In this document: piece after piece, positions 1 through 64,000 of the stretch
Position numbering within the stretch: position 1 is the stretch's first letter
Layout: every line of letters begins with the position of its first letter
Source of the DNA: a bacterium
Lineage (GTDB): Bacteria; Cyanobacteriota; Vampirovibrionia; Gastranaerophilales; JAILCC01
Length of the DNA: 64,000 nt
Assembly: GCA_024680555.1 (NCBI GenBank)
Contig: JAILCC010000012.1
Location: 1 to 64,000, forward strand
Direction: 5' to 3'
Made by a program: the position numbers and the translations under genes
The notes under the pieces: generated by a model
The model's input: only the letters and a program-made list of their open reading frames with translations
Database searches by the model: none
Told to the model about the DNA's origin: nothing

Positions 1-100
1 TTCTGTCTTGAACTAGCATAAACCATACATTGCAAGAATTATATAAATTATCATCTTGTATTGTATATAATGTATTGGTTTATGCTAGTTCAAGACAGAA
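1..100. repeat. Terminal inverted repeat at left edge
   Basis: Bases 1-25 are the exact reverse complement of bases 76-100. The pairing continues with one unpaired base to about 30 and 70. A repeat arm that starts at base 1 is typical of a fold-back artefact at a contig end, though a genuine element end cannot be excluded. Confidence 0.85.
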
Positions 101-2262
101 ATAATATAACTCAGTATTTAGCATTTCATAACACATCAAAAAATAAGGCACAAATTATTACAAATATCAGAACTTCTACATATTCCCAAAGACAAAAATT
201 ATATGAAATAAACAACATTAGTTTAAATAGAAGTCCAAATTTACCCGAAAAATCAAGAAATGATTATGATACTATTTTTGATGATAAAAATTTGTATGCC
301 ATCCCTGAACAATATATAGATATTATTGAGAAAATAGATCCCAGTATGGCAAAATATGTTGATAATTTTAAAAGGAAAAAAGAGTATAATACATCTACAA
401 ATATGCAATACTGGTTAAGATCGGCAAATTCCAAAATGTATGATCATAAAGGTGCATTTGATAAATTTGGTTTTATTGATTGGAGACAACATAATAAATT
501 TAATATAAATGATATTGTCTTTATTTATTCATCTTCAAATGATAAAAGAATACGATATAAAACAATTGTAGAAAAGATTGATATTCCTTTTGATGAAATA
601 AATGACGATAAAGAATTTTGGAATAACATAGAAGAATATGAAAAAAGCAAAGAAGGTAAATACGTAAGACTAAAACTACTAAAAGAAGTCAATGATTCCG
701 CTTTAGAATACGAAAACTTAAAGAGGTTAAATTATATAAGTAATGCTCCACAGGGAAGTGTAAAAATAACAGACAAAAACTTTATAGATTTCTTAAATAA
801 TCATTTTGAGGGTATAACTATGAATATTGAAAAGGTACAGGAAAATTGTATTAACATTCCTTTAAATCAAATTTTGTATGGTCCTCCCGGAACAGGTAAA
901 ACATATAATACTATTGTTAAAGCTATGGAAATTATAAATCCATCAATAATTAAATATAATGAAAAAGGCAATGTTATTAATTATGCGGAAATAAAAAATG
1001 AATTCGATAATGCAAAAAATAATAACCAAATAGAATTTGTTACTTTTCATCAATCATATTCATATGAAGAGTTTGTTGAAGGAATTAAGCCAGATCTTGA
1101 TGCCGAATCTTGGAATGAGCCAGTAGATAAATTAACTTATAAAGGATCCAATGGAATATTTAAAATTGCCGCTAACAGAGCATTATTTGACAGATTAGAT
1201 ATTCAAACAGGTCAACAAGATGCAATATTAGATTTTAAAAATCTAAAAGAAAAGTTTATCGAAGAATATAGCGTTGGTTCAACTTTTAAAACTGGTACAA
1301 AAAACGCTGAATTTAGAATTGATAAATATACAAAAAATAGTGCAAGAATCACACCTACAAATGGGAAATATACGTATTCAATTACTTTTAAATATTTGGA
1401 AGAAGCATATAACAACAAAATGTCGTCACAGGGTGAAATTGCAACAATAAATGGAGTTGCAAGCGGTTTATCATGTTATTATTATGCGATCTACGAAAAA
1501 TTATTAAAAATGAAGAAGTCTGATAGTGGTAATCAAGCTAAACTTAATATAACCGAGATGTCGGATGAAGATAAATTACAACTAGTAAGAGATTATTATG
1601 ATGGCAAAATTGAATTAAACAACAAAGATGTAAATAAGCCACATGTGTTGATTATTGATGAAATCAATAGGGGTAATATTTCAAAGATTTTTGGTGAACT
1701 AATAACCTTAATTGAAGAAGACAAAAGAGAAAATATATCAGTGCAATTACCGTATTCTCATGAAACATTTACTGTTCCTAACAATCTATACATAATCGGC
1801 ACAATGAATACTTCAGATCGCTCCATTGCTTCTATTGATATAGCATTAAGACGCCGTTTTAAATTTAAGGAAATGATGCCAAAAAGTAGTTTAGTTGCTG
1901 ATTTTGGTATTGAATTTAGCAAAATATTTGATGGTTTAAATAATAAAATTAAGCTTTTGCTAGATAGGGATCACCAAATCGGACACAGCTATTTTATTAA
2001 CACTAAATATAATAAAGAGAATGGAAATAATAACATTTCAGCATTAAAAGAAATATGGTTTAGCGAAATATTGCCACTATTGAACGAATATTTTTATTGT
2101 GACTGGGAAAAATTGAATCTTATTATTCCAAAATTTTTAGTAAAACTTGACGTACCGCCTACATTAAAAAATGAGTGCGAAGATTCAATGTATGAATTTA
2201 TACAACCAGAAAAAATGTCAGAGGAAGAATTTAAAAAAGCATTGACGCAAGAAGAATTTTAA
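61..2262 (+). CDS. mcrB: McrB-type AAA+ GTPase of a type IV restriction system, 5' end truncated
   Basis: McrB is the GTP-driven AAA+ motor that recognises modified DNA and drives the McrC nuclease. Counting from base 61, an EVE-like module begins near residue 115 (YWLRSANSKMYDHKGAFDK). The Walker A motif GPPGTGKT lies near 273. The McrB hallmarks IDEINRGN (near 533) and GTMNTSDRS (near 579) follow, then the arginine-rich RRRFKF. The frame is open back to base 22 and runs into the inverted repeat at the window edge, so the true N-terminus is probably missing. The first ~15 residues may be artefactual; an internal start at 403, just before the EVE-like part, is possible but lacks a good ribosome site. 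The stop lies 13 nt before mcrC. By eye the gene is more AT-rich than the housekeeping genes here, which fits acquired DNA. Confidence 0.88.
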   Translation: MYIMYWFMLVQDRNNITQYLAFHNTSKNKAQIITNIRTSTYSQRQKLYEINNISLNRSPNLPEKSRNDYDTIFDDKNLYAIPEQYIDIIEKIDPSMAKYVDNFKRKKEYNTSTNMQYWLRSANSKMYDHKGAFDKFGFIDWRQHNKFNINDIVFIYSSSNDKRIRYKTIVEKIDIPFDEINDDKEFWNNIEEYEKSKEGKYVRLKLLKEVNDSALEYENLKRLNYISNAPQGSVKITDKNFIDFLNNHFEGITMNIEKVQENCINIPLNQILYGPPGTGKTYNTIVKAMEIINPSIIKYNEKGNVINYAEIKNEFDNAKNNNQIEFVTFHQSYSYEEFVEGIKPDLDAESWNEPVDKLTYKGSNGIFKIAANRALFDRLDIQTGQQDAILDFKNLKEKFIEEYSVGSTFKTGTKNAEFRIDKYTKNSARITPTNGKYTYSITFKYLEEAYNNKMSSQGEIATINGVASGLSCYYYAIYEKLLKMKKSDSGNQAKLNITEMSDEDKLQLVRDYYDGKIELNNKDVNKPHVLIIDEINRGNISKIFGELITLIEEDKRENISVQLPYSHETFTVPNNLYIIGTMNTSDRSIASIDIALRRRFKFKEMMPKSSLVADFGIEFSKIFDGLNNKIKLLLDRDHQIGHSYFINTKYNKENGNNNISALKEIWFSEILPLLNEYFYCDWEKLNLIIPKFLVKLDVPPTLKNECEDSMYEFIQPEKMSEEEFKKALTQEEF

Positions 2263-2275
2263 TAGGTAATTTTAA

Positions 2276-3508
2276 ATGGCAGAACCTATTGTTGTTAAAG
2301 AATATGATAAAAAAATATTAAAAGATTGTGATTTAGAAAAATTACACAATTATTTGGAATGCCAAAAATTAACATCTGCTTTAAAAGTTACGCACAATGG
2401 TATTGAAACAACATCTTGGGTTGGTGTAATAAAATATAAAAATACACATTTTCAAATATTACCAAAACTAATTTGCAATGATGAAGATAACAAAGAAAAT
2501 ATTTTAAAAAATTTGATTTTTATGCTTTCTTTTACAAAGAAATTAGATATTAGAACTAGTACAGAAACCAAACTTTCGTCAGCAAAAAATCCTTTTATTG
2601 AAATATTAATAAGAGAATATGCAAAATCATTATTTGAATGCTTAAAACGGCTCACACCTAAAAAATACGTGAGAGAAGAAGATAACTTAAACTATTTGAA
2701 AGGGAAAATTAAATTTACTGAAAATATCAGAAATAATTGTTCTAATCAGGCAAAATTTTATTGCGAATATGATGAATTTTCAGAGAATAATATTTTAAAT
2801 CAGTTGTTTTTATTTGTTTCTTCCTGTTTATATAACATATCTAATGATAGTTATAATAAGAAAACTTTAAAATTTATAATAAATTATTATGCGGATATTA
2901 GGTTGATTAGATTTGACAAATATAAAGCAGATAAGATAAAACTGTCAAGAAATCAAGAATTATTCAGAAAATCTTTTAATTTGGCAAAAATGTTTGTTGA
3001 AAAAACAAGCGTAGACTTATCTAAAAACAAATTTGAGAATATTACTCTCATTTGGGATATGAACAAATTATTTGAGGAATTTGTTTTTGAAATTATGAAA
3101 AGAAATGAAACAGAATCAGAATGGGAAATTACCGCTCAAAAAGGTAAACGACTATTGGAGGGAGATGAAAACAAGAAAAGAAATACATACGTAGATATTT
3201 ATGCTGAACGTAAAGACCAAAAAATTATTATTGATACAAAATATAAAGAATTTAAAAATACTGATGATTTTTCTAATGCAGATGTATTCCAAGTTTCTAC
3301 TTATTGCCTTTTGCATAAAGCAAACCATGCAATACTTTTATATCCAAGGTGGGGTGAAGAAACACCTAAAATACCGCAATACTGCTTAAATAATGGTGAA
3401 AAAAATTATAAAATAGATTTCAAAACAGTTAATTTAAAATATGATAATTTAAAAGAAAATCTCCCCAAAATAAAAAAAGAACTTTCTTCTATTTTAGAAA
3501 TAGCATAA
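2276..3508 (+). CDS. mcrC: McrC, PD-(D/E)XK nuclease subunit of McrBC
   Basis: McrC is the endonuclease subunit that joins McrB rings and cuts modified DNA. The 410-residue length fits the family. The C-terminal nuclease core is visible as YVDIYAE near residue 305 followed by IIIDTKYKEF near 319, giving the acidic and lysine residues of a PD-(D/E)XK site. The N-terminal half carries a typical McrC segment (TTSWVGVIKYKNTHFQILPK). The start is an ATG 13 nt after mcrB with a weak TAGGTAA ribosome site, so the two are surely cotranscribed. No methyltransferase is nearby, as expected for a type IV system. Confidence 0.9.
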   Translation: MAEPIVVKEYDKKILKDCDLEKLHNYLECQKLTSALKVTHNGIETTSWVGVIKYKNTHFQILPKLICNDEDNKENILKNLIFMLSFTKKLDIRTSTETKLSSAKNPFIEILIREYAKSLFECLKRLTPKKYVREEDNLNYLKGKIKFTENIRNNCSNQAKFYCEYDEFSENNILNQLFLFVSSCLYNISNDSYNKKTLKFIINYYADIRLIRFDKYKADKIKLSRNQELFRKSFNLAKMFVEKTSVDLSKNKFENITLIWDMNKLFEEFVFEIMKRNETESEWEITAQKGKRLLEGDENKKRNTYVDIYAERKDQKIIIDTKYKEFKNTDDFSNADVFQVSTYCLLHKANHAILLYPRWGEETPKIPQYCLNNGEKNYKIDFKTVNLKYDNLKENLPKIKKELSSILEIA

Positions 3509-3594
3509 CTTTGTGTCTTTTTGTAAAATTCTTCCTGCTTTTTCGCTTTTCTGATTTTTCCCATGTATTGTGTTTCCTGAATTAGGAGGGAAAT

Positions 3595-3672
3595 ATGGAA
3601 GAATCAGGATACAACATTACAAATAAAGAGTTTAAAACAAAACGCAGATTTATTAAATGCGTTTTTTATTGA
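3595..3672 (+). CDS. Possible 25-residue leader or remnant peptide
   Basis: A strong AGGAGGG ribosome site at 3584-3590 precedes an ATG at 3595. The frame encodes MEESGYNITNKEFKTKRRF and six further residues before TGA. Its last third overlaps a hairpin with a T-tract. It could be a leader peptide, a truncated gene, or chance. No homologue is recognised. The only support is the ribosome site. Confidence 0.3.
   Translation: MEESGYNITNKEFKTKRRFIKCVFY
3639..3667 (+). terminator. Rho-independent terminator
   Basis: An 8-bp stem, AAAACGCA at 3639-3646 and TGCGTTTT at 3658-3665, is followed by further T residues. It lies about 130 nt after mcrC and overlaps the end of the small frame at 3595. Confidence 0.6.
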
Positions 3673-4040
3673 TAATGAAAAACAATAAATTTTGACTTCC
3701 GACCTTTTATAAAAAATTTCCGACCTTGAAAAATTTAAACACATAAAACAAGAAAATTTTAATACAACAAAACCAACGAATAGTACTTTCAAGTGTACAA
3801 AATACCGGAAAGGTGCAAAAACGCTAAAAGTCTTTTAGGGACAGAATTAGGACACAATTTCTCACTAATCAGACTCGTTGGTTTAAAATATGGACTTTCA
3901 GGACTAAGCTATGTTACTATTCGTTGGTTACTTCCAACCGCCAAACCCTTTACGGACAGCCGATTTGTGGCAAAATAGTACTATTAACCGTACAGATACA
4001 CTGTCCTGAAAAAGTACAACATATATTACTAACCACAACA
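3673..4040. other. Gene-poor stretch with a possible relic frame
   Basis: No convincing gene lies between the mcrBC end and tRNA-Phe. A 61-codon open frame at 3793-3978 has no ribosome site and no recognisable motif. It may be the decayed end of a mobile-element gene, but that is a guess. Confidence 0.4.
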
Positions 4041-4069
4041 AAAAAGACAGTCTTTTTGACTGTCTTTTT
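4041..4069 (-). terminator. Terminator after tRNA-Phe (bidirectional)
   Basis: A perfect 12-bp stem pairs AAAAAGACAGTC (4041-4052) with GACTGTCTTTTT (4058-4069) around a TTTTT loop. Read on the minus strand it ends in a T-tract five bases after the tRNA-Phe 3' end. Confidence 0.85.
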
Positions 4070-4073
4070 TAAA

Positions 4074-4149
4074 TGGTGCCGCGTCTCGGAATCGAACCAA
4101 GGACACAGGGATTTTCAGTCCCTTGCTCTACCAACTGAGCTAACGCGGC
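4074..4149 (-). tRNA. tRNA-Phe (GAA)
   Basis: The minus strand folds into a canonical 76-nt tRNA including an encoded CCA. The acceptor stem is GCCGCGT/ACGCGGC, the D-arm has AGCTCAGTTGGTAGAGC, the anticodon loop is CTGAAAA (anticodon GAA), and the T-loop is TTCGATT. Its 3' side faces the mcrBC genes, the usual geometry for a tRNA-linked island. Confidence 0.97.
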
Positions 4150-4278
4150 ACGCAACTCAATCTTTAATTATCGTATCGTATAAATATTTTTCGTCAACCT
4201 TTCTTTTGTTTGCGGACGCAATTTTTTCAAATAAAAATACTTTATTTACTTATAGGGTATGGCGAAAGGGATATTGGC

Positions 4279-5517
4279 ATGGAAAGTATAGGAAAAGTTG
4301 ACCTGAGAGGTTGTTCTAACAATGTTACACGAAGTCCGTATGAGCAGAACGGAAATACGCAGGTTTGTATTTTTACTGCTCAAAATCATGATGATGCACG
4401 GAGTCAGGCAGAAAGAACTGCGGATAAAAGATTGGAAAAAATTGCGTACAAAGCGATTGAGATAAATGATAGATTTACTGACAATTATTTCAACATGGAT
4501 GTCTCTATGCCCTTGCAAGGTGCGTATGAAGATGTGTGCGGCGGTTATTTAAGGCAAAGAGCGTACAACACGCTGCATCAGGCAAAAACTCATGAAGCGG
4601 TAAAACCCGGAGAGTTACCCGATGCAAAAACTTCTCGTTTTATGGAAAAATTTGATGCTTTTGTATTCGGTTTGATGAAAGGTAAAAATATGCCGACAGA
4701 GGGCTTTACTGCCGGACAACTTTCCTCTCTTGCAAGATATACTTTTCAGGGAAATCCAACTTTGCACAGACTGTATATGGTTCCTGCCAAGAGCAACGCT
4801 GATAATGTAGCCATATACGAAGCAATTATAAAATCGGAAAACTACAATGCTATTGCCGATGAAAAGAACAAATTTAATGGTTTTCAACTTAACTCTTATG
4901 AAATTCCGAAAGAATACCAAAGTTTTGTCGGTGAGTATTTGAGCGGCAGAGAAAGTCTTTCCGAAACGGAAGCGGCAAGATTTATCGAAATTACAAAGGC
5001 TCTTGAATCCGTTAATGCATATAACAAACCTCAACAACATGACAGTGCAGTTACCGTAAAAAAAGAAGATATTGATTTCTTTGATACGTCAGGCGACTGC
5101 TTGTTAAACAGAGGAGATGTTTCGGCGATAGAATTGTTCCTAAAAGCCGGAACCGACAGGGAAATCCAAGAAGCATTGTTAGCTTCTAAAAAAGAAGATT
5201 GGAATAATTTATCTTTCTTAAAAACCGTATCAAAATCCAAAAATGATAAAACAACGAAAAATCTTTTTGATTTAAACGGTGATGGCAACGCAGACGAACA
5301 GGACTACGAACTTTATCAGAATATACTGAGAAATCCCTGCAAAACAGATATAAATGCCGATGGTTTTGTTGATGGTAAAGATGTAGCGTTAATAAATGAA
5401 TACTTTAAGGCAATTTTGGAAAGAGTAAAAGAATCGGAAACTTACAGGCAAAATTTTGAAAAAATTGCAGGCGGCAAAGAATACGTTAACCGTTTACAAA
5501 AAAAATTGTATGAATAA
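4279..5517 (+). CDS. Dockerin/EF-hand repeat protein, soluble member of a tandem pair
   Basis: Unrecognised 412-residue protein. The ATG at 4279 is preferred because GAAAGGG lies 8 nt upstream, and the downstream paralogue has the same site and spacing; an in-frame start at 4210 lacks one. The C-terminal third has three calcium-loop motifs: DTSGDCLLNRGD near residue 270, DLNGDGNADEQD near 332 and DINADGFVDGKD near 359. These resemble type I dockerin/EF-hand loops. The first loop is less canonical, with Cys and Leu where Gly and Ile usually lie. No signal peptide or membrane span is seen. It shares the same domain order and phrases such as YEIPKEYQSFVGEYL with the next gene, so the pair arose by duplication. 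Function unknown; calcium binding is inferred. Confidence 0.75.
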   Translation: MESIGKVDLRGCSNNVTRSPYEQNGNTQVCIFTAQNHDDARSQAERTADKRLEKIAYKAIEINDRFTDNYFNMDVSMPLQGAYEDVCGGYLRQRAYNTLHQAKTHEAVKPGELPDAKTSRFMEKFDAFVFGLMKGKNMPTEGFTAGQLSSLARYTFQGNPTLHRLYMVPAKSNADNVAIYEAIIKSENYNAIADEKNKFNGFQLNSYEIPKEYQSFVGEYLSGRESLSETEAARFIEITKALESVNAYNKPQQHDSAVTVKKEDIDFFDTSGDCLLNRGDVSAIELFLKAGTDREIQEALLASKKEDWNNLSFLKTVSKSKNDKTTKNLFDLNGDGNADEQDYELYQNILRNPCKTDINADGFVDGKDVALINEYFKAILERVKESETYRQNFEKIAGGKEYVNRLQKKLYE

Positions 5518-5543
5518 CTAATAAGCAAGGAAAGGGATATATT

Positions 5544-6902
5544 ATGGCAGTAGGAAAGATTTCGGAAAATGAAGCGGTAAAACCGCAACAGACTCAAATA
5601 AATACTGATGTTGTTGCTTCTCAGGAAGAACCTCAGTCCGTAAGCGTTTTTACTATAGATGACAAAAGTATGGTCGGAAGAAATATTCAAAACGAGGCGG
5701 ATAAAAGGCTATTATCCATTGCAAATCATGTAATTGACAAAAGCAATAAAAATATTGCAACAACCAAAAAAATAGGAATTTTTGGTATAGGTGCGGCCCT
5801 TTTTGGCGCTTTTGCAAAAAATCTTCTTTTCAAAGGTCCAAAACCTTCAAATGTTTTGGTTATAGGAATTATAGCTCTTGCCGCATTAACTATTGCCGGA
5901 CTTGTTGAATTTTTCGGTGGAAATACAAAACGTAAAGCCGGTTATACAAAATATGCATCTTCCGTAAAAGATAAAAGCAATATGGACCTTTCTCTTGCTC
6001 CGGAATTAAAAAGCGATTTTATAGAAAAAGCGGGTAAAATTGCTATTTCTGCTGATAATCCTGCTCCTCTTTCCAAAGACGATATTTCAAAATATGCTCC
6101 GGATGTTCTTGGCAAAGATAACGTTCGCACAAGGGAACTATACTTTGTAACATCAAAAAGCGATAATCAAAAGGCGGAAAATCTTCTTATTGCGGATGCG
6201 ACTATTAACTCAGAAGAATATGACGGTCTTTCTGAAGAAGGTATCCAAAAGGAAACATATGAAATACCGGTAGAGTACACGCAATTTGTCAAAGAATATT
6301 TGAATAACGGAAAATTAACCGCTAAACAGGCTGACAGATTTGTAGAAATTGTAAAAGCTATGCAAACGGACGGTGTTTTCTCAAAAGAACAAAATACAAA
6401 GGCAAATGATGGCAGAAAAGAGGACCTTGATATATTTGATTTGTCAGGTGACGGAAATTTAAACTATGGTGATATAAGTGCTATAAAATATCAAGCAGCA
6501 ATTCAAAATGGTGTAATATCCCAAGAACATCAAGCGCTCTTAAACGATAAAAATCAATGGGATACGAACAAATTAAGCAAGCTTATCGGCTTAACTCAAG
6601 ATAATTGCTTTGAACTGTTTGACCTAAACGGCGATGGAAATATTGACGAAACCGATTATAACTTATATCAAAATATAAATAAAAATTCCGATAAATATGA
6701 TATTAATGCGGACGGCAAAATTGATGAAAATGATGTTGTTCTTACCATAGGTTACTTCAAAGCTATTATGGACAGATACAATAACAAGGGTGAATTTTTG
6801 GAAAATACAATATCCATCATGGGCGGCAAAGACAGAATGGATATTTTAAAAGAATATTATGAAGACAAAGAAAGGGAAAAGAAGCTCGCTTTGGTCAGCT
6901 AA
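5544..6902 (+). CDS. Dockerin/EF-hand repeat protein with two membrane spans
   Basis: Unrecognised 452-residue paralogue of the preceding gene, 26 nt downstream with ribosome site GGAAAGGG. Unlike its sibling it carries two hydrophobic spans near residues 75-95 and 100-122, with a short lysine-rich linker between them, so it should sit in a membrane. Three calcium-loop motifs follow near the C-terminus: DLSGDGNLNYGD, DLNGDGNIDETD and DINADGKIDEND, all with full Asp/Asn ligand sets. The shared central region includes YEIPVEYTQFVKEYL. The shared order suggests one soluble and one membrane-anchored version of the same protein. The gene overlaps the converging gene at 6899 by four bases. Biochemical role unknown. 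Confidence 0.75.
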   Translation: MAVGKISENEAVKPQQTQINTDVVASQEEPQSVSVFTIDDKSMVGRNIQNEADKRLLSIANHVIDKSNKNIATTKKIGIFGIGAALFGAFAKNLLFKGPKPSNVLVIGIIALAALTIAGLVEFFGGNTKRKAGYTKYASSVKDKSNMDLSLAPELKSDFIEKAGKIAISADNPAPLSKDDISKYAPDVLGKDNVRTRELYFVTSKSDNQKAENLLIADATINSEEYDGLSEEGIQKETYEIPVEYTQFVKEYLNNGKLTAKQADRFVEIVKAMQTDGVFSKEQNTKANDGRKEDLDIFDLSGDGNLNYGDISAIKYQAAIQNGVISQEHQALLNDKNQWDTNKLSKLIGLTQDNCFELFDLNGDGNIDETDYNLYQNINKNSDKYDINADGKIDENDVVLTIGYFKAIMDRYNNKGEFLENTISIMGGKDRMDILKEYYEDKEREKKLALVS

Positions 6903-7363
6903 TCTTTCTTGTCGTGTGATGCCAATGCTTTTAAAAAATCGGAAAAACTCATTTTAAAAGTTTTCAAAAATAAATCATCATAAGAATCAGAAAGGGAATA
7001 TTCTTCATCGGAGAATACTCCTTTTTTGTACATGGGTGCATACGAAATTTGTTCAAATGCGCCAAATACTTCATTGAGTCCGAGCTTGTTTCCTATTTCC
7101 ATTGTTATATGTTCAAAAGAATCTATGTCTTTAATCTCGGGACTTTTATATATGATTTTATAATTAAACTTTCCTTTTCGGGAGTGCGCTCGCTTTAATT
7201 CAATCGTATCGTTTTCTGTAAGAGAATTAAATACAGGATTTTCGACAAGCACTTTTAAGCCGTTAACAAAACGAGAAACATGACGTTTGTCCTCAATGTT
7301 ATCGGTCTGAAGAGAAAATTGTTCCGGAGTGGTTATTAACTTTGCGCCAAATGATATTTTCAT
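6899..7363 (-). CDS. Small hypothetical protein with lineage-type N-terminus
   Basis: Unrecognised 154-residue protein. I chose the ATG giving MKISFGAKLITTPEQF because short N-termini ending in FG recur in this genome (compare 54518). The frame is open further upstream to 7534, and neither start has a clear ribosome site. The protein is charged, with no signal peptide or membrane span. The middle (ELKRAHSRKGKFNYKIIYK) looks like part of a small alpha/beta domain. It converges with the dockerin pair (4-bp overlap) and is divergent from the gene at 7466. No function is assigned. Confidence 0.6.
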   Translation of the reverse strand: MKISFGAKLITTPEQFSLQTDNIEDKRHVSRFVNGLKVLVENPVFNSLTENDTIELKRAHSRKGKFNYKIIYKSPEIKDIDSFEHITMEIGNKLGLNEVFGAFEQISYAPMYKKGVFSDEEYSLSDSYDDLFLKTFKMSFSDFLKALASHDKKD

Positions 7364-7465
7364 AGTTTGATTAAACAACGTAAATAAAAAATTTGTCATA
7401 ACGTTGACTTTTTTAAAGCCTTCATTAAAAACAAAATCACAGGTGGAAGATTTAAGGATAAAATT

Positions 7466-7735
7466 ATGGACAAGATAAACCCATTTATTAAAAATGATTT
7501 TGTTTCTTACCCGACAAATTATAGTGCAAAGCAAAAAACTCCGCTATCTTTGGCGGGCAAGGATATTTTTAAAACGGATGAGAAGGAAATAAACAAAGAA
7601 ATCTCCGCATATTTAGATATTCTCTACAACGATTCTGATGAAGAGATTTTGAGCAAGATGGATAAGCTAAAATTAAGCAGTGCGTACAGCCCAATGAAGA
7701 CCACGAAACTTCATTTTGGCAACTTTTTCATTTAA
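7466..7735 (+). CDS. Small hypothetical protein, 89 residues
   Basis: Begins at an ATG with AAGGA about 9 nt upstream. The N-terminus MDKINPFIKNDFVSYPTNYS and the C-terminus KLHFGNFFI echo the short N-P-F and FG motifs of other small proteins here. It is hydrophilic, with a short acidic helix (KEISAYLDILYNDSDEEIL). The 5' part overlaps only the unlikely upstream extension of the opposing gene. A terminator follows 20 nt after the stop. Function unknown. Confidence 0.6.
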   Translation: MDKINPFIKNDFVSYPTNYSAKQKTPLSLAGKDIFKTDEKEINKEISAYLDILYNDSDEEILSKMDKLKLSSAYSPMKTTKLHFGNFFI

Positions 7736-7755
7736 GAAAAACCCTTTACCAAAAC

Positions 7756-7777
7756 CCCCTTTTTCAAGGGGCTTTTT
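7756..7777. terminator. Bidirectional terminator
   Basis: A CCCCTT/AAGGGG stem (7756-7761, 7766-7771) has T-tracts on both strands. It lies between two convergent small genes and can serve both. Confidence 0.75.
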
Positions 7778-7782
7778 ACTGT

Positions 7783-8139
7783 TTAGGCTTTTCTAAATTC
7801 TTCGCCCATTTTCATGGCTTGTTCGTACGGAATACCTCTTTGCAAAGCTAAATCTTCTATTGCAACAGATTTTTTGTTCTTTTCATAGTTTGCATCCAGA
7901 GCAGCCAAATCTTCTTTTACACTAGCAACTAATTTGCCGTCGAATTTTGGAGTACCTGAATACTTTTTAACCATGGAACGACCGACGAGTGCGGCATGAG
8001 CATTGTCTAAATTGTCAATTTCTTTGTGAGGTGCAGAATAAACTTGTTCACCGGAAGAAACAGATGCATTTCTATCAAAGTCCGTTCCTTTGATTTTACC
8101 GACGTCACCGCCAAAACTACTACTATTGATGTCTGTCAT
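7783..8139 (-). CDS. Small hypothetical protein, 118 residues
   Basis: A strong AGGAGAG ribosome site about 8 nt upstream supports the ATG at 8139. The protein starts MTDINSSSFGGDVGKIKG, again with an early FG, and is otherwise charged and helical, ending GIPYEQAMKMGEEFRKA. There is no signal peptide, membrane span or known motif. It is monocistronic, with its own terminator at 7756-7777. Function unknown, but a real gene by codon pattern and ribosome site. Confidence 0.65.
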   Translation of the reverse strand: MTDINSSSFGGDVGKIKGTDFDRNASVSSGEQVYSAPHKEIDNLDNAHAALVGRSMVKKYSGTPKFDGKLVASVKEDLAALDANYEKNKKSVAIEDLALQRGIPYEQAMKMGEEFRKA

Positions 8140-8244
8140 ATATTTCTCTCCTATTTGGATAATAATCTCTGTTTCGTGCGTGATATATTAAAACGCCAAT
8201 TTTCAAAAATTTGCTACTTTATTAACAAATTTTAACAATTATTT

Positions 8245-9096
8245 TTATTTTGGGCAATCATACATTTGGTATAATTCGCTCAAATAAGCTCCAAGAGCAT
8301 CTTTCAGGGCTGCCGGAGCTATTATTTCACAATTGTTCGTATATCTTAATATTTTTTTGTAAAACGCAACTTTGTCATAATAAACTGTTCGAATAACCAG
8401 ACTATCCTCTGTTTTTTCTATAATTTCATCTTCTTCTTTCGGAATATATGCTTTTGCAACTCTTGATGAAAATTTTAAAATTGCTTCTTCCTTTTCGTAA
8501 GAGAATTTGTTTTTTGTCGGAGTTTGCTTGATAGAGGAAATATCATCAATACTGTACATAACGACTTCTTTTTTGTTGATATCGTATCCTTGCAAATATT
8601 TATTTTTTCCCTCGGAAAAAACATTATACAACTCAAAAAGAGTTTCTTTTTCGGAATTTGATGAACCAAAAAACAGTTTTAATCTGAGACCGTCTTTTAT
8701 AAATTTGTCGAGTTTTTGCGAGGTGGTTTCATTTTGAAATAGATTTTCAGTATTATTGCCGGTAAGAAAAAGCAAAAGTTTTTCGCATAGTTCTGTCTTT
8801 TTAGGTAAAGAGCTTCGACTTAATTTGTTTAAAATATTTATAAGAGTTTCATTTTCTCTGTCGGAAAAAACAAAAGGCAGCTTTTTTATTTTAAATGATT
8901 TACTGTTAACTTTTTCAAACTCAAAACCTAGGCGTTTCAGAGTTCTCAGATATTTATAAACGGTTTCATATTCAACGCAGATATTTTCAGTATCCAAAAA
9001 TGAAACGATTTCTGCAATAGTAAATTTCTTTTTAGGCAAAATGTACTTTATCAATTTAAAAAGATTGTAAGAGGTTAAATTAAACTTATTTTGCAT
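8245..9096 (-). CDS. WYL-domain transcriptional regulator (second of a tandem pair)
   Basis: A DNA-binding regulator that probably senses a nucleic acid or other ligand through its WYL domain. The N-terminal ~65 residues form a winged helix-turn-helix (KFTIAEIVSFLDTENI). A WYL-type region follows around residues 145-190, then a C-terminal WCX-like extension (VYYDKVAFYKKILRYTN). I prefer the ATG at 9096, which has AGGTAGG upstream, over the GTG at 9105. Its start overlaps the end of the preceding WYL gene by 11 nt, implying coupled translation and perhaps a heterodimer, as in the mycobacterial PafB/PafC pair. The target genes are unknown; recA is about 2 kb away. Confidence 0.8.
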   Translation of the reverse strand: MQNKFNLTSYNLFKLIKYILPKKKFTIAEIVSFLDTENICVEYETVYKYLRTLKRLGFEFEKVNSKSFKIKKLPFVFSDRENETLINILNKLSRSSLPKKTELCEKLLLFLTGNNTENLFQNETTSQKLDKFIKDGLRLKLFFGSSNSEKETLFELYNVFSEGKNKYLQGYDINKKEVVMYSIDDISSIKQTPTKNKFSYEKEEAILKFSSRVAKAYIPKEEDEIIEKTEDSLVIRTVYYDKVAFYKKILRYTNNCEIIAPAALKDALGAYLSELYQMYDCPK

Positions 9097-9964
9097 ACAG
9101 TTCACCTACCTCTTTTATTATGTTTGCGACTTCTTTTTTAATGTCCTGCGGCTCAAGAATAATACAATCTTTTGCGCAATTTAAAACCTTTTGAATAAAT
9201 TCAAACGTGTTCTCATAGTATATTTTGGCAATTACTTTTTCGGGTGTTTTTTCTAATATTTTTATGTTTTCAAATTTATTCATATCGTTCTTGAGCGGGT
9301 TAAACCGGCATATAGCGTAATTCCCCACATCAACAGTTTCAACCGGTTCATCAATAATTTTTAAAGATTTTATTCTTATCAAAGGTAAATATCTTACTTC
9401 TTTTATTGAGGCATCCGTGCCATAGACGTATATTTTTGAGTTTTGAATTTTTAAATATTTCGGTAAAATTTTAAAATAATTTATTAATGAATTTGGCGAA
9501 GTATATTTGATTAAAAGCAGTTTTGATAAAGAAACGGCTTTTTCTATTTCAAATATCATATCGTGTAATTTCGGAGAAAAAGGTTTTGCGTCCAGTATTT
9601 TTAACAGTTTTTCTTTGCCGGCTTTTCCTGTGTATTTTGCTAATTTTTCGATAAAGTTATTAAATTCGATAACCTCGTTATATGTATCTTCTTGGGAAAT
9701 AATCTTTTTTATATTCAACAAATTTTTATAATCCTGCAAAGAAAAATTCAAAAAATCTAAATTTTCGACGAGGGAATATTCTTTTTTTACTCTTGTCGGA
9801 GAAGAAAAATTTATTCCGCACAACTTCATTGAATTCAGATACAGTCTGAGAGTATCGTCCGAAAAACCGCACAACAATTCTTCCGGTTGGCAATCTTTTT
9901 CACAAAGCTTTTTTAAAATATCAAATGCTCTTGCGGCGGTATTTACAGTATTAGGCTCGGTCAT
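9086..9964 (-). CDS. WYL-domain transcriptional regulator (first of a tandem pair)
   Basis: 292 residues with the same plan as its neighbour. The N-terminal helix-turn-helix includes GFSDDTLRLYLNSMKLCGI. A WYL-like core follows (SKLLLIKYTSPNSLINYFK, near residues 145-165), with the paired strand ILPKYLKIQNSKIYVYG. The C-terminal domain ends KDCIILEPQDIKKEVANII. The match to WYL is weaker than for the gene at 8245, but length, order and tandem context agree. The ATG overlaps the stop of the hydrolase gene upstream (TAATG), so it belongs to the sigma/UPF0173/WYL/WYL operon. Confidence 0.72.
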   Translation of the reverse strand: MTEPNTVNTAARAFDILKKLCEKDCQPEELLCGFSDDTLRLYLNSMKLCGINFSSPTRVKKEYSLVENLDFLNFSLQDYKNLLNIKKIISQEDTYNEVIEFNNFIEKLAKYTGKAGKEKLLKILDAKPFSPKLHDMIFEIEKAVSLSKLLLIKYTSPNSLINYFKILPKYLKIQNSKIYVYGTDASIKEVRYLPLIRIKSLKIIDEPVETVDVGNYAICRFNPLKNDMNKFENIKILEKTPEKVIAKIYYENTFEFIQKVLNCAKDCIILEPQDIKKEVANIIKEVGELYAK

Positions 9965-10656
9965 TATTTTAATTTATACGAAACTGATTCACCCGGTTTA
10001 AGAATAACGGGTTTTATGAGGCTTTCGCTTTCTAACAGAGTTCTAAACTCATTTACATCAACTTCTATAAGAGGGAAAGTATTATAATGCATAGGAATAA
10101 CCTGTTTCGCTCTCAACCATTTTGCTGCGTGAACTGCTTCTTTTATTCCCATTGTATATTGTCCACCGATAGGAAGCAGTGCGATGTCGGGTTTGTATAC
10201 TTCGCCAATCATTTTTAAATCGGCAATAAGACCTGTATCCCCTGCGTGAAATACTCTCTTGTCCTGAAATCTGAACATAATTGATGCGGCAACCCCTGCA
10301 TATTGTCCATCCGGTGTGGAACTGGAGTGAGCAGCGTTCATAAATGTAACTATTCCCCATTCAAACTCTAATCTGCCGCCGATATTTACACCATTAGTTT
10401 TTGCTCCTCTTTGTGCGCAATAATTTGCAAGCTCAAAAACCGCATGGATAGTAGCACCTGTGCGTTTGGAAAGTTCTATTGCATCTCCCAAATGGTCAGA
10501 ATGTGCGTGAGTTAAGAAAATATGTTCGGGTTTTAATTCGGATAAGTCACCGTTATAACTAGGGTTTTGGGTTAAAAACGGATCAACTAAAATTTGTTTA
10601 TTCGCAACATTAAATTGGAACGCACTATGTCCTAAATATTTTATTTCTACAGTCAT
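9964..10656 (-). CDS. UPF0173-family metallo-beta-lactamase-fold hydrolase
   Basis: A metal-dependent hydrolase of about 230 residues, the usual size for this cytosolic family. It starts MTVEIKYLGHSAFQF and has the metal-ligand motif THAHSDHLGD near residue 50. Further ligands are the histidine in NAAHSSSTPDG, the aspartate in FHAGDTGL, and the histidine in VIPMHYNTFP. All the usual metal ligands are present, so it should be active, but the substrate of the family is not established. It lies 14 nt after the sigma-like gene and overlaps the first WYL gene by a base. Confidence 0.88.
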   Translation of the reverse strand: MTVEIKYLGHSAFQFNVANKQILVDPFLTQNPSYNGDLSELKPEHIFLTHAHSDHLGDAIELSKRTGATIHAVFELANYCAQRGAKTNGVNIGGRLEFEWGIVTFMNAAHSSSTPDGQYAGVAASIMFRFQDKRVFHAGDTGLIADLKMIGEVYKPDIALLPIGGQYTMGIKEAVHAAKWLRAKQVIPMHYNTFPLIEVDVNEFRTLLESESLIKPVILKPGESVSYKLK

Positions 10657-10670
10657 TATTCCACCTATCT

Positions 10671-11216
10671 TTAGTCTAATTCATTGCTTATTTTTTGCAT
10701 CAAAGCAAAGAGTCTTTTGCTGACTTCTCCCTGACTAATACCGAGAGCAGATGCTATTTCTCTTTGTTTTTTGCCTTCAACATATTTCATGTAAAATATT
10801 AAGCCAAATTTTTGTTCGGGTTCTTTTCTGTCAAATCTCAATATACAACTGTATATTTCGCTAAGGGTTTCATCTTCGGTAATTTTGTCTTCAAAATGAA
10901 TTGCCGGATCTTTTATATCAATAAATCCGTTGTCGAGGGGGTTTTCTAATGGTAAAACCTGCATAGTGCTTTTGTATCCGGATGCTCCACGAGTAACTCT
11001 GCCCGAAGATTTAAGCACATTTAGCATTGCGTTTGAAACTATTCTGTTTAAATAGTTTCCCACTTTTTCTATTTCGGTTGATTTTCTCAGTATAAACAAA
11101 CTTTTTTCAAGAGCTTCGGCGCAGAAATCTTCATACAAATCTTCGTTTCCGGAAAAACGCTTATTGGAAGTGACTAATTTTTCTATGATTTCTTTGTATT
11201 CGTTTGTAATTACCAA
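10671..11216 (-). CDS. Sigma-70-family RNA polymerase sigma-like factor
   Basis: 181 residues, the size of an alternative sigma factor. A region-2-like segment (YEDFCAEALEKSLFILRKS) is followed by a loose linker. A clear region-4 helix-turn-helix lies at the C-terminus (REIASALGISQGEVSKRLF). The start is TTG with AGGAAG 8 nt upstream. It heads a four-gene leftward operon and is divergent from recA, sharing a ~180-bp control region. Region 2 is weakly conserved, so it may be a sigma-like regulator rather than a true promoter-specificity factor. Confidence 0.7.
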   Translation of the reverse strand: MVITNEYKEIIEKLVTSNKRFSGNEDLYEDFCAEALEKSLFILRKSTEIEKVGNYLNRIVSNAMLNVLKSSGRVTRGASGYKSTMQVLPLENPLDNGFIDIKDPAIHFEDKITEDETLSEIYSCILRFDRKEPEQKFGLIFYMKYVEGKKQREIASALGISQGEVSKRLFALMQKISNELD

Positions 11217-11248
11217 TTTAAATCTTCCTACCCGAACCCTCTTCTTAC

Positions 11249-11362
11249 AGTATATACATAATACTATAAGTATGGCAAGTATGTATCAAACAAATAGTTG
11301 ATTATCCTCAAAAATCTTGTTAATACTTTGTTACAACAAAAAAAGTAATATTAGTGTATAAT
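11249..11362 (+). promoter_or_regulatory. recA / sigma-like operon divergent control region
   Basis: A TATAAT -10 box lies at 11357-11362, 33 nt before the recA ATG. No strong -35 is seen at 17 bp. A palindrome AGTAT-N7-ATACT at 11249-11265 lies between the two divergent starts and could be an operator. No Bacillus-type GAAC-N4-GTTC LexA box is visible. Confidence 0.45.
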
Positions 11363-11395
11363 GTTTGCATAGAACGTAAAACAGGGAGTAGGAAC

Positions 11396-12427
11396 ATGAG
11401 CGAAACAGCAGTTATTGAAAATGAAAAACAAGCAATTGACGCAGAAAAGCAAAAAGCTCTTGATGCGGCAATTTCTAAAATAGAAAAAGATTTTGGTAAA
11501 GGCTCAATTATGAAATTGGGCGATAAATCTGCAGCACAAGTAGAATCAACTCCAACAGGAGCTTTATCACTTGATATTGCTCTTGGTATAGGTGGCGTTC
11601 CTAAGGGAAGAATTATTGAAATCTACGGACCTGAAAGCAGCGGTAAAACAACACTTGCTCAACATATTGTTGCAGAAGCTCAAAAAAGAGGCGGTATCGC
11701 TGCATTTGTTGATGCAGAACACGCTCTTGATCCCGAATATGCAAGAAAACTCGGTGTCGATATTGACCAGTTATTGATAAGCCAGCCCGATACAGGCGAA
11801 CAGGCTCTTGAAATTGCAGAAGAACTCGTTCGTTCCGGAGCGGTTGATATCATAGTTGTTGACTCTGTTGCGGCACTTGTTCCGAAAGCTGAAATTGAAG
11901 GGGAGATGGGAGATTCTCACGTTGGTCTGCAAGCAAGACTTATGAGCCAAGCGTTGAGAAAACTTACCGGTATTGTTAACAAGACAAAAACAACAATTAT
12001 TTTCATTAACCAACTTCGTCAAAAAATCGGTGTTATGTACGGCAACCCCGAAACAACGACAGGTGGTAACGCTTTGAAATTCTATGCAAGCGTCAGAATG
12101 GAAATAAGAAAAATTGAAACTCTTAAAAAAGACGGACAAGAATTCGGTAACAGAGTAAAAGTTAAAGTTGCTAAAAATAAAGTTGCACCTCCGTTCAGAA
12201 TTGCGGAATTTGATATCATATACGGTCTTGGTATTTCCAAAGTTGGCTGCATATTGGATGTTGCAACCGATATGGATATCATCAAAAAAGCAGGTGCGTG
12301 GTTTAGCTACAATGACGATAAGATAGGACAAGGCAGAGATAAGGCAAAAGAATTTTTGGAAGAAAACCCCGAAATTCTCGCCGAAGTTGAAGCTAAAGTC
12401 AGAGAAAAACTTGCAAATAAAGAATAG
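11396..12427 (+). CDS. recA: RecA recombinase
   Basis: RecA forms the nucleoprotein filament for homologous recombination and induces the SOS response. At 343 residues it is of normal length. The Walker A motif GPESSGKT is at 78-85, and the signatures [19 protein letters not shown] and [18 protein letters not shown] are intact. The start at 11396 has GGGAGTAGG just upstream and gives the usual N-terminus; the longer frame from 11354 runs through the -10 box and is rejected. mntP follows 9 nt after the stop. A neighbouring pair of WYL regulators may matter for its control. Confidence 0.98.
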
Positions 12428-12436
12428 AAACAGACT

Positions 12437-12979
12437 ATGGGAATTGTTCAGATACTTTTTCTTGCGATAGCTTTGTCTATTGATGCAATGGTTGTAAGTT
12501 TTTCACAGGGGTTAATTTTTAAAACACAAAAGCGAAAGAATTCACTTATACTCGCATTTTTCTTGGGTTTTTTTCAGTTTTTAATGCCGATTTTGGGGTA
12601 TTTTTGCTCACTGAGCGTTTATAAATACCTCAAATTTATAAATACGTGGATAGTATTTATAATATTTTTAATTTTGGGAATAAAATTTATAAAAGAGGCA
12701 TTTGCCGAAGAAAAAGAAGAAAAAATTTGCTGCTTATCGTTTGGTTGCCTTTTGGCTTTTGCCGTAGCGACAAGTATAGATGCTTTCGGTGCTGGTATTT
12801 CCTTGTGCTTTTCGCATGTAAAAGTCTTGTTTCCAGCAATACTAATAGGTTTAGTAACTTTTATAAATTCTCTTTTGGGTTTTTGGTTTGGATATCTTTT
12901 CAAAAAATTCCCTGCAAAATATCTTCAGATTTTAGGGGGAATAATTCTTATCGGACTTGCCATAAAAGCTGTTATTTAA
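12437..12979 (+). CDS. mntP: MntP-type manganese efflux pump
   Basis: A six-span inner-membrane exporter of Mn2+, 180 residues. The two inverted-repeat halves each carry the characteristic acidic motif: ALSIDAMVVSFS near residue 11 and ATSIDAFGAGIS near 111. Hydrophobic spans are evenly spaced, with a short charged loop (EEKEEKICC) in the middle. It starts 9 nt after recA and is likely cotranscribed with it. No manganese riboswitch (yybP-ykoY) is seen in the short gap. Confidence 0.9.
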   Translation: MGIVQILFLAIALSIDAMVVSFSQGLIFKTQKRKNSLILAFFLGFFQFLMPILGYFCSLSVYKYLKFINTWIVFIIFLILGIKFIKEAFAEEKEEKICCLSFGCLLAFAVATSIDAFGAGISLCFSHVKVLFPAILIGLVTFINSLLGFWFGYLFKKFPAKYLQILGGIILIGLAIKAVI

Positions 12980-12989
12980 AGCTTTTATG
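12961..12989. terminator. Hairpin between convergent genes
   Basis: A perfect 10-bp stem pairs CATAAAAGCT (12961-12970) with AGCTTTTATG (12980-12989), overlapping both stop codons of mntP and the TPR gene. A T-rich stretch follows on the plus strand a little later. Confidence 0.55.
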
Positions 12990-14547
12990 CATTATTTAGG
13001 GCTTTTTCGATTATGTCAACTTTATCCGAAAATTTTTCTTTCATAAAATTTAAATAGTCTTCATATTGAGATTGGTATGTTGAATTTTTCAGAATAAATA
13101 ATTTTCTCATATTTGTTTCAAAATTATTCTCATCCTGATTTATGGCGTGGTTAATCTTGCTTATAGCTTCGTCAAAATTTCCTTCTTCCGCCAAAATCAA
13201 AGCGTACAGAGTGTTGATTTTTATTCCGTCCGAATTGTTTTTATAAGGCATTCTAATCATCCTGAGTGCATTTTGATTATCTCTTTTGTGAATAAGATAA
13301 ATTTGGGCAAGCTCCATGTGCGCTTCTGTGTCATCGGGGTAATATTCAATCATTTTTTTGTAATATTCAATTGCTTTATCAACGTTGCCAACCATGAGAT
13401 AGCAATTTGCGATAGCATTGAAATACTTTGTGAAATGTGCGGATTTCGAAAACAGTTTTTCAAAAAGTTCTATGGCTTTATCGTATTCTTCGCAAGTTTT
13501 GTAGACCATTGCCAATTTTAGCAGTGCATCATAAAAATCGGGTTTTTCTTCAACAATGCTTGCAAACATATCTTTTGCTTCGTTTAATCTGTTCAAGCTT
13601 GCTAACGAAATTGCATAATAATACTTTGTCAAATAATCCGCCTGCGGCATAGCAATTGCCTGTTCAAAGTATTTTATTGAGCGTGAAAACTTTTTAACCT
13701 TTTGCCAGAAAATACCCGAAGAAATCAGAAAGGCATAATTGTCAGGCGCAATTTTTTCAATAGAACGATATGTTTTTATAGCCATTTTTATATTTTTTAA
13801 ATCAAAATAGCATTCCGCCAAATTCACCATAAAATCGACTCTGAAAGGTACAAGCTGAACCGTTATTATTGCACAGTCCAATGCTGCTTTATAATTTTTC
13901 AATTTTGTATTTGTCAAAGATAAATAATAAAAAGCCATTACGTGGCGGTTATCAAGTTTTATGACATAATTAAAGCTATCCAGTGCCTCCATAAGCTTGT
14001 TTTGTTCATACAATACTACCGCAAGAAGAAATGCCGCATTGATGTTTGTTAAAGAAAGGCTCAATGCCTTTCTGAATTGCTGTTCAGCTTTTGTCTTTTG
14101 CCCTATCCTTGCAAGAGCAACTCCATGATTAACATAAATATCTGGATCATAGGGGGCATATTTTACAGCTCTGTTATAGCACTCTATGGCTTCTTCCGTT
14201 CGGTTTAATTCAACAAGAGCTGCTCCTTTCAATGAATATGCGCTAGAATATGTTTTATCTATTTCCAAAGCCATGTCAAACTTTTCGATAGCTTCTTCAA
14301 AACGGTGAAGTTTAGCAAGAGCTATACCCCAGTTTGTGTAATTTTCCGGATCGGTAAAGGGCATATTAGAGGATATTTCAAACTTTTCAATAGCGTCGTT
14401 TATTTTGCCTTCCAGTGCGAGATTTATCCCCCAGTTCAAATACGCTTTAGAGGGCAATTTTGAACTGCCTGTTTTTTCCTTGTAAGTATCAATTTGTTTA
14501 TCAAGGTTTTTTATTTTATGGAGGACAAGTTTAATAAATTTTTTCAT
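12985..14547 (-). CDS. Tetratricopeptide-repeat protein
   Basis: 520 residues made almost wholly of TPR units of about 34 residues (for example AYLNWGINLALEGKINDAIE and YTNWGIALAKLHRFEEAIE). At least ten units run from residue ~34 to the end, giving a superhelical protein-binding scaffold. There is no signal peptide; the N-terminus is basic. GAAGGG 7 nt upstream supports the ATG. It is monocistronic and convergent with mntP. The binding partner is not indicated by the neighbours. Confidence 0.88.
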   Translation of the reverse strand: MKKFIKLVLHKIKNLDKQIDTYKEKTGSSKLPSKAYLNWGINLALEGKINDAIEKFEISSNMPFTDPENYTNWGIALAKLHRFEEAIEKFDMALEIDKTYSSAYSLKGAALVELNRTEEAIECYNRAVKYAPYDPDIYVNHGVALARIGQKTKAEQQFRKALSLSLTNINAAFLLAVVLYEQNKLMEALDSFNYVIKLDNRHVMAFYYLSLTNTKLKNYKAALDCAIITVQLVPFRVDFMVNLAECYFDLKNIKMAIKTYRSIEKIAPDNYAFLISSGIFWQKVKKFSRSIKYFEQAIAMPQADYLTKYYYAISLASLNRLNEAKDMFASIVEEKPDFYDALLKLAMVYKTCEEYDKAIELFEKLFSKSAHFTKYFNAIANCYLMVGNVDKAIEYYKKMIEYYPDDTEAHMELAQIYLIHKRDNQNALRMIRMPYKNNSDGIKINTLYALILAEEGNFDEAISKINHAINQDENNFETNMRKLFILKNSTYQSQYEDYLNFMKEKFSDKVDIIEKALNNA

Positions 14548-14680
14548 AACAACCCTTCTATATTGTCATGATATCATAGTGAAAAAATTATACAAAAGTA
14601 TGAGTAAAAGTAAACTATTTTGATATGGAAAAAAGATAAAATACAGTTGATAATATAAATATAATCAGGGATACATACGG

Positions 14681-14715
14681 ATAAACAGATTGAGCTCTAT
14701 GCTCTTTCTGTTTAT
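14681..14715. terminator. Imperfect hairpin downstream of the CorC-like gene
   Basis: ATAAACAGA (14681-14689) pairs with TCTGTTTAT (14707-14715), with an inner GAGC/GCTC pair. The T-tract is on the plus strand, opposite to the flanking leftward genes, so termination is uncertain. Confidence 0.35.
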
Positions 14716-14717
14716 TT

Positions 14718-16058
14718 TTATGCTTCTTGACTTTCTTCTTCAACTACTGCAGGGGGAATAATGTTCAAGCAGAGTTTTGTAATTCTTGTTTTAGAAATTT
14801 CTTTAACTACAAATTCAAGATTATCAAATACAACAATATCGTTTCTTTCAGCCAGTCTGCCAAGCTGCTTGATAACAAAACCGCCTATTGTATCAACATC
14901 TTCGTCTTCAATATGAACGTTGAAAACTTCCGAAAATTCGTCGGTACGCATCATCGGGTTTACTTCGTAGCTCGTTTCCGATAATTTTACCAAATCTTCA
15001 ACTTCGTCATCATCAAATTCGTCTTGCACTTCACCGAAAATTTCTTCCAAAACATCTTCCAAAGTAATAATGCCTGAGGTTCCTCCAAATTCGTCTATAA
15101 CAATTGCCATTTGGTTTTGTTGTTGTTTAAAATCCAAAAGCAATTTGTCAACATTTACTGTTTCTGGCACCATCATAGGTTTGCGAAGAATTTTTCTGAT
15201 ATCAAAATCGCCTTTAAGTGCAGCGGCATAAATATCTTTTATGTGAACGATACCAATTATATTATCCAAATCATCTTCATAAACTGGATAGCGTGTATAT
15301 TGCGTTTCGCAGGTAATTTGCTTGAGTTCATCAAGTGAAATATCAACAGGAATACATGTAACGTCCGTTCTTGGAATCATAACCTGCTTTGCGCAAAGGT
15401 CAGAAAATTTGAACACATTTTGTATCATATCTTTTTCGGTTTCATTAATAACACCGTCATTGTAGCTTGCATCAATAAGCATATTAAGCTCTTCGGTCGA
15501 ATGTGTCAGGTGGTGTTCTTCCGGCTTAATATCCAAAAGTCCCAACAAAAAAGTGCCGCATCCGTTCAATACCCAAATAAAGGGTTTAAATATTGCTTTT
15601 GCAAAAAGCAGCGGGCGAATTATCAGAAGGGAAGTCTTTTCGGAATGTTGCAACGCTATTGACCTCGGTACAAGTTCACCCATTACAACGTGCATAAGTG
15701 TAATTATAAGAAATGCAATTGTAACGGCAACTGTGTGCGCAGAAACAAGTCTGATTGAAAGATTAGGAATAAAGCTAAATAAATGCATAAGAAGTTTTAC
15801 AATGGATGCTTCGCCAACCCAACCGACACCGATACTCGCTACCGTGATTCCGAGTTGAGTTGCCGCCATATATTTATTTATTTCTTCAATTGCTTTTAAT
15901 GCAAGGTCGGCATTACTGTTTCCTTCATTGGCAAGCTGCGTAAGCCTTGTGCGTCTGACACTGACAAGTGCAAATTCCGATGCAACAAAAAAGGCATTAG
16001 TAAGTAACAACAAAACTACAAGCATTAAATTAAAGATTAACGTCTGCGCCTCGCTCAT
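14718..16058 (-). CDS. CNNM/CorC/HlyC-type transmembrane CBS protein
   Basis: 446 residues with the standard order for this family. An N-terminal DUF21 membrane domain of about four spans (starting MSEAQTLIFNLMLVVLLLL) is followed by a CBS pair (MIPRTDVTCIPVDISLDEL and YPVYEDDLDNIIGIVHIKD). A C-terminal CorC_HlyC domain follows (GGFVIKQLGRLAERNDIVV). The segment MAIVIDEFGGTSGIITLED is the classic end of the second CBS. Relatives are linked to Mg2+ or other cation transport; the older haemolysin label is not informative. No clear ribosome site precedes the ATG. Confidence 0.9.
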   Translation of the reverse strand: MSEAQTLIFNLMLVVLLLLTNAFFVASEFALVSVRRTRLTQLANEGNSNADLALKAIEEINKYMAATQLGITVASIGVGWVGEASIVKLLMHLFSFIPNLSIRLVSAHTVAVTIAFLIITLMHVVMGELVPRSIALQHSEKTSLLIIRPLLFAKAIFKPFIWVLNGCGTFLLGLLDIKPEEHHLTHSTEELNMLIDASYNDGVINETEKDMIQNVFKFSDLCAKQVMIPRTDVTCIPVDISLDELKQITCETQYTRYPVYEDDLDNIIGIVHIKDIYAAALKGDFDIRKILRKPMMVPETVNVDKLLLDFKQQQNQMAIVIDEFGGTSGIITLEDVLEEIFGEVQDEFDDDEVEDLVKLSETSYEVNPMMRTDEFSEVFNVHIEDEDVDTIGGFVIKQLGRLAERNDIVVFDNLEFVVKEISKTRITKLCLNIIPPAVVEEESQEA

Positions 16059-16099
16059 TTTTGTTTTACTTAAAATCCTTTCTGTTAAATACTCACAAA

Positions 16100-16127
16100 G
16101 ACTTCTGTCATTATAAAAACAGAAGTC
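16100..16127 (-). terminator. Hairpin terminating the bamA-ompH unit
   Basis: GACTTCTGT (16100-16108) pairs perfectly with ACAGAAGTC (16119-16127). It lies 55 nt after the ompH stop; the T-tract on the minus strand is short. Confidence 0.5.
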
Positions 16128-16181
16128 CTAATAATTATACTGTTTAATCTCGTTTTTTGCAAATTTTGTACGTTTTTCAAA

Positions 16182-16628
16182 TTACTTTGTATTTAAGCGT
16201 CTTAGAACTTCATCAGTGATATCATTCGGACAATAAACAGTTGCGGATTTTTTCAAGATTAAATCATATTTGCCGTTGTTAACCTTTTCTATTGCGCCGA
16301 AAATATCATTTTCGATTTCTTGAAGTTTTTTCATTTGTTCGGTTTTAATTCTTTCAGCTTGGGCGTTAAATCTTGCTTCATAAGTTTTTTCTATATTTTG
16401 TTTTTCAACAGGAGAAGAAGCAGCCTTAATTTTATTCTGAGCCTCAATAACTATCTTTTGAAGATTTTCTTCTTGAGTTCTGAATTGCGCAGCGGCAATT
16501 TTAGATTTTGAATATTCTGCCAAAATTTGGTCAACATCAATAGTTGCGGTCGCCGCAAAAGCAGGAACAGCAATGCCTGCACAAGCTATCATTACGCAAG
16601 TAATAAATAATTTTTTTAATATATTCAT
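16182..16628 (-). CDS. OmpH/Skp-family periplasmic chaperone
   Basis: A 148-residue periplasmic protein expected to hold outer-membrane proteins for BamA. The signal peptide MNILKKLFITCVMIACAGIA ends at AFA-A. The mature part begins with the typical TIDVDQILAEYSKSK and continues as a long charged coiled coil (QIRT-to-EIEND region, roughly residues 45-115). The ATG at 16628 has AGGAAA 7 nt upstream; the longer frame to 16823 overlaps bamA and is rejected. It lies 38 nt after bamA, the usual operon arrangement in diderms. Confidence 0.88.
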   Translation of the reverse strand: MNILKKLFITCVMIACAGIAVPAFAATATIDVDQILAEYSKSKIAAAQFRTQEENLQKIVIEAQNKIKAASSPVEKQNIEKTYEARFNAQAERIKTEQMKKLQEIENDIFGAIEKVNNGKYDLILKKSATVYCPNDITDEVLRRLNTK

Positions 16629-16666
16629 GACATTTCCTTTCAAAAAAAGTCTAACACATACAAATA

Positions 16667-18697
16667 CTAATATGATTCCCCAAAGAAGAAAGTAAACTGA
16701 CCATGTTTGGAGTTGTTTCTGCCTACATTTGTAAAAGGAATACCGTAGTCTATAGCCAAAGGTCCTAAGCCCGGAATGAAAAATCTCATACCGACACCGG
16801 CTGAAATTGCGTATCCCGGCCAACCGTATAATTTTTGGGTAAGTGAAGAATCTATAATTTGACCGGCATCTACAAATACCGCAAATCTTGTATTATTAAC
16901 CATTTGGTTGCTGGTAATTCTGTCCAGGAACGGAATAGGAGTTCTGTATTCTAAACCGCCGGAAACAAAGCCGTAACCTCTGCCGACGTGACCTTCTTTA
17001 AAGCCTCTGACATTTCTTGCGCCGCCAAGTCTGTATGATGCAAATTCAGGCATTTCACCTGCAAGTTTACCGCCTGCTCTGGCTGATAAAATCAAAGAAG
17101 ATTTCTTGGCAATCGGGAAGTATTTTTTCATAGTACCGGTTACTGCCAAATATTTATCATGGTCACCGGCGACTCCGATAGCACCTTTCAATTTTCCCAT
17201 AACAAATACACCTTCTCTCGGCATCATAGCGTTATCTCTTGTATCAAAAACTAAAGACGGAGTAGCTGACAAGAACAAGCCGCTGTCAAGTTGTTCTGCA
17301 CGTTTTGAAAAATCTTCGCCGACAGATGCAAACAGTTCTTTTGCTTTCTTTTCAGAACCCTCTTTCACTTTGTCATATTCAATACCAAATCCTAATCCTG
17401 CCGTAACGTGAGGATAATTTCTTAACGGACGCATAAATTCGATGCCGCCACCGTATCTTTGTTCGGTAGCAAGAGGAACTTGGAAGCTTGCCCAACTGGT
17501 ACCGAATGCGCTTATTTCCATTGAAGTCAGTGAACCGAATAATCTGGGTTCAATAAAGCTTGCATTTGCTTGGAAATCAGCTTTATCAAGAACATCATCG
17601 CCGCCCATAATTGCACCTGTACCTGTTGAGAAGGACAGCGAAGTTTGTTGACCTTTTCCTAAGAAGTTTCTGTCTTGATAACTTGCCGTACCAAACAAAC
17701 CTGTGGTCAAATCTAAGCCGCCGCCGATAGAAATACTGCCTGTTCTTTTTTCTTCTACCTCAATAGTCAGACAATATTTTGTCGGATCTTTTTCAGACGG
17801 AGCCAAAGAACGTTTTACATTTCCGAAAGCCTGCGTATTATATAATCTCATAATATCTCTTTGCATCAATTGGTCGTTATAAACAGTGTTAGGAATTACC
17901 GAGATGTTATTTGCGATTACACGGTCTTTTGTTTTTGTGTTGCCGCTATATTTAATTTCGTCAATAACCCCTTCATTTATTTCAACGAAAATTGTGCCGT
18001 CAGGTTCATCATAAATATTTAAAACTCTTGCCAAAATGTATCCTTGAGCCGCATAATATTCTTCTATTTCATTTATGGCTTTGTTAATAGAAACAATGTT
18101 TTGGGGCATTCCGACCTGTTTGGCTAAAATTCCTTGAATTTCTTTTGTCGAAACCACATCATTTCCCTTGATAACAAACCCTGTTATCGGGATATTTTCT
18201 TCAACTTGAATGTCAATAATAACACCATCTTTGGTAACAGTCGGAACGGCTTTTATCTTTTCGGAAAAGTACCCCATATTATAAATTTCTCTGAGGTTTA
18301 CTTTTATAAGTTCTTTATCATATAACATGCCTGTTTTTGCAGACATTGCATTCAAAATATCTTCAGTTTTTACAAGAGAATTACCTGAAATATTTATTGA
18401 TTTTATATAAACTGCATCTTTGTCATGCTTTATGGGTACCTCTTTTATAACCTCTTGTGATTCGTCAAAAACAGGGGTGTCAAGTATATTTTCCTGCGTA
18501 TAAGACGGTATTTCTTCTGCTTCATCAAACCGTTCTATTTGGGGTTTTTCTTTCTTTTTAAACCAAGGAATATGAATACCCCCCTTTGCTGCATAAGCAG
18601 CACTCTGAGAGAAAAATATACATATTAAAACTAATATAAAAATTTTATTGGTTTTCAACTTACTTCCCAAAGCCATGTTCCATGAATATTTTGGCAT
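16667..18697 (-). CDS. bamA: BamA/Omp85 outer-membrane assembly protein
   Basis: The core protein that inserts beta-barrels into the outer membrane. A signal segment (FILVLICIFFSQSAAYA) is followed by POTRA-type domains around residues 95-345. A 16-strand-type barrel follows, with the loop-6 motif near VRGFKEGHVGRGYG and the C-terminal strand GQFTFFFGESY. The total length of 676 leaves room for about three POTRA domains, as in cyanobacterial Omp85, rather than the five of proteobacteria. Two in-frame starts (18697, and 18676 giving MALGSKLK) both have weak ribosome sites, so the true start is uncertain by seven codons. Confidence 0.93.
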   Translation of the reverse strand: MPKYSWNMALGSKLKTNKIFILVLICIFFSQSAAYAAKGGIHIPWFKKKEKPQIERFDEAEEIPSYTQENILDTPVFDESQEVIKEVPIKHDKDAVYIKSINISGNSLVKTEDILNAMSAKTGMLYDKELIKVNLREIYNMGYFSEKIKAVPTVTKDGVIIDIQVEENIPITGFVIKGNDVVSTKEIQGILAKQVGMPQNIVSINKAINEIEEYYAAQGYILARVLNIYDEPDGTIFVEINEGVIDEIKYSGNTKTKDRVIANNISVIPNTVYNDQLMQRDIMRLYNTQAFGNVKRSLAPSEKDPTKYCLTIEVEEKRTGSISIGGGLDLTTGLFGTASYQDRNFLGKGQQTSLSFSTGTGAIMGGDDVLDKADFQANASFIEPRLFGSLTSMEISAFGTSWASFQVPLATEQRYGGGIEFMRPLRNYPHVTAGLGFGIEYDKVKEGSEKKAKELFASVGEDFSKRAEQLDSGLFLSATPSLVFDTRDNAMMPREGVFVMGKLKGAIGVAGDHDKYLAVTGTMKKYFPIAKKSSLILSARAGGKLAGEMPEFASYRLGGARNVRGFKEGHVGRGYGFVSGGLEYRTPIPFLDRITSNQMVNNTRFAVFVDAGQIIDSSLTQKLYGWPGYAISAGVGMRFFIPGLGPLAIDYGIPFTNVGRNNSKHGQFTFFFGESY

Positions 18698-18963
18698 AAA
18701 ATTTCTTAATATTCCACGCTCTATAAATAATTATATTATAGAAATAAAAAATTAAAACAATGTAAATGCAATAAAAATTAAGAATGGCATGTTCTCATGA
18801 ATTTTTAATTTTGCCTCATTTTTAACTCCTCACCTCAAACTGTATCCCAGTCTTATTGCCGCTATAAAGGTGAAAAAGGCTAATTGCTCTTGCAATTTAG
18901 CAGGCAATTTTTGCAAGCAGATAGTTTTTATTTATATAAGAAATAGAGCATGGAGATTTTGTT

Positions 18964-21057
18964 ATGACCGATAGAGTTGAGAACAATTTATTTAAACCCA
19001 ATTTACCCGCAGATAATAATGCGACAAACAATCCTCCTAAAACTGTTGGTTTAGGAGATTCACTTATGGCTGCAGGACAACTTTTGGCAGGAGCCGGTGT
19101 TCGTGATTCCGTTGTTCGTGCCGCATATAATAATGCAGGCGGTTGTTTTGGATTTGGCTTTGGTGTAGGCGGAAACTTCTTCCCTGTACCGGGGTTGGAT
19201 GCAACTGATATTTGGGCAAGAACAAATCTCGCAAACCTTTTTAACGATGTTTGCAACATATACAAAGGTTGCGGCAACATATCAGGTACAAATACTAACG
19301 GTGTAACAAGTGATGCTACTGCAGCAGAAAAAACCAAAAACCCTGCTGATCCTTTTTCAAAACTCGACTATGAACAAGTAAAAGAAATGGCAGCAAAAGA
19401 ACAAGAAATTGCTGATAAAGAAAAAGCATTGCAAGAAGAAAAAGATAAAAAAGACGCAGGCGATAAAGAAAGAATCAAAACTCTGTCAAAAGAACTTTAT
19501 GATTTAAGAAAAGAATATGAAAAGAAAGATAGAGAACTCGGCGGAGGAAGTGAACTTTCTAAATCCTTCGGTGGAAAAGGTAAATTCTACAGAAATATCA
19601 GTGAAGGTGAATTTACACAAATTCAAGACTTCAATAATGAAATCAAAGAAATGAAAGATGAACTTCAAAAACTTGAAGATGAAGGTTCAAAACTTGCGGC
19701 AGAATATACAAAAGTTCAACAACAACTTGTCAGCGCAGGCAAAGCATCCGATAACCAATCTGTATTGAATGCTATGAGTGAATCTTCAAGAGAAAGATTT
19801 GCTAAAGTTAAAGATGAACGTGAAGAAAAGATTAAAGAAATTGCAGATAAGATAAAAGACTTAAAGACCTGTATTGAAAAAGCAAGCACTACTCCGGAAG
19901 GAGAAGACGTAGATTTCTATACACATATAGAAGAAAAAGCGGTTAACGATAAAGCAGCTGCTAAGAAAGCGGCAGGAAATAACATAAGCAAAACTATTGC
20001 TGATAAAATGCATAATGCAGACGGTACTTTGAAAACTAAAGAAGATATCAAAAGTGAAATAGAAGCTATAGGTGAAAAAGGCAAATTTAGTGATGCTGAA
20101 ATAGAAGCAGTATTAGACAGAATTTATGCAGTTGCAGAAGGGAAAAATAAAGAAGAATTAAAAGCAGCTCTTGGCGATGAAAAATTCTTTGATGATATTT
20201 ATGCTACACAAGGTTTATTGAACAATCCTAAAGAATTATTATTATTGCAAAAAACTTACGATTCATTAGTTGGTGCAGGCAAATTTAATGAAAACGGTAA
20301 AAAATATTTGGGAAATGTTAATGGTCAGCCATATTGGAAACATGTTATAGCAGCTATTAAAAAAGGTCAAAAAGAGATTGATGCTCCGATAGCATCTGCA
20401 AAAGGAGTAGTCAAATCTGCAGCAGGCTCGGAAGTTAGTGCACCGGTAAAAAAACCAACTGCTGATGTAACACTTAATCCTAGAGAAAAAGCAGTAATAG
20501 ATACAGAAGCAAAGGCAAGTGAAGCTGAACAAGCAGCAACGGCTAAAGACGCTTCTCCTGAACAAAAAGCGGCTGCAGAAAAAGCAAGACAAAAAGCTGA
20601 TTTTGTAAGAAAAATGAGTGAATATGGTACGGATGAAATTAGTGCTGCAAAGGATAAACTTGCAGGACCAAACAAACTGGCTGCTATGAGAGAAATGGAT
20701 GATGCGTTATTTGTTCTCGTATTTGCTGAATCAAGTAATGCAGAAGCAATTAAAGACAGTTGCTATGAGCCAACTTGGAATGAGTACCAAAACATGCAAG
20801 AATTTTGTGCAAGAATGAATGAAATTTGTGCAAAATACGAAATTGCAGACAGAGTTTGTGTAGACCAAAACGGCATGAACACAGTAGAATTTAAAAATCC
20901 GGTGAATGATGACGATGTGACGGAAATAACTCATAGCTCCTCTTATGATGATTTTAAAGATGCTGCGTGCTCATCAACAATCGTGGGTACATATAAAGAC
21001 CATACATTTGCCCCATTAAATGAAGCGGCAAGAAGAATTATGAGTACTGTACGATAG
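18964..21057 (+). CDS. Large coiled-coil hypothetical protein
   Basis: 697 residues, not recognised. GGAG 8 nt upstream supports the ATG. The N-terminus is low in charge and holds a striking aromatic-glycine run (CFGFGFGVGGNFFPVPG, near residue 62). A long Glu/Lys-rich coiled coil spans about residues 120-330. An alanine-rich helix follows at 505-550 (AKASEAEQAATAKDASPEQ), then a small folded C-terminal domain with several cysteines. No signal peptide or membrane span is apparent. The gene is monocistronic with its own terminator. The shape suggests a structural or surface protein, but nothing in the context identifies its role. Confidence 0.7.
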   Translation: MTDRVENNLFKPNLPADNNATNNPPKTVGLGDSLMAAGQLLAGAGVRDSVVRAAYNNAGGCFGFGFGVGGNFFPVPGLDATDIWARTNLANLFNDVCNIYKGCGNISGTNTNGVTSDATAAEKTKNPADPFSKLDYEQVKEMAAKEQEIADKEKALQEEKDKKDAGDKERIKTLSKELYDLRKEYEKKDRELGGGSELSKSFGGKGKFYRNISEGEFTQIQDFNNEIKEMKDELQKLEDEGSKLAAEYTKVQQQLVSAGKASDNQSVLNAMSESSRERFAKVKDEREEKIKEIADKIKDLKTCIEKASTTPEGEDVDFYTHIEEKAVNDKAAAKKAAGNNISKTIADKMHNADGTLKTKEDIKSEIEAIGEKGKFSDAEIEAVLDRIYAVAEGKNKEELKAALGDEKFFDDIYATQGLLNNPKELLLLQKTYDSLVGAGKFNENGKKYLGNVNGQPYWKHVIAAIKKGQKEIDAPIASAKGVVKSAAGSEVSAPVKKPTADVTLNPREKAVIDTEAKASEAEQAATAKDASPEQKAAAEKARQKADFVRKMSEYGTDEISAAKDKLAGPNKLAAMREMDDALFVLVFAESSNAEAIKDSCYEPTWNEYQNMQEFCARMNEICAKYEIADRVCVDQNGMNTVEFKNPVNDDDVTEITHSSSYDDFKDAACSSTIVGTYKDHTFAPLNEAARRIMSTVR

Positions 21058-21090
21058 AAATAAATAAATGAATTAAAATTTTACTCTAAT

Positions 21091-21121
21091 AAAAAAGTCG
21101 GGTGCTTGTCCCGACTTTTTT
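21091..21121. terminator. Strong bidirectional terminator
   Basis: A perfect 12-bp stem pairs AAAAAAGTCGGG (21091-21102) with CCCGACTTTTTT (21110-21121). It serves the coiled-coil gene and, on the other strand, thiL, whose stop is at 21128. Confidence 0.92.
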
Positions 21122-21127
21122 GTGAAA

Positions 21128-22099
21128 TTATAAAAAATGCCTAAAAGCCTTGTTTATAATCATTTCTTCCGTAATTTCATAAATCGTTTTGTCAGATATA
21201 ATCTTCACCAAACCGTTAGCCTTTTTCCCGATAACTTTGCCGATTATTTGTATTTCAGGAGTTTCTTTGGCGAGTTTATGTCCGAAATCTTCTTCAACGC
21301 ATGCGGCTAAAGTATAATCTTCTCCGCCAAAAAGAGCCCATTCTAAAGCTTTTCCCTCTCCGATTTCCCCCAAATCTTTATCCGTAGGAATTTTGTCAGC
21401 CATTACTTCTATTGCAACATTGCTGCTTTGCGAAATTTTAAACAGTGCATCTCCCAGTCCATCGCTAGTATCCATCATTGCAGGAGTTCTTTTCGATTGT
21501 TCAACTATTTTTCTTCCTAAATCTATATACGGAAAAGGTCTGAGATGAGCATTTTTGAATTTTTCAAGAACATTTTTTTCGACTTTGCAAAATTTTTCTT
21601 CGTTTTCCAAAATTTCCAAACCGGCTCTGCTGCTGCCCAAAATACCTGTCACGATAACAACATCACCGGCTTTTGCGCAGCTTCTTCTTGCCGGTTTAAA
21701 ACCGTTGGTTTTGCCTATAAGGGTTATGTTTACAAAAATTTTTTCCGCTCCGGTAACGTCTCCGCCTGCTATAATTATGCCAAATTTTGAACAAAGCTCA
21801 TTCATCCCTTTATAAAACTCTTCAACAAAACTTTCATCAATATTTTTTGGCAAGGACAATGAAACAAAAGCGTAGGCGGGAATTGCCCCGTCTGATGCTA
21901 TGTCGCTGAGGTTTACCGCCATTGCTTTATAACCAAGATTGTGGGGAGTTGTGGTTTTTAGGCGGAAATGGACATCTTCAACAAGCGTATCTGTCGTAAC
22001 AACCATTTCTGATTCTTTGAGGTACGCCGTATCATCACCGATATACGAAGCATCAGGAATAAGAGATGTAATTTTTTTTATTAAGGATAGTTCATTCAT
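21128..22099 (-). CDS. thiL: Thiamine-monophosphate kinase
   Basis: Phosphorylates thiamine monophosphate to the active diphosphate. About 323 residues, normal for ThiL. Diagnostic segments are IGDDTAYL, VTTDTLVEDVHFR, KAMAVNLSDIASDGA and IIAGGDVTGA, plus MMDTSDGLGDALF near residue 210 and GGEDYTLAA near 258. I chose the ATG at 22099 (MNELSLIKK) over an upstream TTG at 22117 that overlaps mtnA. It is the last gene of a leftward operon with mtnA and a glycoside-hydrolase-like gene. Confidence 0.94.
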   Translation of the reverse strand: MNELSLIKKITSLIPDASYIGDDTAYLKESEMVVTTDTLVEDVHFRLKTTTPHNLGYKAMAVNLSDIASDGAIPAYAFVSLSLPKNIDESFVEEFYKGMNELCSKFGIIIAGGDVTGAEKIFVNITLIGKTNGFKPARRSCAKAGDVVIVTGILGSSRAGLEILENEEKFCKVEKNVLEKFKNAHLRPFPYIDLGRKIVEQSKRTPAMMDTSDGLGDALFKISQSSNVAIEVMADKIPTDKDLGEIGEGKALEWALFGGEDYTLAACVEEDFGHKLAKETPEIQIIGKVIGKKANGLVKIISDKTIYEITEEMIINKAFRHFL

Positions 22100-22106
22100 A
22101 ACGTGA

Positions 22107-23159
22107 TTATTCTTCAAACACTTTCTTTATCGATTCATTATAATCAGGTCGGAGTATTCCTTTTTCTGTAATTATTCCCGCAATAAGCTCGTTTGGTGTA
22201 ACATCAAAACCGGGGTTAATAACTTTTACACCTTTTGCACACACGGTTTTGCCGTTTATATGAGTAACTTCCTCGTGGCTGCGTTCTTCAATGACAATTT
22301 CATCACCTGTTTTTATTGATGTGTCAATGGTTGAGAGAGGGGCAGCTATGTAAAATGGTACATTGTGTGCTTTTGCAACAAGTGCAAGGTTATATGTTCC
22401 GATTTTATTTGCCGCATCGCCGTTTGCCGCAATTCTGTCTGCACCGACAACAACCAAATCTATCATTCCTTTTTTCATAAAATAACCGCTCATTCCATCG
22501 GTAATAAGCGTTACTGGGATACCGTCCTCAACAAGTTCCCATGTTGTGAGTCTTGCGCCCTGTTGGCGGGGACGAGTTTCGTCAGCAAAAACCTGAACGG
22601 TTTTATCTTTTTCAAATGCACTTCTGACTACCCCCAAAGCTGTTCCGTAACCGCAAGTTGCGAGCGCACCCGCATTACAATGGGTAAGAATTGTTGCACC
22701 TTTGGGAACAATGGCAGCACCGTTATCCCCGATTTTTATATTGATTTCGATATCTTCAAGTTCAAGCTTCTTGGCAAATTCAAAAATTTTTCCAACAATT
22801 TCGGAAACATCTTTATCTTCATTGGAAAGAGCGTAGTTATAGACTTTTTTTACCGCCCATTCAAGATTTACTGCGGTTGGTCTTTGCGAAATCAAATAAT
22901 CGCAAGCGTTTTTAAGGTTTGCAAAAAATTCTTTCTTTTCAAGATTTTGAAATTCCTTTGCCGCCAAAGCCACACCGTGCGCACCTGAAATTCCGATAGC
23001 AGGTGCTCCTCTGACAAGCATATCCTTTATCGCAGCGGCAATATCTTTATAATTATCTATTTCAATTTTTTTGTATTCATAAGGTATAAGGGTTTGGTCG
23101 ATTAAGAAAACTGTTTGCCCAACGAGTTCCACCGGACGAATCTTTGATTGTAATGCCAT
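22107..23159 (-). CDS. mtnA: S-methyl-5-thioribose-1-phosphate isomerase
   Basis: Converts methylthioribose-1-phosphate to methylthioribulose-1-phosphate in the methionine salvage pathway. 350 residues. Signatures include DMLVRGAPAIGISGAHGVA near residue 46, the active-site cysteine region THCNAGALATCGYGTALGV near 160, and VVGADRIAANGDAANKIGTY near 240 with the catalytic aspartate. No other salvage gene is adjacent. The start codon lies one base after the stop of the upstream gene, so translation is coupled. Confidence 0.95.
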   Translation of the reverse strand: MALQSKIRPVELVGQTVFLIDQTLIPYEYKKIEIDNYKDIAAAIKDMLVRGAPAIGISGAHGVALAAKEFQNLEKKEFFANLKNACDYLISQRPTAVNLEWAVKKVYNYALSNEDKDVSEIVGKIFEFAKKLELEDIEINIKIGDNGAAIVPKGATILTHCNAGALATCGYGTALGVVRSAFEKDKTVQVFADETRPRQQGARLTTWELVEDGIPVTLITDGMSGYFMKKGMIDLVVVGADRIAANGDAANKIGTYNLALVAKAHNVPFYIAAPLSTIDTSIKTGDEIVIEERSHEEVTHINGKTVCAKGVKVINPGFDVTPNELIAGIITEKGILRPDYNESIKKVFEE

Positions 23160-23160
23160 A

Positions 23161-24852
23161 CTATTCTGCCTTTTTATCTAATATTTCTTGCACTTCTTCA
23201 TTTACGGGTATTTTTTCGGCTTCGGATTTTTCTTCTTTTGCTTCTTGGGGTTCTTTAGCTTCAGTTGCTTTATCATCAGCCGTATTGAAGTTGATTTGCA
23301 TAGCATTTGTTTGCTGTTTTTGTTCTTGCGGAGCATCAAAGACTGAACATTTCAACGCATCTGCAAATTCTTTGTTCATATAGTCATTGTTGTACAAAAT
23401 TATACCTTTTATACCCATTTCTCTGGCTACGGATAACTGTTCAAAGAGATTTCTAGGAGATACTTCAAGATACGGTTCCGTATAAACAGGTAAAATTCTT
23501 GCGCCGAGTGCATTTTCTTGTACTTCAGTTAAAAAGTTTTTTGTAAAATCAAGGTCAGTAGAGGTCAAAACCGGAGACAGTGTAATGTTTCCGTCTATAT
23601 TCCAATTTTTAATATCGGTAATAAACGGATAAACGTCGACTATCAAATCTATTTTTTCGTTTATTCTTTGATAACCGGAAACCTTGTTGACAAAATCTTT
23701 TATATATAGTGCCGAACTATCCATAGGAATGTTCAGTCCGGTAATATTTATCCCTGCAATTTCATATTTTTTGCTGACTTCATCTACAAGTGCCATTAAA
23801 TAGCGTTGGACGTTATCGTTAGACGGATTTAAGTAATACTTTCCGTCACGAGTTTTATAAATCCATTCGGGATAAACTGCAACAATGCTTGATTTCATTG
23901 ATGATTTAAGGATATTTCCGAGGTCAAATGCGTTTATTGTAACGTAGATATTTTTATTATTTTCTTTTGCAAGTGCAATCCATACCGCAAGGGGGTCAAA
24001 TTCGCCGTAATAGCGGTTTTGTATAGGGAGATTGTACTTTTCCTGAACGTCGCTTTTGTATATCGTAAATCCGTTATAATACCCTTCAATGAAAATATTT
24101 TTTATGCCTAGTCTGCTGATTGTCGCAAAAGCTTGTTTTATCTCAGCTTCGTTTTTTTGATACGGAAAAACTTTTATACCCTTAAACTCGTTTTCGTCGT
24201 ACAAAAACATATAATAAAGAGCTTTGTCGGAATATGTTATGGAATCTTGTGCCATTTTGGCTGCATTTTCATAATCTTTGAATACGATAAGTTTTTTGGT
24301 TGTTTCCAAAAGATTATTTGCTCTTGCCAAATAAAATTCTATCAATTCGACATTCAAATCGGTTTTATCAGCTTTTTCAAAAGCTTCTTTGGTTGTATCG
24401 TATCTGTATTTTGCTTCGTACAAATAGTTGTCGGGGTGCGTAACAACTTTTACCTGTGCATTATCAAAGTCGATTTCAACATCTGCACCTTCAAACATGT
24501 AGTTTATTATGAATTTTTTAGCTTCACCATGACCTGAAATTACATAACCGTTTTTAGGAATATATGAATTAGACTGATTTAATTGAACAACCCTGTTATC
24601 AACAATAACGGCCTCATAACCCTTGGTATCGGTTCCTGTATAATTGCCGTATAATTTTGTAAAAATAACAAGACCTTGATTGGCTTTATTAGCTTTTGTA
24701 GGATCAATTGAAGAAATATTAAAAGATTTTGTCGTAACTATTTCTTCTTTGCTGAAAACGGTATTTTGATTATCTTGATTTGCTTCTTCTTCGGAAAAAC
24801 ACGGCATTGCCATAAAACCTATAAGAAACAATATCATTAAAAGCTTTTTCAT
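23161..24852 (-). CDS. Secreted GHL10-type (family 10-like) glycoside hydrolase
   Basis: 563 residues with a signal peptide (MKKLLMILFLIGFMAMPCFS). The C-terminal half resembles the GHL10/DUF187 glycosyl-hydrolase-like barrel: KNIFIEGYYNGFTIYKSDV, NKNIYVTINAFDLGNIL, AVYPEWIYKTRDGKYYLNP and YEIAGINITGLNIP are typical strands. The N-terminal ~200 residues are a separate domain with helical pairs. An acidic, lysine-rich low-complexity tail follows from residue ~520. It is likely periplasmic or surface-located and acts on a glycan, but the substrate is unknown. It heads the operon with mtnA and thiL. Confidence 0.72.
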   Translation of the reverse strand: MKKLLMILFLIGFMAMPCFSEEEANQDNQNTVFSKEEIVTTKSFNISSIDPTKANKANQGLVIFTKLYGNYTGTDTKGYEAVIVDNRVVQLNQSNSYIPKNGYVISGHGEAKKFIINYMFEGADVEIDFDNAQVKVVTHPDNYLYEAKYRYDTTKEAFEKADKTDLNVELIEFYLARANNLLETTKKLIVFKDYENAAKMAQDSITYSDKALYYMFLYDENEFKGIKVFPYQKNEAEIKQAFATISRLGIKNIFIEGYYNGFTIYKSDVQEKYNLPIQNRYYGEFDPLAVWIALAKENNKNIYVTINAFDLGNILKSSMKSSIVAVYPEWIYKTRDGKYYLNPSNDNVQRYLMALVDEVSKKYEIAGINITGLNIPMDSSALYIKDFVNKVSGYQRINEKIDLIVDVYPFITDIKNWNIDGNITLSPVLTSTDLDFTKNFLTEVQENALGARILPVYTEPYLEVSPRNLFEQLSVAREMGIKGIILYNNDYMNKEFADALKCSVFDAPQEQKQQTNAMQINFNTADDKATEAKEPQEAKEEKSEAEKIPVNEEVQEILDKKAE

Positions 24853-24960
24853 ATAACTCCTTTTATCTAAAACATTAAGAAATAATTTATTTTATTTAAT
24901 TCACAAAAATATTATACTAAAATAATAATAGAAACATAGGAATGTAACGAAGAAATTATC

Positions 24961-25995
24961 ATGAAATATAAAGATTATTACGAAATATTGGGTGTAGCAA
25001 GAAATGCCACGGAAAAAGAAATCAAGTCGGCATACAGAAAACTTGCAAAAAAATACCACCCTGACGTTAACAAGGCAAAAGATGCGTCCGAAAAATTCAA
25101 GGACGTAAACGAAGCTTATGAAGTCCTTTCCGATCCGCAAAAACGTCAGAGATATGACAGCCTCGGTTCAAATTGGAATGCAGGTGCAGATTTTACGCCG
25201 CCGCCGGGGTATGAAAATATCAATTTTGACTTTGGCGGTTTTGGCAATATGGGCGGAGGCGGCTATAGCAAAGTCCATTTTGAAGATATGGGCGGCTTTG
25301 GCGGCTTTAGTGACTTCTTTAGTTCTCTGTTTGGCGACTTTGGCGCACAATCTTCACGAACAAATTACGGCAAAAAATCACGTTCATACAGGCAGGATAC
25401 CAAACAACCGCCTGCAAAAAATTTGGATATAAATGAAACCATTACTATTGAGCCCGAAGATATTATGAATGGCGCACAAAAAAGTATAAAAGTTGCGTAT
25501 TTGGATAAATGCCCCGACTGCTCGGGCAGAGGCAGCAAATGCTACCGTTGCGGCGGAACAGGCTTGACAACAGTTTCAAAAAATTTGAACGTAAAAATTC
25601 CTAAAGGCATAAAAGAAGGGCAAAAAATTCGTCTTGCAAAAGAAGGTAAAAAAGACGAATACGGACAGGTCGGAAATCTTTATTTGACAATAAAAATCAA
25701 CCCAAACTCAATATACAAAGTTGATGGAGAAAATGTTACTACAATAATCTCTATCACTCCGGCAGAAAGTATTTTTGGCACAACAAAAACCATAAAAACA
25801 CTTCACGGAGATGTAAAAGTCAACATCCCTCCCGAAACAAAAGCAGGAAAATCTTTAAGATTAAAGGGTTTAGGTCTGCCGACAAAGGACGGCGGCTTTG
25901 GTTATATGAACGTAAAAATTCAAATTGAAGTCGAAGACAATCTGACTGATGAGCAAAAAGCATTGTACAAAAAGCTGTTGGACTATAACAAGTAA
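24961..25995 (+). CDS. dnaJ: DnaJ-family co-chaperone with half zinc finger
   Basis: Stimulates the DnaK ATPase. The J-domain occupies residues 1-70 with the HPD motif in [14 protein letters not shown] Gly/Phe-rich linker follows to about 130, then the two substrate-binding C-terminal domains. The zinc region near residues 180-200 has only two CxxCxGxG-type motifs (CPDCSGRG and CYRCGGTG), where type I DnaJ has four. It can therefore bind at most one zinc. It is shorter (344) than canonical DnaJ (~375). It could be a second, specialised DnaJ. The 3' end overlaps the converging S66 gene by 13 nt. Confidence 0.88.
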
Positions 25996-26894
25996 TCTTC
26001 AAGCAGCTTGATTTTGCCGGTTTTAAAGTCGGCTTCGTATTTGATATTCAAGGGCAATGTTGCTTTCGGGGTTTCGTGAGATGCGCTGAAACCGTATCCG
26101 CATGGGGTTTCCAATTCTTTCAAAAGCTCAATAACTTTTTTATCAAAATCTTCTTCATCAGAAGAAAAAATTCCGACTAACAAGCCTTTTATTTCTTTAA
26201 AAATGCCGTTCAGCCTTAATTGCGCCAACATTCTGTCAATTTTATACAAGGGCTCGTTTACATCCTCAATATAAAGAATTTTATTTTTAAAATCAGGTTC
26301 AAATCCGCTGCCTAAAATAGAGGTCAAAACGCAAAGATTTCCGCCGACAAGTTCGCCTGAAACTTTTCCGCCGTTTACGCAGGTATATGCAAAAGCGTTT
26401 TCAACTTCTGACAGGTCGTTTTTTGTAATTCTTTTCCAAAAGTTCCGTTCCGTATATTCATCAACCGTTTCACTGCCAAAATCCGCAAGTGCAAAGGGTG
26501 CATGAAATGTAACCAAACCTGTTTTTTTGTATATTGCGCTGTGAAAAGCGGTTATGTCCGAATATCCGCAAAAGATTTTCGGATTATTTTTTATGATTTT
26601 ATAATCAATTTTGTCCAATATTCTTGCTGCACCGTAGCCGCCACGTGCAGTCATAATCAGTTTTACATTTTTGTCGCAAAAAGCAGCCTCAAGGTCAAAA
26701 ATTCTTTCCTCATCCGTTCCTGCGAGGTATCCGTTTTTGTTTTTTGCATTCGGAAAAATTTTTACTTCGTAGCCTAAATTTTCAAAGTATTTTTGAGCTG
26801 TCTCAAATTTTTCTTGATAGCTAACATGCCCGGATGGCGCAATAATAGCTATCGTATCACCTTTTTGTAAAGCTTTTGGTTTTAATTTTTCCAT
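25983..26894 (-). CDS. LD-carboxypeptidase (peptidase family S66)
   Basis: Trims the terminal D-alanine from murein tetrapeptides during peptidoglycan recycling (LdcA-like). 303 residues. The N-terminal motif [15 protein letters not shown] is typical. The nucleophile serine is in [11 protein letters not shown] near residue 111. The glutamate and histidine of the Ser-Glu-His triad lie in [16 protein letters not shown] and in [16 protein letters not shown]. No signal peptide is present, so it is cytosolic. It is divergent from dnaX and convergent with dnaJ. Confidence 0.92.
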
Positions 26895-26961
26895 ATATTT
26901 AGCAAAAATCCTTTTTCCATGATATCTTTTATTTATAGCATAAATTTTTTGGAGAAAGAAG

Positions 26962-28851
26962 TTGGCGCAAAAGTATCTTCCTTTGTACAGAAAGTATCGT
27001 CCCTCAACGTTTCACGAAGTTGTCGGACAAGAAGTTGTCGTAAAAACGCTGCTTAATGCCATTGAGCATAATCGTGTTGCGCATGCATACTTATTTTGTG
27101 GTCCGAGAGGAACAGGAAAAACTTCTATCGCAAGAATTTTTGCAAAAACTTTAAATTGCCAAAATCCCCAAAATGGTGAACCCTGCGGCAAATGCCCTCA
27201 TTGTTTGGATATGAATAATTCCGTATCAATGGATGTTATTGAAATAGACGCAGCAAGCAACAGAAAAGTTGAAGATGCGAGAAATCTCCTTGAAAAAGTC
27301 CAATTTACGCCCATTTTAGGCAAAAATAAAATTTATATCATAGACGAAGTCCACATGCTGACAACGGAGGCGTTTAATACTTTATTAAAAACCCTTGAAG
27401 AACCTCCCGAAAACCTTGTATTCATACTCGCTACAACCGAAGCCCACAAGGTTATGGAAACAATTGTCAGCCGATGCCAAAAATTTGATTTTCGCAGAAT
27501 AAGCGTTGAAGATATTAAAAACAGACTTAAAGAAATAGCACAAAAAGAAGAAATTAATATTGAGGATGATGCGGTAGAATTTATTGCACGCCGGTCGGCA
27601 GGTGGTTTGAGAGATGCTCTTGCCCTGTTAGACCAAAGCACCGTACTTGCACTTGAAAATAAATCTATAAAAAAAGCCGATATAATAACGCTTTTAGGCA
27701 GCGTTGATGATGAAGATTTATCCAAACTTGCAGACTTGATAGCAAAGAAAAATTCCGCAGAAGTTGTAAATGTCTTAAAATCGATTGTAGACAAAGGAAA
27801 TGATCCAAACCAAATAATAAAAGAACTTATCGGGTATTTCAGAAATTTGATGCTTGCATCTGTTTGTAAAACAAAAGAAGAAGCCTCCAAGCTTCTTGAT
27901 ATTTCCGCTGAAAATTGCGAAAAAATATTAGCGCAGGCAAAAGAGTTTTCTTCTCAGGAAATTGTTCAAATTATTGAAGAACTTGCTAATCAGGAAAAAA
28001 ATATCAGAAATTCAACAAACCCTTATTTGTGGCTTGATGTTGCGATAATAAACGCAGCAACAAGGGAAAATATTTTGGCGCAAAAAGCCATAATTGAGCG
28101 ACTTGAAGCATTAGAAAATATTAAAAATGCCAATTTTGCACCCAAAATTTCTACCCCGATACAAATAAAAACACCGGTTGAATCTGAACCGATACAAAAG
28201 GTTGAACCCATAAAAGAGGAACCCAAAATACCTGAACCGATTGAGGAAACACCAAAGGAAACTATTCCCGAAGCTATCGTAAAGGAAGAAAAAATCAGTT
28301 TGCCTGAGAAAGAAGAGCCAAAAGAGGAAAAAGTTCAGGAGCCGATGAATAAGATTGAAGAAAAGCCGCAATCGGCATCAAAAGCCTTGGTTGAACTTTC
28401 ATGGGATACATTCTTGGGTGAATTGCAGGTTAATCCCGCAGTATTTGCTCTTGTAAAAGCTCATGCCCGTCCGATTGTTACTAATTCTGACAGAATAGAA
28501 CTTGCTTTCAGAAATGATATTTTTATTCCGAAAATCAAACAAAAGCAGCCTGTGCTTGAAGATATAGCTAAAAAACTTTGCGGAACCGTGCCGAAAATGG
28601 TGTTTAGAAAACTAACGGACGAAGACTTTAAAAAAAAACCCTTGAATAACGAACAGTATAATGTGCAGTCATCTCCGATAATTGCAGCTGAAATTGATGA
28701 GCCTGAACCCATTTCGGAGGAAGAAATAAAAGAAGCCCAAATTGAGGCAAAAAATGCGGGTGAAAAGCAATCTGCTGATGCTTCTTTGTACGATTTATCC
28801 GACGGAACCCGCCAGATTATAGAAGTTTTTTCGGGCAAAATTATTGAATAA
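26962..28851 (+). CDS. dnaX: DNA polymerase III subunit gamma/tau
   Basis: The clamp-loader ATPase. 629 residues starting at TTG with GGAG 8 nt upstream. The Walker A motif GPRGTGKT is near residue 46. A zinc module with four cysteines follows (CQNPQNGEPCGKCPHC, near 66-81), then YIIDEVHML near 125 and the arginine finger region VSRCQKFDFRR. After the clamp-loader domains (to about 370) comes a Pro/Glu/Lys-rich linker (to ~465) and a tau-type C-terminal domain. No slippery A-tract frameshift site for a short gamma form was obvious. Confidence 0.95.
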   Translation: MAQKYLPLYRKYRPSTFHEVVGQEVVVKTLLNAIEHNRVAHAYLFCGPRGTGKTSIARIFAKTLNCQNPQNGEPCGKCPHCLDMNNSVSMDVIEIDAASNRKVEDARNLLEKVQFTPILGKNKIYIIDEVHMLTTEAFNTLLKTLEEPPENLVFILATTEAHKVMETIVSRCQKFDFRRISVEDIKNRLKEIAQKEEINIEDDAVEFIARRSAGGLRDALALLDQSTVLALENKSIKKADIITLLGSVDDEDLSKLADLIAKKNSAEVVNVLKSIVDKGNDPNQIIKELIGYFRNLMLASVCKTKEEASKLLDISAENCEKILAQAKEFSSQEIVQIIEELANQEKNIRNSTNPYLWLDVAIINAATRENILAQKAIIERLEALENIKNANFAPKISTPIQIKTPVESEPIQKVEPIKEEPKIPEPIEETPKETIPEAIVKEEKISLPEKEEPKEEKVQEPMNKIEEKPQSASKALVELSWDTFLGELQVNPAVFALVKAHARPIVTNSDRIELAFRNDIFIPKIKQKQPVLEDIAKKLCGTVPKMVFRKLTDEDFKKKPLNNEQYNVQSSPIIAAEIDEPEPISEEEIKEAQIEAKNAGEKQSADASLYDLSDGTRQIIEVFSGKIIE

Positions 28852-28879
28852 ATCCTAATAAATAATAAATTTGATGGAT

Positions 28880-28903
28880 GTACAAATCCCTTAAAATTTG
28901 TAC
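28880..28903 (+). promoter_or_regulatory. Perfect palindrome upstream of mscS
   Basis: GTACAAAT, eight bases, then ATTTGTAC, ending 36 nt before the mscS ATG and just after the dnaX stop. The symmetry suits a dimeric repressor site; no T-tract follows, so a terminator is less likely. Confidence 0.4.
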
Positions 28904-28939
28904 TGTATTTTATATGAGGAAAATTTTAAGGAGAGAAAC

Positions 28940-29815
28940 ATGGCTCATCACGATATCATCGGCTCTTTTACAAATTGGGTATATGTTCACAGAGAATTTG
29001 TAATAGGGATTTTTGTTAATATCTTTTTAATTTGGGGTATATGTAAAATAATTGATGCTATTAACAAAAGATTATTATCAAGGATGAAAGCCAAAATAAC
29101 TGATTATCCACTGATAAGCCTTCTCCCCGTGATGTTCCAGACTTTAAAATTCGTAATGGCATTTTTACTTATTGCAGTATTTTTACAAAACTTTGGCTAT
29201 AATGTGACATCTATAGTTGCAGGTTTTGGTATAACAGGTCTTGCCGTAGCTTTTGCGGCACAAACTACTATCGGAAATGTTTTTGGTTCTTTTTCTATTT
29301 TAACTGATAAGGTTTTCAAAATAGGCGATTTTATACAGTTTAATGAAACTTCAGGCAGAGTTGAGGGGATAAACTTGCGTTCAACGCAGCTGAGAACAAT
29401 AGAGGGTTTTTTGGTAAATGTTCCCAATAATGTCCTTTCTAACACGGCAATTATAAATATTTCTCAAACAAGCAGATATAAAATCGAAATTCCCATAGCT
29501 ATTGAATGTGATACCCCTATAAATACCGTAAGAGAGGCTCTTGCCATAATAAAGGGTATTGCGGATGAGGATAAATATATTGATAAAGAAAAAACAGTTG
29601 TATATGTCGATTCTGTAGAAGATACGGCAATAAATCTAAAACTATTTACATATACAACCGCAACGACATACAGACAGTATTTGGAGCAAAAAAGCTATAT
29701 TATCGAAGAAATATTGGGAAGATTTCAAGAAAAAGGTATTTCTCTTGATATTCCTGATTCAAGACTGAGCATTGTCGGCGAAAGAAACCTTCCCGGAGTT
29801 TTTGAAAAAGAATAG
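28940..29815 (+). CDS. MscS-family mechanosensitive channel
   Basis: A small-conductance mechanosensitive channel that relieves osmotic pressure. 291 residues from the ATG at 28940, which has AAGGAGAG 5-6 nt upstream. Two N-terminal spans precede the pore-lining TM3 with its Gly/Ala pattern (AGFGITGLAVAFAAQTTIGN, near residues 93-112). The beta domain follows (FKIGDFIQFNETSGRVEGI, LRSTQLRTIEGFLVNVPN). The C-terminal alpha/beta portal domain is complete. Confidence 0.92.
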   Translation: MAHHDIIGSFTNWVYVHREFVIGIFVNIFLIWGICKIIDAINKRLLSRMKAKITDYPLISLLPVMFQTLKFVMAFLLIAVFLQNFGYNVTSIVAGFGITGLAVAFAAQTTIGNVFGSFSILTDKVFKIGDFIQFNETSGRVEGINLRSTQLRTIEGFLVNVPNNVLSNTAIINISQTSRYKIEIPIAIECDTPINTVREALAIIKGIADEDKYIDKEKTVVYVDSVEDTAINLKLFTYTTATTYRQYLEQKSYIIEEILGRFQEKGISLDIPDSRLSIVGERNLPGVFEKE

Positions 29816-29824
29816 CAAAAATTT

Positions 29825-29842
29825 GGTGCGAACAATCGCACC
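29825..29842 (-). terminator. Terminator for the HD-GYP gene
   Basis: GGTGCGA/TCGCACC, a perfect 7-bp stem with an ACAA loop. On the minus strand it is followed by AAATTTTTG and lies 44 nt after the gene stop. Confidence 0.65.
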
Positions 29843-29885
29843 CTACAAACTAATAAATAAGATATTGAAAATGCCTTAGCGGAAA

Positions 29886-31238
29886 TTAGATATCTATTTT
29901 GGGAAGAACATCAACGATTTGAGCATCCCATTTGGTACCGGCTTCTTCTTTAAGGATATTTATAGCTTCTTCTTTAGAAAGAGCTTTTCTGTATGGTCTG
30001 TCGCTCGTCAAAGCCGTATATGCATCAGCAACGGCAATAATTCTTGAACCGAGCGGAATGCTGTTTCCTGCCAAGCCTTCCGGCAAACCTTTTCCGTCCC
30101 AACGTTCTTTGTGATAATGAATATACGGTACAACTTCCGATAAGAAGTTTATCTTCATCAACAAGTTTACGCCTACGTTCGGATGGTTTTGAAGTTTATC
30201 CCAATCCTCTTTGGAAAGTTTTTGTTTCTTCGTAAACAATTCTTCGGGCAAAGTAATCTTACCGATATTTTGAAGCATGCCAGCATAATATATAAGTTCT
30301 TTTGTTTTTTCGTTCAAACCGAGATATTCACAAATTTTTTCCGTAAGATTTGCAACTTTTAACGAGTGATGATTTTGGTAATGACTTTTTGCATCAACAC
30401 TCTTTGCAAGGGCTTCGACAAAAATCTGTTGCTCGTCACTCAAATCTCCGATAAGAGCGGTTAATTCCGTTCTCAAGTGTCTTAATTCCATAGGAGCTGA
30501 ATCTTCATCATTCAAGGCTGCCGTTGTTTCTTCAACCATTTTTTGAAGGTTCATTGATGTTACAAATAATTTTGCAGTGATTTCAACCAAATCAGTGAAT
30601 TCTTTCATCAATGTTTTCTTTTGATAATTTTCCAAAAGAATAACTCCGACTTTACCTGAATTGCTGCTCATCGGAACGATAACAACAGAAACAGCTTTAT
30701 CTTCATCAAGCTCACTAAACGGAACCCAATCATCAATTTCTCTTACATCATCTATAGAATGCACTTCATTGAGTAAAAATGCTTTTACCGTAACATTATC
30801 AATATCTTCAAATTTCAGTCCCAAATTCTTTTTGAAAATATCAGAAGAGTTTTCTAAAGATGTACCAACCAAAACCAAATCATTGTCTATATCAATAAGG
30901 TTTGTATTTTCATTAGTTAAAAATATGTGACATGCATCAATATCGAGCATTTGAACCGTTGTCTTTGCAATAGAATTATAAATAACAAAGTCGTCCGTAT
31001 TGTTAAAACCAAGTAAATTCAAAGTATTATCAATTGAATAAACACTTATTAACTCTTTTAACTGTTTCTTTAATCCCGCCGTTTTATCTCTGTTTGAGTT
31101 ATTTATTTTCTCCAATAAGTCATCAGAGATAAGAAATTCCGTAACAAAATCTCCCATGTTCAATTCGAACATCGCTTCAATGGGATCAGCTTCTAACTTC
31201 CTTTTTTTATCCATATTATCTTCTATGTTTAAAGACAT
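29886..31238 (-). CDS. GAF-HD-GYP-like protein with degenerate metal dyad
   Basis: HD-GYP proteins normally hydrolyse cyclic di-GMP. This 450-residue protein has an N-terminal region, a GAF-like sensor (about 85-230), and a C-terminal HD-GYP fold (about 275-440). The signature HDIGK is replaced by QNIGK (Q323, N324), and the GYP motif reads GLP in KERWDGKGLPEG. Other conserved parts are intact (VADAYTALTSDRPYRKALS). Losing the HD dyad should abolish or strongly alter catalysis, so it may be a c-di-GMP sensor or scaffold. The ATG at 31238 has AAGGTAGG upstream. No GGDEF protein is in the window. Confidence 0.85.
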   Translation of the reverse strand: MSLNIEDNMDKKRKLEADPIEAMFELNMGDFVTEFLISDDLLEKINNSNRDKTAGLKKQLKELISVYSIDNTLNLLGFNNTDDFVIYNSIAKTTVQMLDIDACHIFLTNENTNLIDIDNDLVLVGTSLENSSDIFKKNLGLKFEDIDNVTVKAFLLNEVHSIDDVREIDDWVPFSELDEDKAVSVVIVPMSSNSGKVGVILLENYQKKTLMKEFTDLVEITAKLFVTSMNLQKMVEETTAALNDEDSAPMELRHLRTELTALIGDLSDEQQIFVEALAKSVDAKSHYQNHHSLKVANLTEKICEYLGLNEKTKELIYYAGMLQNIGKITLPEELFTKKQKLSKEDWDKLQNHPNVGVNLLMKINFLSEVVPYIHYHKERWDGKGLPEGLAGNSIPLGSRIIAVADAYTALTSDRPYRKALSKEEAINILKEEAGTKWDAQIVDVLPKIDI

Positions 31239-31399
31239 CCGGTTACCTACCTTATTACAATAATACATATCGGCAAAAAATTCAAAAACTTAAATTTTTT
31301 GGGCAAAAATCATACTAAAGTTTACATATCTTTACAAAAAAGTTGTAATTAAGTTAAAGAGATGATGCCAAAACAAAAAAATTTTGGTCTAATAAAATC

Positions 31400-32572
31400 A
31401 TGGATAATTATTCTAAATACCTTTGTATATTTGGCGGCGGCGCAATAAGAGGATATGCGTATCTCGGTGTATTACGTGCATTTGAAGAAGTCGGATTTTA
31501 CCCTAAAAAACTTGCGGGTTCTTCCGTAGGAGCTATTTTTGCTGCATATAGCGCTCTTGATATGCCTTTGGACGAGATGGACAGAATATTTATGGGGGTA
31601 AATTTCGAACTCTTTAGGGATATCAACTTTTCGCTTGCCCCTGCTTTTTCCATAAGCAAAGGAGAAGTATTTTTAGAATGGCTGAGAGAAAATATAGAAA
31701 AAGCTTTTTACAAAGAAAATTATAAAAAAGGCGAAAATCTGCCCGTAAGATTTAAAGATTTAAAAAGAGATTTGATAATACTGGCGACAGATTTGAGAAG
31801 TTTTACGACTTTTGTTTTTTCAAAAGAAAATACACCCAATTATGAAATTGCCCAAGCCATAAGAATTTCTACCGCAATGCCCGGACTTATGACTCCTGTT
31901 GAGTATGAGGGTAAGCTTTTGGCTGACGGTGATATACAAAAAGGTAAACCAATGTGGCTGCTGCATAATGCTCTTTACCCTGATGACCTTAGAATATTAG
32001 ATTTGCGGCTTGAGGGGAAAAAGAGAGATAAAAAAATCAAAAATATGCTTGATTATGCAAATGCCGTATACAGTTGTATGACCAATGCTTCGACCGATTT
32101 TATTATTGAGCAGTATTCCTCTTGCGACAAATTCGATTTTATAAAAATGGATACTGAAGATTTAATTTTGGTGGATTTTAATATTGATAACAGTATCAAA
32201 AGAGATATTGCCAATATGGGCTACGATTGCACAATGAAATTTTTTAACGAAACACTTCCTCAAAAAAAGGAAACCCTTTTGGAAACATACGGTAATCTGA
32301 GAGAAAAAATTTATCGTCTGCAAAGAAGTTTGTACAGTTCGGAGAATTCAAAAATTCTTTTGGGAGAACTTTTTGCCGCTCTAATAGAAAGCAAAAAACA
32401 GCTTGAAAGAAGAACATACAAAAGAATTAAAAACCTCAAAAGACTTTTTGATGAAAATATTACAAAAGGATTTTTTGGCAGAGAAAAATTAAATAATAAA
32501 AAAGCCATAAAAGCAGAACTTTTGCATATAAAAGAATTTTTAGACGAAAAATGTATTGAATTGTCAAAATAA
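31400..32572 (+). CDS. Patatin-like phospholipase
   Basis: A serine lipid acyl hydrolase of 390 residues. The oxyanion motif GGGAIRG lies at 12-18. The nucleophile elbow GSSVG is at 40-44 (S42). The catalytic aspartate is in LADGDIQKG near 175, so the Ser-Asp dyad is complete. The C-terminal ~100 residues are basic and helical (KKQLERRTYKRIKNLKRLF), perhaps for membrane contact. No signal peptide. It is divergent from the HD-GYP gene across ~160 bp and ends just before the convergent thioredoxin-like gene. Confidence 0.88.
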   Translation: MDNYSKYLCIFGGGAIRGYAYLGVLRAFEEVGFYPKKLAGSSVGAIFAAYSALDMPLDEMDRIFMGVNFELFRDINFSLAPAFSISKGEVFLEWLRENIEKAFYKENYKKGENLPVRFKDLKRDLIILATDLRSFTTFVFSKENTPNYEIAQAIRISTAMPGLMTPVEYEGKLLADGDIQKGKPMWLLHNALYPDDLRILDLRLEGKKRDKKIKNMLDYANAVYSCMTNASTDFIIEQYSSCDKFDFIKMDTEDLILVDFNIDNSIKRDIANMGYDCTMKFFNETLPQKKETLLETYGNLREKIYRLQRSLYSSENSKILLGELFAALIESKKQLERRTYKRIKNLKRLFDENITKGFFGREKLNNKKAIKAELLHIKEFLDEKCIELSK

Positions 32573-32617
32573 GCAATATTTTTCTACACAATACAGAAAG
32601 AAATATCAGGCTTTTGA

Positions 32618-34933
32618 CTATTCATTATCCGGTATTTGCACAGAACATTCGGGGCAATCTTCGTTGCTTGTTTCTTCAGATGTTACTTCTGCTGCTTTCT
32701 TTTTGAATAGTTTTTCTATTTCGGATGCTTCGTTTGATGCTTCTTTTTCAAGCGAACTGCTTATTTTTTCGGTTATATTACTTCTGGTTATGCCAAGTTT
32801 TTCCCATGCAGAGCCGAGCTTGATTTCCATATTTTGGTAATCAAGTTCAAATACCGTAAGTTCATCACTGTAATTTGTAACTTTTTCATATTCGGTATTG
32901 CCCTGAGCAAAACGTCCTATACCATTTTCCTCATCGGTAAATTCATAATTTTCATCTAACCATGACAATGTGTCCATTGTATTATAGGCATCATCAATAT
33001 TCTGTCCGTTAAATGTCATTGAGAATGTTCCAAGGAGAGTATTTCCGTTTGAAAAATCTTGACCTACGGATTTATAACTGTTCAAATCAATGGTATCACC
33101 CTGTGCAAATACATCGGCAACACTCTTTATGGTTTGTATTCCGTCTTCTGCCGTCATAACGATTTTTACATTTGCCATTTCCGCAACGGTAACTTTGCCG
33201 TCATTATCTTTATCTAGCGCTTTCATTTCTTCCCAGCCGCCTGTTGCACCTAAGAATTCTTTTTCATTAGTCAAGCCGCCGTTATTATCTTTATCTACGA
33301 AAAAGTCATATCTTACACCGTTTGCAGAAAATCCTATAGGATCGCAACGCTGAACATTTTCAGGACAGCTATTTTTACATTCTTCTTCAATTTTTTCAGC
33401 TTCTGCTTTATTTACGGCAATTTTATCTGAAATAGATTTGTTAGAATTAACAAGTGTTGAGAATTGACTTATATATGTTCCGAGAACATGCATTCTCCGT
33501 TCGGCATAAAGCATTTTTGAAATAACTATTGATAATTTTGAATTTGCACTTCCTGCTAAATCGTCAAGTCTGTTGGAAAGAGCGGATTGGAATTGTGCGT
33601 ATGTCATTTCTCCATCAGAAGAAGAATATTTATCTATTTCTTCCTGAACTATTTTCTTTGCATCAGCTTTTTGTTCTTCAGCGATTTCTTCGCTTTCTTG
33701 TATTGCTTCTTCAATAGCAGTGTTTACCGCTTTTTTCAATATTTCGATTTCTGCTTTCAAGGCATCAAGTTTTGCATTATTTGTAAGAATTTGGGCATTA
33801 AGAGTTTCTATTTCGTTTTTGAGAGCAAGCAATTCAGAGGAAGATGCTTTGTTTAATTCTGAAATAAATAAACTATAAATATCTTTTGCTTCTTGTCCGT
33901 GTCCCTTGGGGCAAGTATAGCCGCCACTGTTGTTTTGTTTGATACCTACTGTAGGAAAGGCTTGAGAAATAATATTTATAATATCATCTTGCGAAAAACC
34001 TTGTTTACTTAAATTTTCCAACACGCCATCAGCTATTGCCTGTTTTAAAGCAGTAACTTGGGGGTTATTTGCCGAATACTTATCAACGCCGCTAGCAGGT
34101 TCGGCTGCTTTATATTTTGAAAGCAAATCATTTACTGCTGCGGTTATATCCGCTTTGGATTTAGAAGATGTTTGTGCTGCCGAAGTTGTCGTTGTTGTAT
34201 TTGTGGTATCAGTTTTAGTAGTTGTATTTTTTGTAGCAGTTTCATCAGTTGTACCTGTTGTGTTTGTCGTGTCTTTTGCGCTTGCAGAATTAGCAGTTTT
34301 TGCTTCGGAAATCATTTTTTGTATCCATCTTTTTTGGTGCTGTTCTGAAGTTTCATTATTTTTCCAAGATTGCTTAACTGTTCCTACAAATTTACCATCA
34401 ACAAATTTTGCAATTATCGGGAATTGAGTGCCTGCAGCATCAGGTATTAATGACCAGCAATAAGACTCGTTATCATACCAGTTCATGTTGTAGCAGGTTG
34501 CAACAGAGTTTAATTCAGATAATAAACTTTTATTTTTTTTAAAGGCATCTTCAAGTTCATCACAATGTCCGCAATTTCCTAAATTGCCCAAAATAAGATA
34601 AACCGTACCTTTGGTGTTTTTCAAAGTATTTTTAAAATCTTTTTCATTTATGTGGTTAAAACAATAATTTGAGGCAGATGTTTTCGTTAAAGACGTATCG
34701 GCTTTTGTGTCGGTATTTTCCGTTTTTTGCACAGAAGAAGATTCTGTAAAAATTTCAGACTCATCATCAATCGAATTTAAAAGAGTATAAATTTGCGATG
34801 AAATTTTGCTATCGGAAGTTTTTTGCAAATCATTTTTATCAATTTTCCCATCGCCGTCAATATCCAATTCTTCAAAAGAACTTGATATACCGAGTGCTCT
34901 TAAATTTTCAAATAAAATTTTGTCAACTTCCAT
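32618..34933 (-). CDS. Thioredoxin-like/EF-hand/coiled-coil protein
   Basis: Unrecognised 771-residue mosaic. An N-terminal EF-hand-like loop (DIDGDGKIDKND) is followed by a thioredoxin-like domain near residues 100-200 with a CGHC active site in LGNCGHCDELEDAF. A threonine-rich linker runs from about 220 to 260. A coiled coil lies around 350-520. A C-terminal part has two more calcium loops (DKDNNGGLTNEKE and DKDNDGKVTVAE). The end contains CPECS. There is no signal peptide. The ATG at 34933 has AAGGGAT 9 nt upstream; the longer start at 34951 has none. The layout suggests a Ca-binding redox or surface protein; the function is unknown. Confidence 0.7.
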   Translation of the reverse strand: MEVDKILFENLRALGISSSFEELDIDGDGKIDKNDLQKTSDSKISSQIYTLLNSIDDESEIFTESSSVQKTENTDTKADTSLTKTSASNYCFNHINEKDFKNTLKNTKGTVYLILGNLGNCGHCDELEDAFKKNKSLLSELNSVATCYNMNWYDNESYCWSLIPDAAGTQFPIIAKFVDGKFVGTVKQSWKNNETSEQHQKRWIQKMISEAKTANSASAKDTTNTTGTTDETATKNTTTKTDTTNTTTTTSAAQTSSKSKADITAAVNDLLSKYKAAEPASGVDKYSANNPQVTALKQAIADGVLENLSKQGFSQDDIINIISQAFPTVGIKQNNSGGYTCPKGHGQEAKDIYSLFISELNKASSSELLALKNEIETLNAQILTNNAKLDALKAEIEILKKAVNTAIEEAIQESEEIAEEQKADAKKIVQEEIDKYSSSDGEMTYAQFQSALSNRLDDLAGSANSKLSIVISKMLYAERRMHVLGTYISQFSTLVNSNKSISDKIAVNKAEAEKIEEECKNSCPENVQRCDPIGFSANGVRYDFFVDKDNNGGLTNEKEFLGATGGWEEMKALDKDNDGKVTVAEMANVKIVMTAEDGIQTIKSVADVFAQGDTIDLNSYKSVGQDFSNGNTLLGTFSMTFNGQNIDDAYNTMDTLSWLDENYEFTDEENGIGRFAQGNTEYEKVTNYSDELTVFELDYQNMEIKLGSAWEKLGITRSNITEKISSSLEKEASNEASEIEKLFKKKAAEVTSEETSNEDCPECSVQIPDNE

Positions 34934-35071
34934 GCTAATATCCCTTAACATTGTGCTTTTATACAGTATTTATCGGCATTTATATTAAAAACTTTAGACT
35001 CTGTCGGCTTTTTTTTACAAATGTTTACAATATAAACCCTTTCATAATCTCACTTATGCTAAAATAATTCT

Positions 35072-35551
35072 ATGATTAATTTACCAAAAGACATAGAATA
35101 TATTATTACTGATAATGATGGCGTTTTGACCGACGGATTTGTATATATCCCGAACAAATCCGGCGATTATTCCAAAAGGCTTAATTTTAAAGATGTTATG
35201 GGAATTTATCTCGCTATAAATAACGGTTATCCCGTAGGAATAATTTCTGGCGAAAGCTGCGGAGCTATTGACTATTTGCAGGATTATTTTTCGTTAGAAG
35301 AAGTACACACGGATGTAAGAAATAAAAAAGAAGTTTTGCTTGGAATAATAGAACGGCACAACTTGAATATTGATAAAATCGCATATATTGGGGATGATAT
35401 CAACGATTATGAAGTTTTAAATATGGTTGGATACCCGATAACCGTAAAAAATTCTATACCAAAACTCAAAACAATTCCAAATATACAAATTACCGAAAAC
35501 GACGGCGGATTTGGCGCATTTAGAGAAATTATCGACGCTTTACTTGATTGA
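35072..35551 (+). CDS. KdsC/YrbI-like HAD phosphatase
   Basis: A small type-C0 HAD phosphatase of 159 residues. Relatives dephosphorylate KDO-8-phosphate or related nonulosonate phosphates on the way to surface polysaccharides. Motif I is ITDNDGVLTDGF with the DxD pair. Motif II is GIISGESC, the conserved lysine lies near VRNKKEVLL, and motif III/IV is AYIGDDINDYEVL. It lacks a cap domain, as expected. A TGCTAAAAT extended -10 box ends 8 nt before the ATG and no ribosome site is visible, so the transcript may be leaderless or nearly so. The exact substrate is unknown. Confidence 0.8.
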   Translation: MINLPKDIEYIITDNDGVLTDGFVYIPNKSGDYSKRLNFKDVMGIYLAINNGYPVGIISGESCGAIDYLQDYFSLEEVHTDVRNKKEVLLGIIERHNLNIDKIAYIGDDINDYEVLNMVGYPITVKNSIPKLKTIPNIQITENDGGFGAFREIIDALLD

Positions 35552-35951
35552 GAACTTCATCAAATGTCTTTAGCGGAGTGAATTTGTAGCCGCATTCCGG
35601 AGAAATTCCGCCTCCCATCATAAAAATTTCTTCAAGAGGATATTGTCTGCACAAAATAGGACGCTTGTTGTATGCGGTGCATTTTCCTGTTTTTTTATTG
35701 AGTTTTGTACACTCAAAAATCAGTCCTATTTCATCTTTGCCCACAATTTTTAAATAGGAATAAAAATAATGCAGAGATTTTAAATATTCAAATTCTTCTT
35801 CGTCCGCTATAACGGCTTTTGCATGCCTGACATAAATATTTTGACAGCATTTACCGCACCCTTTACACTTTCCGCTGCGTATATAGTGTCTATGCAAGAC
35901 TTCGGCAAGAAAAAACTTCTTTATTTTCCAAAAAATTTCATTAAACTTCAT
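35529..35951 (-). CDS. YkgJ-type cysteine-cluster protein
   Basis: A 140-residue metal-cluster protein of the UPF0153/YkgJ type. The cysteines lie in CKGCGKCCQNIYV near residue 30, then FECTKLNKKTGKCTAYNKRP and ILCRQYPLEE, with a last CGY near the C-terminus. The pattern is thought to bind a zinc or iron-sulfur centre. The start at 35951 (MKFNEIFWK) is chosen as the first residue matching family N-termini; no good ribosome site is seen. The 3' end overlaps the convergent phosphatase by 23 nt. Confidence 0.82.
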   Translation of the reverse strand: MKFNEIFWKIKKFFLAEVLHRHYIRSGKCKGCGKCCQNIYVRHAKAVIADEEEFEYLKSLHYFYSYLKIVGKDEIGLIFECTKLNKKTGKCTAYNKRPILCRQYPLEEIFMMGGGISPECGYKFTPLKTFDEVLNQVKRR

Positions 35952-35975
35952 AATAAAAGTATACCACAGCATATA

Positions 35976-35984
35976 TGCTATAAT
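35976..35984 (+). promoter_or_regulatory. Extended -10 promoter of fliI
   Basis: TGCTATAAT 22 nt before the fliI ATG is a good extended -10 element; no matching -35 is seen. Confidence 0.5.
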
Positions 35985-36006
35985 ATTTTCAAAATAAGGA
36001 AAATAA

Positions 36007-37359
36007 ATGTTAAACCAAAGTACGGAAAAATCAATAGATTTTATAAAAAGACGGGCAGTAGAAATTCTTGGGCAAACAAAGTTGTATGATTACAAAGGCT
36101 CTGTTTCAAAGCTGCTTGGTTTGACGGTAGAAGTAAAGCTTCCGGGATTAAAAATCGGAGATTTATGCTTCATAGAAACCCATGAAGGAGAAAAGAAAGC
36201 AGCGGAAGTTGTTGCGTTTAAGGGTGATGTTGCTCAGCTTTTACTTTTGTATGACGGTGCAGGTATAGGGCAGGGTAGTTTGGTTTCCACAACCCGACAA
36301 CCGATTATGCTTCCTGTCGGAGATTTCTTGCTCGGCAGGCTGATAAGTCCTTTGGGAGATCCGTTAGACGGCAGACCTCTTGATATTTCTCATGCAAAAT
36401 GGGTAAACGTAGACGGAGAACCACCAAACGCATTTAATCGTCCGATTATCAAAAACACTTTTTCAACAGGAGTTCGGGCGATTGATTCACTTTTGACTTT
36501 TGGTGCAGGGCAGCGTATGGGGTTATTTGCAGGTTCCGGTGTAGGTAAAAGTACGATGCTTGGTATGATTGCAAGAAACTCGGAAGCTGACGTAAACGTT
36601 GTTGCTCTAATCGGAGAACGTGGCAGAGAAGTAAAAGAATTTATAGAAAATTCTTTGGGCGAAGAAGGTATGCGCAAATCCGTTTTAGTTTGTTCTACCG
36701 GTGACCAACCCCCTCTAATCAGACAAAAAGCGCTTCTCAGTGCGACTGCAGTCTGTGAATATTTCAGAGACCAAGGCAAAAAAGTATTCTTGATGACAGA
36801 CACGGTTACAAGATGCGCAATGGCAGGACGTGAAGTTGGTCTGTCTATCGGCGAACCTCCTACAATGAAAGGTTATCCGCCATCTATTTTTTCATGGTTG
36901 CAAAAAGCATTAGAAAGAACAGGTACAAGTGAAAAAGGCTCTATAACCGCACTTTATACAGTGCTTATGGAAGGTGAAGATATCAACGATCCGGTTGTTG
37001 ATACGGTTCGTGGTATTGTTGACGGGCACGTTTTTCTGAACAGAAAAATCGCCGAAATGAACCATTATCCTGCAATAGATGTTTTGGGCAGCATCAGCCG
37101 TCTTTTCCCTGAAATTACCGATAAAGAACACCAGCAAGCAGCCGCAAAAATGCGTACTCTAATGGCAACATACCGTGACAGTAAAGACTTGATTGATGTA
37201 GGTATGTATCAAGCAGGTTCAAATCCCAGACTTGATGTTGCAATAGAAATGATGCCGCAAATCAATGCTTTCTTGCAGCAAAGCGTAAAAGACAGTGTAA
37301 ATATGGAAAGCACAATACAAACCCTAAAAGATATGATGGCAAACGTAAATATATATTAG
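36007..37359 (+). CDS. fliI: FliI-type flagellar/type III export ATPase
   Basis: The hexameric ATPase that feeds flagellar or injectisome export. 450 residues. The Walker A motif GSGVGKST lies near residue 177. Family signatures ALIGERGREVKEFIE, GEPPTMKGYPPSIFSWL and ALYTVLMEGEDINDPV are all intact, as is the C-terminal region FLQQSVKD. The N-terminal ~90 residues form the beta-barrel domain. AAGGAAAA precedes the ATG. No other flagellar or type III gene lies in the window, so it appears to be an orphan here. It could equally be a SctN-type subunit. Confidence 0.88.
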   Translation: MLNQSTEKSIDFIKRRAVEILGQTKLYDYKGSVSKLLGLTVEVKLPGLKIGDLCFIETHEGEKKAAEVVAFKGDVAQLLLLYDGAGIGQGSLVSTTRQPIMLPVGDFLLGRLISPLGDPLDGRPLDISHAKWVNVDGEPPNAFNRPIIKNTFSTGVRAIDSLLTFGAGQRMGLFAGSGVGKSTMLGMIARNSEADVNVVALIGERGREVKEFIENSLGEEGMRKSVLVCSTGDQPPLIRQKALLSATAVCEYFRDQGKKVFLMTDTVTRCAMAGREVGLSIGEPPTMKGYPPSIFSWLQKALERTGTSEKGSITALYTVLMEGEDINDPVVDTVRGIVDGHVFLNRKIAEMNHYPAIDVLGSISRLFPEITDKEHQQAAAKMRTLMATYRDSKDLIDVGMYQAGSNPRLDVAIEMMPQINAFLQQSVKDSVNMESTIQTLKDMMANVNIY

Positions 37360-37380
37360 AATATAAGCTCAAAGAGGTTA

Positions 37381-37409
37381 TTGCAGAAGGCAAATCAATT
37401 TGGTATAAT
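37381..37409 (+). promoter_or_regulatory. Promoter of the prepilin gene
   Basis: TTGCAG (37381-37386), a 17-bp spacer ending TGG, and TATAAT (37404-37409): a near-consensus housekeeping promoter 54 nt before the ATG. Confidence 0.75.
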
Positions 37410-37463
37410 GGTCATTGTGTTAGAAATTTTAATACGAGTGTGTATTAAGAGAAAGGTTTAAGT

Positions 37464-38291
37464 ATGATAAAAAGAGGTTTTACATTGGCGGAAGTATTGG
37501 TTACACTTCTCGTTATCGGTGTTATTGCGGCTTTAACAATTCCTCAATTGATAAATTCAACGGAAGAAAGACAGTATAAAACCGCATACAAAAAAGCGGT
37601 TTCAAGTATTGCAAATGCAACAGAACTGATGGAAGCAAACGAAGTAAGTTGTTCCGTAAGCAACAGTTCAGACCTTGCAAAATGTATGAAAAATGCAATG
37701 AAAGGTACCGTCACAAACGATGCCGGTGAACCTGATGAAAACGGTAATGTTCTTGTTACGCAGGATGGTATGGCATTTATGTTTTATTTGCCGGGAAATT
37801 ATGAAAATGAAATAATCAACTTACAAAACTCAAATGCTAATTACAAAGCTCCTAAAAGAGCAATAAGCAAGATTTGTCCGAGTTTTACCTATGATTCAAA
37901 CTATTTTGTACCTGACGACTATGACGGCTGGTCTGAAAAAAATTGTACGGTTTTTGTTGACTTAGACGGTTTTGGCAAAAATTCAACCGGCTTCTATAAT
38001 TTTTCTACTAATGAAGATTACTGGAATGCGGGTGATATTCAGGTTATGGGCTTCAGCGGAAAAGGCGAGGTCAGACCTGTTTATATTCACGAACCTGATG
38101 CCGATTTAGCTATTAACAAAGGCTATAAATATATGTACGGTGAAGAAGCTTTTGAAAAGTTGCAAGAAAACTATGAACCACCTATAGATTGTTGGGAGAT
38201 ATGTTGTGGCGATGGTCGTAATGAAGCTCAATGTAATGATAATTGCGCCGGATATGAATATCAATATACCGGTGCATTCGGTTGTAAATAA
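37464..38291 (+). CDS. Type IV pilin-like protein with prepilin methylation signal
   Basis: 275 residues. The leader MIKRG is followed by FTLAEVLVTLLVIGVIAAL, a class III prepilin cleavage site with the glutamate at +5 and a hydrophobic assembly helix. Prepilin peptidase should cut after the glycine. The globular part is rich in aromatic residues. Its C-terminal ~40 residues hold eight cysteines (for example CWEICCGDGRNEAQC), probably disulfide-bonded outside the cell. AGAAAGG precedes the ATG. It is monocistronic, with its own promoter and terminator. It may be a minor pilin, pseudopilin or competence-type fibre subunit. Confidence 0.88.
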   Translation: MIKRGFTLAEVLVTLLVIGVIAALTIPQLINSTEERQYKTAYKKAVSSIANATELMEANEVSCSVSNSSDLAKCMKNAMKGTVTNDAGEPDENGNVLVTQDGMAFMFYLPGNYENEIINLQNSNANYKAPKRAISKICPSFTYDSNYFVPDDYDGWSEKNCTVFVDLDGFGKNSTGFYNFSTNEDYWNAGDIQVMGFSGKGEVRPVYIHEPDADLAINKGYKYMYGEEAFEKLQENYEPPIDCWEICCGDGRNEAQCNDNCAGYEYQYTGAFGCK

Positions 38292-38334
38292 TATTAAGAA
38301 ATCATTTTTCTAATAGAAATACATAAAATAGAAT

Positions 38335-38367
38335 AAAGCAGGTCGAGCTAAAAACCCGACCTGCTTT
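38335..38367. terminator. Strong terminator after the prepilin gene
   Basis: AAAGCAGGTCG (38335-38345) pairs perfectly with CGACCTGCTTT (38357-38367), followed by TT on the plus strand. Confidence 0.9.
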
Positions 38368-38403
38368 TTGTTATATATTATATCCCGCATAAAACAAAAC
38401 TTT

Positions 38404-40596
<2,193 letters not shown>

Positions 40597-40715
40597 AATA
40601 AACTTTCTCCTCATCTTTCAGCCTATGTATTTTATTTGTACCATAAAATTTGAAAAAAGACAAAGGAATAACTTGACCGAAAAATATGTGAATGATAAAT
40701 TATTTATATCTGAGG

Positions 40716-40769
40716 CGCAAGCCACATACAAATTGAATAATTTTTCCACAAATCCTGTGGGCCTGTGGC
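40716..40769 (+). repeat. 54-bp direct repeat, copy 1 (includes tRNA 5' end)
   Basis: Identical to 40827-40880 with an offset of 111 bp. The last 11 bases are the first 11 bases of the downstream CAU tRNA, so the copy carries a truncated tRNA start. A hairpin GGTAGCG-GAA-CGCTACC at 40811-40827 separates the two copies. Confidence 0.92.
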
Positions 40770-40826
40770 ACTCTGCCGAACAAATAATTGATAATTGTTT
40801 GTGAGAGGTAGGTAGCGGAACGCTAC

Positions 40827-40869
40827 CGCAAGCCACATACAAATTGAATAATTTTTCCACAAATCCTGT

Positions 40870-40880
<11 letters not shown>
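40827..40880 (+). repeat. 54-bp direct repeat, copy 2 (runs into the tRNA)
   Basis: Second identical copy; its right end is the genuine 5' end of the tRNA at 40870. Confidence 0.92.
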
Positions 40881-40933
<53 letters not shown>

Positions 40934-40941
<8 letters not shown>

Positions 40942-41021
40942 TTTTTTTGTGGAAAAATTCAGTTATAATACGGGATTCAACCCTCAATTTGCTTTGCAAA
41001 TTAGGGGTTCTGTTATTTTCG
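40934..41021 (+). repeat. Diverged intergenic repeat, copy A
   Basis: Starts with the last eight tRNA bases and has a TTT-loop hairpin AATTTGC/GCAAATT at 40986-41002 flanked by AACCC and GGGGTT. Copy B at 41141-41233 has the same order with a different but still paired stem. Confidence 0.7.
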
Positions 41022-41057
41022 GATTATCGGCAACTCGCAGTGTTTGAATTCCGTTCC

Positions 41058-41131
41058 ATTTTTACTTTGTAAAAATTTCACTCCATAACCCTGCTCGTGA
41101 GGACAGCGCTCCCTGCGGTCGGCTTTGCCGA
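41058..41131 (+). repeat. Two more TTT-loop palindromes
   Basis: ATTTTTAC-TTT-GTAAAAAT (41058-41076) and TCGGC-TTT-GCCGA (41119-41131). The stretch 41085-41155 also looks like a decayed tRNA 3' half when set beside the tRNA at 40870. Confidence 0.6.
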
Positions 41132-41140
41132 AATCCTCTC

Positions 41141-41233
41141 CGGACCCATTTTTTCATGGAAAAATTCACTTATTGCGAGGGATTCAAACCTTCTTTTTGT
41201 TTCACAAAAAGAGGGTTCTGTTGTTTCATGTTT
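41141..41233 (+). repeat. Diverged intergenic repeat, copy B
   Basis: Begins CCGGACCCA like a tRNA 3' end. The hairpin is CTTTTTG/CAAAAAG (41194-41212), in the same place as the copy-A hairpin, so the fold is kept while the sequence differs. Confidence 0.65.
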
Positions 41234-41294
41234 AAATTTTTGAAGAAAATTAATGATGCGTCCATTTTTGACGCAGGGGCAATTTATTATAATA

Positions 41295-41468
41295 ATGTCT
41301 GATACGGTAAATCTTGCCACCGAGCCTTTAGGCGACAAAGGGGAAGCGAAGTCCTTATAATCAGACAAAATAGCTAATGAAGTACAGAAAATCGCTGAGC
41401 TGTACGGTGAGCAATGTAATTTACATCTCTCAATGAATGGAAGCAGCGTCATTCCATTAGTTAACTAA
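41295..41468 (+). pseudogene. Stop-interrupted short frame
   Basis: From the ATG at 41295 the frame reads MSDTVNLATEPLGDKGEAKSL, then TAA at 41358. It continues in the same frame as SDKIANEVQKIAELYGEQC through a further 16 residues to TAA at 41466. The second half looks like real coding sequence. It has no ribosome site and no recognised family. Decay of a small accessory gene is the simplest reading. Confidence 0.35.
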
Positions 41469-41513
41469 AAGCAAGTCATAATAGGCTGATTTTATTAGAC
41501 GTTTCGGACGTTA

Positions 41514-41640
41514 CCTAACGGGGGCTTGCAGACTAAAAGAGTGTAGGTTAAAGCATTTTGCCACCTACGTATCTCTCCCATAATTTGGCAGCTTCGGATT
41601 GCGGTTCCGTTAGCTGCCGACTATGGGTTCTAAAATATAA
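41514..41640 (+). ncRNA. Strongly folded intergenic RNA candidate
   Basis: Two adjacent hairpins. The first pairs GTAGGT (41543-41548) with ACCTAC (41563-41568). The second nests CCCATA/TATGGG, GGCAGC/GCTGCC and CGGA/TCCG between 41577 and 41627. It lies 80-200 nt before the PHP phosphatase gene. Conserved motifs of tmRNA, SRP RNA, RNase P or known riboswitches were not found. It could be a leader element or a small RNA. Confidence 0.45.
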
Positions 41641-41718
41641 TTTCCCTGTACATATCTGAAACAGAATAGAGTTATTATAGCTAGTACTCAAGACAAGACT
41701 TTATAGTAGAATAAAATT

Positions 41719-42558
41719 ATGGCTAGATTTGATTTACATTTACATACAAATAATTCTGACGGTAGCGATTCTGTCCAAGAACTTGTGCAAAAAATCATAG
41801 ATAAAAAACTTGAAATAGTTGCACTAAGCGACCACGATACAGTTGCCGGTATTTCTGAAATGCGAAACTGTTTGCCTGACAATATAAAATTTATTCCTGC
41901 CATAGAATTGACGAGCAAGGCACGTGACATCAAGTGTCATATTTTAGGCTACGGTATTGATGAGGAAAATTCTACCCTTGCTGACTTAATTGAAAAGGGC
42001 AAAAAACTCCGCAGAATAAAACTGGAAACAAGAATAAATTATTTAAAAAATGTTTGGAATATAGAACTCAGACAAGATGAATTAGACTGGCTATATTCTA
42101 GGAAAAGTGTTGTCAAAACGCATATCGCAAAGCTTATAGTAGACAGAGGCTTGGCAGAAGATAATATAGAAGCAATAAAGAAATACTTGGATGGATGCAA
42201 AACAGGCAATACTCGTCTTGATGGCGAAGAAGCAATTGAAACCATAAAAAAGGCTGGCGGAATTGCAGTTTGGGCGCATCCTCTCGGTGGTGAAGGCGAG
42301 GAGCATCTGTCCAAAGATGAATTTCTATCAAGACTGCAAACTATGATTGCCTGTGGAATAAAAGGTTTGGAATGTTTTTATTCGAGATATTCTGATGCAG
42401 AAATATCTTTTTTGAAAGAGTGTGCAAATAAAAACGGTTTGTTCATCACCGGCGGCAGTGATTATCACGGCGGCAACAAAACCGTGGTATTGGGGCAATT
42501 GAATATAAACAATGAACCTGTTGATTCTAAAGAATTAAATATAAAACCTCTAGTATAA
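41719..42558 (+). CDS. PHP-domain phosphoesterase (nucleoside bisphosphatase-like)
   Basis: 279 residues of the PHP family that includes RNase AM/YciV, which removes phosphate from 3',5'-nucleotides and RNA 5' ends. The metal-binding motifs are DLHLHTNNSDGS at the N-terminus, ALSDHDTVAG near 36, AIELTSK near 62, WAHPLGGEG near 190 and GGSDYHGGNK near 251. All expected histidines and aspartates are present. No ribosome site precedes the ATG, only an A/T-rich run (GAATAAAATT). It is monocistronic, downstream of the folded RNA candidate. Confidence 0.88.
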   Translation: MARFDLHLHTNNSDGSDSVQELVQKIIDKKLEIVALSDHDTVAGISEMRNCLPDNIKFIPAIELTSKARDIKCHILGYGIDEENSTLADLIEKGKKLRRIKLETRINYLKNVWNIELRQDELDWLYSRKSVVKTHIAKLIVDRGLAEDNIEAIKKYLDGCKTGNTRLDGEEAIETIKKAGGIAVWAHPLGGEGEEHLSKDEFLSRLQTMIACGIKGLECFYSRYSDAEISFLKECANKNGLFITGGSDYHGGNKTVVLGQLNINNEPVDSKELNIKPLV

Positions 42559-42642
42559 AATTCAAAGAAAGACTTTTATTGCGTCCATATCTGACGTAAT
42601 AATGTTTTATGCTGTTAATGTAAGAATAAATGAGGTGATGAT

Positions 42643-42852
42643 ATGGGTAAAGACTTTGCAGAACAAGGAAAAAAGGTGAAAAACGCAGAGGATAATGGCA
42701 ATAATTCTAAAAAAGGCTTAACAGAAGACGAATTAAAAGAACTTTATGAAGATTATTCAAGGGTTTTTGATTATGACCCATCAGAGGAAGAAGTAAGAAA
42801 CATGTATTCCGATGAGTTTAACAAAAAATGGGATAACTACTTTAAGAAATAA
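42643..42852 (+). CDS. Small acidic hypothetical protein, 69 residues
   Basis: A GAGGTGAT ribosome site just upstream supports the ATG. The protein is highly charged (GKDFAEQGKKVKNAEDNG at the start, then LTEDELKELYEDYSRVF), helical and without cysteine. No family is recognised. The upstream gap repeats a GCGTC-loop-GACG hairpin also seen near 41260, which ties it to the accessory region. Confidence 0.5.
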   Translation: MGKDFAEQGKKVKNAEDNGNNSKKGLTEDELKELYEDYSRVFDYDPSEEEVRNMYSDEFNKKWDNYFKK

Positions 42853-42950
42853 TTAAAATAAAGCCCTATATTTCTACCTGCATTGCAAAGTATATAGGGC
42901 AACGGATTTACTATAATTTACGGCATTTAGATAAGAAAGGATAAACAATT

Positions 42951-43208
42951 ATGATGATATCGCCGCAAGCATATGTTGATGAACTTGAAAACGAAACTTA
43001 TGAAAAACTTATAAAAGAACGAGATAAGTTAATTCGTGATGTAAGATATTTTGAAAAACATCGGGAAGAAATAATGAACAATGACACAGAACGTATTTGT
43101 CCAAGCCCTGATGTTGTTTACCAAATGAACCTTGAATATTTAGGCGCTTTATGCATGCAAATAAGCAAAAAATTTAATGAAAAGTATGAACAAGAGGATG
43201 AAGAATGA
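42951..43208 (+). CDS. Small helical hypothetical protein, 85 residues
   Basis: AGAAAGGA lies 9-10 nt before the ATG. The sequence is a run of charged helices (ENETYEKLIKERDKLIRDV) that may form a short coiled coil, and it has two cysteines. It has no signal peptide or recognised motif. It resembles small phage- or plasmid-type proteins in size and composition, but no homologue is named. Confidence 0.5.
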   Translation: MMISPQAYVDELENETYEKLIKERDKLIRDVRYFEKHREEIMNNDTERICPSPDVVYQMNLEYLGALCMQISKKFNEKYEQEDEE

Positions 43209-43217
43209 TAAACATAA

Positions 43218-43400
43218 AATATCTATGTAAAAGATGGGCTAGAAACAGGAGCAAAATAAGGAAGCTTTGAAAGTTGGTACCACCAAGCCCATAAAACTGG
43301 AAAAGCATACCAAAACGCTATTTGTTACCCGTGGAATAGGAGTAAGTATCCTCCAGCTCAGGTTCAATTGCGTACCAGAGATAGATGTTATAGAATTTGA
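43218..43400 (+). pseudogene. Remnant of a gene, frame interrupted by TAA
   Basis: In one frame NIYVKDGLETGAK is followed by TAA (43257-43259). It then continues with GSFESWYHQAHKTGKAYQN and 27 more residues (including YPWNRSKYPPAQVQ) to TGA at 43398. The second part has the tryptophan/tyrosine/proline pattern of a folded C-terminus and no start codon. It seems to be the tail of a broken gene; the family is not recognised. Confidence 0.4.
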
Positions 43401-43438
43401 ATAAGGAAGAAAATCATATCAATGAAAGGAGTATTGTT

Positions 43439-43747
43439 ATGGGAAATCCTTTATACAAATTAAAGTGCCAAAATTGTGGATATGAACAAGATATACTTTG
43501 GGGATTTACGCAAGAGGGTAATAGAATAAAGCCATATTATTGTTCTAAGTGTAAAGAGTTTAAATCAATAATTTTTAACGATAATCAACCACAAAACTGT
43601 GATATATGTGGCTCCATGTTAAATGAACTTCATATAGAATTGTCAAAAGAAAGTTTAACGGTGCCAACAACAGTTACTCCTCAAGTACATTGTCCTAAAT
43701 GTAAAAGCGCAAATGTTGAAATATTTTTGTGCGGAGTTTGGGATTAA
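43439..43747 (+). CDS. Zinc-ribbon protein, 102 residues
   Basis: The ATG at 43439 has AAAGGAG 7 nt upstream; the longer frame from 43397 is rejected. Four CxxC pairs are visible: CQNCGYEQ near residue 10, CSKC near 34, CDICG near 53 and CPKCKSANV near 86. This is enough for two zinc ribbons. Such small proteins often bind nucleic acid or act as adaptors, but no specific role can be read from this one. Confidence 0.65.
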   Translation: MGNPLYKLKCQNCGYEQDILWGFTQEGNRIKPYYCSKCKEFKSIIFNDNQPQNCDICGSMLNELHIELSKESLTVPTTVTPQVHCPKCKSANVEIFLCGVWD

Positions 43748-43825
43748 ATGAACCCTTTTATCCTAAAATCTTCTTGATACTATGCATCAAATATGCTACT
43801 ATCATAGAAAAGTTAATAGTTAATA

Positions 43826-44068
43826 ACCTATAAAGAGTGTGCGAGGGACAAGCCCGTTGACCACACAGCAACCTGCAGATTTGCGGTAGAGTGAGTGAGG
43901 CAAAGCCGAACGAAACTCGTAAGAGCATTTGTTTTGCGGAGTGAAAAGTTTGCGAAAGCAAATCTTGAAACGAAGAGAAGAACAATGCACGCCCGCATAA
44001 TCAAAAACAGCAAAGGTGCTAAAGCTTGTATGATGGGTTGAAAGCAGTACTCATCATAAACGATGGGT
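43826..44068 (+). promoter_or_regulatory. SAM-I (S-box) riboswitch with enlarged P3
   Basis: All core elements are present in order. P1 is ACCTAT (43826-43831) with ATGGGT (44063-44068). J1/2 has AAAGAG. P2 is GTGTG (43837-43841) with CACAC (43862-43866), enclosing GGG/CCC and the kink-turn GA and UGA bases. GCAACC lies at 43868-43873. P3 opens with ACCTGC and closes with GCAAAGGT (44010-44017). The core GGTGCTAAA is at 44015-44023. P4 is ATGATGGG/CTCATCAT (44030-44057). The P2-loop pseudoknot ACAAG (43848-43852) pairs exactly with CTTGT (44025-44029). P3 is expanded by ~130 nt, containing AGATTTGC/GCAAATCT. Downstream, CTCTTTT (44084-44090) can pair with the AAAAGGAG ribosome site, suggesting translational control. 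Confidence 0.87.
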
Positions 44069-44109
44069 ATTTTTATTTGTGTACTCTTTTAGGTCAAAAG
44101 GAGGCACAA

Positions 44110-44868
44110 ATGAACAATGTTTTAATTCACATCCCACATAGTAGTTATCATATTCCACCGGAATACAAAAGCTTGTTTTTTCTGAAAGGGGATGACCTTT
44201 TTCAAGAACAAGTTAAAATGACTGACAGTTATACAAATGAACTGTTTGATATTAGAGGTGTTCAAAAGATTGTTTTTTCAATAAGCAGGCTTGTTTGTGA
44301 TGTAGAAAGATTCAGGAATGAAGAAGATGAAGAAATGACCAAGCAGGGAATGTGGGTATGCTATACTCGCACCTCTGACTGCAAGCCGTTAAAATTTGTG
44401 GACTATCCGCACAAACAAGAAATTCTGAAGCTGCATTATGATAAGCACCACTCTTTTTTTGAAAAACTTGTTGAACAAATGCTCAAAAAGCACAAACAAT
44501 GTTTGATTATTGATGCGCACTCGTTTTCATCTGCGCCGTTACCGTATGAGCTTCATTCGCAAAATTTTAGACCGGATATTTGTATAGGAACAGACAATTT
44601 TCACACTCCCCCTATAGTTGCTGAATACCTTTGCGAAAGCTTTTCCAAATTAGGTTATTCGGTGGGGGTAAACAACCCTTTTTGCGGAACAATTGTTCCT
44701 CTCAAGTTTTATGGCAAAGCTAAAAATGTTATGTCAGTGATGTTGGAAATAAACCGTTCGTTATACATGGATGAAAGCACCGGAGAAAAGAATTTAAGCT
44801 TTTTAAAAGTGAAACAGGATATTATGCAGGTATTGACTCTTTGTCCGTTCTTGAAAGTTGAGCCTTAA
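44110..44868 (+). CDS. N-formylglutamate amidohydrolase-like enzyme
   Basis: 252 residues of the FGase fold, which hydrolyses N-formyl- or other N-acyl-glutamate. Conserved pieces are IHIPHSSYHIPPEY near the start, SRLVCDVERF near residue 62, IIDAHSFSSAPLPYE near 137, and VMLEINRSLYMD near 220. These supply the metal ligands His, Asp and Glu. The ATG at 44110 has AAAAGGAGG upstream. It sits 41 nt after a SAM-I riboswitch, which is unexpected for a histidine-degradation enzyme. The real substrate may therefore be linked to methionine or SAM metabolism, an inference from context only. Confidence 0.82.
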   Translation: MNNVLIHIPHSSYHIPPEYKSLFFLKGDDLFQEQVKMTDSYTNELFDIRGVQKIVFSISRLVCDVERFRNEEDEEMTKQGMWVCYTRTSDCKPLKFVDYPHKQEILKLHYDKHHSFFEKLVEQMLKKHKQCLIIDAHSFSSAPLPYELHSQNFRPDICIGTDNFHTPPIVAEYLCESFSKLGYSVGVNNPFCGTIVPLKFYGKAKNVMSVMLEINRSLYMDESTGEKNLSFLKVKQDIMQVLTLCPFLKVEP

Positions 44869-44969
44869 TTTCAAAAAATAAATAATATTATTTAGATAAT
44901 TTCATGGATGTGCAATTTTGGAAAATGTTTTATACTCGATTTAAAGCTTAAAAATCGGGGAGGATAAAA

Positions 44970-45527
44970 ATGAAAGTTGTTGCATTCACGGGAGCAGGTA
45001 TATCAAAATCTGCAGGTATTCCCACTTTTGAAGAAGTCGATGGCTTAAAAGCAAAATTATCGGTAGAATTTAGGGATGAACATCCGCAGGAATTTGCTGA
45101 AGCGTTGAAATCATTAAAGAAAAGTGTAGAAGGAAAAGAACCGACAAAAGCCCATAAGGCGTTGGCATCATTGCCTATACCGATTATAACAATGAATGTT
45201 GACGGCTTGCACCAAAAAGCAGGTTCAAGGCAGGTGTTTGAAATACACGGTAATTACAAGGATGACAATATTGTTTTATACGGTGAGAATATTCATTTTA
45301 AAGATGAAGTGATTGCCCTTATAATAAAAACTGCCGAGGATGCCAAAAGGAACAATGAAGAAGCGGTATTTCTCATAATCGGCACTTCTATGCAAACAAC
45401 TTTTGCGGTATTTTTAGCTTTGCTTGCAAAACAAAGAGGGATGAACGTTCACTATATAAATGATAATGCCGATGAAGAAGTACCTATGTTTTTGAATAAA
45501 TACGTATTTTTACCAACGGTGTTATAA
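44970..45527 (+). CDS. Minimal Sir2-like NAD-dependent protein
   Basis: 185 residues, much shorter than ordinary sirtuins (~240). The NAD-binding motif AFTGAGISKSAGIPTF is intact. The TQNID motif reads TMNVDGLHQKAGS, and the catalytic histidine is kept in FEIHGNYKDD. The zinc module with four cysteines is absent: residues after the histidine lead straight to IIGTSMQTTFA. It may be a compact deacylase or an NAD-binding/NADase relative. GGGGAGGAT precedes the ATG. It is monocistronic between the FGase-like gene and an SGNH hydrolase. Confidence 0.75.
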   Translation: MKVVAFTGAGISKSAGIPTFEEVDGLKAKLSVEFRDEHPQEFAEALKSLKKSVEGKEPTKAHKALASLPIPIITMNVDGLHQKAGSRQVFEIHGNYKDDNIVLYGENIHFKDEVIALIIKTAEDAKRNNEEAVFLIIGTSMQTTFAVFLALLAKQRGMNVHYINDNADEEVPMFLNKYVFLPTVL

Positions 45528-45599
45528 TATTAGGTGTTCTTCTTCCTAACCTTAAAAGCTACAACTAAAATTAAATTGTTATAAAAACAGAGGTAAATA

Positions 45600-46229
45600 G
45601 TGAAAAAGATTTTATGTTACGGAGATTCAAATACATTCGGATTTAATACGGTTGACGGTACACGATTTGATGAAAAAAACAGATGGACTGCGCTTTTGCA
45701 GAACAATTTGGGTGCTGATTACGAAGTTATCAACGAGGGTATGTGCGATAGGACAGGTTTTGTTGATAATGACAAAGGGGCTTTGTATTCAGCACAAAGG
45801 CATTTTCCCGAAATAATAACCCAAATAAAAGATGTTGATATTCTTATTCTTGCAATAGGCACAAATGACCTGCAATTCAAATATAATATAACTTTTGACC
45901 AAATTGAAAACGGTTTGGAAAGTCTGATAGTTATGGCAATAAACAATGTCAAAAAAATTATTATTGTTCCCCCTGTCGTATTAAGCGAGGATGTTTTAAA
46001 AGGATTTTTTAAATTTCAGTTTGATGAAACAAGTATTTCCAAATCCCAAAAAACGGAAAAAATATACAATAAAGTTGCTCAAAGGTACAATTGTGAGATT
46101 TTTGACATAAATAACTTTGTAAAACCATCATCAGCAGACGGTTTGCACTACGACGAAAACGGACATAAGATTATTGCGGAGAAACTTAGCGATTATATCA
46201 AAAACTCGGTTTTGGCAGCTCAAATATAA
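45600..46229 (+). CDS. SGNH/GDSL hydrolase
   Basis: A 209-residue serine esterase fold. Block I is CYGDSNTFGFN with the nucleophile serine near residue 10. Block II glycine lies in VINEGMCDRTG. Block III is AIGTNDLQFK, and block V is ADGLHYDENGH with the catalytic Asp and His. There is no signal peptide, so it acts inside the cell unless otherwise exported. The start is GTG with AGAGGT upstream. A small AAGC/GCTT stem with a T6 run follows the stop. Substrate unknown. Confidence 0.88.
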   Translation: MKKILCYGDSNTFGFNTVDGTRFDEKNRWTALLQNNLGADYEVINEGMCDRTGFVDNDKGALYSAQRHFPEIITQIKDVDILILAIGTNDLQFKYNITFDQIENGLESLIVMAINNVKKIIIVPPVVLSEDVLKGFFKFQFDETSISKSQKTEKIYNKVAQRYNCEIFDINNFVKPSSADGLHYDENGHKIIAEKLSDYIKNSVLAAQI

Positions 46230-47195
46230 TTAAGCTTTTGGGCTTTTTTCTGCCCCCAAATTGCTCGTATATCCCGCAACGACATAATAGTTTTGGTGAA
46301 AACTTCCGTCGGTATAGTAGTTATTTGCATTTATTGTATTTGTACCCAAATCCCACAGAACGACCTCTTTCCCATTTATCCTGTATATCGGGCAGTTTTT
46401 AAAACTTTTTACATATTCAAATTTTTTTGTTATATCTTCACTCAAATTTTTAAATGCTTGAATATCTTTTGCATATTTCAGCTTAAAATCTGCCGTTTCG
46501 GCGTATATAGAACGAAGTTGAATGTATTTGATATTGTCAAATTTCGACAAATATTTAATCATATCGTAAATTTCGCCGACATTGTATCTGTTTACAACAA
46601 TCGTTGCCCGCACGTTATCACCGCTGTTTGGAATGATGTTATCCCAGTCGGGTATTTTTGCTACACCTGTAATTTTCTTGTTGGTTTCGGGGTTTAAACT
46701 TTGGAGAGAATACGATACTGTTCCGTTTAAAGATTTTAAAATCTCACTTTGTTTTGTCAAATCGAAATAGCCGTTCGTCCTTATTCCGACAACAAAGCCC
46801 GACTCTTTCAAGTATTCAATAAGTTCGTGCAAATATTTATACGTTGACGGATCGGTATTTGAACCGGTCAGATAGAGCTTTTTAATGTTCTGCTTTTTTG
46901 TTATGGCTAAAAACTCTTCAAAGTTTTGCCATTGTGAAAAGTGCTTACCCATATTGGAGTCTAAATTTATGTTTTTGCCCTTTTGCCGAGCAATTTTTTC
47001 CAGCTCTTTTCCTACGCAGAAAAAGCAATTCAAGTTGCATTTCCCGAGCATATTGATATCCGCAAAGGATGGTGCTTCTTTTATTCTGACCTCTGTGTCT
47101 CTTTCGGGTTTGAGTGCGTTACTTTGAAATGTCGGATAATTGTTTGCGTATGCTTTTGGGGTTATATAACCACTGAAACTTTTTATAATCATCAT
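46230..47195 (-). CDS. Radical SAM protein
   Basis: 321 residues. The 4Fe-4S motif CNLNCFFC (CxxxCxxC) is near residue 53, preceded by the usual strand (SFADINMLGKCNLNC). Later strands fit a partial barrel: KKLYLTGSNTDPSTYKYL, VVGIRTNGYFDLT, TVSYSLQSLNPETN and ATIVVNRYNVGEIYDMI. A possible GXIXGXXE-like equivalent is not clear. There is no SPASM cysteine cluster at the C-terminus. It ends one base from the convergent SGNH gene and is divergent from the AEP operon. The ATG pair at 47195/47192 has only weak ribosome sites. Substrate unknown. Confidence 0.85.
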   Translation of the reverse strand: MMIIKSFSGYITPKAYANNYPTFQSNALKPERDTEVRIKEAPSFADINMLGKCNLNCFFCVGKELEKIARQKGKNINLDSNMGKHFSQWQNFEEFLAITKKQNIKKLYLTGSNTDPSTYKYLHELIEYLKESGFVVGIRTNGYFDLTKQSEILKSLNGTVSYSLQSLNPETNKKITGVAKIPDWDNIIPNSGDNVRATIVVNRYNVGEIYDMIKYLSKFDNIKYIQLRSIYAETADFKLKYAKDIQAFKNLSEDITKKFEYVKSFKNCPIYRINGKEVVLWDLGTNTINANNYYTDGSFHQNYYVVAGYTSNLGAEKSPKA

Positions 47196-47316
47196 CTTTT
47201 TCTTTGTTAGTCCTGCATATAGAAAGTCTGAGCATAAAAAATTTTGTTATTTGATGCAACAAAGGCAGCCCATATTTATAATTCGGGAACGGATAAATAT
47301 TTTATCTGTAATATTC

Positions 47317-47345
47317 TTGAACTTATGGGATAATTGTTGTACCAT
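47317..47345 (+). promoter_or_regulatory. Putative promoter of the AEP operon
   Basis: TTGAAC (47317-47322), 17 bp, then TACCAT (47340-47345). An overlapping TGGGATAAT inside the spacer is an alternative extended -10. Either lies 60-75 nt before phnW. Confidence 0.4.
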
Positions 47346-47405
47346 CTGTTTATGGAAGAAGATAAAACGGTTTTCTTTCAAAGAGAGCTTAAAACAGGGG
47401 AAGAA

Positions 47406-48539
47406 ATGGAAAAAGTAAAAAGGAATGTCTTATTAAATCCGGGGCCTGCCACAACAACCGATACAGTGAAATTTGCGCAGGTTGTTCCCGATATTTGCCC
47501 GAGAGAGGTAGAGTTTGCTTCTTTAATGAAAGGACTAAGACTGGACTTATTAAAGACGGTTAATGCAAATCCAAACAAATATACTTCAGTTTTGTTTTGC
47601 GGTTCTGGTACGATAAATATTGATATCTGTTTAAACTCTCTGCTCCCTGCGGATAAGAAAGTTCTCGTTGTAAATAACGGAGCATACAGTTCACGTGCGG
47701 TCGAGGTTTGTGAATATTATGGCTTGCCGCATATAGATTTGAAATTTTCCGTTGATGAGCTTCCAGATTTGGATTTAGTTGAAAAGACGTTAAAAGAAAA
47801 TAATGATATAGCGCTTGTCTATACAACTCACAATGAAACAGGAACAGGAATACTCAATCCTATTCGGGAAATTGGTGCTCTTGCGCATAAATATGGTGCG
47901 ATTTTTGTTGTTGATACGACTTCGACACTTGCTATGCGCCCGATTGATATAGAAAAAGATAATATAGATTTTTGTATGGCATCTGCCCAAAAGGGTTTGC
48001 AGGCTATGGCGGGTTTGTCCTTTATAATCGGAAATGAAGAAATCATTAAAAAATCAAAAGAGTATCCCAAGCGCTCATATTATTGCAACTTGTACTTGCA
48101 GTATGAATATTTTGAAAAGACAGGACAAATGCACTTTACCCCTCCCGTTCAAACGATTTATGCAACAATTCAAGCACTGAAAGAATACCTTCAAGAGGGC
48201 GAAGAAGCCAAGTGGGCAAGGCATACAAGAGTATTTAATGCAATTCATAAGGGTTTGGCGGAATTGGGATTTAAAAATGTAATTAAAAAAGAATGGCAAG
48301 CAGGGCTTGTTGTTTCCGCTATTTATCCCGATGATGAAAATTGGGATTTTGAAAAAGTTCACGATTATTGTTATGAAAGAGGCTTTACTATTTATCCCGG
48401 GAAAATTTCCACAACAAATACTTTTAGACTATGTGCTCTTGGTGCAATAGACGAAAAAGATGTTGAAGATTTCTTTGCGGTTTTTAGAGAAGCGCTGAAT
48501 AAATACAATATTGCAATACCTATAAGGTACAACAAATAG
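47406..48539 (+). CDS. phnW: 2-aminoethylphosphonate transaminase
   Basis: A PLP enzyme that interconverts phosphonoacetaldehyde plus alanine with AEP plus pyruvate. Within this operon the synthetic direction is expected. 377 residues from the ATG at 47406 (MEKVKRNVLLNPGPATTTD), with GGGGAAGAA just upstream. The family start LNPGPATT is clear. The PLP lysine lies in ASAQKGLQAMAGLSF near residue 195. The segments VYTTHNETGTGILNPI and FVVDTTSTLAMRPID bind cofactor and substrate. First gene of the operon phnW-pepM-pntC-ppd, 8 nt before pepM. Confidence 0.92.
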   Translation: MEKVKRNVLLNPGPATTTDTVKFAQVVPDICPREVEFASLMKGLRLDLLKTVNANPNKYTSVLFCGSGTINIDICLNSLLPADKKVLVVNNGAYSSRAVEVCEYYGLPHIDLKFSVDELPDLDLVEKTLKENNDIALVYTTHNETGTGILNPIREIGALAHKYGAIFVVDTTSTLAMRPIDIEKDNIDFCMASAQKGLQAMAGLSFIIGNEEIIKKSKEYPKRSYYCNLYLQYEYFEKTGQMHFTPPVQTIYATIQALKEYLQEGEEAKWARHTRVFNAIHKGLAELGFKNVIKKEWQAGLVVSAIYPDDENWDFEKVHDYCYERGFTIYPGKISTTNTFRLCALGAIDEKDVEDFFAVFREALNKYNIAIPIRYNK

Positions 48540-48547
48540 GAGTCAAA

Positions 48548-49843
48548 ATGGCAAAAGTTTATACGTGTTTTTGTACTGATTATATCCACGAAGGACATTT
48601 GAACATCATAAGAGAAGCCAAAAAGTACGGCGATGTTATTGTTGGTATTTTAAGCGATAAAGCGATGATTAAATTTAACAAATTTCCGACAGCAAATTTT
48701 TCCGAAAGAGTTGCTATTGTCAAAAATCTTAAAGATGTTTCCGATGTCGTTATACAAGATGATGTTATGTATGACAAGATAGTGGAAAATATCAAACCCG
48801 ACTATGTTATCCATGGTGATAACTGGTGCTCAGGACCGATGAAAGCCATAAGGGATAATGTTGTTGCTCTGATGGAAAAAACAGGTGGCAAAGTTATTGA
48901 TGTGCCTTATACAAAAAGTGAGCAGGTACAGCTTCTTGATGCCAAAAATGAATTAAAACGCTCTATGCCGGAATACAGAAGAAAAATGTTGAAAGAGCTT
49001 ATTAACTTGAGAGATGTAGTAAAAACCATTGAAGTTCACAGCGGTTTAACAGGTTTGATTGCGGAAAAAACTATTGTAGAAAACAACGGCGAATTAGACC
49101 AGTTTGATGCAATGTGGATTTCTTCTCTTTGCGACAGTACCGCAAAAGGCAAGCCCGATATTGAGCTTGTTGATATGACCTCAAGATTTAGAACGATTTC
49201 GGATGTTATGGAAGTAACAACTAAGCCGATTATTTTTGACGGAGATACAGGCGGACTTATTGAACACTTTGTTTATACGGTGAGAACCCTTGAAAGAATG
49301 GGTGTTTCCGCAATTATTGTGGAAGATAAAATCGGTCTGAAAAAGAATTCGTTGTTCGGTACCGAGGTTAAACAAACTCAAGATACCATAGAACATTTCT
49401 GCGAAAAAATTAAAGCAGGCAAAAAAGTTCAACTTACTGATGACTTTATGATTATTGCTCGTATTGAAAGTCTTATCCTTGAGCAAGGTATGGAAGATGC
49501 TCTGACAAGGGCGCACGCATTCGTTCAGGCAGGTGCGGATGGTATAATGATTCACAGCCGTAAAAAAGATCCCGCTGAAATTCTTGAATTTTGTGATAAA
49601 TTCCGTGAAGTCAACAAAAGCACTCCGATTGTCGTTGTTCCGTCATCATTTAACACAATTACGGAAGCGGAACTTGCTGAGCACGGTGTAAATATTGTTA
49701 TTTATGCAAACCAGCTTACGAGAGCTGCTTTCCCTGCGATGGAACAGGTTGCAAAAGATATTCTTAAATATCACAGAGCTAAAGAAGTTGATGACAGGCT
49801 TATGCCCATAAAGCAGATTATTTCACTGATTGATGAATTGTAA
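48548..49843 (+). CDS. pepM: Phosphoenolpyruvate mutase with N-terminal cytidylyltransferase-like domain
   Basis: Makes the C-P bond by converting phosphoenolpyruvate to phosphonopyruvate. 431 residues. The first ~135 are a nucleotidyltransferase-fold domain with the HxGH motif in DYIHEGHLNIIREAKKYGD. The mutase barrel follows, with the Mg-binding IIFDGDTGG near residue 230 and the diagnostic loop EDKIGLKKNSLFG near 258. ARIESLILEQGMEDAL and VVVPSSFNTITEAEL complete the family pattern. The extra domain is known from other mutases and lacks a proven role; the separate transferase next door suggests it is not the only nucleotidyl step. AGGAG precedes the ATG. Confidence 0.95.
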   Translation: MAKVYTCFCTDYIHEGHLNIIREAKKYGDVIVGILSDKAMIKFNKFPTANFSERVAIVKNLKDVSDVVIQDDVMYDKIVENIKPDYVIHGDNWCSGPMKAIRDNVVALMEKTGGKVIDVPYTKSEQVQLLDAKNELKRSMPEYRRKMLKELINLRDVVKTIEVHSGLTGLIAEKTIVENNGELDQFDAMWISSLCDSTAKGKPDIELVDMTSRFRTISDVMEVTTKPIIFDGDTGGLIEHFVYTVRTLERMGVSAIIVEDKIGLKKNSLFGTEVKQTQDTIEHFCEKIKAGKKVQLTDDFMIIARIESLILEQGMEDALTRAHAFVQAGADGIMIHSRKKDPAEILEFCDKFREVNKSTPIVVVPSSFNTITEAELAEHGVNIVIYANQLTRAAFPAMEQVAKDILKYHRAKEVDDRLMPIKQIISLIDEL

Positions 49844-49852
49844 GGAACAAAT

Positions 49853-50569
49853 ATGACAAACGCAATTCTTATGGCATCAGGACTTGGAACAAGGATGCGC
49901 CCATTAACAAATACAACCCCGAAACCGTTGATAAAAGTGGGCGGAACACCTATGATTGAAACTGTTATCGAGGCTTTGAAAAACCAAAATATGGAAAATA
50001 TTTATGTGGTTGTTGGCTATCTTGGTGAACAATTTGACTATTTAACCGCAAAATATCCTAATGTCCGCATTATTAATAACCCCGACTACAAAACGGTAAA
50101 CAATATTTCTTCAATTTATTATGCTTCAAAAGAGCTGCTTGGGAGTGATTGTTTTATTTGCGAAGCTGATTTGTTTATATCGGACAAAAATATTTTTAAT
50201 ATTAAAGAAAAATACTCGGGATATTTTGGAAAAATGGTAGAAGGTCATTCTGATGACTGGGTATTTGATGTAGCTCAAGACGGCTATATAACAAGAGTCG
50301 GCAAGGTTGGAAATAACCAATACAATATGGTTGGTTTATCGTATTTTACAGCAGATGATGCCAAAATTTTATCCGAAGCAATAATAAGTGCTTACGGGAA
50401 AAAAGGTTACGAAGATTTATTTTGGGATGATGTCGTAAATAATAATTTGGATAAATTAAAGCTAAAAATTCACCCCGTATCTGCGTCACAAATTGTTGAA
50501 ATCGATACGACGGAAGAATTAGAACAGATAAACAGAGAGGTTCAAAATGGAAGCAGAAAAATTAGTTAG
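49853..50569 (+). CDS. pntC: CTP:2-aminoethylphosphonate cytidylyltransferase (PntC/LicC-like)
   Basis: 238 residues of the sugar-nucleotidyltransferase fold close to phosphocholine cytidylyltransferase LicC. The nucleotide-binding motif is ILMASGLGTRMRPLTNTTPK at residues 5-24, then PLIKVGGTPMIE. CEADLFISD near residue 103 carries the metal-binding aspartate. Given its place between pepM and ppd, the likely reaction is CTP + AEP to CMP-AEP, as shown for PntC enzymes; choline phosphate is the main alternative. It starts 9 nt after pepM with AAGGAA and overlaps ppd by 23 nt. Confidence 0.82.
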   Translation: MTNAILMASGLGTRMRPLTNTTPKPLIKVGGTPMIETVIEALKNQNMENIYVVVGYLGEQFDYLTAKYPNVRIINNPDYKTVNNISSIYYASKELLGSDCFICEADLFISDKNIFNIKEKYSGYFGKMVEGHSDDWVFDVAQDGYITRVGKVGNNQYNMVGLSYFTADDAKILSEAIISAYGKKGYEDLFWDDVVNNNLDKLKLKIHPVSASQIVEIDTTEELEQINREVQNGSRKIS

Positions 50570-51668
50570 TATAATTGGTGCGGATTTTTATACCGGAGTT
50601 CCTGATTCACAACTCAAGGCACTTTGCAATTATTTGATGAATACTTATGGTATTGATAAAAAGCACCATATTATTGCGGCTAATGAAGGTAACTGCGTCG
50701 CACTTGCCGCAGGATATCACCTTGCAACCGGAAAAGTTCCTGTTGTTTATATGCAAAATTCGGGTGAAGGAAACATAATTAACCCTGTTGCATCTCTATT
50801 AAATGACAAAGTATATGCAATTCCCGAGATTTTTATTATCGGCTGGAGAGGTGAACCTAACGTTCATGATGAACCGCAGCATATTTATCAAGGTGAAGTA
50901 ACACTAAAGCTTCTTGATGATATGGATATAGCGAATTTCGTCATAACAAAAGAAACAACCGAAGAAGAATTAAAAAGCAAAATGGATGAGTTCAAGATTA
51001 TTTTGAATAAGGGTAAAAGCGTTGCATTTGTTGTAAAAAAAGGCGCTCTTTCTTATGGAGAAAAGGTTGTATATAAAAATGACAATACGATGTCGAGAGA
51101 AGAAATCATACAACATATAGTTAAATATTCGGGAGAAGATTCCATAATATCAACAACAGGAAAAGCAAGCAGAGAGCTGTTTGAAACGAGAGTTGCAAAC
51201 GGACAAAGCCACAAATATGACTTTTTAACGGTTGGCTCAATGGGACACAGTTCATCTATTGCCCTTGGAATTGCCCTGAACAAATCGGACAAAAAAATCT
51301 GGTGCATAGATGGTGATGGTGCAGCTCTTATGCATCTTGGAGCGATGGCAGTTATCGGGGCAAATAAGCTCGAAAACTTTGTCCATATTTTGATAAATAA
51401 TTCCGCTCATGAAACTGTAGGCGGAATGCCGACGGTAGCGGGTTCTGTTGATATGGTTTCTTTGGCAAAAGCATGCGGATATCAGGATATAACTTCTGTA
51501 GATAATTTTGAAGATTTGGATAAAGCGTTGGAATTTGCTAAAAAATCAAATAAACTAACCTTAATTGAAGTAAAATGTTCTATCGGAGCAAGGGAAAATC
51601 TTGGCAGACCGACTACAACAGCATTGGAAAACAAAATCAATTTTATGAAAAATCTTGCCGAAAAATAG
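50547..51668 (+). CDS. ppd: Phosphonopyruvate decarboxylase
   Basis: A thiamine-diphosphate enzyme that decarboxylates phosphonopyruvate to phosphonoacetaldehyde, pulling the unfavourable PepM step forward. 373 residues. DFYTGVPDSQLKALCNYL opens the fold. The catalytic glutamate is in AANEGNCVALAAGYHLATG near residue 46, the ThDP-binding motif is IDGDGAALMHLGAM near 253, and NNSAHETVGGMPTVAG is family-specific. AGAGAGG lies 7 nt before the ATG inside the pntC frame, giving coupled translation. It is the last gene of the operon; an AEP transferase is not adjacent. Confidence 0.94.
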   Translation: MEAEKLVSIIGADFYTGVPDSQLKALCNYLMNTYGIDKKHHIIAANEGNCVALAAGYHLATGKVPVVYMQNSGEGNIINPVASLLNDKVYAIPEIFIIGWRGEPNVHDEPQHIYQGEVTLKLLDDMDIANFVITKETTEEELKSKMDEFKIILNKGKSVAFVVKKGALSYGEKVVYKNDNTMSREEIIQHIVKYSGEDSIISTTGKASRELFETRVANGQSHKYDFLTVGSMGHSSSIALGIALNKSDKKIWCIDGDGAALMHLGAMAVIGANKLENFVHILINNSAHETVGGMPTVAGSVDMVSLAKACGYQDITSVDNFEDLDKALEFAKKSNKLTLIEVKCSIGARENLGRPTTTALENKINFMKNLAEK

Positions 51669-51716
51669 AAGATTAACATATTTTTCAAATAATTAATCGT
51701 ATGGTAAAATCTAAGA

Positions 51717-54452
51717 ATGAACGAATTGAAGTTCTCCGGACAGTGGAGAGATTATCAAAAAAGAATTTTGGAAGATTTAAACTTTCACCTTGCGGACAAC
51801 AAAATTCATGTTGTTGCTGCGCCTGGTGCAGGAAAGACGACTCTTGGGATAGAAGTTATTGCAAGAATAAAAAAATCTACGCTTATTCTTGCGCCGACAA
51901 TTACGATACGTAATCAATGGAAACAACGGATTATAGATTCTTTTCTTAACGGAAATTCGGAAGATATTTTGTCAACAGACATAAAAGAACCGAAGTTTAT
52001 AACGATTATAACGTATCAGGCTTTGCTTGCCGCTTTTTGCGGAACAAAAGAAAACGAAGAAAACGAAGAAAAAGCCGAAGAAGAAATTGATGAAGATAAA
52101 ATAACTTCCAACAAGAGATTTCTTATGGAAAAGGCAGATGCGATTATAAAAACTCTTAAAAAAAGCGGAATTAAACTGATTTGTTTTGATGAAGCACATC
52201 ACCTACGTAATGAATGGTGGAAAGCTCTTGATTATTTAATGGAAAATTTAAAACCCGAGCAAACCGTTGCGCTGACTGCTACTCCGCCTTATGATGCCGA
52301 GGCTAAAGAATGGGAAAGATATGAAAATCTTTGTGGTCCTATTGATGAAATTATCTCTATTCCGGAGCTTGTTGATAACGGCGATTTATGTCCCCATCAA
52401 GATTTCATACACTTTTCTTTGTTGAGAAAACACGAAAACGAAAAATTTAACGAAAGTTTATCAAAAATAAACAACTTTATGAAAAGTTTGTTTGATAATG
52501 AAGTCTTAATTTCAATTGTATTGAAAAAACTATCTAAAGAGACTGAAGAAACTATTCTTGAAACGCCCAAAACGTATATTGCGGTGTGTTCCTTTTTGAA
52601 GCAGGCAAAAACCGATATTCCGCAAGATATTTTGGCTTTGTTTGGGGTAAAGCTGTCTCAAATTCCCAATTTTAATTTGGAGTACCAAAAGCTTTTTTTG
52701 ACATATATCCTTGTGCCTAAAGAAGAATACGAAACAGAAAAAGAGAAAAATATGATTGCATTGCTTTCTAAGCAGGCAAAAGAGGCGGGGGTTTTGCAAA
52801 ACAAAACCATATATCTGAATGACAGCCCCAAAATGAAAAGGCAGCTTGCAAACAGTATAGGGAAGCTCGATTCAATAAGCAAAATTGTTGATTTGGAAGT
52901 AAGTGCACTGAAGAATGATTTACGGATGGTTATTCTTGCTGATTACATAAAGTACGATAACACGGATATGACTGAACTGGGCGTAATACCGATATGGCAA
53001 ATGCTGAAAAATCGTCCCGATATATCTCTTGCGGTTTTAACCGGCAGTATTATTCTTATACATAAAAAAATTGAGAAAGAATTGTTTGATTGCGCCAAAA
53101 ACCTGAATTGTGAAGAATATATTTCGGCAAGTCCGTTTGACCGAGACGAAAATTACTTAAAAATTACTCCGAAAGGTACAAAGAAATCTTGTGTGGTTGA
53201 CTTAATCACAAAAATGTTTATCGACGGACACATAACAATAATGGTTGGTACGCAGGCTCTTTTAGGTGAGGGGTGGGATGCTCCTGTTATAAATTCTTTG
53301 ATTTTATCAAGTACAATAAGCTCTTATATGCTTTCAAATCAAATGAGAGGGCGAGCAATAAGAATTGATAAAAATAACCCCGATAAAATATCAAACATTT
53401 GGCATTTAGCTTCCGTAAAAATACTTTCGATTACGGAACAGGTGATGCAAGGGTTACACTTTAAGCCTGCTGAAACAACGGATAATATCGAGCCTGTTGT
53501 TGAATTATCGGATTATAACCAATTAAAACAGAGATTTAATGGCTATCAAGCACCGTCCAACAAGCAGCCCTGCTATATAGAAAGCGGAATAGAGCGTATA
53601 TTGCCAAGTACGTTTATAAAAAAATTAAATGCTTCTACTATATCCGAAGACGATTTTATCGGCTTAAATAAAATTATGGAGATGAATGCGTTTGACCGCT
53701 CAAAAACGAAACAGTTGTGGCAAATTGGTGTTGCCAAAACTTATGATGCTCCGCCAAGAGTTCTTAAAAACGGTGTAGAATCGGAAATAAAAGTTAAAAA
53801 TTTCTATTACAAAGGTACTTATTGGGCATTGTTCGCTACTTGGGGATTTATTTGGTTGGGTATATTTTCCTCCGTAAATTCAAACGATTTAAAACTTTAT
53901 TCTATTTGGTTCGGAATTTGTCTTATCGGTTTTTGTATTTCAATGCTCAAGCCTACTTTGCGCTATCTCAGATGTTCAAGTCCCGAAAAAATTATGCGGC
54001 AAATAGCTATAGTAATGTTGGAGACACTTTCTGCAATGGGAAAAATAAAAACAAACCTGCAAATGGTGTCTTTGGAATGCCAAACTAACGAAACCGACTT
54101 CAGCATATTTTTTAATGCGGCAAATCTTTCTCCCGAAGAAAATAATCTACTGGTTTCGTGCCTTTTGGAATTTTTAAATCCGATAGAAAATCCGAGGTAT
54201 CTTTTTGTAAGAAAAGATAGACTTTTTAATGCTGTTGGTACGACGGACTACCATTCCATACCTGCCGTTATTTCCGTAAATAAGAGCAACATTGTGATTT
54301 TTCAAAAATTATGGCAGAAATATATAGGAAAATGTGATGTTATTTATACGAGAAATGCTCAAGGCAGAAGAACGTTACTTAAAGCAAGAAAAAATTCCTT
54401 CTCCGATTTATTCCGTCCTAAAAAGGCAAGGGTGTTGAGCCGATTTGAATAA
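51717..54452 (+). CDS. Superfamily 2 DNA/RNA helicase with C-terminal membrane spans
   Basis: 911 residues. Motif I is AAPGAGKTTLG near residue 35 and motif II is CFDEAHHLR near 158. Motif III is ALTATPP and the second RecA lobe has VGTQALLGEGWDAP near 510 and SNQMRGRAIR near 542. The lobes are separated by a ~200-residue insertion of charged helices. Uniquely, two hydrophobic segments follow near residues 702-720 and 727-746 (YWALFATWGFIWLGIFSSV; LYSIWFGICLIGFCISML), so the protein may sit in the inner membrane. A TGGTAAAAT extended -10 box ends 11 nt before the ATG, and no ribosome site is evident. Not part of the AEP pathway by sequence; a defence role is possible but untested. Confidence 0.8.
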   Translation: MNELKFSGQWRDYQKRILEDLNFHLADNKIHVVAAPGAGKTTLGIEVIARIKKSTLILAPTITIRNQWKQRIIDSFLNGNSEDILSTDIKEPKFITIITYQALLAAFCGTKENEENEEKAEEEIDEDKITSNKRFLMEKADAIIKTLKKSGIKLICFDEAHHLRNEWWKALDYLMENLKPEQTVALTATPPYDAEAKEWERYENLCGPIDEIISIPELVDNGDLCPHQDFIHFSLLRKHENEKFNESLSKINNFMKSLFDNEVLISIVLKKLSKETEETILETPKTYIAVCSFLKQAKTDIPQDILALFGVKLSQIPNFNLEYQKLFLTYILVPKEEYETEKEKNMIALLSKQAKEAGVLQNKTIYLNDSPKMKRQLANSIGKLDSISKIVDLEVSALKNDLRMVILADYIKYDNTDMTELGVIPIWQMLKNRPDISLAVLTGSIILIHKKIEKELFDCAKNLNCEEYISASPFDRDENYLKITPKGTKKSCVVDLITKMFIDGHITIMVGTQALLGEGWDAPVINSLILSSTISSYMLSNQMRGRAIRIDKNNPDKISNIWHLASVKILSITEQVMQGLHFKPAETTDNIEPVVELSDYNQLKQRFNGYQAPSNKQPCYIESGIERILPSTFIKKLNASTISEDDFIGLNKIMEMNAFDRSKTKQLWQIGVAKTYDAPPRVLKNGVESEIKVKNFYYKGTYWALFATWGFIWLGIFSSVNSNDLKLYSIWFGICLIGFCISMLKPTLRYLRCSSPEKIMRQIAIVMLETLSAMGKIKTNLQMVSLECQTNETDFSIFFNAANLSPEENNLLVSCLLEFLNPIENPRYLFVRKDRLFNAVGTTDYHSIPAVISVNKSNIVIFQKLWQKYIGKCDVIYTRNAQGRRTLLKARKNSFSDLFRPKKARVLSRFE

Positions 54453-54517
54453 CGATAAATTTTCCGTATCAAATAAATTTATTTTCATGCTTTAATGCGA
54501 ATGAAAGAGGAAAAAGC

Positions 54518-55786
54518 ATGCAAATTAACCCGATAAATATATATAAAATGACTTCATTCGGAAAAGAAAAAGATGAATTTCAGCCCCTTTCCGAGCCAAT
54601 GAGAGAGATATTCCGAGAAAATATTGTGCCAAAATCAAGGCAACGTATTTTGTGGGAATTATCGGAAGTTCCAGATTTTTATGAAGCAAGTAAGACGGCA
54701 AGCAAGCAAGAGTTGCTTGAAATTGCCGACTTTATGGACAGTCAAAGAACAAATATTTTGCAAATGGCGCTTGATGGGGATGTGCAGTTAATAAAAAAAG
54801 CAAAAGACGGTACTACGCAAACATACAAGCTTTTGTCACTAAAGGCGTTTGTCAGACAAAATCAAAGTTTGCCTGAAGGTCGCAAGAAAAGGCTGATAGA
54901 TTTTTTGAGGTCGCATTTTGTTGCTCAGGTAGAAGAAGATGCCATAATGCAAAAGCTTGATACAAAAGAATACCCCAAGGGTATGCGTTATATTAAAGAA
55001 AAAAGTAATGACGGAAAAGTTAGCTATGCAAGGATTAACGACGGCACCGCCTGTCTGAAATCTATTGTAGGTGCTCTCACCACCGGTTCTCCTATAGATG
55101 ATAACGATTTGGGAGTTATTTTTGAAGAAGATATTCAAACGAGAAAAGGCAGCAACAGAGGTTTTACTTACGAAAAAATCAACCCCGAAACTGTAGAGAG
55201 CGAGTATGCGGTAGCATACCCAGCAGTATACAGGGCAATAGAAGAAAATCGTGAAGTTCCTTCGGAAATTCGTGATAATGTTGCGCAGTTGAGAAGAATT
55301 CCGTATTTTAGAAATCTTACAAGAGATACTTATCCCCAAAATCTTTTTATGTTTTCAAAACTGAACCTTATTATGAATAACCTATTGACAAAAATGCTTA
55401 AACAGGAAATTACTTTGGATGTGAGAAATCCGATAAACGGCGAGTATGTCAAAACTCCGATTATTGATATAGGAAAACTTTTGCTTGAAAAGAGAGAGGG
55501 AAAAATTTCGGAAAAGCAAATAGATGAAATTGTAAAAAATCATACTCTTGCGTTTGAACTTTGCAGTTTGTATGCTGCGGCAAGAGATAAACTCGCAGGT
55601 CAGGAAATAAAATCAATAGAAATGCAAAGATTTGGCAACAGTTTCGGCTTTGTTGCCCTGTCAAAGTCTGGTGACAAAGTTCCCGAGTGCCTTGATGCCA
55701 ATAATGAAACAATACAAAAATTACTTGCTGCATTGGATAAACTGCCATTTAAAAAAGCTGTATTGAATTTTGAGTCTAAAAAATAA
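54518..55786 (+). CDS. Hypothetical protein with lineage-type N-terminus, 422 residues
   Basis: A GAGGAAAAAGC ribosome site precedes the ATG. The protein opens MQINPINIYKMTSFGKEKD, the same short N-P-x-x-FG type of start seen in small proteins at 6899-8139. The remainder is soluble, mixed alpha/beta and charged, without signal peptide, membrane span or known motif. YAAARDKLAGQEIKSIEMQ lies near the end. No function assigned. Clearly coding, monocistronic, downstream of the helicase. Confidence 0.65.
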   Translation: MQINPINIYKMTSFGKEKDEFQPLSEPMREIFRENIVPKSRQRILWELSEVPDFYEASKTASKQELLEIADFMDSQRTNILQMALDGDVQLIKKAKDGTTQTYKLLSLKAFVRQNQSLPEGRKKRLIDFLRSHFVAQVEEDAIMQKLDTKEYPKGMRYIKEKSNDGKVSYARINDGTACLKSIVGALTTGSPIDDNDLGVIFEEDIQTRKGSNRGFTYEKINPETVESEYAVAYPAVYRAIEENREVPSEIRDNVAQLRRIPYFRNLTRDTYPQNLFMFSKLNLIMNNLLTKMLKQEITLDVRNPINGEYVKTPIIDIGKLLLEKREGKISEKQIDEIVKNHTLAFELCSLYAAARDKLAGQEIKSIEMQRFGNSFGFVALSKSGDKVPECLDANNETIQKLLAALDKLPFKKAVLNFESKK

Positions 55787-55853
55787 CTGCCCGATGGGCT
55801 AATTTTATATAATCTGTTCCTTTTTATAATTTTTTATGGAAAGGAGATTTATT

Positions 55854-56120
55854 ATGAAGAAAAAATGTGAATTGATTAGAGAATTTGCCCAAGAATGCGA
55901 TAAAAGCGGCAAAAAATACCTTTGCATCTTAACAAAAGGTTTTAAAGCAAAAGGTTATCTTTATACCGAAAAGGAAATAGAAGGACTGATAACTTTGACA
56001 GATGCTAGAATTAAACCCTATATGAAGGGCGGCGAATGTGAAAATAATTCCGAGCAAAAACATTTGGAATGGTTAAACATCTTTGCCGATGACATTGTTG
56101 CATTTAGCTTTACGGAATAG
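55854..56120 (+). CDS. Small hypothetical protein, 88 residues
   Basis: The ATG at 55854 has AAAGGAGA 6-7 nt upstream. The sequence (MKKKCELIREFAQECDKSG, then LYTEKEIEGLITLTDARIK) is a compact charged domain with three cysteines. It has no signal peptide. The family is not recognised. A hairpin follows the stop. Confidence 0.55.
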   Translation: MKKKCELIREFAQECDKSGKKYLCILTKGFKAKGYLYTEKEIEGLITLTDARIKPYMKGGECENNSEQKHLEWLNIFADDIVAFSFTE

Positions 56121-56126
56121 ACTTTG

Positions 56127-56150
56127 TAGGCGGCGGATTTTTGCCGCCTA
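56127..56150. terminator. Hairpin between convergent genes
   Basis: TAGGCGGC (56127-56134) pairs perfectly with GCCGCCTA (56143-56150). A T-tract is in the loop, not after the stem, so its strength as a terminator is uncertain. It overlaps the stop of the DUF3137 gene. Confidence 0.5.
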
Positions 56151-57134
56151 TAACCCTATGTTCTGATTAAGTTTGAGGATTTCAGCTATTTCTAAAAAAT
56201 CAAAAATATCTTTGTAAATGCTATAATAGTTATCTTTATTCAGAAAACTCCTTCCGATATCAATGTCAAAAAAGTCTCTATAGCTATTTACAAGAAAGAA
56301 AATATTGCTGTCCATATAAGTTTTTCTTGTAAAATATACCCTAATATTGTAGCTTTTCTTTTTTTGAAATTCTTTAAAACGTTCCAAAAATGTCGGCGTG
56401 AGTAAATATCTTGTATCTATTTCTTCGTTTGTGTAAATAGTGAACATTGAATTAAATTCAACATCTTCCACCAAAGTCTTTTTGCATCCGGTTAAGGAAG
56501 GATAATATGTGCCAAAAGAAGAGTTAATAATTGTATCACCCGTAAAAACTTTATTTATTTTTGTGGCAAAAAGCAAACCATCTCGTCGATATTTATACCC
56601 CAATTCACTTGCTCTGTTATAGTCAATCATAATAAAAGGCAGAGTATTATATTCTCCTTTAATAACATCATCTATTTCGGCATAATCTAATCCCAGCTGT
56701 GATAGCACAGGTGAAGCAATATTTATATCAAAACCATTCTCGACATATTCTATGCCAATATATTCAAGCAATTTTATAATAATTGATTGTTTTACTTCTG
56801 TTTTTAATTCTTTTATTTCGCTATCATTATTATTAAACAAAAATGCTGTAATCGGGAAAAGTAATACGGCAAGTCCCCAGCCGCTCAGTGCGCACGTTAT
56901 CAGAAAAATATCAAATTCCCGACGGTATTCTATATTGAACAAAAAACAAATAAACATAAAAATTGCAACAAGAATTCCCCCCAAAAATGGGCTGCAGAAA
57001 GTAAGTATAGGCAGCACTTTTCTGACATTATTCCTAAAATTCAGCTTTTTTCTTTTTTCCTCATAGATTTTTGCAGTCTGATAAATATTTGTATAAAAAA
57101 GGTTTGCAAACTCGTTTTCATCCAATTTTTTCAT
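56148..57134 (-). CDS. DUF3137-like membrane protein (second paralogue)
   Basis: 328 residues. Two hydrophobic spans near residues 43-66 and 77-98 follow a basic N-terminus. The cytosolic or periplasmic remainder contains ITGSYNG-like strands (DVIKGEYNTLPFIMIDYNR) and the region VEDVEFNSMFTIYTNEEID that matches its upstream paralogue. Both proteins end LKLNQNIGL or LKLDQNIGL. It starts 3 nt after the paralogue. DUF3137 genes are often next to lemA, as here. Function unknown. Confidence 0.78.
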   Translation of the reverse strand: MKKLDENEFANLFYTNIYQTAKIYEEKRKKLNFRNNVRKVLPILTFCSPFLGGILVAIFMFICFLFNIEYRREFDIFLITCALSGWGLAVLLFPITAFLFNNNDSEIKELKTEVKQSIIIKLLEYIGIEYVENGFDINIASPVLSQLGLDYAEIDDVIKGEYNTLPFIMIDYNRASELGYKYRRDGLLFATKINKVFTGDTIINSSFGTYYPSLTGCKKTLVEDVEFNSMFTIYTNEEIDTRYLLTPTFLERFKEFQKKKSYNIRVYFTRKTYMDSNIFFLVNSYRDFFDIDIGRSFLNKDNYYSIYKDIFDFLEIAEILKLNQNIGL

Positions 57135-57137
57135 TTT

Positions 57138-58082
57138 CTATAACCCTATATTTTGGTCGAGTTTGAGAGATTCTACAATTTCCATAATATCCATGATTTC
57201 TTTTACCAGACTGTAAAACAGGTCTTGATTTAAAAGGCTGACATTTATCGGAAGTTCAAAATGATCTTTGTATGTATGAATGAAAAAGAACATATTTTCG
57301 TGCAAGCCTGTTTCCCTTGAAAAGGCTACTTCTATGCCGCATTTCTTTTTGTTTTTATAATCAAGCAGTCGGCGCATAAATGCCGTAGTTAAGAGATACC
57401 TTGATTCTATTTGGTCAGAGCCGTATACTTCAAAAGATTTTTCAAAGTCGACATCCTCCAGCTTTACAGCCTTTTTACCCATAATTTCTTTTGCTTGCAG
57501 TCGTTTTTCTGTTTTTATGAGGGTTTCGCCTTTATAATTTTTTTCTATCTCTATTGCAAGAAACAACCCCTCTAAAACGTATACCGTATGTCTGTTTTTT
57601 CCGCTACCTTCTTCGTAGTAGATTTGAACATCGGACAATTCAAACGGTATGCCGTTATAGCTTCCCGTAATGACATCATTAGGCATGATATGGTCATATC
57701 TGTTAAAGATGCCCGTTTTTTTACAAACCAAGTTAATTTTATCTCTGATTTTTAGTTGCGCCTCTGTACTTTCTGAGTGTCTGAGTCCGAGCAAACCGTA
57801 CAATTTTGGATAAAAAGTTTCTTTTATTTTGTGTTGGTAGCTTAATTGTTTAATTCCGGCAATACATATAAATAACACCCCAACACCCAACAATAGCCAA
57901 GATATGAACATCCCTGTGAACCATAGCAGCAAAAACCCTACCACAAGACACGCAATAGCAAGCTTGTGCATAGGAGAGGTAATTCTCAATACCTTTATGC
58001 GTTCTTCTTCAAACGGTTGCAATTCCGGAGCGATTTTTGTTTGAAAAAAATCGGCGAAATCAGAATAATTTATCCTTTGCAT
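57138..58082 (-). CDS. DUF3137-like membrane protein (first paralogue)
   Basis: 314 residues. Spans near 38-58 and 60-82 (LAIACLVVGFLLLWFTGMF; SWLLLGVGVLFICIAGI). The DUF3137 core is seen in NDVITGSYNGIPFELSDVQ, LEGLFLAIEIEKNYKGETL and VKLEDVDFEKSFEVYGSDQ. The ATG shares a base with the lemA stop (TAATG), so the two are translationally coupled. The following paralogue probably arose by duplication. The pair plus LemA suggests one envelope-associated complex; this is inferred only from repeated neighbourhood in other genomes. Confidence 0.82.
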   Translation of the reverse strand: MQRINYSDFADFFQTKIAPELQPFEEERIKVLRITSPMHKLAIACLVVGFLLLWFTGMFISWLLLGVGVLFICIAGIKQLSYQHKIKETFYPKLYGLLGLRHSESTEAQLKIRDKINLVCKKTGIFNRYDHIMPNDVITGSYNGIPFELSDVQIYYEEGSGKNRHTVYVLEGLFLAIEIEKNYKGETLIKTEKRLQAKEIMGKKAVKLEDVDFEKSFEVYGSDQIESRYLLTTAFMRRLLDYKNKKKCGIEVAFSRETGLHENMFFFIHTYKDHFELPINVSLLNQDLFYSLVKEIMDIMEIVESLKLDQNIGL

Positions 58083-58651
58083 TATTTAAGATAATCTCCC
58101 GCATTGATGCTGACTTTTTCTGATTCCGCAGCTTCATAATACTTGGAATCCAATACGTCAGCCGCATAGTTTCTGAACATGCTGCTCGGGAAAATCATAA
58201 CGGTATTATTTAATTGTGTTAAAGCTGAGTTGTAAAATCTTCTTGCAGCGGCAATATGTTCTTCTACTTCATTGTATGTTTGCATAGCTTGAAGCATCGT
58301 TGCATCTGATTTTAACGTAGGATAATTTTCCATGGAAACTTTTAATTGTCCAAGAACACTGTCGAGTTGAGAGTTTATTTCAAGTGACTGGTTACTGCCG
58401 GCAGGTGCGTTCATTGCCTGGGTACGAAGTTCTGTTATTTTCGTAAAAATTTCTTTTTCGTGTTCCATAAATTTTGATGCAATAGTCAAAATATTAGGAA
58501 TAAGGTCATATCTTTTTTTGAATTGAACATCTATTCCTGATTTTGCTTCAAGCAAACTGTTTCTTGCCTGAATAACTCTTACATAACAATTATAAAGAAT
58601 ACCTGCAATTATAAGGACAAAAACTACAACAAGACCTAAAAATTGAAGCAT
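58082..58651 (-). CDS. lemA: LemA family protein
   Basis: 189 residues: one N-terminal membrane span (LQFLGLVVVFVLIIAGILYN), then the diagnostic helical domain. NSLLEAKSGIDVQFKKRYD and LIPNILTIASKFMEHEKE are near-universal LemA strings, and RRFYNSALTQLNNTVMIFP closes the domain. It is probably anchored with the bulk outside the cytoplasm. The ATG at 58651 is preferred over a GTG at 58660, with AAAGG 10 nt upstream. It leads the lemA-DUF3137-DUF3137 operon. Molecular role of the family remains unclear. Confidence 0.93.
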   Translation of the reverse strand: MLQFLGLVVVFVLIIAGILYNCYVRVIQARNSLLEAKSGIDVQFKKRYDLIPNILTIASKFMEHEKEIFTKITELRTQAMNAPAGSNQSLEINSQLDSVLGQLKVSMENYPTLKSDATMLQAMQTYNEVEEHIAAARRFYNSALTQLNNTVMIFPSSMFRNYAADVLDSKYYEAAESEKVSINAGDYLK

Positions 58652-58695
58652 ATTACACACACCTTTCCGAAAAACTACTCACGAATATAATTATA

Positions 58696-59148
58696 TCAGT
58701 TATTTTCGGTGTGTTCAAGTTCTCTTCTTAAATCTTCTGCTGTGAGCCTTACTATAGGCGCATTATCATCTTTTTTCAAAATAATATTTTCAATTTTTGC
58801 TTGCAAAATAAATCTCTTACACAAAATACATACAAAGTTGTGTCCGTAGATGTACATTGTGGAATGTTTGCAACGTTCTAATCCTGCTTGAATAATTGCA
58901 TTTTGTTCGGCATGTATAGAGCGGCATGTTTCGTAACAAGTGCCGGAGGGGATGTTATTGGCTTGTCTGTAGCAAAAATTTCTTTCTGCGCAAGATTCAA
59001 CTTTGCTCGGCGTTCCGTTGTAGCCTGTTGCACGTATAGTTTTATCATCTCCCACAATAATCGCTCCGACTTGTGCACGAAGGCAGTTAGAACGTTTTGA
59101 GGCAGTTTTTGCCATTTCTAAAAAATAATCATCCCAGCTAATTACCAT
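58696..59148 (-). CDS. dCMP/cytidine deaminase-type zinc enzyme
   Basis: 150 residues of the ComEB/dCMP deaminase type, which turns dCMP to dUMP for thymidylate synthesis. The opening SWDDYFLEMAKTASKRSNC and ATGYNGTPS are typical. The zinc and catalytic motif is CRSIHAEQNAI (His79, Glu81), with the other ligands in FVCILCKRF (C107, C110). The usual proline before the first cysteine is valine, a mild deviation. The ATG at 59148 has AAGGAGAG upstream; the longer frame to 59184 is rejected. Confidence 0.9.
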   Translation of the reverse strand: MVISWDDYFLEMAKTASKRSNCLRAQVGAIIVGDDKTIRATGYNGTPSKVESCAERNFCYRQANNIPSGTCYETCRSIHAEQNAIIQAGLERCKHSTMYIYGHNFVCILCKRFILQAKIENIILKKDDNAPIVRLTAEDLRRELEHTENN

Positions 59149-59199
59149 AATTCTTCTCTCCTTTAGTTGCTTATATTCTAGCACAAAGTTATTAAAAAG

Positions 59200-60000
59200 A
59201 AGCAGCAGATATTTTTAAAAGTTATTTTTGTTTAAAAATTTTTTAAATACACAAAAATGCTTTTGATATATATCATGTCATTGCCGTGCATGTTATGTAG
59301 TTAGTGCACCATTTTCATTTCACATACTTTCTTTCTCTTTTTGCTTTGCGTAAACAAAAAGAGAATAGAAAGTATGCAAAGAAAGAGAAAAATCAACGCA
59401 CCGTTTAGAGGTTGTAAAAGATTTTTCGGCACAAATTTATCGGCACAAGACCGAAAGTAAATTTGCACCTCGAAATCTAACAACCTCTATGTTAATTTTC
59501 TGCACCCTTCGTGTGCGATTACGAGCCTTTGGCTCGTATGGTGCAGAGCACCATAATTGAACTCAAGCAACAAAGTTGCGCAGAGTTCTGTAATATGCGT
59601 ATTTTCTTTTTTCTTTGGTTACGTTTCTTTTTTCTTTTTTCGCTAAAAGAAAAAAGAAATGAACCGGCATAGCGAATGAAATGAGTGCGCCGAATAAAAT
59701 TTTATTATTCTGTTATCAAATTATGTAACATATACAAGCATGTTAAACCTGAAAAACCAACAGAAAGAAAATCAATGTTCAACATCGTTCACAGGTTTTC
59801 TAACCTTTCAGCATGACGTAATTCCGGCTGGATTGCCACGCTCCCATTGGTCGCTCGTAATGACATGATATGTTTATAATGTTGTAATGCTTTAGATGAT
59901 TAGTATTGTGTAAGATTAATTGTTATTATTTTTCCTGTTCATGTTAGAATAGATGTGTGTATCTAAACATCACATGGTTATATTTACAAATTGGACATAT
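59200..60000. repeat. Gene-free stretch packed with palindromes
   Basis: No gene is supported between 59149 and 60028. CATACTTTC/GAAAGTATG with an inner 11-bp TTCTCTTTTTG stem forms a hairpin at 59323-59376. AGAGGTTGT (59407-59415) pairs with ACAACCTCT (59480-59488) around nested CAAATTT/AAATTTG and TCGG/CCGA stems. TACGAGCC-TTT-GGCTCGTA lies at 59520-59538, and GCAAC-AAA-GTTGC at 59567-59579 inside GAACTC/GAGTTC. A perfect 15-bp stem pairs 59624-59638 with 59645-59659. Near 59835 there is a GGATTGCCACGCTCC-type repeat of the kind seen scattered in many bacterial genomes. Confidence 0.8.
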
Positions 60001-60028
60001 TTGTCCGACAAAATGAAAAGGAAATTTT

Positions 60029-61801
60029 ATGGATTTATTCTCAATATTTACATTATGTGGGGGGCTTGCATTCTTTCTGTATGGGATATCAACAATGTCT
60101 GGCGGTTTGGAAAAAATTGCCGGCGGCAAGTTAGAAAAAATATTAAAGAAAATGACCTCTAATCCGATTAAGAGTTTTGCTCTCGGTGCAGGTATCACTG
60201 CGCTTATTCAGTCGTCATCAGCGGTTACGGTTATGCTTGTCGGTCTTGTAAACTCAGGTATTATGAATTTGTCGCAGACAGTCAGTGTTATTATCGGTTC
60301 AAACGTCGGCACGACCATTACGGCTTGGATTTTGAGTTTGACGGGTATTCAAGGGGACAATTTTTGGGTTAGGTTATTAAAACCTGAAACTTTTGCTCCT
60401 ATTCTTGCTCTTATCGGAGTAATTATGATAATGAACAAAAACACTCGCAGAAAAAATATTGGTACTGTGCTTATGGGTTTTGCAATACTTATGTTTGGTA
60501 TGGAAGTTATGGCAGGTTCAATGGCACCGTTAGCCGATATGCCTCAATTTAGAAATATTCTTGTTACCTTCTCTACAACTCCTCTTTTAGGGATGCTTGT
60601 CGGTCTTATCGTAACTATGATTATTCAAAGTTCATCGGCATCTATAGGTATTTTGCAGGCTTTGTCATTAACCAGCGGAATATCTTTCGGAGTCGCAATT
60701 CCTATTATATTGGGACAAAACTTAGGTTCTTGTATATCGGCAGTTTTATCTGCAATTGGTGTAAGCACTAACGCAAAGCGTGTTGCGGCGGTTCATACCA
60801 TATATAATATTATTTGCGTAGGAGTTACACTTATATTATTTATGGCTGTTACTTCGTTAATTAAAATTCCGGCATTGGAAACAAATGTTAATCCGTTTAG
60901 TATTGCTGTTTTCCATACCGTTTATAATATCATTACGGCTCTTGTTTTCTTCCCGTTCTTTAAGGCTCTTGAAAGAGCAGCTGTGTGGGCAATACCGGAA
61001 AAAGCAGAAACTCAAAAAACTGTTATACTTGACGAAAGACTTCTTGTTGCGCCGAGTTTTGCTATAACGGAATGTTATCACCAAACTATCAAGATGGCGG
61101 AATTGGTTGAATTTAACTATATTAATTCTACAAAAATGCTAAAAAGTTATCACAAGAAAAAAGCGGAGCAAATTGAAGAAAATGAGGGAAAAATTGACCT
61201 TTATGAAGATAAACTCAGCAAATTCTTATTGAAATTATCGGGCAGACAGCTTTCTATCGAGGATAGCAACAGGATTTCACAGTTGCTTCTTGCGGTTGGT
61301 GATTATGAAAGAATAGGCGACCACACTTCTCATATTTTAAAAATTGCGGAAAAAATCAATGAAAGTGAAAGCAAACTTTCGGAAAAAGCAATAGAAGAAC
61401 TTAAAGTTATCGTTAATGCGGTTTCAGAGATGTTTGAGGTTACATTTGAGGCATATAAAACTGACAATGTAAGACTTGCGCAGGAAGCAGAGCCTTTAGA
61501 AGCCGTTATTAAGAAAATTATCAGAAAAGTTAAAAATGCGCATATTCAAAGGCTTAAAGACGGTGAATGCACTCCTGAATTGAGCTTTATGTTTTCGGAT
61601 TTGTTGGCAGATTTAAGAAGAATTGCCGCTCACTGCGGAAATGTTGCAATTAGCGTAATTCAACAAAAAGATATTTCTCTTGGTAAGCACGAATACAATC
61701 ACCGTGATAAAGACGAAGATGAAGAATATATCACAAAATATCAGGACTACAAATCAAGATTTGCAGTCCCGAAATCCGATAAAACCGAAGCAAATGTCTA
61801 A
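60029..61801 (+). CDS. Na+/phosphate cotransporter with PhoU-like tail
   Basis: 590 residues of the NptA/PNaS family, which imports inorganic phosphate with sodium or is used for phosphate balance. Two inverted halves each carry the QSSS signature: TALIQSSSAVTVMLVG near residue 60 and MIIQSSSASIGILQAL near 195. About eight or nine spans reach to residue ~315. The C-terminal ~250 residues form PhoU-like helical bundles (LLLAVGDYERIGDHTSHIL and LADLRRIAAHCGNVAI). AAAAGGAAA precedes the ATG. It ends 2 nt before the convergent TMEM43 gene. Confidence 0.93.
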   Translation: MDLFSIFTLCGGLAFFLYGISTMSGGLEKIAGGKLEKILKKMTSNPIKSFALGAGITALIQSSSAVTVMLVGLVNSGIMNLSQTVSVIIGSNVGTTITAWILSLTGIQGDNFWVRLLKPETFAPILALIGVIMIMNKNTRRKNIGTVLMGFAILMFGMEVMAGSMAPLADMPQFRNILVTFSTTPLLGMLVGLIVTMIIQSSSASIGILQALSLTSGISFGVAIPIILGQNLGSCISAVLSAIGVSTNAKRVAAVHTIYNIICVGVTLILFMAVTSLIKIPALETNVNPFSIAVFHTVYNIITALVFFPFFKALERAAVWAIPEKAETQKTVILDERLLVAPSFAITECYHQTIKMAELVEFNYINSTKMLKSYHKKKAEQIEENEGKIDLYEDKLSKFLLKLSGRQLSIEDSNRISQLLLAVGDYERIGDHTSHILKIAEKINESESKLSEKAIEELKVIVNAVSEMFEVTFEAYKTDNVRLAQEAEPLEAVIKKIIRKVKNAHIQRLKDGECTPELSFMFSDLLADLRRIAAHCGNVAISVIQQKDISLGKHEYNHRDKDEDEEYITKYQDYKSRFAVPKSDKTEANV

Positions 61802-61803
61802 GA

Positions 61804-62958
61804 TTATTGTTCAATAGGATAATCGGCAGGCATTTGAGTTTTTCTTTTGTCGATAATTCCTTTTATGAGATATACAAGTGCTCCTGCAACAATGAATAAA
61901 CCGATTGCCGAGAGCGGTCTGTATGCAAACCATGCAATCCCTATTGTAATTATACTGAGCACTAATGAAACAAGCAGGGCGACAATTCCTGCCAAAAAGC
62001 CTGTTATGCTTCCCAATGCCGGTATGAACTTTAAAATTGCGCTAATCGGACCTGATATTAAAAGAAGTCCGATAAACATTAAGAACCAACCGACAACTCT
62101 GAGTATATTGGTCAATAAAGAATTTGATGCTTTTATGTTTTTAAGCATAGTTGCTTTGTCTGCTATGCCGTCCTCTTGCCAATAGATATTGCCGTATTTT
62201 GTAGAATGTTTTGAGATAGTGTTGTCAGAATTTTGCTGACCGATAATAGAAACATTTGCACCCGACGGAGCATAAAGATAGCTTATTCTTATATCTCCTA
62301 CGTTTGGAGAAGACGGAGAAGCACCTTTTGTATAATATTTGCCGTCAATAAATTCATATAGGTTATTTTGAGGCAAATTTGTTATTGTCGTTAATTCGTT
62401 TACAGATGAAGTTTGGAGTTCGTTTGCGATATATCCGCCTAAAGTTGCATTTTGCGCATTTAGACGGAGAGATGTAATCGGAAAATCAGGATTGAGGTGT
62501 CCTGCTTGTTGATTAAATCTTGAAGAATCAATATGCCTGCTGCTCCATCTTTTTGTATATGTATAAGTTGTGGTTGTTGTTTCACCGCCACCAAGTTCAT
62601 CATGGGTTTCGGTTTTTTTGTCCTCGTCCCATTGATACATTTCAACATCCCTTTTTAAAACAAGAGAATTTCTTACCATAAGATTTTCGTCGGATAAGGT
62701 TTCTCCTGTTATAAGTTTTCCGCTTGTCGCAATTAGTTTTTCGTCATTTTCTCTTGATGGCAGTTTACTGTCAACTTCTATTGCGTTTTTGGAAATATAG
62801 TTTTCCTGTTTTGCTAAACGTGCGCCATCTTCTTCGTTTTTCCAAAGGACAACAAAAGAGATTGCAAATAATAATAGACCGATTATAACTCCGACAATAG
62901 AGTTTTTAATCCTTCCGCCGTATGATGTGCGGGTTACTTTAGTAAATGAATTTGGCAT
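61804..62958 (-). CDS. TMEM43-family membrane protein
   Basis: 384 residues, a bacterial relative of the eukaryotic inner-nuclear-membrane protein TMEM43/LUMA. One N-terminal span (SIVGVIIGLLLFAISFVVLW, residues 20-39) precedes a ~240-residue extramembrane domain with the family strings NSLVLKRDVEMYQW and RWSSRHIDSSRF. The C-terminal third holds three or four spans (VVGWFLMFIGLLLISGPIS onward), preceding the tail PADYPIEQ. The bacterial role is unknown. It is monocistronic and convergent with the phosphate transporter. Confidence 0.85.
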   Translation of the reverse strand: MPNSFTKVTRTSYGGRIKNSIVGVIIGLLLFAISFVVLWKNEEDGARLAKQENYISKNAIEVDSKLPSRENDEKLIATSGKLITGETLSDENLMVRNSLVLKRDVEMYQWDEDKKTETHDELGGGETTTTTYTYTKRWSSRHIDSSRFNQQAGHLNPDFPITSLRLNAQNATLGGYIANELQTSSVNELTTITNLPQNNLYEFIDGKYYTKGASPSSPNVGDIRISYLYAPSGANVSIIGQQNSDNTISKHSTKYGNIYWQEDGIADKATMLKNIKASNSLLTNILRVVGWFLMFIGLLLISGPISAILKFIPALGSITGFLAGIVALLVSLVLSIITIGIAWFAYRPLSAIGLFIVAGALVYLIKGIIDKRKTQMPADYPIEQ

Positions 62959-63039
62959 ATCTTTAACTCCGATTGTGAATGAATAACAAATTACATATTA
63001 CAAGATAACCGTGGTTTTAGGCAAGAAAGTTCACAACAA

Positions 63040-63066
63040 AAAAACCCCGAAAATTTCGAGGTTTTT
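63040..63066 (-). terminator. Terminator of trxA
   Basis: AAAAACCTCGAAA-TT-TTCGGGGTTTTT on the minus strand, one G-U pair in the stem and a T5 run, 19 nt after the trxA stop. Confidence 0.8.
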
Positions 63067-63084
63067 ATTATAAAAAATATAAAA

Positions 63085-63408
63085 TTACAAATATTTTTCC
63101 AAGTTTGTTACTAATTGGCTTTTTTGCATTAAGCCGACAAGTCTTTCAACGGCTTCACCGTTTTTGAAAATCAAAATGCTCGGAATTCCGCTTATACTGA
63201 ATTCTTGAGTCAGCTTCATGTTTTCATCAGTATTAACTTTTACAACTTTAACTTTTCCTTCATATTCTGATGCAAGGTCATCAATAATAGGGGATATTTT
63301 TCTGCAAGGTCCGCACCATGGTGCCCAAAAATCAACGAGTACTGGTGTTTCACTATTTTTAACTTCTGTTTCGAAATTTGAATCATTTACTTCTAATGCA
63401 TTTGACAT
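63085..63408 (-). CDS. trxA: Thioredoxin
   Basis: A 107-residue thioredoxin reducing disulfides in the cytoplasm. The active site WAPWCGPCRK is near residues 29-38 and the cis-proline lies in SGIPSILIFKNG. The buried aspartate is in VLVDFWAPW. The ATG at 63408 has AAGGAGA upstream; the six-codon extension to 63426 is rejected. Monocistronic, divergent from the LptF/G-type gene. Confidence 0.96.
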   Translation of the reverse strand: MSNALEVNDSNFETEVKNSETPVLVDFWAPWCGPCRKISPIIDDLASEYEGKVKVVKVNTDENMKLTQEFSISGIPSILIFKNGEAVERLVGLMQKSQLVTNLEKYL

Positions 63409-63496
63409 TAATTTTCTCCTTAACAAATCTTGTTTTTAAAACAAATCTTCGCTATGATTTTATCACAAGATAAAATTTTTTGCAGGTCTTTAATAA

Positions 63497-64000
63497 ATGT
63501 TTGAAAAATTAAAAGAGTTAAATATACTTGACAGATATATCCTAAAGCAGGTTGTAGAGACATTTATCATAAGTTTGGTTATATTTACATCGATTATTTT
63601 TGCAACAGATGCTTTTATAACAATTGTTAAACAAATAACGAGATATGGTATCCCTCTGCAGATTGCAGCCATGTTAATAATGTTGAAATTGCCGTCTATG
63701 TTAATTATGACTATTCCGATGGGGGTTTTGTTATCTACGATTTTGACGGTAAACAGAATGAACAATGCTTTGGAAATTACTATTCTTAAAGCTTGTGGTG
63801 TCGGTGTATCGAGAATGGCCAAAACAATTCTTATTTGTTCCGTTGTTGCGGCTTTATCGGGTTTTGCCATAAATGAAGTTATTGCTCCTATTGCATCCAG
63901 ACAGGCAAAAACTCTTACAATATGGGCTATAATGCAAAAAAATGTTCCTAATGGGAAAAGAAATTTTGTATTCAGAGAAATGAAAAAGGGGCAGCTGACC
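63497..64000 (+). CDS. LptF/LptG-family (YjgP/YjgQ) permease, 3' end beyond the window
   Basis: The first 168 codons of a permease that works with LptB to extract lipopolysaccharide from the inner membrane. The opening LDRYILKQVVETFIISLVIF, the span pattern, and the loop VNRMNNALEITILKACGVGV (which contacts the ATPase) are diagnostic. NEVIAPIASRQAKTL begins the periplasmic part. The frame is open to base 64000. It cannot be told from this part whether it is LptF or LptG. A GCAGG sequence lies 12-16 nt before the ATG, a weak ribosome site. Confidence 0.9.
   Translation, partial: MFEKLKELNILDRYILKQVVETFIISLVIFTSIIFATDAFITIVKQITRYGIPLQIAAMLIMLKLPSMLIMTIPMGVLLSTILTVNRMNNALEITILKACGVGVSRMAKTILICSVVAALSGFAINEVIAPIASRQAKTLTIWAIMQKNVPNGKRNFVFREMKKGQLT

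Follow-up and report, generated by a model that had tools for sequence, protein, structure and literature searches.

A SAM-I riboswitch upstream of an FGase-family gene in a Gastranaerophilales genome holds a copy of a dispersed structured repeat in its P3 arm

Riboswitch and neighbouring genes

The window analysed here is a stretch of 64,000 nucleotides from a metagenome-assembled genome (MAG) of a gut-dwelling relative of the cyanobacteria in the order Gastranaerophilales (G000; 1.79 Mb, 25 contigs, 87% complete). It contains a SAM-I riboswitch in the 5' leader of an FGase-family gene, preceded by a candidate promoter (Table 1); a similar TTGATA...TAGTAT arrangement can be seen by eye upstream of the related leader L003. 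The match to Rfam family RF00162 (cmscan of the window, E 4.5e-10) spans the full model, positions 1-108, and is interrupted in P3 by a gap of 128 nt; a genome-wide scan found this copy as the single SAM-I of its own genome. An earlier note on this DNA had proposed a SAM-I riboswitch with all S-box core helices drawable and an ACAAG/CTTGT pseudoknot, and our results bear out these three points, with the qualification that the partner of P1 is ambiguous, GATGGGT being present twice. The locus shares with other SAM-I members a full-length match above the gathering threshold, the conserved core, the pseudoknot and the leader position.

In siblings of the order the letters of the pseudoknot differ but stay complementary (ACAGG/CCTG, ACTGG/CCAG), so that the helix covaries and the pseudoknot is supported. 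The conserved base of P3, which in known structures lines the SAM pocket, is intact in the window aptamer despite the insert described below. The aptamer is a putative SAM binder.

Table 1. Features of the leader, its target gene and a further repeat copy (window coordinates).
Feature	Position	Strand	Evidence or remark
Second copy of the repeat family, intergenic	41021-41136	-	Model R1, 40.2 bits
Candidate sigma-70-like promoter TTGATA-17-TACTAT, extended -10	43774-43802	+	Consensus scan, 9/12 matches
P1 5' strand TAACCTAT; doubles as 5' part of the proposed antisequestor, which extends to 43842	43824-43831	+	8 bp with 44033-44040, 6 bp with second GATGGGT copy
SAM-I riboswitch aptamer (RF00162) with P3 insert	43825-44069	+	55.4 bits, gathering 44.4
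Pseudoknot half in P2 loop, ACAAG	43848-43852	+	Complement of 44025-44029; covaries in siblings
P3 5' strand GCAACCTGC	43868-43876	+	RF00162 alignment; insert-free leaders L003, L014, L048
Inserted structured repeat: outer stem 43878-43886/43993-44002 and two inner arms	43878-44002	+	Genome copies, model R1, covariation
AAAAACAGC, degenerate version of the AAGACAGC linker that joins tandem repeat copies elsewhere	44003-44011	+	Flank comparison
P3 3' strand GCAAAGGTGC	44010-44019	+	RF00162 alignment
Pseudoknot half in J3/4, CTTGT	44025-44029	+	Sequence; sibling comparison
First GATGGGT copy: P1 3' strand (proposed SAM-bound state) or half of P4/antiterminator-like hairpin	44031-44040	+	Folds, pairing counts
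Terminator-like hairpin (TACTCATC/second GATGGGTA), U-rich tail	44046-44078	+	Consensus scan; 77% in computed ensemble
SD-sequestering hairpin; anti-SD 44079-44093, SD AAAAGGAGG 44096-44104	44076-44110	+	Pair probability near 1 at most positions
FGase-family amidohydrolase gene (PF05013)	44110-44868	+	150 bits

Elsewhere in the order, many SAM-I riboswitches (L021, L025, L028, L033, L035 and others) precede short genes without an accepted Pfam family; clear U-tailed hairpins are frequent there, and the classical metK leaders form a separate group. In locus L029 (1501-2832), an IS1595-type transposase gene lies directly downstream of a SAM-I riboswitch.

A dispersed repeat within the P3 arm

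The spacing between AACC and GGTGCTAA is 140 nt in the window, as against 10-27 nt in 37 other SAM-I RNAs of the order. Among the matches listed (50, in 383 genomes), the window SAM-I is the longest (245 nt, next 154) and the insert is seen in the source genome only. Long, non-conserved "variable insertions" that leave the core undisturbed are a known feature of riboswitches (PMC2258182), and the earlier note had taken this one to be a P3 enlargement belonging to the switch itself. Our results show a different situation: the insert belongs, as a well-preserved copy, to a structured repeat of about 80-130 bp that is dispersed over unrelated sites and absent from the sister riboswitches, rather than being a private P3 domain. 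A nucleotide search of 43868-44016 against its own genome retrieved three further places with 83-89% identity, all of them matching the insert alone, without the riboswitch part. Alignment of these copies with relatives places the boundaries of the element at GGATTTGCGGTAG (start) and CCCGCATAATCC (end).

The covariance model built for the repeat family (R1) gives 141 bits for the window insert, which lies in model orientation and is among the best-preserved of the 13 matches in its own genome (E up to 0.01). Other genomes hold several identically scoring copies. Of 97 genomes sampled from the order Gastranaerophilales, 51 hold matches to R1; in a phylum sample of 386 genomes, 104 carry the repeat, all 104 of them belonging to that same order, with no match outside it. 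Searched against Rfam with E up to 5, the insert region returned SAM alone, plus a chance-level miRNA match lying outside the insert, and we found no description of the family in the catalogues searched. The copies are mostly intergenic and occupy many unrelated sites; some come immediately behind stop codons within ribosomal-protein operons, and others form tandems joined by an 8-nt linker (AAGACAGC). Additionally, sense-direction copies were observed inside ribosomal-protein and secE-region operons (L066, L072, L075, L080, L082, L091), several of them 2-6 bases past the stop codon.

The family has a common fold. RNAalifold on six copies yields 38 pairs, 11 of them with changes on both sides; in 48 aligned copies, 36 of the 38 pairs change on both sides, 93.8% of cells are paired (66.6% when shuffled, 31-47% in controls slid by 1-3 columns) and the covariation score is 0.578 as against 0.167 for shuffled alignments. 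This 48-copy alignment was fitted to the model and therefore leans towards structure; a MAFFT alignment of six copies, not fitted to the model, has compensatory changes in the same helices. The element ends in terminal inverted repeats, which form the outer stem GGATT-TGCGG/CCGCA-T-AATCC with 98% of cells paired. In the window, this covariation-supported stem joins GATTTGCGG (43878-43886) to CCGCATAATC (43993-44002). A AGATTTGC/GCAAATCT stem had been drawn in the insert before; it is rejected, since covariation favours other partners and places GCAAATCT in an inner hairpin of its own. As for the GGC-AAA-GCC hairpin that had also been described, a hairpin is indeed there, but as the variable tip of an inner arm. 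G-U pairs make up 2.5% of the paired cells (48 copies), which in our judgement is low for a structural RNA and hints at selection or copying at the level of a DNA hairpin rather than as RNA.

In several respects the family resembles the known small palindromic repeats, namely ERIC, REP/BIME, BOX/RUP and the Rickettsia palindromic elements (reviewed in PMC10969869): it is an imperfect palindrome of about 80-130 bp, mostly intergenic, multi-copy and found in tandems with short linkers. It differs from the ERIC/REP/BOX class in that the insert lacks an Rfam match and the matches in the phylum sample are confined to one order. It also differs from REP elements: the Y1 transposase family PF01797 is absent from five of eight carrier genomes, including the source genome, and present in three. 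Mobilisation by a RAYT/REP system was accordingly rejected for the source genome. No obvious target-site duplication is present at the window site or at the three other copies, and the ACAGCAA motif flanking the repeat was discarded as a candidate, its right copy being explained by the linker of the repeat itself.

The FGase leaders of three other genera (L003, L048 and L014/L049) carry the same riboswitch, pseudoknot and Shine-Dalgarno hairpin without the insert, reading AACC-10 nt-GGTGCTAA. These ordinary 10-nt P3 arms indicate that the repeat entered the loop of P3 without disrupting the aptamer. In line with this notion, the P3 strands of the window, CCTGC...GCAAAGG, resemble those of the sibling L018 (CCTGCTTAAAAGCAAGG), so that insertion into such a terminal loop is the most likely event. 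The insert would form an independently folded extension of P3 that points away from the SAM pocket; most likely the switch tolerates it without making use of it.

It could be argued that the switch has recruited the insert as a functional element, altering the time of co-transcriptional folding or binding a protein and thereby changing the response of the switch. The good preservation and model orientation of the window copy point that way, but they equally fit a recent insertion; likewise, copies between co-directional genes are more often sense (16 vs 5), but this count includes orthologous sites and its entries are not independent. Given, moreover, the 10-nt P3 of the sister leaders and the many unrelated intergenic sites occupied by other copies, we regard adoption as unlikely. 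That a repeat copy was misjoined into P3 during assembly is very improbable: the MAG has 25 contigs, repeats are typical misassembly points and the insert is restricted to the source genome among the matches listed, but a misjoined copy is expected to be nearly identical to another one, and this copy reaches at most 89% identity with any other found in the genome, within a riboswitch that is unbroken on both sides and whose P3 strands match.

The closest precedent is the pneumococcal trp region, in which a BOX element lies between two upstream T-box riboswitches (PMC3049150). In both cases a dispersed repeat is co-transcribed within a riboswitch leader, which nevertheless seems to remain functional. 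However, the BOX element sits between two aptamers, whereas the repeat in the window sits inside a helix of a single one, and both the repeat family and the host are different. Our search for papers describing a dispersed repeat within the helix of a riboswitch returned none; it covered open-licence literature and is weak evidence for that reason.

Expression platform and switching direction

GATGGGT occurs twice in the window leader, from 44032 and from 44062, with its complement TACTCATC in between. With the P1 5' strand, the first copy can form 8 bp and the second 6 bp; across the FGase leaders the first copy allows 8, 8, 9 and 7 bp, and the second 6 bp where resolved. In the minimum-energy fold of the window leader, P1 is closed by the first copy, followed by a U-tailed hairpin (44046-44071) and the SD hairpin (44076-44110). 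The folds of L003 and L048 agree with that of the window for P1 and the SD hairpin; the computed fold of L014 uses the second GATGGGT copy together with P4. A hairpin is present in the P4 region and competes with the fold in which P1 takes the first copy; in this the window leader may depart from the usual SAM-I, its P4 hairpin possibly doubling as an antiterminator.

The ribosome-site hairpin proposed before at 44084-44103 is present, with a pair probability near 1 at most positions, and is larger than had been drawn; the translational output proposed with it is supported as well. It also changes between sister leaders from GTGT/ACAC to GTGC/GCAC. An alternative, antisequestor pairing of CCUAUAAAGAGUGUGC with the anti-SD GUGUACUCUUUUAGG reaches -17.0 kcal/mol in the window and -17.3 to -20.1 kcal/mol in the sisters, is conserved over 15-18 bp in all four distinct FGase leaders (the L014 and L049 leaders being the same, and the window included), and is matched in strength by 4 of 2000 shuffles of the region. 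When it is enforced, the four leaders lie 1.9 to 9.2 kcal/mol above their minimum-energy folds (three of them within 5), in an energy model that includes neither SAM nor the pseudoknot.

These pairings allow us to propose a model of the switch. With SAM bound, P1 would close, the next hairpin with its U-rich tail would form and the anti-SD would pair with the SD, turning expression off. Without SAM, the aptamer 5' strand CCUAUAAAGAGUGUGC would pair with the anti-SD, leaving the ribosome site free. The output would thus be both transcriptional and translational. For translational SAM-I control there is a precedent in Xanthomonas (PMC7270179).

The presence of two GATGGGT copies, with an aptamer that can be drawn with or without P4, means that the direction of switching is not proven by sequence. 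In the opposite scheme the aptamer would include P4 and close P1 on the second copy, so that SAM would break the U-tailed hairpin and raise expression. Infernal does align the full model, P4 included, to the window and to the sister leaders; siblings have a U-rich tail behind the second copy, and L014 adopts the P4 version in its computed fold. On the other side, the FGase leaders offer P1 a better pairing with the first copy, the SAM-I riboswitches known from methionine genes act as OFF switches, and the SD hairpin would then be left without an obvious release. We consider a SAM-ON switch improbable, and an OFF switch is the most likely arrangement in the window.

The FGase target and implications

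In contrast to the usual SAM-I riboswitch, that of the window controls an FGase gene instead of a methionine gene. The earlier note had described the next gene as N-formylglutamate amidohydrolase-like, which agrees with its PF05013 match, and the H-x-P-H, D-x-E-R-F and D-x-H-S motifs are conserved among the homologues compared. The protein shares this common Pfam family with HutG, but differs from it in its SAM-riboswitch control and in scoring 42.6 bits with the HutG equivalog model (TIGR02017, NCBIfam), far below the cut-off of 278.75; a HutG function was rejected on that basis. An origin as a phage gene was likewise set aside, with a single distant phage match at 31.6% identity. In two genera the FGase gene has a short SIR2-like gene as its neighbour, which lies downstream in the window (44970-45527) and upstream in L048 (743-1291), the latter assigned by sequence likeness only. 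Further along the window (47334-50569), genes for a class V aminotransferase, a PEP mutase/cytidylyltransferase and a nucleotidyltransferase stand in a row that resembles the 2-aminoethylphosphonate pathway.

FGase orthologues turned up in just 4 of 383 genomes, and hence there are few leaders to compare. Those of G058, G273 and G140 (L003, L048 and L049) share 69-71% identity with the window protein, and each of them retains a SAM-I leader. In addition, a lake MAG labelled Streptomyces griseus (L017) carries a SAM-IV riboswitch (101.3 bits) followed, in one run on one strand, by a substrate-binding protein, a permease and an ATPase of an amino-acid-type ABC transporter and an FGase homologue; this link comes from one locus. 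The suggestion that the gene is an unusual regulon member is strengthened by both the SAM-I pairing kept in other genera and the SAM-IV pairing in this actinobacterial MAG. A SAM-I-IV match near an rRNA operon in L004 (41.7 bits, gathering 41.1) was marginal and was not used.

That two riboswitch classes for one ligand precede members of one enzyme family points toward a methionine-linked function, and suggests a methionine-linked salvage role for this FGase subfamily. Its probable reaction is the release of methionine from an N-formylated or N-acylated form; the earlier note, too, had raised an N-acyl-methionine-type substrate. A literature search returned nothing on SAM riboswitches together with N-formylglutamate, nor on N-formylmethionine together with N-formylglutamate.

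Taken together, our findings make it likely that the locus is a SAM-I OFF switch on an FGase gene, with a repeat inserted and tolerated in P3, and an enzyme that probably frees methionine bound as an N-formyl or N-acyl derivative. The riboswitch belongs to an established class, and its target is unusual yet of a known regulatory kind. The stronger joint statement, that a dispersed selfish repeat with its own conserved multi-arm fold became part of a working SAM-I P3 and that this switch controls a hitherto unassigned N-formyl-/N-acyl-methionine salvage enzyme, is one we put forward only tentatively. If true, "variable insertions" of riboswitches can arise through repeat insertion. The origin of long riboswitch insertions is seldom traceable, and here the donor family, insert-free sisters and the insertion point are all visible. 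Two leads follow for the order and the enzyme family: (i) a large structured repeat family in Gastranaerophilales without a matching Rfam model and (ii) a possible methionine-linked role for an FGase subfamily, backed by two classes of SAM riboswitch.
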